Shown here: piece by piece, positions 1 through 33,812 of the stretch
Layout of the letters: every line of letters starts with the position of its first letter
Position numbering within the stretch: the first letter of the stretch is position 1
NCBI GenBank assembly: GCA_022511185.1
Contig: JAFLSA010000005.1
Coordinates: 1 to 33,812, forward strand
DNA: 33,812 nucleotides
Direction of reading: 5' to 3'
Source: Eubacterium sp.
GTDB lineage: Bacteria; Bacillota; Clostridia; Oscillospirales; Acutalibacteraceae
Made by a program: the position numbers and the translations under genes
The notes under the pieces: model-generated
Database searches by the model: none
Seen by the model: the letters and a program-made list of their open reading frames with translations, nothing else
What the model was told of the DNA's origin: nothing

Positions 1-361
1 AGGAAGTACCTGCGTGGGTAGCAATAATTTTAACAGGAACGTTCTGATAGCAGATGTCTGTATGAATCTGGTCAAGAGAACGAGCCGCCGTAAAGATAGC
101 GAAAGTAGAAGCAAACGGAACAAGGCCGTTCTTTGCCATACCTGCTGCAACGCCGAAAAGGTTCTGCTCAGCGATACCTACGTTGAAGAATCTGTCCGGA
201 AAATGCTCACCGAACATACCGATTTTTGTTGACTTGGCAAGGTCGGCTGTAAGGGCAACAACGTCCTTATGCTCCTCACCGAGCTCACAAAGTGCAATAC
301 CGTAGCACTCAGCTGTTGAAAGCTTAGTGGTATCAGTCATTGTATATGTCATTCCGCCCAT
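1..361 (-). CDS. Transketolase C-terminal subunit (split transketolase), truncated by the window edge
   Basis: Minus-strand translation from ATG at 361: MGGMTYTMTDTTKLSTAECYGIALCELGEEHKDVVALTADLAKSTKIGMFGEHFPDRFFNVGIAEQNLFGVAAGMAKNGLVPFASTFAIFAAARSLDQIHTDICYQNVPVKIIATHAG; typical transketolase Pyr domain, directly after the N-terminal subunit. Confidence 0.93.
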   Translation of the reverse strand, partial: MGGMTYTMTDTTKLSTAECYGIALCELGEEHKDVVALTADLAKSTKIGMFGEHFPDRFFNVGIAEQNLFGVAAGMAKNGLVPFASTFAIFTAARSLDQIHTDICYQNVPVKIIATHAGTS

Positions 362-364
362 AGT

Positions 365-1258
365 TTACGCCTCCTTTTCAGCACGCTCACAGCGTTCTTT
401 GTAACAAGCATCAAGGCTTGCATAAGCCTTTTTAACCATTTCCTCGTCGAGTGAGCCGTAGTGCCATAAGTAATTATCCTTCATAAAGTCAACGCCCTCA
501 CCCTTAAAGGTATCCATAACGATTGCCGTTGGCTTGTCGCCGCCGTTTCGATGATTTTCAATAGCGGCTTCAATAGCATCGTTGAGTTCCTTCATATTAT
601 GACCGTCAACACGGATTACGTTAAAGCCGAATGCCTCAAACTTTTTATCAAGCGGCTCAACCTTCATCTCGTCATCAACACGTCCGTCAATCATACACTT
701 GTTGACGTCGGCAAGAACAACTACGTTTGAGAGCTTGAACTGAGCAGCACTCATTGCAGCCTCCCAGTTTGAGCCTTCGTTAAGCTCGCCGTCACCTGTA
801 ATAACGTAGTTCATATAGTCAATACCCTTTACTCTGCCTGCAAGCGCAAAGCCGACAGCAAGAGAAATACCGTGACCGAGTGAGCCTGTTGAGCAGTCAG
901 TTCCTTTAACCTTATTACAGTCAAGGTGCATACCGATTTTTGCACCTGTGAGGTTAAAGATTTTCAGCTCGTCAATAGGCATAAAGCCGTAATCACAGAG
1001 CACAGGCGCATAGCCTACAGCAGCGTGACCCTTAGAAAGAACAAAGCGATCTCTGTCCTCCATATCAGGATTATTAACGTCAAGTTTCATAAATCGGTGA
1101 TAGAGAATTGTCATAGCGTCCATTGCACTCATAGCACCGCCGAGATGACCTGAACCGCCCCAGACAGATGTCTGGATTGTAAGTCTTCTCAATTCGTCAG
1201 CCTTTTTTTCAAGGCGCAGCCATTCTGCCTTATCAAAAGGCTTGTAATCAGCTGGCAT
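365..1258 (-). CDS. Transketolase N-terminal (TPP-binding) subunit
   Basis: 297 aa with WGGSGHLGGAMSAMD, SKGHAAVGYAPVL and GDGELNEGSNWEAAM motifs typical of the transketolase N-terminal half. Confidence 0.95.
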   Translation of the reverse strand: MPADYKPFDKAEWLRLEKKADELRRLTIQTSVWGGSGHLGGAMSAMDAMTILYHRFMKLDVNNPDMEDRDRFVLSKGHAAVGYAPVLCDYGFMPIDELKIFNLTGAKIGMHLDCNKVKGTDCSTGSLGHGISLAVGFALAGRVKGIDYMNYVITGDGELNEGSNWEAAMSAAQFKLSNVVVLADVNKCMIDGRVDDEMKVEPLDKKFEAFGFNVIRVDGHNMKELNDAIEAAIENHRNGGDKPTAIVMDTFKGEGVDFMKDNYLWHYGSLDEEMVKKAYASLDACYKERCERAEKEA

Positions 1259-1290
1259 AAAATTTCCCCCTTAATATATAAAATTATCGT

Positions 1291-2562
1291 TTATTTGAAG
1301 CCTAATTCCTGATGCCTTGAAGCAACAACACCAAAGGCATCCTCAGCAATTTCAATTGCAAGCTTAATATCCTCATCTGTAACAGCCGCATTGATAAAGT
1401 GATTGTGGTGTGATGCAAGGAAAAGTCCCCTTGAAACGCACTCGGCAATCCACTCCTGATGAAGCATAAGGCTGTCATCGTTAGCTATTCTGAGATAGAA
1501 GAGTGCAGGCTCGCCGGAAACAACAAGGTCAAAGCCGTGCTCTTTTGCAGCTGCCTTAAAGCCGTTAGTAAGAGCTGTTCCCTTTTCTCTGAACATAGTC
1601 GGAATATCAAGCCTTTTCATCTTTGGTATACAAGCAAGACAAGCGGCAAAAGGCTCTGCACTCATCCAGTATGAACCTGTATAAACTACTGATGAAGCGG
1701 CAGTTTTCATATGTTCCTGACCGCAAACTGCTGACATATTGTAGCCGTTTGCAAGTGCTTTACAAAAACAGATAAGGTCTGCCTTAATTCCGTAATAGTG
1801 GTCAGAGCCTGCAATATCAAGCCTGAAACCTGTACGAACGTCATCAAAAATGAGTACCATACCATGATCGTCACAGAATTTGCGTACCTTTGCCCACTGC
1901 TCTTTCGTTGCACATTCATTATCCTTGAAGTTGCCGTGGTCATACGGCTGAGCGATAAGACCTGCTACGTCGCCGCCGCAAGCGTCATAAGCCTCCTGCA
2001 TAGCGTCAAGATCAAACCAAGGAACTACGATATTGTTTGCAACCTCTTCCGGAAGAATACCGGGATAGTCAATCTTCTGTGCCCACTGGAAATCGCCGTG
2101 ATAATATCCCTTAAAGAACATCATCTTTTTCTTGCCTGTCTGAGCACGAGCACACATAACGCTGAAGGTTGTTGCATCTGAGCCGTTTTTCATAAAGAAT
2201 GCCCAGTCGGCCATAGCAACGGTGTCCTTCAAAAGCTCGGCACATTCAACCATTTTGTATGACGGTGACGTTGTGCAGTTTCCGATTTTTAGCTGCTCCA
2301 TAGCCGCTGCGTCAACCTCGTCATCACAATAGCCGAGAACGTTTGGACCGTAGGCACACATAAAGTCAAGATACTTGTTGCCGTCAACATCCCAGAAATA
2401 TGTACCCTTTGCTTTCTGTGACATCAAAGGCCACTTTGTGATTGGGAGGAATAATCCCTCTGACGGACCAAGATGTCCGTACACGCCTGACGGAATTGCG
2501 TTTAACGCTCTTTGAAACCACTCGGCGCTTTTTTCGTGTGTATATTCAGGAAATTTACTCAT
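1291..2562 (-). CDS. Class III PLP-dependent aminotransferase (glutamate-1-semialdehyde aminomutase-like)
   Basis: 423 aa; KNGSDATTFSVMCARAQTGKKKMMFFKGYYHG, LIFDDVRTGFR and the CKALANGYNMSAVCG PLP-lysine region. Confidence 0.9.
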   Translation of the reverse strand: MSKFPEYTHEKSAEWFQRALNAIPSGVYGHLGPSEGLFLPITKWPLMSQKAKGTYFWDVDGNKYLDFMCAYGPNVLGYCDDEVDAAAMEQLKIGNCTTSPSYKMVECAELLKDTVAMADWAFFMKNGSDATTFSVMCARAQTGKKKMMFFKGYYHGDFQWAQKIDYPGILPEEVANNIVVPWFDLDAMQEAYDACGGDVAGLIAQPYDHGNFKDNECATKEQWAKVRKFCDDHGMVLIFDDVRTGFRLDIAGSDHYYGIKADLICFCKALANGYNMSAVCGQEHMKTAASSVVYTGSYWMSAEPFAACLACIPKMKRLDIPTMFREKGTALTNGFKAAAKEHGFDLVVSGEPALFYLRIANDDSLMLHQEWIAECVSRGLFLASHHNHFINAAVTDEDIKLAIEIAEDAFGVVASRHQELGFK

Positions 2563-2575
2563 TTCACTTTCCTCC

Positions 2576-3340
2576 TTAGCCTAAGTAGACAGCAACTCTG
2601 TCAAGAATACGGTTGATATTGTCTACCATTGAAATCATACCTGACAAATAGATATTGCCGGCGCAGAGCTCTGCAACAGTTGAAGCAGTGCCTGTGAAAA
2701 GACCGTAAGCAAGGTCGATAGTCTTAAACTCCATAATTGCTCTTGGAGTGTCAGGCTTTTCCTTAATCGTTTCAAAATGGTGATTGCGTACACGAAGTGT
2801 TGAATAGCAAACGTCTGTAATACCCATCTGAACGTCGCCGTCTACCGTGTAAAGAGCAGACTGCATTGAAATGGAATCGGAATTTGCAAGCGCCGAAAGT
2901 GCACCTGAAATTGTATAGAAAGTAAGAATCGTTGACTCCTCGAAAAATGCCCTGTCCTTCATATCCTCATCACTCGGCATCAAAAGCTTTGTGAGCCTGT
3001 CAGTCAGCTTAGTAAACGGACCGAGCAGGAAGGACAAAACCTGAGGTATATTCTTAACAGGCATACCCGGCTTGCTGTCGTCAATAAGAGCATTGAACTT
3101 TTCAGGTGATGAGAAGTTCATTTTACAGGTACAGCCGTAGCTGCCCTCACTCATTGTACAGCCGTTCTTTGAAAAATGGAAAGTACAGCAGGGACCGTCA
3201 CTTACGTCAAAGCAGAGTGATACAGGCTTTTTGATAGCCTCACAAATTGCCTTAGCCTCTTTATCTATTTCACATAGATTTTCAAGAGTTGCAAGCACGC
3301 CGTACATATTCACATATGCCATTGCTTTTGCTTCTTTCAA
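2576..3340 (-). CDS. SCP2 sterol-binding-like domain protein
   Basis: 254 aa; features such as 'CTCKMNFSSPEKFNALID' and a C-terminal 'IYLSGMISMVDNINRILDRV' resemble SCP2-type lipid-binding folds; weak by-eye assignment. Confidence 0.5.
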   Translation of the reverse strand: MKEAKAMAYVNMYGVLATLENLCEIDKEAKAICEAIKKPVSLCFDVSDGPCCTFHFSKNGCTMSEGSYGCTCKMNFSSPEKFNALIDDSKPGMPVKNIPQVLSFLLGPFTKLTDRLTKLLMPSDEDMKDRAFFEESTILTFYTISGALSALANSDSISMQSALYTVDGDVQMGITDVCYSTLRVRNHHFETIKEKPDTPRAIMEFKTIDLAYGLFTGTASTVAELCAGNIYLSGMISMVDNINRILDRVAVYLG

Positions 3341-3384
3341 AATAATTCCTCCTTTGAAAGTATTGTATACTATAATTCATAGTC

Positions 3385-3413
3385 ATTATAGCATATATAA
3401 ATATATATATCAA
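3385..3413 (-). promoter_or_regulatory. Predicted sigma-A promoter for the SCP2-like/aminotransferase/transketolase operon
   Basis: Minus strand TTGATA (3413-3408), 17-bp spacer, TATAAT (3390-3385). Confidence 0.6.
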
Positions 3414-3459
3414 TAAAATACGATTAAATTATGATTTACAATTTTGTAATAAAAAATTA

Positions 3460-3484
3460 CGGCACTGAACTAAGTTCAGTGCCG
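3460..3484 (-). terminator. Intrinsic terminator downstream of the Fe-ADH gene
   Basis: CGGCACTGAAC-TAA-GTTCAGTGCCG perfect 11-bp arms followed on the minus strand by TAATTTTTTA. Confidence 0.8.
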
Positions 3485-3504
3485 ATAGAATATAATTTAA
3501 TGAG

Positions 3505-4713
3505 TTATGCCATAAATGAACGGATGACTGCCTCGCAGTCCTTAGCATCCATAATCTTTGGCACAGGATAAAGAGGGTTACCCTCCTTAAGAGCACGCTT
3601 AACAAGAAGCGGAATATCCTCCTCTTTGATGAAATCAAACTTTTCAGGAATATTCATATTCTTATTAAGTGTTCTGATTGCATCAATAAATGCTTTGCCC
3701 TTTCCTGCAGTGTCAAGATTATTGCCGATACCAACTATATCAGCAAGCTTTGCAAGCTGAGGATAAGCGGCATCTGCATAGTAATCAAGCACGTACGGAA
3801 GAATTACGGCATTGGCAAGACCGTGAGGTGTGCCGTAAAGGCCGCCGAGATTATGGGCAATCGCGTGAACGTAGCCTACATAAGCGTGTGTAAATGCACG
3901 TCCTGCAAGGTATGAGCCCTTGAGCATATTGCCTCTCGCCTCTAAATTCTTGCCATCGTTATATGCTGTTTCGATATTATCAAAAATGAGCTTTGTTGCC
4001 TGTTCAGCCTCACGAATAGTGTCCTTGGTATTACTCTTACCGATATAGGCCTCAACTGCGTGAGTGAGTGCATCCATACCAGTTGTTGAAGTAATATGTG
4101 GCGGCAGACCGACTGTAAGTGTAGGGTCGAGCACCGCATACTTAGGACGAAGACACGTATCGTTAATAGCGTTCTTCTCGTGAGTTTCAGGGTCGGTAAC
4201 AACTGCGGCAACCGTAGTTTCAGAGCCGGTACCTGCTGTTGTCGGCACTGCAAAGAATGGTGGGAGCTTTTTATGTACCTTTAACTGACCACGCATACTG
4301 CGTACTGTCTGGTTAGGCTTAACAACTCTTGCACCTGCTGCCTTTGCACAGTCCATAGGTGAGCCGCCGCCGAAAGCGATAATACCTTCACAGCCGTTTT
4401 TAACGTACATATCCTTACATTCCTCAATGTTGGGAATTGTCGGGTTAGGCTGTACGCCGTCATATACAACATACTCAACACCAACCTCTTCAAGCTTCTC
4501 AAACATAGGGTCGAGAAGATGAAGACCCATAAGGCCTTTATCAGTAACAACTAATACCTTGTTGATACCTTTGCCCTTAATGAACCCAGGGAGTTCGAGT
4601 ATGCTGCCGGCACCTTCAAGAAGATGTGGCTCAGACCAATCCATAAAGCACATTGCAACCTTAAAAACTCTTTGGTAAACACGATACCAGCATTTTTTAA
4701 GTGTCCAGAGCAT
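3505..4713 (-). CDS. Iron-containing alcohol dehydrogenase
   Basis: 402 aa; GGGSPMDCAKAAG, PTTAGTGSETT, DALTHAVEAYIG and HGLANAVILP motifs; SD AGGAGG upstream of ATG 4713. Confidence 0.95.
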   Translation of the reverse strand: MLWTLKKCWYRVYQRVFKVAMCFMDWSEPHLLEGAGSILELPGFIKGKGINKVLVVTDKGLMGLHLLDPMFEKLEEVGVEYVVYDGVQPNPTIPNIEECKDMYVKNGCEGIIAFGGGSPMDCAKAAGARVVKPNQTVRSMRGQLKVHKKLPPFFAVPTTAGTGSETTVAAVVTDPETHEKNAINDTCLRPKYAVLDPTLTVGLPPHITSTTGMDALTHAVEAYIGKSNTKDTIREAEQATKLIFDNIETAYNDGKNLEARGNMLKGSYLAGRAFTHAYVGYVHAIAHNLGGLYGTPHGLANAVILPYVLDYYADAAYPQLAKLADIVGIGNNLDTAGKGKAFIDAIRTLNKNMNIPEKFDFIKEEDIPLLVKRALKEGNPLYPVPKIMDAKDCEAVIRSFMA

Positions 4714-4746
4714 TTTTGTTCCTCCTTTTCAAAATATTTCATTTTT

Positions 4747-4775
4747 ATTGTACATTTTTACCCTCTTTTTTTCAA
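4747..4775 (-). promoter_or_regulatory. Predicted promoter of the Fe-ADH gene
   Basis: Minus strand TTGAAA (4775-4770), 17-bp spacer, TACAAT (4752-4747). Confidence 0.5.
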
Positions 4776-4853
4776 GTGTTTTGAGAAAATAGTCTTTTAA
4801 AAAATTCCAGTTTATGCTAATATTAAATCAAGAAAATAACCGGAGTTGAAATT

Positions 4854-6197
4854 ATGGATAATGAAAAAGTAATTTTTTGCGGAAACAGTGAGCGTTATCT
4901 GCCAAAAGAGCTTACTGAAAAAAGCAATGAATCAAACGGCGGATCAGCCTTTCGTATTCCAAGCTTAATCAAAGCAGGCGACACACTTATTGCCGTTATT
5001 GACAAGCAGACAAGCGGTGCTGACTGGGGATTTATTGAGCTTGCTGTACGCACAAGTGACGACGGCGGAGAAACGTGGTCCGACATTCAGACGATTGCTG
5101 CTCCTCCTGCAAGAGAAACGAGGATAACCGACGAGTGCTACGCCTCTGCATTTTTCATTGATTCGTGTATGGCAATTGCACCAAACGGCGATGTCGTTAT
5201 GATCGTTGACTTTTACCCTGAATGTAAAGGCTTACATAAAAAAAGTATACTTGACAAAAAGAAAACTCCGTACTCAATGTACAAAAATAAAATGTACCCT
5301 GTCATCTATGACCGTGACGGTAAATTTTACTTAGTTGTTGAAAACGGCGTCGTGCTTGATAACCGTTATAACGAGACAGAATACAGAGTTGCGGACTGGA
5401 AAGGCTCACTTTACAAGGGTGACGAGTATGTCGGTAACATTTATTTAAACGGAAAAACAGGCAAAAATGAAGCTGATGCAGTAACCACCTTCGGCGCACC
5501 GCTTAAGGCGCCAAAGAGAAATTACGTGTTTATGTTCAGAAGCACGGACAACGGCAAAACGTGGTCAGAGCCTGTTGATATCACAGGTCAATTTCTCACA
5601 AAAACCGACGGTGTTTTTATAGGCGTTGCTCCCGGTGTAGGGCTGACAACTCAGGACGGCAGAATCATTATGCCCCTTTACGTTGACAGAAAAGAAAACG
5701 TTTCAATCTACAGCGTTGATAATGGTGAGACATGGCACAGAATGACACAGCAGCCATATGCCTGCAACGTTGACGAGTGGCAGGCAGTGCAAGCGCCTGA
5801 CGGCACGATTCTCGGCCTTGGCAGGCAAAAGAGATACGGCAAAACGCCGATGTCAATTTCCCATGATAGCGGCAAGCACTGGTTTAAATCAAAGCCTACG
5901 GGAATCTATGCGCCGAAATGCCAAAAGAGTGTTATCAGCATAGGCGACTACGTTTTCTGTTCTCACGCTTCGGAAAAGAAAAGAGCAAACGGCGTAATCA
6001 CGATAGGAAAATTCAAGCGTGTCAAAGGGCAGACGGTTGGTATCAACTGGTATTCTGAAGTTGAAATCAATCAGGGATTTTTCGCATATTCCTGCCTGAC
6101 ACAGATTGATGATGAATATATCGGCGTGCTGTATGAAGCACAACCAAGCTCGTACATATGCTTTAAGAAATATAAAATAGCTGATTTGATAGGATAG
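4854..6197 (+). CDS. Exo-alpha-sialidase-like (BNR/Asp-box) protein without a signal peptide
   Basis: 447 aa; FRIPSLIKAGD plus Asp boxes SDDGGETW, STDNGKTW, SVDNGETW and SHDSGKHW; N-terminus MDNEKVIFCGNSERYLPKE is not a signal peptide. Confidence 0.85.
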   Translation: MDNEKVIFCGNSERYLPKELTEKSNESNGGSAFRIPSLIKAGDTLIAVIDKQTSGADWGFIELAVRTSDDGGETWSDIQTIAAPPARETRITDECYASAFFIDSCMAIAPNGDVVMIVDFYPECKGLHKKSILDKKKTPYSMYKNKMYPVIYDRDGKFYLVVENGVVLDNRYNETEYRVADWKGSLYKGDEYVGNIYLNGKTGKNEADAVTTFGAPLKAPKRNYVFMFRSTDNGKTWSEPVDITGQFLTKTDGVFIGVAPGVGLTTQDGRIIMPLYVDRKENVSIYSVDNGETWHRMTQQPYACNVDEWQAVQAPDGTILGLGRQKRYGKTPMSISHDSGKHWFKSKPTGIYAPKCQKSVISIGDYVFCSHASEKKRANGVITIGKFKRVKGQTVGINWYSEVEINQGFFAYSCLTQIDDEYIGVLYEAQPSSYICFKKYKIADLIG

Positions 6198-6198
6198 T

Positions 6199-6233
6199 AA
6201 AAATCCCCTTGTTGTGAAAACAAGGGGATTTTT
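6199..6233. terminator. Intrinsic (bidirectional) terminator between convergent sialidase and transporter genes
   Basis: AAAAATCCCCTTG ... CAAGGGGATTTTT perfect arms. Confidence 0.85.
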
Positions 6234-6234
6234 A

Positions 6235-6310
6235 CGGGAGGATGGTATCCTCCCCTACAATGTTTCAATAATGTTCCTTTAAGTCCGTAGGGGAGGCCAT
6301 TAGCCTCCCG
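6235..6310. repeat. Nested palindromic intergenic element (REP/MITE-like)
   Basis: Left arm CGGGAGGATGGTATCCTCCCCTAC and right arm GTAGGGGAGGCCATTAGCCTCCCG are near-inverted copies; each arm is itself a GGGAGG/CCTCCC hairpin. Confidence 0.75.
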
Positions 6311-6331
6311 CATTAATTATCAAAAAATATT

Positions 6332-7792
6332 TTACAGGAGTTTTTCAAGTCCTTCGGTTGAGTATTCCTCGCCTGCGCGCTTTTTGTTAAGGGCGTTCAT
6401 CAGCTTGCCGACATTCTTTCTTGTCATCGGATAGAAGATAAGAGCAAGGATTGAAACAGCCAAAAATGCCGCAGGGATAACTGTTGAAATATTCTCCATA
6501 CCGCCGACGATATGCGGATCAGTCACAACTGTAATGAGTGACTCCTTGCCTGCCGTATCCTTTGAGGAATCATAACCGTATGCTGAAAGAAGCTGACCTG
6601 CCAAAAGGATACCGAAGGCTGAGCCGAATTTCTGAATAAGCTGAGGAAGTGCTGTAATAATTGACTCTCTGCGTTCGCCGGTTTTAAACTCATCAAGCTC
6701 AACAAGGTCATATCCCATTGAGTAAAAGAACGTCCAGAACGTACCTATACCTATACCGAGAATTGCCGCAGAAACGATTGACATTATTTTAAAACCGCCG
6801 ATTTCGGCATCAAGACCAACTAACTTGCTGATAATCTCACCTGCCATAGTAATTGTGAGGAAGATTATTGAGGCTGTTCTTCTGTCGGTTTTCTCAGCCA
6901 CCTTTTCGACAATAGGCACAACAATAGCCATTGAAACAACCATAGAAATAATGACGTAAACTATGCCTGTATCATAGTCCATACCGATACAGTCCACAAC
7001 CATATACGTGAGGTTTGACTGTATCATTGATGATGCCGTAAGGAAGAAAAATACGAATATCAAAAAGAATTTTGCCGGCTTCATTTTAAGTATCTGACCG
7101 AAGGAACGCATAGTGTCCTTAAGTGTATTACCGCCTGCATTTGCGCTGACAGGCTTTGGAGTATAAACTCCGCCAAGTGATTTAACACAGACAAAGCCGA
7201 GGGCAACTGCCAAAATGCTGATTATAGCAGCAATAACAGCATAAGAATTGCTTGCAAAGCGCTCGCCCAAAAGAATTGCAACAGTAGGCACAAGAGCAGG
7301 AAGAACGTTGCCGAGACCGACTGCACCTGCGTTTAAAAGAGAAGCAGTTGAGCGAATTTGTGTGCGTTCATCGTAGTCCTCAGTTAGCTCTGCAACAACG
7401 GCATAATACGGGATAGTGTACATTGTGTAGAACACCCAGATTGCCATTGATATTACCGTGTAAAGCAAAATCTTAGCTGTCTGGCTTGTAAGACCTGCGC
7501 CGATAGAAGTCCATGCAACGATGAATATAATCGCAAGAGGTAGAATTGAAACTTTCATAACCTTGCGTTTATCGACACCGCCACGGTCTGTATAATTACC
7601 GATAATCGGGTCGGTAACCGCATCCCACGCAATCGAAATAAAAATTACAATTGAGCTGTACATTGGCGCTATGCCGACAATTTCAATAAGAAACGTGAGA
7701 TAATATGTGTAAAACATATTATAGATTAATGACTCGGTAAAGATACCGAAAGCATAGCCAATTTTCTTTTTCTTAGTCAAAGCGTTTGCCAT
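6332..7792 (-). CDS. MFS/GPH-family (glycoside-pentoside-hexuronide) sugar:cation symporter
   Basis: 486 aa polytopic protein; WDAVTDPIIGNYTDRGGVDKRKVMK is typical of the GPH family. Confidence 0.9.
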   Translation of the reverse strand: MANALTKKKKIGYAFGIFTESLIYNMFYTYYLTFLIEIVGIAPMYSSIVIFISIAWDAVTDPIIGNYTDRGGVDKRKVMKVSILPLAIIFIVAWTSIGAGLTSQTAKILLYTVISMAIWVFYTMYTIPYYAVVAELTEDYDERTQIRSTASLLNAGAVGLGNVLPALVPTVAILLGERFASNSYAVIAAIISILAVALGFVCVKSLGGVYTPKPVSANAGGNTLKDTMRSFGQILKMKPAKFFLIFVFFFLTASSMIQSNLTYMVVDCIGMDYDTGIVYVIISMVVSMAIVVPIVEKVAEKTDRRTASIIFLTITMAGEIISKLVGLDAEIGGFKIMSIVSAAILGIGIGTFWTFFYSMGYDLVELDEFKTGERRESIITALPQLIQKFGSAFGILLAGQLLSAYGYDSSKDTAGKESLITVVTDPHIVGGMENISTVIPAAFLAVSILALIFYPMTRKNVGKLMNALNKKRAGEEYSTEGLEKLL

Positions 7793-7866
7793 AAAACACC
7801 TCCGTAGATATAGAAGTTTTTACCTTAACATTTTTATTATACAACATACTTTTTTGCATTACAAGA

Positions 7867-7901
7867 AAAAGGTATCAGCGAAAAACGCTGATACCTTTGT
7901 T
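7867..7901 (-). terminator. Terminator of the EF-G-like gene
   Basis: AAAGGTATCAGCG-aaaaa-CGCTGATACCTTT with U-rich flanks on both strands. Confidence 0.8.
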
Positions 7902-7903
7902 TT

Positions 7904-9952
7904 TTATTCTTTTGCTTCAGAGATTACCCTTTGAGCAATATGCTCAGGTGCTCTTTCATAGCGTGCAAAATCTGTTGTAAACGAGCCTCTGCCCTGTGTA
8001 ATCTGGCGCATTGATGTTGAGAAAGTCGTCATCTCTGCTTCAGGCACTTCAGCCATAATCTCCTGATTACCGTCTGATGTCGGGGTCATACCGAGAACTC
8101 TGCCTCGTCTTCGATTGATATCGCCGATAATATCACCCATTGCGTCATCATTTACGATTGCTCTGAGAGTGACAATAGGCTCAAGAATTACAGGCATTGC
8201 GTTGCTGATACCCTCTTTAAACGCAAGGCTTGCAGCCATCTTAAAGCTCATTTCGCTTGAATCAACAGGGTGATACGAGCCGTCATAAAGAGTGGCCTTT
8301 ACGCCAACCATTTTGTAGCCTGCAAGAACGCCAGACTCCATACACTCGTTTAGTCCCTTTTCAACAGCCGGGAAGAAGTTTTTAGGAACGGAACCTCCGA
8401 CAACTCTCTCGGCAAAGATAAGATTTTCTGTATCATACGGCTCAAACTCAATGAATACATCACCAAACTGACCGTGACCGCCGCTCTGCTTTTTATGTCT
8501 GCCCTGCGCGGAAACCTTCTTTGTAATCGTTTCCCTGTAAGCAACCTTTGGTGTTGCAAGGACTGCCTCAACGCCGAACTTATCCTTAAGCCTTGACACG
8601 GCAACCTCAAGCTGCTGCTCGCCGAGACCTGCTATAATCTGCTGATGTGTTTCAATATTATTGGTGAATTTAAGTGACGGATCTTCCTCGCACAGTCTTA
8701 TAAGTCCTGATGCGATTTTTTCCTCCTCACCCTTCTTAACAGCGCTGATTGCCAATTTGTATGTAGGCGTAGGAATATTAACACCATCAAGTCTTACTAC
8801 GTTAGATGATGAACACATTGTGTCACCTGTCGAAAAGCCGCCAAGCTTTGTTACTGCACCGATATCACCTGCTGAAAGAGATGATGCATCAAGCTGCTTT
8901 GAGCCGAACATCTTGATAATCTTGCCCATACGCTCTTCCTTGCCCGTTGCGGCATTGTAGGCAGGTGTTGATGAAGTAATCTTGCCGCTGACAACCTTAA
9001 AGAAATTGAGCTTTCCGATAAATGCATCGGACACCGTCTTAAAGCAAACTGCTGCAAGCGGACCGTTTTCGTCTGCAATAAGCTCTACAGGCTCGCCGTT
9101 ACTGTCAATCGCGTATTCTGAAGAAGGTGCAGGACAAACATCTGCGATAAAATCAAGCAGCATATCACAGGCAACTCCTGTAAGAGCTGAAAGCGCAAAC
9201 ACAGGAATGATTGAGCCGTCAGCTATGCCAAGCTTAACGCCCTTAATTTTTTCCTCACGTGTGAGCTCCTCGCCCTCAAAGTACTTCTCCATAAGCTCTT
9301 CATCGGTTGAAGCAACAGCCTCAGCAAATACTGCCTTGATGGCCTCAAATCTCGGAACATCTGCAGGCTCCGGGGTTACCTCTTTCTTAGAGCCATTTTC
9401 GTAAAGATATGCTTTGTCGTCAATCATATTGTAATATGAGCGCACCTTGCCTTCTGTCAGCACTGGCACAACGATAGGACAAACCTGTGAGCCGAACTTA
9501 GCAGCTATGCCGTTAAAGCACTTGTAAAAATCAGCACGCTCATCGTCCATTTTGTTGGCAACAAAGATACGTGCAATGCCCTTTGAGCCCGCACTCTTGA
9601 ATGCCTTTTCACTGCCTACTGCAAGGCCTGAACGGGCGGAAGTAACGATAATTGCCGTATCAGCGGCACGAATACCCTCAGCACTGCCCATTGCAAAGTC
9701 AAAGAGACCCGGTGTGTCAATGAAGTTAACTGATTTTCCCTTATAATTTATTGATGCAACGGCACTGTTGATACTGATTTTTCTCTTCTTTTCCTCAGCA
9801 TCAAAGTCGCAAACGGTGTTGCCGTCACCGACCTTACCCATTCTTTCCGTTGCTCCTGCAATATTCAAAAGCGCCTCGCAGAGAGTTGTTTTACCCTTTG
9901 ATGCGTGACCGACAATTGTAATATTTCTTATATTTTCTGAACTATTCCCCAT
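7904..9952 (-). CDS. Elongation factor G-like GTPase (EF-G paralogue)
   Basis: 682 aa; GHASKGKTT P-loop, KRKISINSAV switch region, FIDTPG, NKMD; EF-G domains IV-V (GRHKKQSGGHGQFGDV, GDINRRRGRVLGM). Confidence 0.92.
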   Translation of the reverse strand: MGNSSENIRNITIVGHASKGKTTLCEALLNIAGATERMGKVGDGNTVCDFDAEEKKRKISINSAVASINYKGKSVNFIDTPGLFDFAMGSAEGIRAADTAIIVTSARSGLAVGSEKAFKSAGSKGIARIFVANKMDDERADFYKCFNGIAAKFGSQVCPIVVPVLTEGKVRSYYNMIDDKAYLYENGSKKEVTPEPADVPRFEAIKAVFAEAVASTDEELMEKYFEGEELTREEKIKGVKLGIADGSIIPVFALSALTGVACDMLLDFIADVCPAPSSEYAIDSNGEPVELIADENGPLAAVCFKTVSDAFIGKLNFFKVVSGKITSSTPAYNAATGKEERMGKIIKMFGSKQLDASSLSAGDIGAVTKLGGFSTGDTMCSSSNVVRLDGVNIPTPTYKLAISAVKKGEEEKIASGLIRLCEEDPSLKFTNNIETHQQIIAGLGEQQLEVAVSRLKDKFGVEAVLATPKVAYRETITKKVSAQGRHKKQSGGHGQFGDVFIEFEPYDTENLIFAERVVGGSVPKNFFPAVEKGLNECMESGVLAGYKMVGVKATLYDGSYHPVDSSEMSFKMAASLAFKEGISNAMPVILEPIVTLRAIVNDDAMGDIIGDINRRRGRVLGMTPTSDGNQEIMAEVPEAEMTTFSTSMRQITQGRGSFTTDFARYERAPEHIAQRVISEAKE

Positions 9953-10127
9953 AAATTTTCCCTTCTTTAAAAAGTTTCTTTGTGCATATTGTATAATAAT
10001 TTTTAACTTCAGTCAACACTATATTGATAATTTTAACAATTATTTTTTTATCTTAATAAAATTTATGCGTTATTTGTACCTTTTTATACGTAAAAAGACA
10101 ATGCAGAAAATATGAAAATAAACAAAT

Positions 10128-10166
10128 AACCACTAACAGAGAGCTTTGTTAGTGGTTTTATTTTTT
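10128..10166 (+). terminator. Hairpin plus T-tract on the plus strand with no annotated upstream plus-strand gene
   Basis: AACCACTAACA-gagagctt-TGTTAGTGGTT followed by ttatttttttg. Confidence 0.6.
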
Positions 10167-10173
10167 TGCATTA

Positions 10174-10203
10174 TTGGCAAATATTTGCAATTTAATATAT
10201 AAT
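10174..10203 (+). promoter_or_regulatory. Predicted promoter of the 24-aa peptide mRNA
   Basis: TTGGCA (10174-10179), 18-bp spacer, TATAAT (10198-10203). Confidence 0.6.
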
Positions 10204-10287
10204 CATTTTGGATAAGGAAAACTACCATTCACGGTAGGCGGTTAAATCTTACCCCACCCCTGCAAAGGGTAAAGGGGGGTGTTAATT

Positions 10288-10362
10288 ATGGATTATCTTG
10301 TTATTATGGCAATAATTATTATTGTTTCAACAGGCTACATAATTACAATAAAAAAGAAGTAA
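10288..10362 (+). CDS. 24-aa hydrophobic peptide MDYLVIMAIIIIVSTGYIITIKKK, candidate type I toxin
   Basis: ATG 10288 to TAA 10360-10362; strong SD-like GGGGGGTG a few nt upstream; one transmembrane-like stretch and a Lys tail; embedded in a convergent promoter/terminator arrangement. Confidence 0.6.
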   Translation: MDYLVIMAIIIIVSTGYIITIKKK

Positions 10363-10436
10363 TCGCCTCTCCCAAAGTTGATTACTTCTTTTAATTAACC
10401 ACAGGGGCTAACCGTCTATCGGCAAGCTCCTCATCT
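10345..10436 (-). ncRNA. Candidate antisense small RNA convergent with the 24-aa peptide gene
   Basis: Minus-strand promoter TTGACA-N17-TAATAT just upstream, predicted start about 10436, internal hairpin GGAGCUUGCCG-AUAGA-CGGUUAGCCCC, ends at the terminator at 10352-10392; no ORF of note. Confidence 0.6.
10352..10392. terminator. Shared bidirectional terminator of the peptide mRNA and the small RNA
   Basis: AAAAGAAGTAATC (10352-10364), 15-nt loop, GATTACTTCTTTT (10380-10392); perfect 13-bp arms. Confidence 0.8.
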
Positions 10437-10442
10437 GCTTTC

Positions 10443-10471
10443 ATATTATCATATGAATTTTATTTTGTCAA
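10443..10471 (-). promoter_or_regulatory. Near-consensus promoter of the small RNA
   Basis: Minus strand TTGACA (10471-10466), 17-bp spacer, TAATAT (10448-10443). Confidence 0.75.
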
Positions 10472-10494
10472 CACAACTCTAATGTGGTGTTTTT

Positions 10495-11262
10495 TTATTT
10501 GCCTTTTATACGCTTAAGGGCGTTTTTTTCGAGGCGGGAGACTTGAGCTTGGCTTATGCCAACCTCCTTTGCAACCTCCATCTGAGTTTTGCCCTGCATA
10601 AATCTGAGATACATAATATTACGCTCTCTGTCATCAAGGCGGCTAATCTCGTCCTTAATCATCATTTCATCTATCCAGTCGCTGTCTGTGTTTGAGTCGC
10701 CGATCTGATCCATTACATATATTGTATCACCGCCGTCGGAATACACAGGCTCATAGAGGGAAACGGGGTCAACAATTGCCTCGAGTGCAAGCACTACGTC
10801 TGCCTTATCCATATCAAGCTCCTTGGCAATTTCCTCAACAGACGGCTCTTTTTGATTTTTGTTTATCAGCCTTTCCTTGACCTGCATTGCCCTGTATGCA
10901 GTATCCCTCATAGAGCGTGAAACGCGAACAGAGTTATTATCACGCAAAAATCTGCGAATCTCGCCTATACACATTGGCACAGCATACGTACTGAATCTCA
11001 CATCGAGGTCAATATTGAAGTTGTCAACAGCCTTAATAAGGCCGATTACGCCGACCTGAAACAAATCATCCATATTTTCCCCACGGTTTGCAAAACGCTG
11101 AATGACGGACAGAACAAGCCTGAGGTTACCGTTAATAAGGTCTTCTCGTGCCTTTTTATCGCCTGCGTGAGCTTTTTTGAGAAGCTCCATTTTTTCATCC
11201 TCTTTAAGCACCTTGAGCTGACTTGTGTTTATTCCGCAAATTTCCACCTTGTTATACTGCAC
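10495..11262 (-). CDS. sigG: RNA polymerase sporulation sigma factor SigG
   Basis: 255 aa; NKVEICGINTSQLKVLK, NGNLRLVLSVIQRF, RFSTYAVPMCIGEIRRFLRDNN, QGKTQMEVAKEVGISQAQVSRLEK match SigG; GTG start with an SD upstream. Confidence 0.95.
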   Translation of the reverse strand: MQYNKVEICGINTSQLKVLKEDEKMELLKKAHAGDKKAREDLINGNLRLVLSVIQRFANRGENMDDLFQVGVIGLIKAVDNFNIDLDVRFSTYAVPMCIGEIRRFLRDNNSVRVSRSMRDTAYRAMQVKERLINKNQKEPSVEEIAKELDMDKADVVLALEAIVDPVSLYEPVYSDGGDTIYVMDQIGDSNTDSDWIDEMMIKDEISRLDDRERNIMYLRFMQGKTQMEVAKEVGISQAQVSRLEKNALKRIKGK

Positions 11263-11383
11263 ACATATCTTCCTTTACTTTTTTATGTACAGAATAATTG
11301 CAAAAATTAGTTATGAATATGTACAAAAAACTCCCATCAATATTATTGACAGGAGTTGGTTAAATTATTGAAATATATGTGAG

Positions 11384-11890
11384 TTATTTTAAAGAATTTA
11401 TGTAGTCATTTACCTGCTTGCGATTTGTGAGCCAAAGTGTTTTTGACTTGTACTGATTGCAGATATTTTTATAGTCCTTTCTTATTTTTCTTGTTCTGCC
11501 TCTATAGAGTATCCACAAGATGAATTCCAAATCAATTTTTTCATCACAGCCGTCAGCCATATCAGGTCTTGTTTTGCCCTTATACATAAAATAACGTTTA
11601 AATACAGATTTAAGGCAGAAAAACCTGTTAAAGCTGAGAATAATTATTTTGTCTGCCCGCTCTAATCTATCAGCTCTGAAAAGGATTTTATAATTGCCGT
11701 CAATTACCCAGCTTTCATTTTTCATAAAATTACTTACTATTTCTTTTCTTTCTTCTTTATCCCTATTCTGCCATCCGGGTTTAAACGCAACAGTATCAAG
11801 ATGCAAAACAGGTATATCATAGTGCTGTGCAAGTATTCCTGCAAGGGTTGACTTACCTGCACCACTATAGCCTAAAACAGCAATTTTCAT
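11384..11890 (-). CDS. FlaR-like/adenylate kinase-like P-loop protein (DNA topology modulation family)
   Basis: 168 aa; GYSGAGKSTLAGILAQ P-loop, LHLDTVAFKPGW, WVIDGNY. Confidence 0.8.
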   Translation of the reverse strand: MKIAVLGYSGAGKSTLAGILAQHYDIPVLHLDTVAFKPGWQNRDKEERKEIVSNFMKNESWVIDGNYKILFRADRLERADKIIILSFNRFFCLKSVFKRYFMYKGKTRPDMADGCDEKIDLEFILWILYRGRTRKIRKDYKNICNQYKSKTLWLTNRKQVNDYINSLK

Positions 11891-12792
11891 TTTTCAAGCC
11901 TGACAGGGATATATATTTCTATATACCTGTCCTCCTTTCTGTCGTTATACCAATGATATATAACAAGCTCGGGTGTGGACATAAGCTGATAATTCGTGCT
12001 TGGCAGCCATTCGCAGAAAATCTGCTTACATAATTTGATATAGCTTTCTGTCGGGTATGTTTCACTTTTTGTTTTAAATACGGCATACGTCACCTTCGGC
12101 AAAGTTATTTTGCTTATTGGAAACTGCTTTGCCGTCTCTTTATCAAGCTGAGAGGACTTGCTGACAGGCTGAGCATAATAAAAATCGTAGCCGTCATCAC
12201 CAACGTTATCTATTATACAGTAATCAATAGCGTCATTGAAATTATCTGAGCAAACGGCAGAAATCCCTTTTAGCATCCACTGCTTATTCCTTGTAGACAG
12301 GAATAAATCCTGCTCCTGTCTGCGCCTGTCGTCGCCGTATGGAGTGCCTTCGAAATGCCTTTTATAGCCGAAAAAAGTCTGCTCTTCCCTCTGGACTACA
12401 CTGTAATCTATGAAATTACCGCCCTCGACGGACTCGTAATTTGACAGTCGTGAAAAGGACTTAAGCTGTGCGCTTGATTTTCTCGCCTGCGAGGGAGTTA
12501 TGCCGTGAAATTTAGTAAAGGCTCTCGTAAAGCTCTCCGGATTTTCATAGCCGTATTTTATCGCAAGGTCAAGTATTTTTATGCGTGAGCCTTTTAGCTC
12601 TGCGCCTGCAAGGGTCATTCGTCTTGCTCTTATGTACTCACCCAAGGTGCACCCTGCAAAGACTGAAAACATACGCTGAAAGTGATAACTCGAGCAGTAA
12701 GCACGTGCCGCAATTTCCTCATAATCGAGCTTATTCATAAGGTTATTTTCAATATATTCAATCGCCGTTTCAACACCTGTGATCCAGTTCAT
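11887..12792 (-). CDS. AraC-family regulator with GyrI-like effector-binding domain
   Basis: 301 aa; N-terminal double HTH (YCSSYHFQRMFSVFAGCTLGEYIRARRMTLA, YGYENPESFTRAFTKFHGITPSQAR) plus C-terminal WLPSTNYQLMSTPELVIYHW domain. Confidence 0.9.
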   Translation of the reverse strand: MNWITGVETAIEYIENNLMNKLDYEEIAARAYCSSYHFQRMFSVFAGCTLGEYIRARRMTLAGAELKGSRIKILDLAIKYGYENPESFTRAFTKFHGITPSQARKSSAQLKSFSRLSNYESVEGGNFIDYSVVQREEQTFFGYKRHFEGTPYGDDRRRQEQDLFLSTRNKQWMLKGISAVCSDNFNDAIDYCIIDNVGDDGYDFYYAQPVSKSSQLDKETAKQFPISKITLPKVTYAVFKTKSETYPTESYIKLCKQIFCEWLPSTNYQLMSTPELVIYHWYNDRKEDRYIEIYIPVRLEK

Positions 12793-12890
12793 AGTGCACC
12801 TCCTCTTATGAGATTGTAAAAATATTCTATCATAAATTCATTTGATAATCCTGACTTTTTGTGCGATGTTAAGGGTATTGAGAGAAAAAA

Positions 12891-12917
12891 TAAAGACTTA
12901 GGAATCCTAAGTCTTTA
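12891..12917 (-). terminator. Terminator downstream of the nahK-like gene
   Basis: TAAAGACTTAGG-AAT-CCTAAGTCTTTA perfect 12-bp arms. Confidence 0.75.
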
Positions 12918-12923
12918 CTGTTT

Positions 12924-14030
12924 TCAGATATTTCTGATAATATTCTCCATTTTATCCATTTTGCTTTCCATATCCTTAACAAGTGCAAGCTGGTTTTTTG
13001 CCCGGACAAGGTTATGCTTTGGATAGCTTGTTTTAAAATACGTATCTCCGTTAAGATAATCTGTCAAAAACCTCATACCGCATTCAAGGGTCATAAGCTT
13101 TGCTGAAAAAGCAAGATTATCAATCTCGCACTGATTAAAGCTCTCCCCTGCTTCGCTTAGAAATCCCCTTGCATATGCCTTGAAATATTCAAGATTAATT
13201 GCCACCTTTGACGTGTCTTCCTCATCCTCAGCGCACGTATTTGCACCAAAGCGGATCGAGTCTCCGAAATCATAAAGTGCAAGGCCCGGCATTACTGTAT
13301 CAAGGTCGATAACGCAGATTGCGTCATTCGTTTCCTCGTCAAAAATAACGTTATTGAGCTTGGTATCATTATGAGTTACACGAATAGGAAGCTCGCCCTT
13401 TTCAATCAAATCAACAAGGCGTGAGCAGTCATTTTTCCTTGCAATAACAAAGTCAATTTCCTCTTTGCACTCATCGGCTCTGTTTTTCAAATCATTTTTA
13501 ACAGCAGGCAAAAATTCATTTTCAAATCTCCAGATTGTATTGTGGAAATTCGGTATTGTTTCATAAAGTGTCTTTGCAGGAAAGTCTGAAAGATACTTTT
13601 GAAAACGCCCGAAGGCAATACCGCTTTTTTCAAATATTTCTGCACTGTCAACGCTGTCACAGCTTTTGCTGTTGTCAACAAATCTGTATGCACGGTAGCA
13701 GTCGCCGCTTTCAGCCTTATAATACTTATTTCCGTCTATTGTCTTAATATAGTGGAGTGTCTCCCTGTTCGGATCACCGCCGTTTGCTTTAATCCTTTCA
13801 CGGAGAAATGAGGTAACTGCAAACACGTTATCCATTAGCTCGTCAATATTTTTAAAGACGTTTGTGTTTACCTTTTGGATAATATATTTGCGGATTTTTC
13901 CTTCCTCAGTATACGTTGCAATGTAGGTAGTATTAATATGACCTGAGCCGAAAACCTTACACTCAGTTAAATTCCCTTTGAAATTAAAATTTTCAATTAT
14001 GCGCTTTATATCTTCCATAATGAACTTCAC
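12924..14030 (-). CDS. nahK: N-acetylhexosamine 1-kinase-like phosphotransferase (APH fold)
   Basis: 368 aa; GSGHINTTYIATY, RVTHNDTKLNNVIFD, VIDLDTVMPGLALYDFGDSIRFGANTCAEDEEDTSKV, MTLECGMRFLTDYLNGDTYFKTSYPKHNLVRAKNQLALVKDME closely resemble remembered bifidobacterial NahK. Confidence 0.85.
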   Translation of the reverse strand: MKFIMEDIKRIIENFNFKGNLTECKVFGSGHINTTYIATYTEEGKIRKYIIQKVNTNVFKNIDELMDNVFAVTSFLRERIKANGGDPNRETLHYIKTIDGNKYYKAESGDCYRAYRFVDNSKSCDSVDSAEIFEKSGIAFGRFQKYLSDFPAKTLYETIPNFHNTIWRFENEFLPAVKNDLKNRADECKEEIDFVIARKNDCSRLVDLIEKGELPIRVTHNDTKLNNVIFDEETNDAICVIDLDTVMPGLALYDFGDSIRFGANTCAEDEEDTSKVAINLEYFKAYARGFLSEAGESFNQCEIDNLAFSAKLMTLECGMRFLTDYLNGDTYFKTSYPKHNLVRAKNQLALVKDMESKMDKMENIIRNI

Positions 14031-14074
14031 CTTGACTAAATTTTAACACAATATATCCTTATATGCAACTAAAA

Positions 14075-14107
14075 AATCCCCTGCATACAACTTTGTATGC
14101 AGGGATT
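14075..14107 (-). terminator. Terminator downstream of the ABC permease gene
   Basis: AATCCCCTGCATACAA ... TTGTATGCAGGGATT, with T-run on the minus strand. Confidence 0.8.
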
Positions 14108-14118
14108 GTAATCATATA

Positions 14119-15372
14119 TTATTCACTTCTCAGTGCGTCAATAGGACTCATCTGTGCAGCTTTTCTTGCAGGATAAATTCCGAAAAACAGACCTACGCCG
14201 CTCGAGAACATAAGTGCTATTACAATAAGCCATATCGTAATATTCGGCATAATATCAATAATCGAGCAGGCGGCAAATGCACCTGCAACTCCTATTGTGA
14301 TACCTATGGCACCACCGATCAGGCACAGAATTACGGACTCAGTCAAGAACTGAAGCGTAATAACACTGGTCTTTGCGCCGAGCGATTTTCTTATACCGAT
14401 CTCTCTCGTTCGTTCGGTAACCGATACAAGCATAATATTCATAACGCCGATACCACCGACTATAAGTGAAATAGCACCTACGCATGCGATAAACGCTGTA
14501 AGAACTGACATAATGATATTAACTATTTCAACGTAAGTGGCCATATTCTGAGCCGTGTACATATTATTTGAATAATTGCCGTGAGCAGCTTTCAGATAGT
14601 TTACAGCAGCATTTCCTACAGCGTCGTAGTCATAGCCCTCCTCGGCAATTACAAACACGCTTCCAAGCTGTGCGTCTGTGCCTGTGATTTGAGTGAGCGT
14701 TGTACAAGGCATAAACAGTGCAACTGTAATCTGATCAGTACCTGAGGAAAACATTGATCCCATTATGCTTGAGTCACCGCCGAGCGAGCCTGCTATAGCA
14801 TCAACGTTTGCAACACCGCAAATTTTAATTTTCATCGACTTGCCGCTTGACGTAACCGTGATATATTCATTTGTAACGTCTCTGTAGCCGAATGCCTGAT
14901 CAGCTGAATTAGTACCTATTACAGCTATGGGAGAATTTGCATTATACTCCTCGTCAGTGAAAAATCGTCCGTATTCACAATTATTTGTAAGTGCAAACTG
15001 AACGTCGCTGTTTACACCGATAAGCATTGCAGTTGCTTCAGCTTCAGTTTTGTCAATAATAGCTCTGCCAAAACCCATAAGCATCGGTGAGCAGCGCTCA
15101 ACACCATTAACCTTTGTCTTGATATTTTGCACGTCGTCAAGGGTGATAAAATCCTTATCAGTTGCCGACGCAGCATCAACGCTGACCAAAACTGCATTTG
15201 AGCCCATATCCTCAATCAAACCGACAATATAGTCTCTTACGCCCGTACCGGCACCGATAATCATAATTACCGAGCTGATACCTATAATGATGCCGAGCAT
15301 AGTAAGAAGGCTACGCATCCAGTTTGCTTTGATACACTTTACAGCGATTTTCAGACTTTCTTTTATATTCAC
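14119..15372 (-). CDS. MacB-like/FtsX-type ABC transporter permease
   Basis: 417 aa; NWMRSLLTMLGIIIGISSVIM, GGIGVMNIMLVSVTERTREIGIRKSLGA, PARKAAQMSPIDALRSE. Confidence 0.92.
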   Translation of the reverse strand: MNIKESLKIAVKCIKANWMRSLLTMLGIIIGISSVIMIIGAGTGVRDYIVGLIEDMGSNAVLVSVDAASATDKDFITLDDVQNIKTKVNGVERCSPMLMGFGRAIIDKTEAEATAMLIGVNSDVQFALTNNCEYGRFFTDEEYNANSPIAVIGTNSADQAFGYRDVTNEYITVTSSGKSMKIKICGVANVDAIAGSLGGDSSIMGSMFSSGTDQITVALFMPCTTLTQITGTDAQLGSVFVIAEEGYDYDAVGNAAVNYLKAAHGNYSNNMYTAQNMATYVEIVNIIMSVLTAFIACVGAISLIVGGIGVMNIMLVSVTERTREIGIRKSLGAKTSVITLQFLTESVILCLIGGAIGITIGVAGAFAACSIIDIMPNITIWLIVIALMFSSGVGLFFGIYPARKAAQMSPIDALRSE

Positions 15373-15384
15373 TCTGAAATCTCC

Positions 15385-17154
15385 TTACTTAGTAACAACC
15401 TTAACGCTAAAGGTATCTTCTTCATAATCAGCTGCAGGGGCAGCAACAATTTTGTCGCCTGCCTTTAGTCCGGACTTAACCTGATATGCAGTATTTGAAA
15501 CTGCACCGGTCTCAATCTGAGTTTTGGTAACCGTATTTTCCTCTTCATTATAGAGATATACGTATGAGCCTGTCTTTTCAAGCTTAATAGATTCGATCGG
15601 AACGACTACGACGCCAAGATATTCGCCTGTTTCAATCTCAACCTGGGCATCAAAGCCCACGATGATATTTTCATCTGTTTCAGGAACTGTTACTGTACAA
15701 TCAACACCTGCACCGGTGTCTGTAAGGCTTGAAAGTCCGCTGATACCGGCCATTGAGCCTACGCTGTCAAGAATACTTGATGATGAGCCGCCTGTTGCTG
15801 TAGGAGCAATCGTTGCAACTTCACCGTCATAGCTGCCGTAAGCAGTCTTTATTTTCGCAGGCATACCGACCCTAACCTTATGTAAATCATATTCACTAAG
15901 GCTTACAGTTACTGCCATACTGTCAAGATTTTCAAGCTTAATACCTGTTGAAAGAGCAGTTGTCTGAACGCCTGCTGCGATATCAACTGCCGTTATCGTA
16001 CCGTCGAAGGCTGCAATCCAGCCTTCCTCCATATCCTTCTTCTGCTGACGGAGTGCATCAAGTGCTTTCTTTGATGCATCAACTGCAGTTTTTTGGGCAT
16101 TAACGATAGTTTCGTCAGCCTGCACACTGTAAATAGTATACTGTGCCTGAAGTGCTGCAAGCTGAAGCTGGGCAGCAGTCAAAGATACGTTATTTGAATT
16201 AACGACCGTGCTTGTTATTGCACTAAAATCAATAGATGCAACGGCAGTACGAATCATATTAACTGCTACGTCATTCTCAACAAGGAGATTTGCTGAGTCG
16301 ATTATACCATCTCTCATTGCCTGATAAACAGCATCTGCAACCCTGTCTGCAATCACTTCACTGTCAAACATTCCGCTTGCAATCGCCTCAGTAATTGTTA
16401 CTGAAATAATCTCAGTCATAGTTGCAAGAGTGTTTAAATCATCTGTTAACTGAACTAAATTTTTATTTAATTCTGCAAGCGCATCAGAAAGTGCACTCAA
16501 ATCCGGCATTGACGGAAGTGTTGGTGTATCCGCTACCAGCATTGCTATTGCCGATGTAGGATATGCAACGGTGGTTGTTGGTGAAGCTGTAGTAGTTGTA
16601 GTAGTTGTTGAAGGCTGTGTAACAGACGGAGCTGTTGCCTTCTGAGTTGTTGTCGTAGTAGTCTGCTTTTTCTTTGTTGTCGTAGTAGTTAAAGCGTTTG
16701 CAGTGAGCTTTGCAATCTGCTTTTCAGTTGCTGCAATCTGTGCAGCAAGTGCGTCTGCCTTTGCCTTAGCAGTTTTCTGAGTTTTAACTGCTTCATTGTA
16801 GCCCTTGAGCGCACTGTTATAGCTTGAGCTCAGTTCGCTTATCTGGCCGTCAAGTGACTCAGCATTAAATGTAGCAAGCACGTCACCCTTCTTGACCTTA
16901 TCGCCGACATTTACAAATACCTCTTTAACAGTTGCAACGGTTGCAACCTTATACTCCTTAACAGTACCTGCAGAAACGTCGCCTGTCAAAGAAACAGATT
17001 CATAAATATCTTCAGTAGAAATGGTGTAAAGAGATACCTCCTCACCACTGTTTGACTTTGATACACCAAAGATTGCACCGGCAGCAATTGCAATTACCAA
17101 CACAATGCAAATCGGTACAATTATTTTTGTTTTACTTTTCTTTACAGTAGCCAT
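15385..17154 (-). CDS. MacA/HlyD-like efflux membrane-fusion protein with Thr-rich linker
   Basis: 589 aa; N-terminal TM, VFVNVGDKVKKGDVLATFNAESL biotinyl-lipoyl-like motif, coiled coil, LKAGDKIVAAPA end; internal poly-Thr stretch. Confidence 0.9.
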   Translation of the reverse strand: MATVKKSKTKIIVPICIVLVIAIAAGAIFGVSKSNSGEEVSLYTISTEDIYESVSLTGDVSAGTVKEYKVATVATVKEVFVNVGDKVKKGDVLATFNAESLDGQISELSSSYNSALKGYNEAVKTQKTAKAKADALAAQIAATEKQIAKLTANALTTTTTKKKQTTTTTTQKATAPSVTQPSTTTTTTTASPTTTVAYPTSAIAMLVADTPTLPSMPDLSALSDALAELNKNLVQLTDDLNTLATMTEIISVTITEAIASGMFDSEVIADRVADAVYQAMRDGIIDSANLLVENDVAVNMIRTAVASIDFSAITSTVVNSNNVSLTAAQLQLAALQAQYTIYSVQADETIVNAQKTAVDASKKALDALRQQKKDMEEGWIAAFDGTITAVDIAAGVQTTALSTGIKLENLDSMAVTVSLSEYDLHKVRVGMPAKIKTAYGSYDGEVATIAPTATGGSSSSILDSVGSMAGISGLSSLTDTGAGVDCTVTVPETDENIIVGFDAQVEIETGEYLGVVVVPIESIKLEKTGSYVYLYNEEENTVTKTQIETGAVSNTAYQVKSGLKAGDKIVAAPAADYEEDTFSVKVVTK

Positions 17155-17210
17155 AAAACTAACCTCTGCTTTATCTAATTAATATAATTTATAGATCATA
17201 TTGCAAGATA

Positions 17211-17239
17211 AGTATAATTCCATTTTGTATAATTGTCAA
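17211..17239 (-). promoter_or_regulatory. Predicted promoter of the MacA-like/permease operon
   Basis: Minus strand TTGACA (17239-17234), 17-bp spacer, TATACT (17216-17211). Confidence 0.65.
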
Positions 17240-17275
17240 TAACAATTTGTAAATTTTGCTTTTTTATTCACATAA

Positions 17276-18550
17276 TTATTGGATGTTTAATGCTTTTTGT
17301 CCGATATCTTTTCTGTAATGAGCATTTTCAAAATTAATTTTTTCAACAGCTTTGTAGGATTTTTCAAGAGCCTCCTCAAGAGTAGCACCTAAAGCAGTAA
17401 CGCCAAGCACACGTCCGCCTGAAGTTACAAGCTTGCCGTCCTTGATTGCCGTACCTGCGTGATAAACAGTTACCCCTTCAAACTGTCCGTCTGTAAGTCC
17501 TGTGATTTCAATTCCCTTCGGATATGATTTCGGATAACCGCCTGATGCCATAATTACGCAAGTGCACGCCTCGTCAGACCATTCTATGTCAAGCTCTGAA
17601 AGAGTTTCATTATTTATCGCCTCAAAGATATCCATAATATCAGTCTTAAGTCTAGGGAGAACGACTTGAGTTTCAGGGTCACCGAAACGGCAGTTATACT
17701 CAATAACCTTCGGTCCTTTTGGAGTAATCATCAGTCCGAAATAAAGACAGCCTTTGAATGTTCTTCCCTCAGAATTCATTGCATTGATTGTAGGGATAAA
17801 TATTTTTTCCATACATTCCTTTGCAACTTCGTCGGTATAATGCGGGTTTGGTGAAACAGTACCCATACCGCCTGTATTAAGTCCCTTATCGCCGTCAAGT
17901 GCTCTTTTATGATCCATTGAGGATACCATAGGCTTAACGCATTTTCCGTCTGTGAATGCGAGAACAGATACTTCCGGACCTGTGAGAAATTCTTCAACGA
18001 CAACGTTGTTTCCCGATGCGCCGAAAATCTTATCCTCCATAATTTCCTTAACACCTGCAATTGCTTCGTCAAGTGTTTCAGGGATAATTACGCCCTTTCC
18101 GAGTGCAAGTCCGTCCGCCTTGATAACGGCAGGAAATTCGTTCTTTTCTTTGAGGTATGCTATAACCTCGTCGGCATTGTCAAATACCTTGTATTCAGCA
18201 GTAGGTATATTATACTTAAGCATCAGATCCTTTGAAAAAACCTTTGAGCCTTCAATAATTGCGGCGCTTGCAGTCGGTCCGAAGGTCTTGAAGCCCTCAG
18301 CATTAAGTGCATCAACCATACCTGCAACAAGCGGATCATCAGGTGCAACTACAACAAAATCAGCCTTGATTTCCTTTGCGAGCTTAACTACTCCGTCAAT
18401 ATCAGTTGCTGAAACGTCATAGCACTCAGCATCGTATGAAATACCGCCGTTACCGGGACAGCAGGCAATGCTGTCAACCTTTTTTGATTCCTTTATTTTT
18501 CTAATAAGAGCGTGCTCTCTGCCGCCGCCTCCTACTACTAATACCTTCAT
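17276..18550 (-). CDS. purD: Phosphoribosylamine-glycine ligase
   Basis: MKVLVVGGGGREHALIRKIKES start (ATG 18550, internal to the 18595 ORF); GADG/LALGKGV and PEVSVLAFTDG, YNCRFGDPETQVVLPRL motifs. Confidence 0.95.
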   Translation of the reverse strand: MKVLVVGGGGREHALIRKIKESKKVDSIACCPGNGGISYDAECYDVSATDIDGVVKLAKEIKADFVVVAPDDPLVAGMVDALNAEGFKTFGPTASAAIIEGSKVFSKDLMLKYNIPTAEYKVFDNADEVIAYLKEKNEFPAVIKADGLALGKGVIIPETLDEAIAGVKEIMEDKIFGASGNNVVVEEFLTGPEVSVLAFTDGKCVKPMVSSMDHKRALDGDKGLNTGGMGTVSPNPHYTDEVAKECMEKIFIPTINAMNSEGRTFKGCLYFGLMITPKGPKVIEYNCRFGDPETQVVLPRLKTDIMDIFEAINNETLSELDIEWSDEACTCVIMASGGYPKSYPKGIEITGLTDGQFEGVTVYHAGTAIKDGKLVTSGGRVLGVTALGATLEEALEKSYKAVEKINFENAHYRKDIGQKALNIQ

Positions 18551-18578
18551 ATTTATACCTCCTGTAAAAATGCGTTTA

Positions 18579-18597
18579 GGGTGACATAAAGTCACCC
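18579..18597. repeat. Short perfect hairpin between the PurO-like and purD genes
   Basis: GGGTGAC-ATAAA-GTCACCC. Confidence 0.6.
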
Positions 18598-18602
18598 TGT
18601 CT

Positions 18603-19304
18603 TTATTTATTCTTGTTAATTATTCTTGTTTCCTCTTCATTTGTTTCAAGATTAATGAAACGAGTGAAAAGTGAAACCTTGTTATCCTCATTGAGATTAT
18701 CCCAAATCATATTTGTAAAGGTGTCGATATCTCCGTCAATTTCAACAGGAGTTGGCTCACCCTCAAATGACGGAATGGGATCGCCGTCACATTTATACGT
18801 GTGAATAAAATGGCCGAGACCTGCCTGTGCCGGATATTCAAAGAAAAATCTAAGGCACTCAGGCTTGCCCATATTCGATTTAAGAATTGAGAGATTGTAG
18901 TCGCCGTTTGGCTTAACAACGCCTGAAATTCTCGGTGTATAGTTCGGTGCATCAGGCTCAAACTCTCTTGTTAAAAGAGCGTGACGGTAGCAGTGACCCT
19001 CACTCATATGGTCGTAAATCGTATCTGTCTGGTCACCGTTTGTAACGATTGTCTTGCCGTCAAGCTTAAGTACGGGATTATAAATAATAAGGGACGGATC
19101 CTCCATTTTTGACTCGTCAAATGCTTTTGTGCGAATACCGCCTCTGTCATTTTCCTCAAATATACGGTTACGGCTGTTTACACTTCTGCCCATAATGAAA
19201 TATGCGATAACAGCATTTTTTCCGTCTTTGGATTTACCGAGAACTATACCGCGTCCCGGGTATGTGTTTGTGCTGAGTTCCTTTTCAAGAGTTGTAATTT
19301 CCAT
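18603..19304 (-). CDS. Archaeal-type (PurO-like) IMP cyclohydrolase
   Basis: 233 aa; YPGRGIVLGKSKDGKNAVIAYFIMGRSVNSRNRIFEE resembles the IMP_cyclohyd family; embedded between purN and purD. Confidence 0.8.
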   Translation of the reverse strand: MEITTLEKELSTNTYPGRGIVLGKSKDGKNAVIAYFIMGRSVNSRNRIFEENDRGGIRTKAFDESKMEDPSLIIYNPVLKLDGKTIVTNGDQTDTIYDHMSEGHCYRHALLTREFEPDAPNYTPRISGVVKPNGDYNLSILKSNMGKPECLRFFFEYPAQAGLGHFIHTYKCDGDPIPSFEGEPTPVEIDGDIDTFTNMIWDNLNEDNKVSLFTRFINLETNEEETRIINKNK

Positions 19305-19313
19305 TTTCTCACC

Positions 19314-19937
19314 TCAAATAATTTCTGTTTTATTGCCGACTATTTTAATTCTGCCCTGACAGAAAAGTGAAACTGCCTTTGGCAGAATTTTCCACTCGCA
19401 CTGCTCCATAACTCTTTTTTGCAGAGTCTCGGGTGTATCGTCGTTATTAACCTCAATAGCCTTCTGAATTATAATCGGCCCTGCATCGCAGTCCTCTGTC
19501 ACAAAGTGAACGGTTGCACCTGTGAGCTTAACTCCGCTGTCAAGCACCGCCTGATGAACTCTCAGTCCGTAAAAGCCTTTACCGCAAAATGAAGGAATAA
19601 GCGCCGGGTGAACGTTCATCATTTTGCCTTCAAACGCTTCGACAACCTGTTCATCAAGAATTGTCATAAAGCCTGCATAAACCACAAGGTCGGCTTTTTC
19701 TTCTATAAGTACATCCCTGACAGCTTTTGTATATGAGCGAATGTCATCATAATCTTTGCGGGGAATGACACGTGTCTGTATACCGTTATTTTTTGCTCTT
19801 TCCAAAGCGTAAGCATCAGGGTTTGAGGAAATAACACATGTGAGCTTTCCGCCCTGTATCTCCCCTCTTGACTGAGCGTCAATAAGCGCCTGAAGGTTTG
19901 TTCCGCCGCCTGAAACGAGAACTGCTATATTCATCAT
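19314..19937 (-). CDS. purN: Phosphoribosylglycinamide formyltransferase
   Basis: 207 aa; [45 protein letters not shown]. Confidence 0.95.
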
Positions 19938-20971
19938 ACTAATTCAACGCCCTTTTCACCTGATTTGATTTCGCCGACAATTGCTGCCTGCTCACCGTTT
20001 TCGTTAAGAATACGAACAGCCTCGTCTGCCTTATCAGCATCAACTGCAATTACAAGACCTGTACCCATATTGAAGGTATTATACATATCTCTTTCAGGGA
20101 TATTACCTGTCTTTGCGATAAGGTCAAATATTGGTCTTTTAAAGCACTTGTCCTTTTCAATAACGGCAGTAAAGCCGTCATTTAACATTCTCGGAACGTT
20201 CTCATAAAAGCCGCCGCCTGTGATGTGGCTGATTGCGTTTACATTCACCTTGTCCATAAGCGCAAGAAGCGGTTTAACGTAAATTCTTGTCGGAGTTATA
20301 AGCTCCTCACCGAGTGTTTTGCCAAGCTCGTCATACTTAACGGCAATTGTTTGCTCATTAATATTAAATACTTTTCTTACAAGTGAAAAGCCGTTTGAAT
20401 GAACACCTGATGAAGCAACGCCGATTATTGCATTGCCTGCTTTTAAATTTTCACCTGAAACGAGCTTATCCTTTTCTCCTATACCGACAGTAAAGCCTGC
20501 AAGGTCGTATTCATCCTCAGGCATTAAGCCGGGATGCTCCGCTGTTTCACCGCCAACGAGTGCACAGCCTGCCTGAACACAGCCCTCTGCGACGCCTGCA
20601 ACGATCTGAGCAATCTTCTCAGGATAATTCTTACCGCAAGCGATATAGTCAAGGAAAAAGAGCGGCTTTGCACCTGAGCAGGCAACGTCGTTTACACACA
20701 TTGCAACACAGTCAATACCAACCGTATCGTGCTTATCCATAAGAAAAGCAAGCTTGATTTTTGTGCCTACACCGTCTGTACCTGAAACAAGAACAGGGTT
20801 TTTATATTCATTAGCGGCAATCTCAAACATACCGCCGAAACCGCCTATACCGCCGAGCACGCCCGGTATATTCGTCCTTTTAACGTGTGATTTGATAAGC
20901 TCAACAGACTCGTATCCTGCTGTTACGTCAACGCCTGCTGCCGCGTAGCTTTCGCTGAAACTTTTTTCCAT
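19934..20971 (-). CDS. purM: Phosphoribosylformylglycinamidine cyclo-ligase
   Basis: 345 aa; [52 protein letters not shown]. Confidence 0.96.
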
Positions 20972-20976
20972 ATGTG

Positions 20977-21474
20977 TTAAATCTCCTTTAGCTTTTCCTG
21001 AAGTGCAGCATCCTTTTCACGAACCTGCTGTGCCATTTCCTGTCTCATATTCTGAAGCTTATTCATCAGCGCATCATCACCAACGGCGATAATCTCTGCC
21101 GCAAGGATAGCCGCATTCTTGGCAGCATTTACACCGACAGTTGCCACAGGTATTCCCGGAGGCATCATAACTGTTGCAAGCATTGCATCCATACCGTCAA
21201 GCACCTTTGCCGAGCACGGAATACCGATAACGGGAAGTGTAGTTGAAGCAGCTAAAACACCGCCGAGATGCGCAGCCATACCTGCTGCCGCAATAATAAC
21301 GCCAAAGCCGTTTTCAATAGCCTTTGAGGAAAACTCATTCGCCTCCTGCGGTGTACGGTGGGCGCTCATAACTCTTACCTCAGTTTCAATTCCAAGCTCC
21401 TTAAGCTGTTTAATTGCAGGCGTAACGATCGGCAAATCGCTGTCCGAGCCCATAATGATTGCAACCTTTTTCAT
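20977..21474 (-). CDS. purE: N5-carboxyaminoimidazole ribonucleotide mutase-type PurE
   Basis: 165 aa; [31 protein letters not shown]. Confidence 0.95.
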
Positions 21475-21537
21475 AATATTCTCCTTTAATTTATAAATCT
21501 TTACTGTAAACAGTATGATATGCTAAATATCTCTGCT

Positions 21538-22071
21538 TTATCTGTTTTTTGTGTTCTCAATTAGAAAGTTAAGATTTTGACAGAATTTCTCTTGATTCTC
21601 TATACTAAAAAAATACTTTTTTCCATTTTTCAATGTAAGTTCAACATTGTAAGCTTCGTCTCCGCATAGCACAACCAATAAAAAGCGATATTTTGTAAAA
21701 TGCAAGTCAGTATAATTAACATTAACCTGTTCTATTTCATCATAACTGATAGTGATACGAGGCTTCCAATTTATCGGTGTAATAGTATATCTGGCGATTA
21801 CGAGACTATCATCATTAAGGAATACACCTTTTTTGAGAACACAATAAAATGCTACTGATAAAAATGCACAAATAAACATTATTCTTCGCACTATGCCGAA
21901 TACCGTTTCGTTGATAAAATAATTATCAACACCAATCAGTATAGATAATCTTCCAAGCAAATAATACACAAGAAGAAAAAGTGCTATTGTTATAAAAAAA
22001 TTTTGTAATGGGCCGATGATTGCAGCACCCATTTTATAAATACTATTAAAATATCTAAATTTATATCTCAT
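21538..22071 (-). CDS. Hypothetical two-TM membrane protein (possible bacterial PH-like domain)
   Basis: 177 aa; two hydrophobic segments then a soluble domain 'RYTITPINWKPRITISYDEIEQVNV'. Confidence 0.5.
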   Translation of the reverse strand: MRYKFRYFNSIYKMGAAIIGPLQNFFITIALFLLVYYLLGRLSILIGVDNYFINETVFGIVRRIMFICAFLSVAFYCVLKKGVFLNDDSLVIARYTITPINWKPRITISYDEIEQVNVNYTDLHFTKYRFLLVVLCGDEAYNVELTLKNGKKYFFSIENQEKFCQNLNFLIENTKNR

Positions 22072-22227
22072 AATATCTATCTCAATATTTTCCTATATCA
22101 ATGTTTGATAGAAATGTTTTAATTAGACCATTAATTAATTTTACACCAATTGCAACCGATGATAGTAATGCTATTATATATTAATACACCCTGATTTTCA
22201 ATATAGAAAAGTGCCTAATTTATTGCT

Positions 22228-24147
22228 TTAATCGTAGATACTTTCGGTTATTTTTCCATATGTAAAGAAGTTTTTTGCGTACTTAAAATCCTCGTAGTCA
22301 ATTGTGCCGTCTTGATTATAATCAACGGTGATAAAATCATCATATACCTCTTTCGGATATTCGCCGTATATTCCACGAAGCAGGGCAAAATCCTTAGCGT
22401 TCACATAGCCGTCTTCATTATAATCTAAATGGAAAAAGCTGATGTCTCCAAGGTTCATTTCCATATTTTCGTCATAAGCAAATTCAAACACTCTGTCAAC
22501 GGCAAAATCGGAGAAGATGCGAAGCTCTGATGAATCTGATACAGCATAAAATTCAAATTCACCGTTTATATCAGTCTGTGTAATATTCTCACCGTCAAGT
22601 GAGATAACTGCATTAACAATCGGTAAATTGTGAGGGTGCGAGCCGTCGGGCGATTCCATTAAAAGAACCTTACCTGAAACCAGCACGCCCGTCCTTTTAA
22701 CAAAATCAGCCTTGTATCTGTCACTGCAAAAAACACAGGTGTATTCTGTGTATCCCTCTTCTGTAAGTGTAGGAGGAATTATAGTTGCTGTATAAGAGTG
22801 ATTGATAATAACAGTAAAATCCTTTGAATATTCGCCTACGCTTATTGTGTACGCATGCTCACCGCAAAGCCATTCTTCATCATCCTGATCATCGGTATAG
22901 CTTACTGTCATATCAAAACACTGCATATTATTTGTAAAACTGATTTTTTTGGTATAGCCTGTCTTATGTATAACGGTTATTTCTCTTCCTTCAATCAATG
23001 ACAAAATATCAAATTTACCGTCTTTGTTATCATCACAGGAAAGCTCTGCCGGAATATCAAGTTCAATACTTTCAATCTCTTTTGAATAAAGATTTACAGT
23101 AAATTCACCTGTTGACCTTATGCTTTTAACAGTGTAATAATACGTTTTTCCTGCATTAAGATTGTAGTCAACAGTAAAGCCTAAATCATCGGGGGAATTA
23201 TCATCGTGGCTTGCAAGCTCTTTCCCGTTACTGTCCGTCAAAACACAGTCGACATCCACCATACCGCTTGAATAAAATCTGTATTCACTGCTTACAGTCG
23301 GAGTAAAAACGAATATCATATCATCATCAAATGAATTGGCATAATACGTACACGCTATACTCTGCCCCTCTTTGATTTCCATTTCATTGATGATATTATA
23401 ATTCACAATATTATTAACGGCATACGTATAAGCAGGAGAATCCCTGTAAACGTTCATCACAAACTCCTTATAAACAGAGCCTTTTGACGCACTGTAAAAA
23501 CCAAGGCTGTATGATGATAGCGTTGCTCTTTTGGGAACAGTTATGCTTTTAAGAGATGAACAGGCAAAAAACGCTCTTTTGCCAATTGTCAAACTTGCAT
23601 TCAAATCCTCAAAGCTTACGCTGTTAAGTGAACTGCAGTTTTCAAAAGCTGATGTGCCTATACTCGTAACTGAAGATGGAATTGACACACTCTCAAGAGT
23701 AGTCGAGTAGTAAAAGGCATAATTGCCGATTGTAGTTAAATTCTGCGGCAGAGTAATACTTTTAAGCGAATTTACACCGCTCATAGAATAATTGCCCAAA
23801 GAAGTGAGCGTTGACGGAAGTAAAAAATCCTCAGCGCTTACGTAATAGAAAAAGTATTTGCCGAGTGATGTTATCCCCTCCTCGACGATAACGTGCTGTA
23901 TGGAGCCATCACTTCTCCACATATACCACGGCTGTGACTTATTGTCGCTATCAAAATCAGGTGTGGCGCCCTCTCCGCTGATTGTGAGGGTTTTTGTAGA
24001 AGCATCAAAAGAGTAATATGTATCAGTACCTTCAAACTGAGTTTTTGGTTTATTCTCACTTTGAACAGCTAATGAAGTGAAGTCGACAGAACAAAGTATG
24101 CCAAGTGCAATAACAGCACTGAAAGCAAGTAAAAATATCTTCTTCAC
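22228..24147 (-). CDS. Secreted BspA-like LRR protein with a C-terminal type I dockerin
   Basis: 639 aa; signal peptide MKKIFLLAFSAVIALGILCS; LRR_5 repeats (SLKSITLPQNLTTIGNYAFYYSTTLESVSIPSSVTSIGTSAFENCSSL); C-terminal LDYNEDGYVNAKDFALLRGIYG and VDYNQDGTIDYEDFKYAKNFF dockerin repeats. Confidence 0.88.
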   Translation of the reverse strand: MKKIFLLAFSAVIALGILCSVDFTSLAVQSENKPKTQFEGTDTYYSFDASTKTLTISGEGATPDFDSDNKSQPWYMWRSDGSIQHVIVEEGITSLGKYFFYYVSAEDFLLPSTLTSLGNYSMSGVNSLKSITLPQNLTTIGNYAFYYSTTLESVSIPSSVTSIGTSAFENCSSLNSVSFEDLNASLTIGKRAFFACSSLKSITVPKRATLSSYSLGFYSASKGSVYKEFVMNVYRDSPAYTYAVNNIVNYNIINEMEIKEGQSIACTYYANSFDDDMIFVFTPTVSSEYRFYSSGMVDVDCVLTDSNGKELASHDDNSPDDLGFTVDYNLNAGKTYYYTVKSIRSTGEFTVNLYSKEIESIELDIPAELSCDDNKDGKFDILSLIEGREITVIHKTGYTKKISFTNNMQCFDMTVSYTDDQDDEEWLCGEHAYTISVGEYSKDFTVIINHSYTATIIPPTLTEEGYTEYTCVFCSDRYKADFVKRTGVLVSGKVLLMESPDGSHPHNLPIVNAVISLDGENITQTDINGEFEFYAVSDSSELRIFSDFAVDRVFEFAYDENMEMNLGDISFFHLDYNEDGYVNAKDFALLRGIYGEYPKEVYDDFITVDYNQDGTIDYEDFKYAKNFFTYGKITESIYD

Positions 24148-24221
24148 TTCATCACCCCCATTATTGTTTATTTTAACATAAACTATTTATTTATACAATT
24201 AAATTTTGGACAAAATATCCT

Positions 24222-24251
24222 TTGACTCGAAAAGGCATTTTATGATAATAT
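24222..24251 (+). promoter_or_regulatory. Predicted promoter of the DUF2798-like gene
   Basis: TTGACT (24222-24227), 18-bp spacer, TAATAT (24246-24251). Confidence 0.55.
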
Positions 24252-24284
24252 ATGCCTACAAAAATTTAATACAGACATAAAGGA

Positions 24285-24355
24285 CACAAGTGGTGCTTTG
24301 CACGTAAATCTGATTACGGAAATATGTAACGCAAAGATACCGCTTGTGATTTTTT
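24285..24355 (+). promoter_or_regulatory. Structured 5' leader ending in a U-tract, candidate riboswitch/attenuator
   Basis: CACAAGTGG(24285-24293)/CCGCTTGTG(24340-24348) 9-bp outer stem; CTTTGC(24296-24301)/GCAAAG(24331-24336); inner CGTAA-atctga-TTACG hairpin; TTTTTT at 24350-24355. Confidence 0.6.
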
Positions 24356-24377
24356 ATGTCAAAAAAGGAGTCAAATT

Positions 24378-24953
24378 ATGCCAAGAAATCAATTTCAGCG
24401 AATGATATTCGCCCTTTTAACAGTCATTGTAACTGTACACGCCTATGTGTTTTACAGCCTGTACGTTGTAAACGGGCAAACTCTTATGGAGGTAACAGGA
24501 GCAAGCAGTGTATTAAATGCAATTCATTCACAAGGCGGCGTTTATATGTTTGGAAAAATGCTGCCGATTTGGGCGGTTGTTCTAATCGAATTTGCCTGTG
24601 CGTACACGCTTGAAATAGTGATGGGAAGCCCCTGTTCTTTCAAGCTGGCATCAAAAGTATTCGACCCGAGAAAAACAAACCCGGTAATGTTTGAAACAGC
24701 GATAATATGTGCAACTGTCGGTCTTATGTGCCCTGCAATGAGCTTTCTTGCAGCGTTTATGTATTATCCGTATTATGCAGGCTTTAACGTATTAACCTTG
24801 CTTGCGAACTGGCTAAAGCTCGTATGCTTTAACTTCCCGTTTGCCTTCTTCACACAGCTCTTTTTCATTCAGCCTTTAATCAGAACTGTTTTCAAATTTC
24901 TGTTCAGAAAGGATATCAAAAAAAGACAGCCGCAGCCTGTGGATGCTCACTAA
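24378..24953 (+). CDS. DUF2798-like integral membrane protein
   Basis: 191 aa; duplicated two-TM layout (FALLTVIVTVHAYVFYSLYV ... FETAIICATVGLMCPAMSFLAAFMYYP); SD AAGGAG upstream. Confidence 0.65.
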   Translation: MPRNQFQRMIFALLTVIVTVHAYVFYSLYVVNGQTLMEVTGASSVLNAIHSQGGVYMFGKMLPIWAVVLIEFACAYTLEIVMGSPCSFKLASKVFDPRKTNPVMFETAIICATVGLMCPAMSFLAAFMYYPYYAGFNVLTLLANWLKLVCFNFPFAFFTQLFFIQPLIRTVFKFLFRKDIKKRQPQPVDAH

Positions 24954-24970
24954 ACTTAATATACAACAAA

Positions 24971-24999
24971 AACTGCTTTGGGATATACCCAAAGCAGTT
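24971..24999. terminator. Bidirectional terminator between the convergent DUF2798-like and GH3 genes
   Basis: AACTGCTTTGGG-atata-CCCAAAGCAGTT followed by ttgttttg. Confidence 0.85.
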
Positions 25000-25007
25000 T
25001 TGTTTTG

Positions 25008-27467
25008 TTAGATAGCTTTTAAGAGTGCAGGGAGTTTTGTTAATGCTCCACCGATTCTCCAGATAATCTTATTAAGTCCGACAAAGCTTGACTCGCCGTC
25101 ATTAAGTATCATAAGAAGACCGTCTGCCATTGCAGGTGAGAATACGCCCATACTCATTGCAATAAAGTTACGGATAGGAATTTGCGTTGCCATTGCAGCA
25201 AGCATCTTACCGTCGCCGTTTTCTGCTGAACCCATACCTGACATAAGCTTTTCGATGAGTCTGCAGATTCTGCCGCCCCACTTGGTGTGGCGTGCATCGT
25301 TAAGACAGCAGTAAATATCAATTTTCTTATTTGTATCCGGCTCAGAACTTGGGATAGGCTGACCATAAACAGCCTCAAACTGAGCACCCTTCATACCCTC
25401 AACGTCTGCTGTGTAATAAGCAGGTGCAACGTCTCTGTAATCAGGAATTGCTGCATCAACTGTTGATGTAACAGTCATTGTTGCGCACAGCTTGATATCA
25501 CGGCTTGATGCACCGACAAGGATATCAAACTCGCCTGTTTCAACCATCCAGTCGCCAAGCTCAACGTTATAGAAAGCAAAGGCTCTCTTTGAAAGGTCAA
25601 CTGAAACCTCTGCTTCTTCGCCTGCCTTAAGGAATACTTTCTTGAAGCCTCTGAGTTCCTTAACAGGACGGAAGATTGTTGACTCCTTATCAGCAACGTA
25701 AACCTGTGCAATTTCAGCGCCGTCAACGTCACCTGTATTCTTAATCTTAAATGATACTGTTACTGTGTCTGTATCCTTGATATTATCTGATGAAAGTTTA
25801 ATATCGCTGTACTCGAAGGTTGTGTATGAAAGTCCGTAGCCGAATGGGAAGAGTACGTCCTTATTCGCCTTATCATAGTAGCGGTAGCCGATATAAATTG
25901 ACTCTCTGTGTTCGCTTGTTACAGGACCGCCCGGATAATTACCGAAGGTCGGATTCTCGTCAAATGAAAGAGGATATGTTTCAGAAGTCTTACCTGACGG
26001 ATTAACTGCGCCTGTGAGAATATTTGCAACTGCGGCGCCGCCAGCCTGACCGCCGAGACCTGAATTAAGAAGACCCTTAACCTCGCCAAGCCATTTGAGA
26101 TTGATAACAGAACCGCCTGCAAGAACAACTACCGTATTCGGATTAGCCTGTGCAACAGCAGAAATAAGATTGTTGTGGCTGTTTGGCATTTCAATATTCT
26201 CTCTATCGTAGCCTTCGCCCTCAAACTCGTCTGTAAGACCTGCAAATACAACGGCAACATCTGCCTGCTTAGCAGCCTCAACAGCTTCGTTTACCATAGT
26301 ATCGTTGATTTCATCCTTGCTCTTATCATAGCCTTGAGCATAAATCATATCCACGCCAAGCTCTTCAAGCTCGTCATAAGCATTGACAAGTTTAGTAGGA
26401 TTGATAACTGATGAACCTGCACCCTGAAAACGTGGTGACTTAGCAAGCTCACCTATAACTGCAACCTTCTGTCCTGACTTAAGAGGAAGAATAGCGTCGT
26501 CATTTTTAAGAAGCACCATTGAGCCCTCAGCAACCTTCTGAGCAAGCTTGTGATGTGCATCAACGTCAAACGTATGCTCTGTCTCAAGAGCCGGCTTTGA
26601 CTTAACAATAAGGTCAACAACGTTGTCAACTCTCTTGTTGAGGATTTCTTCGTCAAGCTCGCCGTTCTTAACAGCTTCAATAATCTTCTTTGTATTAAGA
26701 CCGCCTGATGATGGCATTTCAAGGTCTGTTCCGTTCTTAAGTCCAGGAATACGGTCAACAGATGCACCCCAGTCAGTAAGAACAACGCCCTTGAAGCCCC
26801 ACTCGTCACGGAGCACCTTTTCCTGAAGCCACTCGTTCTGTGAAGCATAAACACCGTTAATGCGGTTGTATGAATTCATAATTGTCCAAGGCTGAGCCTC
26901 TTTAACACAGATTTCAAACGCTGTGAGATAAACCTCACGCATGGCTCTCTCGTCAACTACCTCATTGATAACCATACGGAAAGCTTCCTGTGAGTTACAA
27001 GCAAAGTGCTTGAGAGACGTACCGATACCCTTTGACTGAACGCCGTTTACAAGGCTTGCTGAGCACTTACCTGCAAGGAAAGGATCCTCACTGAAATACT
27101 CAAAGTTACGTCCGCAAACAGGTGAACGCTTAATGTTTGTACCGGGTCCGAGAATAGTTGAAACCTGCTCCTTTAAACATTCCTCAGCAAGTGCCTCACC
27201 CTCTGCCTTAATAAGCTCCTCATCCCATGAACAAGAAGTTGTTGCAGCAGGCGGGAAACAGGTTGCAGGAACTGAGTTGCCCAAGCCGATACCGTCTGAT
27301 GACTTTTTATCCGTTCTCTGCTTACGCAGGCCGTGAGGTCCGTCAGTAATCATAATCTTAGGAAGTCCAAGCTCAGGTGCTTCCTCAAGATGCCAATAGT
27401 CGTAGCCTGATACAAAAGCTGCCTTTTGCTCAAGGCTCATTTTTTCAATAATTTCTGGGTGTTTCAT
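25008..27467 (-). CDS. Glycoside hydrolase family 3 beta-glucosidase (cytoplasmic)
   Basis: 819 aa; ITDGPHGLRKQ, LGPGTNIKRSPVCGRNFEYFSEDPFLAG, VVLTDWGASVDRI, C-terminal Fn3-like domain; no signal peptide. Confidence 0.95.
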   Translation of the reverse strand: MKHPEIIEKMSLEQKAAFVSGYDYWHLEEAPELGLPKIMITDGPHGLRKQRTDKKSSDGIGLGNSVPATCFPPAATTSCSWDEELIKAEGEALAEECLKEQVSTILGPGTNIKRSPVCGRNFEYFSEDPFLAGKCSASLVNGVQSKGIGTSLKHFACNSQEAFRMVINEVVDERAMREVYLTAFEICVKEAQPWTIMNSYNRINGVYASQNEWLQEKVLRDEWGFKGVVLTDWGASVDRIPGLKNGTDLEMPSSGGLNTKKIIEAVKNGELDEEILNKRVDNVVDLIVKSKPALETEHTFDVDAHHKLAQKVAEGSMVLLKNDDAILPLKSGQKVAVIGELAKSPRFQGAGSSVINPTKLVNAYDELEELGVDMIYAQGYDKSKDEINDTMVNEAVEAAKQADVAVVFAGLTDEFEGEGYDRENIEMPNSHNNLISAVAQANPNTVVVLAGGSVINLKWLGEVKGLLNSGLGGQAGGAAVANILTGAVNPSGKTSETYPLSFDENPTFGNYPGGPVTSEHRESIYIGYRYYDKANKDVLFPFGYGLSYTTFEYSDIKLSSDNIKDTDTVTVSFKIKNTGDVDGAEIAQVYVADKESTIFRPVKELRGFKKVFLKAGEEAEVSVDLSKRAFAFYNVELGDWMVETGEFDILVGASSRDIKLCATMTVTSTVDAAIPDYRDVAPAYYTADVEGMKGAQFEAVYGQPIPSSEPDTNKKIDIYCCLNDARHTKWGGRICRLIEKLMSGMGSAENGDGKMLAAMATQIPIRNFIAMSMGVFSPAMADGLLMILNDGESSFVGLNKIIWRIGGALTKLPALLKAI

Positions 27468-27489
27468 TCAACAAAACGCTCCTCTCAAA

Positions 27490-27551
27490 TTTTTACCAAA
27501 TTCATTATACAATAAAAAAAAATATATAGCAATAACTATTTTTGGTAAAAA
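27490..27551. promoter_or_regulatory. Inverted repeat flanking the predicted GH3 promoter, operator candidate
   Basis: TTTTTACCAAA (27490-27500) and TTTGGTAAAAA (27541-27551); between them, minus strand TTGCTA-N17-TATAAT (27532-27504). Confidence 0.5.
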
Positions 27552-27650
27552 TAACTATATTCTTTGAAAATGCAGTATATCTTGAATGTATTTCTTTGAT
27601 ATGACAAAACTAATTTTAAATTGAAAATTAAAGAATAAATATCCGGACAG

Positions 27651-27687
27651 AATTATACACCTACTGTTTATCAGTAGGTGTATAATT
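27651..27687 (-). terminator. Perfect 16-bp inverted repeat downstream of the 112-aa ORF, probable terminator
   Basis: AATTATACACCTACTG-tttat-CAGTAGGTGTATAATT; weak T-tract. Confidence 0.5.
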
Positions 27688-27689
27688 CG

Positions 27690-28028
27690 TCATATCCTGA
27701 AATCAGGATTATTATGGCATTCATTCCACATTTTTTCAATTGAATCTATATCTTCAAAATCATAACAGAACATATCTTCAATCTTATCCCAATCACTTTT
27801 TAAACAGATACCATCTATTGTAACCGATTGATACAAGTCATCTAATGAAGAAAAATTAATTTCACCGCTTTTATTATCTCCACAGCGTTGGAAAGAATAA
27901 TGGTCGTCATAGCCAATAATCATATAATAATTACCAAACAGTCTTATTTCAAATTCAGGCTCGCATCCGATTAAAACAAGCCGATTAAACATATCCTTTA
28001 TTTCTTCATAAGAGTATACCATAATCAA
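27690..28028 (-). CDS. Hypothetical protein, 112 aa
   Basis: Intact ORF directly downstream of gatB; no family recognised. Confidence 0.6.
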   Translation of the reverse strand: MIMVYSYEEIKDMFNRLVLIGCEPEFEIRLFGNYYMIIGYDDHYSFQRCGDNKSGEINFSSLDDLYQSVTIDGICLKSDWDKIEDMFCYDFEDIDSIEKMWNECHNNPDFRI

Positions 28029-28029
28029 A

Positions 28030-29439
28030 TCATCCTATTATTTCTCTGATTATTGCTTCTGCTTTTTTGACGTCTGCTTTGCCTCGTGAATTTTTCATAA
28101 CGTAGCCGAACATAACGTTGATTGCCTTATCCTTGCCTGCCTTGATATCCTCAACAGCCTTTGGATTTGCGTCAATTGCGCCCTGACAAAGCACCCTGAG
28201 GTCATCGTCTGAAAGACCTGCAAGGTCTTCCTCCTTGATGTACTCCGTTACGTCTGCACCGCTTTCAAGCATTTTTGAAAGGATTTCCTTTGCCTTGTTT
28301 GCTCTGATTTTCTTATCGTCAATCAGTTTAACGAGAGCCGCAAGCTGCGTTGCAGTTGTTTTGATTTCAAAGTTCTCCTTGTCCTCCTCTGTCTGAAGGG
28401 TCGCATAGATTGTGCCGATAATCATATTAAGTACGTTTGAAGCACTTGCGCCCTCATTGACGGCAGAGTCAAAAAATTCAGTAACGTTTCTGTACTTGTA
28501 AATGAGCCTTGCGTTATTTTCAGGCAGACCCATATCCTGAATATATCTCTTAAGCTTTGCATCGGGAAGCTCAGGAAGTGATGCACGGATATCCTCAACC
28601 ATTTCGGGAGAAATGTAAAATCTTAAAATATCAGGCTCAGGGAAATAACGGTAATCGTCTGCATTCTCCTTTGTACGAAGAACGTAAACAGTATCGCTGT
28701 TTGCATCATAGCGCATAGTAGACTGAATAACCTTTTCGCCGCTATCGAGGATATCTTCCTGCCTCTCCATTTCAAGCTCCATTGCACGAACAATGTTTGA
28801 AAGAGAGTTGATATTTTTAATCTCAGTTCTTGTTCCCCAAGGCTCGCCCGGCTGATGAATTGACACGTTGACGTCGCATCTCATTGAGCCCTCCTGCATC
28901 TTACAGTCGGACACGCCAACGTTTCTCATAATGAGCTGGAGCTTTTCGGCATATTCTCTTGCCTCCTGTGGTGAGGAAATGTCAGCCATAGAAACTATTT
29001 CGATAAGAGGAACGCCGCCACGGTTATAGTCAACGTAGGTAAAGCCGCCGTCGTGAACGAGCTTACCTGCATCCTCCTCGATATGAATACGCTCGATTCT
29101 GATTTTCTTACCTGAATCAAGTTCAACGTAGCCGTTGATACAAACAGGCTCGTCAAACTGGGAAATCTGATATGCTTTCGGAAGGTCAGGATAAACATAA
29201 TTCTTTCTGTCCATATGTGAGTTATTGTTAATCTCGCAATGAACGGCAAGCCCTGCTCTAACAGCAAATTCGATAACCTGTTTATTTAAAATGGGAAGTG
29301 AACCCGGCTGACCTGTGCAAACAGGGCAACAGTGAGTGTTAGGCTCTCCGCCGAACTGTGTGGTACAGCCGCAGAAAATCTTTGTTTTTGTGGCAAGCTC
29401 AATATGAGTTTCAATACCACATACAAGCTGATAACTCAA
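28030..29439 (-). CDS. gatB: Asp/Glu-tRNA amidotransferase subunit B
   Basis: 469 aa; GIETHIELATKTKIFCGC, CPVCTGQPGSLPILN, MRCDVNVSI, TEIKNINS. Confidence 0.97.
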   Translation of the reverse strand: MSYQLVCGIETHIELATKTKIFCGCTTQFGGEPNTHCCPVCTGQPGSLPILNKQVIEFAVRAGLAVHCEINNNSHMDRKNYVYPDLPKAYQISQFDEPVCINGYVELDSGKKIRIERIHIEEDAGKLVHDGGFTYVDYNRGGVPLIEIVSMADISSPQEAREYAEKLQLIMRNVGVSDCKMQEGSMRCDVNVSIHQPGEPWGTRTEIKNINSLSNIVRAMELEMERQEDILDSGEKVIQSTMRYDANSDTVYVLRTKENADDYRYFPEPDILRFYISPEMVEDIRASLPELPDAKLKRYIQDMGLPENNARLIYKYRNVTEFFDSAVNEGASASNVLNMIIGTIYATLQTEEDKENFEIKTTATQLAALVKLIDDKKIRANKAKEILSKMLESGADVTEYIKEEDLAGLSDDDLRVLCQGAIDANPKAVEDIKAGKDKAINVMFGYVMKNSRGKADVKKAEAIIREIIG

Positions 29440-30896
29440 AGCACTACACCTCCCTCAAAATCTTTAACGCCAATCTCAGCATTTTTCTCATAAAAATATG
29501 CTGTATTAAGAATCGTCTTTTCGCTGAACTTTTTACCGATTATCTGCATACCGATAGGAAGACCCTTGCTGTCATTCTTTATCGGAACGCTGATTGCAGG
29601 AACACCTGTAATATTAATCGGAACTGTTGCAATGTCTGAAAGGTACATATCAACAGGTGATGCACCGCTGAAATTAAGAGGGAATGCGGTGTTCGGTGCT
29701 GTTGGAGCAATAAGAACATCACAGGTATTGAATATCTCGTCAAAGTCTGCAATAAGGTTTTCGCGGAGTAAGCACGCCTTCTTATAATACGCATCGTAAT
29801 AGCCAGATGAAAGCACGTATGTGCCGAGCATAATTCTGCGCTTAACCTCGTCTCCGAAGCCCTCTGTACGTGTCTTTAAAATCATTTCCTCAACGTCGTT
29901 GAAGCTTTCGGGTCTGTAGCCGTAGCGTATGCCGTCATATCTGCCGAGATTTGAGGAAGCCTCAGCACAAGCAATGATGTAGTAAACAGGAAGCGCTTGC
30001 TTGAGCACAGGCAGACTGATGTCTATTATCTCTGCGCCGTTGTCCTCAAAGAACTTAACAGCATTGTCAATAGCCTCTTTAATTTCCGAATTGATACCGT
30101 CAAAATATTCCTTTGCAATTCCTATTTTCAGACCTTTAACGTCACTCTGACCGAGTGTATCGGAAATGTTACCGAAGTCAAAATCAACACTTGTCTGGTC
30201 ATTTGCATCAACACCTGAGATTGTATCAAACACAGTTGCGGTGTCCTTTACGGAATTTGCAAGAACGCCTATCTGGTCAAGTGAAGAGCCGTATGCAATA
30301 AGGCCGTAACGGGAAACTGCGCCATAGGTCGGCTTAAGACCGACGATACCGCAAAATGATGCAGGCTGACGAACAGAGCCGCCTGTATCTGAGCCGAGAG
30401 CGTAAGCTGCAAGATTAGCGCAAACAGCACTTGCACCACCACCTGACGAGCCGCCTGTAACGTGGTTTACGTTGCGTGGATTAAGCGGTGCGCCGTAATA
30501 GCTCGTCTCACTCGTTGAGCCCATTGCGAATTCGTCCATATTCGTTTTACCAAGCATTACAGCACCCTGTGCCTTAAGCTTAGTCCATACGGTTGAATCA
30601 TAATACGGTCTGAAGCCTGTCAGAATCTTTGATGCACAAGTAGTCAGATCACCGTCTGAACAGATGTTATCCTTAAGTGTCATCGGTATACCTGTAAGCG
30701 CAGTTGCCGTACCGTTTGCAATCATCTTATCGGCAGTCTTTGCATTTTCGAGTGCCTTATCAAATGTGGTTGAAACGTAAGCGTTATACTTTTTATTGTC
30801 GGCTTCAATTGCAGAAATATATTTTTCAGTAAGCTCTACTGATGATATCTCTTTATTTTTAAGCATTTGTGATAAGGGGGAAATTAACTCTCTCAT
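29436..30896 (-). CDS. gatA: Asp/Glu-tRNA amidotransferase subunit A
   Basis: 486 aa; amidase signature GGSSGGGASAVCANLAAYALGSDTGGSVRQPASFCGIVGLKPTYG. Confidence 0.97.
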   Translation of the reverse strand: MRELISPLSQMLKNKEISSVELTEKYISAIEADNKKYNAYVSTTFDKALENAKTADKMIANGTATALTGIPMTLKDNICSDGDLTTCASKILTGFRPYYDSTVWTKLKAQGAVMLGKTNMDEFAMGSTSETSYYGAPLNPRNVNHVTGGSSGGGASAVCANLAAYALGSDTGGSVRQPASFCGIVGLKPTYGAVSRYGLIAYGSSLDQIGVLANSVKDTATVFDTISGVDANDQTSVDFDFGNISDTLGQSDVKGLKIGIAKEYFDGINSEIKEAIDNAVKFFEDNGAEIIDISLPVLKQALPVYYIIACAEASSNLGRYDGIRYGYRPESFNDVEEMILKTRTEGFGDEVKRRIMLGTYVLSSGYYDAYYKKACLLRENLIADFDEIFNTCDVLIAPTAPNTAFPLNFSGASPVDMYLSDIATVPINITGVPAISVPIKNDSKGLPIGMQIIGKKFSEKTILNTAYFYEKNAEIGVKDFEGGVVL

Positions 30897-31184
30897 TTAT
30901 ATTCCTCCCTTCACGCAGAACATACCCTTTGAGCCGCTGACATTTGAAAGGATTTTTTCGTTAGGCAGTGATTCCTTAACAATATCCTCTCTGAAATCCT
31001 CGGCAGGCGTAGCAGAGGATGATACGTTTCTGATTTTTTCAGCATCGCCCTCAACTGAATTGTTGATGGTATCGGCAAAGGCGATTATATCATCCATATC
31101 CTTAATAATCTTATCAAGCTCCTCGTCTGAGAAATCAAGACGGGCAAGACGAGCAAGTTTTAATACTTCATCTTTACTTATCAT
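30897..31184 (-). CDS. gatC: Asp/Glu-tRNA amidotransferase subunit C
   Basis: 95 aa; MISKDEVLKLARLARLDFSDEELDKIIKDMDDIIAFAD. Confidence 0.92.
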   Translation of the reverse strand: MISKDEVLKLARLARLDFSDEELDKIIKDMDDIIAFADTINNSVEGDAEKIRNVSSSATPAEDFREDIVKESLPNEKILSNVSGSKGMFCVKGGI

Positions 31185-31220
31185 ATTACACCCCGTTATA
31201 ACTGTTAAATTATTGTTTAT

Positions 31221-31383
31221 CCGATTATGCCTCCCTTGCGAAAGAGAGGTGGGTTACAAGTAAACTTCTCCTACTGCCTCCCTTGTTAAAGGGAGGGGGA
31301 CCGCTTGCGGTGGAGGGATTCAGAATCCTCCCTTCCGCTCGTACCTCGCTCCCTCCCTCCTTTGACAAGGAGGGCTAAATCGG
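31221..31383. repeat. Terminal-inverted-repeat intergenic element (MITE-like) inside the aspS-gatCAB cluster
   Basis: Ends CCGATTATGCCTCCCTTG and CAAGGAGGGCTAAATCGG (reverse complement CCGATTTAGCCCTCCTTG); internal CCTCCCTTGTTAAAGGGAGG and related palindromes. Confidence 0.7.
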
Positions 31384-31436
31384 AAAGAATTGTATACCCC
31401 ATTCAACAAAAGAAGGATAAAACAACGATTAAATTA

Positions 31437-31793
31437 TTATCCTATTAAACTCTCTAATTCAGCCAGTGAAAGTCCTTTTATTAATACAGAATTTTCATTA
31501 CTATCGATAGCATACTTCTCTGCTTTTTTTAAAGCTGTAAAATAATCAGCATCTCCAATTATTGAATCTTTACTCGTACTTACGAATACCATTTTCCAAT
31601 CTGATATAGAATTACCGTCAACTTTATATTGTAATTGAGGATTTTTAAGCAATATTGTTTCAGTTCCTTCTGTAAGAGCAACAGCACCAAAAGGACTTCC
31701 ATCCGGTTTAGAATAGAATTTTGGCATTGCTTTATAAGCGTTACTCCAATCTACTTTCTCTTTTTTGCTTTTGAATTTATCAAATAATCCCAT
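31437..31793 (-). CDS. Hypothetical protein, 118 aa
   Basis: Intact ORF between aspS and gatC; MGLFDKFKSKKEKVDWSNAYKAMPKFYSKPDGSPFGAVALTEGT; family not recognised. Confidence 0.6.
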   Translation of the reverse strand: MGLFDKFKSKKEKVDWSNAYKAMPKFYSKPDGSPFGAVALTEGTETILLKNPQLQYKVDGNSISDWKMVFVSTSKDSIIGDADYFTALKKAEKYAIDSNENSVLIKGLSLAELESLIG

Positions 31794-31820
31794 TTTTTAT
31801 TCCCACCTGAAAACCTTTAA

Positions 31821-33572
31821 TTATTTTCTTAATTTAATATGAACTTCCCTGAGCTGCTGCTCGGTGATTTCATTAGGTGCACCGCACATAAGGTCCTGTG
31901 CCTTTCCGTCCATTGGGAATGGTATAACCTCACGGATATTTTCCTCATTTCTGAGAAGCATAATCATACGGTCAACACCCGGTGCCATACCTGCGTGCGG
32001 AGGAGCGCCGAACTGGAATGCGGTGTAAAGCGCACCGAATTTCTGCTTAAGCACCTCTTCATCATAGCCAGCAATCTCAAATGCCTTTTTCATAATATCA
32101 ATATCGTGGTTACGGACTGCGCCTGATGAAAGCTCAACACCGTTGCAGACAATGTCATACTGATATGCAAGAATTGTGAGAGGGTCTTCATTTTCAAGAG
32201 CATCAAGACCGCCCTGCGGCATTGAAAACGGATTGTGCGTAAAGCCGATTTTCTTTTCCTCTTCCTTGTACTCAAACATCGGGAAATCGTTGATAAAGCA
32301 GAAGCGGTATGCGTTCTTTTCAATAAGTTCAAACATTTCACCGAGCTTTGTTCTGATCTGACCTGCATAGCTTGCGGCCTTTGCCTCAGCATCAGCGATA
32401 AAGAAAATCGTGTCGCCGATTTCAAGTGAAGCGATATCAGCAAGCTCAGTTTTCATATCATCAGGGATAAACTTATCAATCGGGCCTTTATATGACTTAT
32501 CCTCCTGTACAAGAAGATAGCCGAGACCGCCCATACCTATTGACTGAGCAAATTTAAGGAGCTTTTCATGCTTACCCTTTGAAATTTCCTCGTGCACCTT
32601 AATTGCCCTAACTGTCTGGCCGTGGAACGGCTTGAAGGTACAGCGCTGGAAGAAATCGGTCACGTCGATAATTTCAAGCGGATTTCTGAGGTCAGGCTTA
32701 TCCGTGCCGTATTTGAGCATAGCGTCCTTATAGCTGATAACAGGATATGGAGCATCTGTTACCTCATAGCCCTCAGGAGCAAATTTCTTAAATGTCTTGG
32801 TTAAGATTTCTTCGCCTACTCTGAATACATCCTCCTGAGTAGCAAAGCTCATTTCAAAGTCAAGCTGATAGAATTCGCCGGGTGAGCGGTCAGCCCTTGC
32901 ATCCTCATCTCTGAAGCAAGGCGCAATCTGGAAATACTTATCAATTCCAGATACCATAAGAAGCTGTTTGTACTGCTGTGGAGCCTGTGGAAGAGCATAG
33001 AACTTGCCCTTATGAACACGGCTTGGAACAACGTAGTCACGAGCGCCTTCAGGTGATGATGCGCAGAGGATAGGTGTCTGGATTTCCAAAAAGCCCATAT
33101 TCGTCATTTCCTGTCTGAGATAAGAAATGACCTTGCTTCTGAAAATCATATTGTCCTTAACCTTCTGATTTCTCAAATCAAGAAAACGGTACTGAAGTCT
33201 CTTATCCTCTCTCGTTTCCTTTGAGGTCTGAATTTCAAACGGTAATGGCTGACGCACCTTGCCGAGAGTTGTTACCTTATGCGCCTCAACCTCAATTGTA
33301 CCTGTTGCGATTTTAGGGTTAATTGTGTCCTCGTCCCTCTTCTCAACAAGTCCCTCGATTGAAAGGCAATCCTCCTTTGAAATGCCGCTAAGCAGTGACG
33401 TGTCACGCATTACGATCTGCATAACGCCGTTCATATCACGAAGGTCAATGAAGGATACACCGCCGTGGTCACGGATATTCTCTACCCAGCCTGCCACCTT
33501 AACGGTGCTGTTGATATCAGCTTCTGAAAACTGATCCATTGTTTTTGTCCTGTAAAGTGTTGAAAATTCCAT
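31821..33572 (-). CDS. aspS: Aspartyl-tRNA synthetase (bacterial type)
   Basis: MEFSTLYRTKTMDQFSEADINSTVKVAGWVENIRDHGGVSFIDLRDMNGVMQIV start (ATG 33572 with AAGGAG upstream); class II motifs FRDEDARADRSPGEFYQLDFEMSF and GMAPGVDRMIMLL. Confidence 0.97.
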   Translation of the reverse strand: MEFSTLYRTKTMDQFSEADINSTVKVAGWVENIRDHGGVSFIDLRDMNGVMQIVMRDTSLLSGISKEDCLSIEGLVEKRDEDTINPKIATGTIEVEAHKVTTLGKVRQPLPFEIQTSKETREDKRLQYRFLDLRNQKVKDNMIFRSKVISYLRQEMTNMGFLEIQTPILCASSPEGARDYVVPSRVHKGKFYALPQAPQQYKQLLMVSGIDKYFQIAPCFRDEDARADRSPGEFYQLDFEMSFATQEDVFRVGEEILTKTFKKFAPEGYEVTDAPYPVISYKDAMLKYGTDKPDLRNPLEIIDVTDFFQRCTFKPFHGQTVRAIKVHEEISKGKHEKLLKFAQSIGMGGLGYLLVQEDKSYKGPIDKFIPDDMKTELADIASLEIGDTIFFIADAEAKAASYAGQIRTKLGEMFELIEKNAYRFCFINDFPMFEYKEEEKKIGFTHNPFSMPQGGLDALENEDPLTILAYQYDIVCNGVELSSGAVRNHDIDIMKKAFEIAGYDEEVLKQKFGALYTAFQFGAPPHAGMAPGVDRMIMLLRNEENIREVIPFPMDGKAQDLMCGAPNEITEQQLREVHIKLRK

Positions 33573-33597
33573 AAAACACACTCCTTGTAAATAAAAT

Positions 33598-33633
33598 AAG
33601 CAGTCTTAAGTCCAATAGGACGAAAGACTGCTT
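33598..33633 (-). terminator. Regulated terminator of the aspS T-box leader
   Basis: AAGCAGTCTT ... AAGACTGCTT followed on the minus strand by ATTTTATTT. Confidence 0.85.
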
Positions 33634-33812
33634 CCGTGGTACCACCTAAATTAGCTGTAAAATATAAATACAACTCACTCTAAGAATTAACGCTTCACAC
33701 ACGCCCGATTCTACTGGCTTAGGGACGAACCCTAACACTTTCTTCCGGGAACTCATAGGTGTTTTTCACTGACTGCTTATACTGTCTTTCACCAACCGAC
33801 AGCTCTCTGAAA
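33598..33812 (-). promoter_or_regulatory. T-box riboswitch upstream of aspS (5' base of stem I lies outside the window)
   Basis: Minus strand AGGTGGTACCACGG (33647-33634) T-box sequence, downstream terminator, and the stem I motif CAGAGAGCTGTCGGTTGGTGAAAGACAG near 33812. Confidence 0.93.

Follow-up and report, generated by a model that had tools for sequence, protein, structure and literature searches.

A candidate chromosomal type I toxin-antitoxin module with a par-like layout, one copy of a dispersed RNA/peptide family of Clostridia

Background

The par/Fst (RNAI-RNAII) loci of pAD1 and relatives combine two convergent RNAs, a shared bidirectional terminator, pairing at the Shine-Dalgarno (SD) region, intramolecular sequestration of the SD and a short hydrophobic peptide with a charged tail (PMC7472228). 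In the txpA/RatA, bsrG/SR4 and bsrE/SR5 pairs of B. subtilis, toxin and antitoxin RNAs pair at their 3′ ends, over 100-140 bp in pairs of the txpA/RatA type, and SR4 also affects the bsrG SD (PMC6562991). In yonT-yoyJ/SR6, the 5′ region of the antitoxin pairs with the toxin ribosome-binding site, and SR6 controls two toxins via two regions (PMC6562991). The SprG1/PepG1 system of S. aureus has the antitoxin SprF1, purine-rich at its ribosome-binding 5′ end (PMC8158120). According to a 2019 review, hardly any homologues of known type I toxins turned up in Clostridia when these were sought in silico (PMC6563280). Here, we describe a candidate module from a 33,812-nucleotide stretch of Eubacterium sp. 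DNA (the window) that by prediction shares the par/Fst features listed above, together with the family to which it belongs.

Results and discussion

Organization of the locus

The element occupies positions 10174-10471 and belongs to a dispersed RNA/peptide family, of which it is a single copy. The promoters, leader hairpin, SD, 24-codon open-reading frame and 13-bp terminator that an earlier note had read from the same DNA were all found in place. The parts are as follows:

10174..10203, + strand: promoter of RNAI, the candidate toxin mRNA, TTGGCA-N18-TATAAT (-35 at 10174-10179, -10 at 10198-10203; 11/12 match)
10210..10287, + strand: RNAI leader, GATAAGGA, with a probable start site at about 10210; carries one arm of inverted repeat I3
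10222-10237, + strand: leader hairpin CTACC/GGTAG, within the RNAI leader
10232-10244, + strand: leader core CGGTAGGCGGTTA, inverted-repeat copy of the RNAII 5′ domain
10250-10255, + strand: cis anti-SD TACCCC, in the RNAI leader
10274..10281, + strand: SD region GGGGGGTG, predicted pairing partners 10250-10255 (cis) and RNAII (trans)
10288..10362, + strand: toxin-candidate frame of 24 codons, stop included in the coordinates, MDYLVIMAIIIIVSTGYIITIKKK
10360-10362, + strand: its stop codon TAA, inside the 5′ arm of the shared terminator stem
10352..10392, both strands: shared bidirectional intrinsic terminator, 13-bp perfect stem (10352-10364/10380-10392) and 15-nt loop
10349..10438, - strand: RNAII, predicted antisense antitoxin RNA of about 90 nt, with a probable start site near 10436
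10403..10413, - strand: RNAII recognition segment GGUUAGCCCCU, predicted to pair with the RNAI SD and spacer
10471-10443, - strand: RNAII promoter TTGACA-N17-TAATAT (-35 at 10471-10466, -10 at 10448-10443; 10/12 match, TG-extended -10)
10052..10490, no strand: segment missing from the empty site of a sister genome (L198), boundaries approximate

Both predicted RNAs from the window fold more stably than dinucleotide shuffles (z -2.8 for RNAI and -3.7 for RNAII). No Rfam family covers the element, the sole above-threshold Rfam match in the window being a T-box leader (RF00230, 101.7 bits; 33613-33812, - strand) upstream of a gene resembling that for aspartyl-tRNA synthetase. Just upstream of the RNAI promoter, at 10128-10157, lies another strong terminator-like hairpin (13 pairs followed by a T-run); it falls within the segment absent from the empty site and may insulate the module.

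The element sits between a sporulation-sigma-like (sigG-like) gene and an EF-G-like gene. In the sister genome G061, the same neighbors flank a 128-bp intergenic region that lacks the element, while genome G011 has a different ORF at the corresponding site (L197), and the element was not seen in the other examined loci downstream of this sigma gene. The empty site suggests that the element was gained in this lineage, which is the simplest reading of the sequences, although loss elsewhere is possible.

A dispersed family recognizable from its antisense RNA

BLASTN with 10160-10480 against 60 related genomes returned diverged copies, several per genome. These loci share the order of a sigma-70 promoter, leader, SD, short hydrophobic ORF, terminator at the stop codon and convergent RNAII, and a lysine tail was present on the short hydrophobic ORFs throughout the loci read. 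The entire layout recurs in more than 100 diverged loci, so the arrangement is not a product of chance. A covariance model of RNAII (R1, 96 positions; its E-values are rough) scored the window copy at 73.1 bits (E 1.2e-11) and gave no other convincing copy in that genome. Within the genus, 41 of 81 genomes had R1 matches, with 1-13 copies each; the order had them in 84 of 298 genomes, spread over 53 of 148 genera, and the phylum in 22 of 399. A motif made from RNAII alone identified at least 119 stretches in GTDB genomes; among the matches listed, most came from Lachnospiraceae, Ruminococcus, Eubacterium and other Clostridia, and the majority faced a hydrophobic ORF even though the search was made without any peptide sequence.

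Searches of plasmid and phage DNA gave no credible match to the module, and only two matching stretches were present among 2.9 million viral contigs; as far as tested, the module is not mainly phage-borne. PADLOC reported nothing convincing on the locus. Several copies have unusual arrangements: two loci form tandem arrays over about 2 kb, with five RNAII copies in L283 (G150:C1:290700-292900) and four in L329 (G712:C1:1810900-1812700), L048 has two adjacent module copies with similar promoters and different peptides, and L057 has two RNAII matches in opposite orientations. The motif also occurs on MAG contigs labeled Bacteroides or Phocaeicola (L076, L119), which are possibly mislabeled or misbinned. 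Gut-1 RNA (RF01706) was considered as part of the module and rejected, its sub-threshold hit at positions 1008-1090 of L064, directly upstream of a module copy, being adjacent repeat hairpins separate from it.

RNAII as a predicted gene and the shared terminator

In sequence upstream of and outside the RNAII model, -35/-10 hexamers matching the consensus at 10 or more of 12 positions were present in 104/111 loci, compared to 1 in shuffled sequence. For RNAI, the same threshold was reached in 43/77 loci (1 when shuffled). From these matches the antitoxin promoter looks stronger than the toxin promoter on average across the family, although the order differs in the window, where RNAI matches at 11/12 and RNAII at 10/12 with an extended -10. 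The shared terminator stem shows compensatory changes and covariation among 32 loci. RNAII is, by prediction, an antisense RNA gene with its own promoter and complementarity to the toxin mRNA. An AGG-type purine motif, often the SD-like AAGGAG, lies near the RNAII 5′ end in 93/111 loci and also occurs in many RNAI leaders.

A conserved place for a short hydrophobic peptide

The sequence facing RNAII was screened for SD-led hydrophobic frames of 17-60 residues ending at the terminator. Such a frame, with its stop at a constant position within the shared terminator, was found for 146 of 187 RNAII matches, compared to 1 of 182 when the same search was mirrored to the other side of RNAII. In the central 90% of loci, 10-11 nt separate the stop codon from the 3′ end of the RNAII match. 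K or R occurs within the last four residues of 110 of the 111 non-redundant peptides. The 41 matches that failed the filter include genuine ORFs that it lost and others that have decayed, in which RNAII is intact and the ORF broken. In L049 (1499-1590), L142 and L295 (505-604), the toxin ORF opposite RNAII is broken or missing, the state expected of orphan antitoxins. The earlier note had named a frameshifted ORF beside a conserved RNA as evidence against its own reading; such copies do exist, in a decayed minority, which is the pattern expected where a toxin decays ahead of its antitoxin.

The peptide ORFs are under purifying selection (dN/dS 0.09-0.43), with ratios of 0.09 in the MDILGL group, 0.20 in the MLTIEGL group, 0.34 in the MVTY Hol_Tox-like group and 0.42-0.43 in the TGYI group, to which the window peptide belongs and in which pN was below pS in 290/300 pairs. 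The earlier note did not recognize the window peptide as a named family, and it matched nothing in Pfam or NCBIfam, Hol_Tox (PF16935) included. Its sister locus L077 encodes a peptide with a Hol_Tox match of 29.2 bits (cut-off 23.3), PF16935 was matched at E<=0.1 by 11 of 38 diverse peptides, and some sister peptides have weak, sub-threshold similarity to the models of S. aureus PepG1 and B. subtilis ComI.

Predicted pairing of RNAII and of the leader with the SD

At the terminator, about 50 nt of RNAI and RNAII are antisense to each other. Outside it, the earlier note had seen complementarity of only about 6 nt; the predicted helix is in fact one of 11 bp with one bulge, covering the SD and the spacer to the AUG (RNAI 10276-10279 and 10281-10287 with RNAII 10413-10403, -12.3 kcal/mol). 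Taken alone, the window helix lies within the range of shuffled partners, and it is the family-level statistics that carry the pairing claim. The strongly conserved GACGGUUAGCCC of RNAII has its complement in the SD and spacer. Across 111 non-redundant loci, the SD-RNAII duplex was more stable for cognate than for non-cognate partners (-13.52 vs -12.66 kcal/mol; 0/5000 permutations). The advantage held with one locus per peptide cluster (1/5000) and was weaker when partners were permuted within peptide clusters (161/5000), these permutations leaving some effect of shared ancestry between loci. Compensations are visible by eye, with GGAGG SDs facing CCUCC in RNAII (L009, L013, L020) and GGGGGCG facing CGCUCCC in L055. 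Orthogonality of paralogues through the SD helix was also considered and did not reach significance: within multi-copy genomes, cognates outscored paralogues in 15 of 23 genomes (p = 0.19). Since SD pairing does not discriminate paralogues, specificity, if any, is probably placed in the divergent terminator loops.

The leader core and the RNAII 5′ domain form the inverted repeat I3, and sequence sharing between the two cores within a locus is far above that of other pairings (z 12.8), a similarity that may be owed in part to gene conversion between the arms. The SD of the same locus is a better pairing partner for the leader than are other SDs (0/5000 permutations), and folding predicts an SD pairing probability of 0.85, compared to 0.71 with shuffled leaders. 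On these predictions, the RNAI leader probably occludes the SD in cis. Pairing of leader GGCGGUUA with the terminator arm (UAACCGCC) looked suggestive in the genus set (21/5000) but not in the wide set (z -1.2) and was dropped, and pairing of the RNAII core with the terminator gave no signal in either set.

Proposed mechanism and alternative readings

The locus is best explained as a chromosomal type I toxin-antitoxin module with a par-like layout, a reading to which we assign a probability of roughly 0.85, together with the mechanism below. The type I-like, par-like interpretation of the earlier note is strongly backed by comparison of sequences, through the promoter that the conserved RNAII has to itself, the purifying selection seen in the peptide, the Hol_Tox sisters and SD-RNAII pairing that favors the cognate partner. 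The product of RNAI would be a membrane peptide of 24 residues with a single span and a lysine tail, which in excess probably damages the membrane. RNAII, transcribed towards RNAI, would probably be in excess, because across the family its promoter is nearer the consensus than that of RNAI. The pairing mechanism, which the earlier note left open, likely combines two contacts: the terminator hairpins, fully complementary because both RNAs share the terminator, would probably meet first through their loops, and the GGUUAGCCC segment of RNAII would then cover the SD and spacer and block ribosome loading, a step supported by the cognate-favoring pairing. The RNAI leader, paralogous to the RNAII 5′ domain, would occlude the same SD in cis and keep new mRNA silent until RNAII binds, a step for which the folding statistics argue. 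Once RNAII is exhausted, escaping mRNA would be translated.

The strongest competitor keeps this regulatory design and makes the product a non-toxic small membrane peptide, a regulator or stress peptide, under a cis-encoded antisense RNA. The TGYI peptide is in no named family and small membrane peptides can serve other roles, but Hol_Tox peptides are encoded at sister loci that have this same RNAII and leader, some sisters weakly resemble PepG1 and ComI, below threshold, and the patchy, multi-copy, site-variable distribution suits toxin-antitoxin modules better, leaving this reading unlikely. Far less probable is a genuine par/Fst locus whose peptide has diverged. It would account for the convergent promoters, bidirectional terminator, cis SD occlusion and charged tail, and U-turn YUNR motifs occur in the RNAI terminator loops of 41/111 loci, about twice the 21.6 expected from shuffling, although the window's own predicted loop, CTCCCAA, has none. 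Against it, the window peptide has no proline and hence no PxxxG motif, the Fst model is unmatched, DRa/DRb direct repeats are replaced by inverted-repeat copies in the RNAI leader and RNAII, and some sister loci encode Hol_Tox peptides. A dispersed palindromic DNA repeat or structural RNA with an incidental ORF would fit the palindromic layout, the 1-13 copies per genome in the genus and the broken ORFs, and can be set aside as slightly less probable still given the 146/187 vs 1/182 excess of SD-led ORFs on the RNAII-facing side, dN/dS well below 1 and the nearly invariant K/R tail.

Implications

With the toxin-antitoxin reading preferred, the family appears to be one conserved RNA design coupled to many different, probably toxic, peptides in gut Clostridia. 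It is apparently large and undescribed within the scope of Rfam, Pfam, NCBIfam and the open-access papers searched; neither the core sequence strings nor a description of the family was found in the latter. The catalogue of known type I systems in gut Clostridia is poor, and a search starting from the RNA yields hundreds of candidate loci, since conservation lies in RNAII and not in the peptides; RNAII is a handle for annotating these modules, which also offer a natural experiment in how antisense regulation survives toxin exchange. More tentatively, and at somewhat under even odds, the conserved leader and antisense RNA may be a chassis coupled to several unrelated toxin families, with the leader a cis antitoxin competing for the SD; the unrelatedness of the peptide groups is an impression only, string-similarity clustering having merged most peptides. 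If true, the antitoxin design has stayed fixed across Clostridia while its toxins were exchanged.

Comparison with known systems

Beyond the differences in peptide and repeats, the window locus departs from par/Fst in having its stop codon inside the terminator and in the predicted length of RNAII, about 90 nt compared to about 40. Like the txpA/RatA, bsrG/SR4 and bsrE/SR5 pairs, the two RNAs would pair at their 3′ ends, although over the roughly 50 nt of the terminator, to which the RNAII 5′ domain adds a short SD helix. No RF01412 (BsrG/SR4) match above the gathering score was found in the window, and locus L024 has a sub-threshold one (26.1 bits, cut-off 55). Predicted pairing of the antitoxin 5′ region with the toxin ribosome-binding site is shared with yonT-yoyJ/SR6, whereas each locus here has a single toxin. 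The AGG-type motif of RNAII recalls the 5′ end of SprF1, as a likeness of sequence only. Several sister loci with the same RNAII carry Hol_Tox peptides, which the window peptide does not match. Because the Fst peptide motif and the DRa/DRb repeats, two defining features of that family, are lacking, the window locus is filed, on the sequence evidence, as a type I toxin-antitoxin candidate that would work like par and stands outside both Fst and Hol_Tox.
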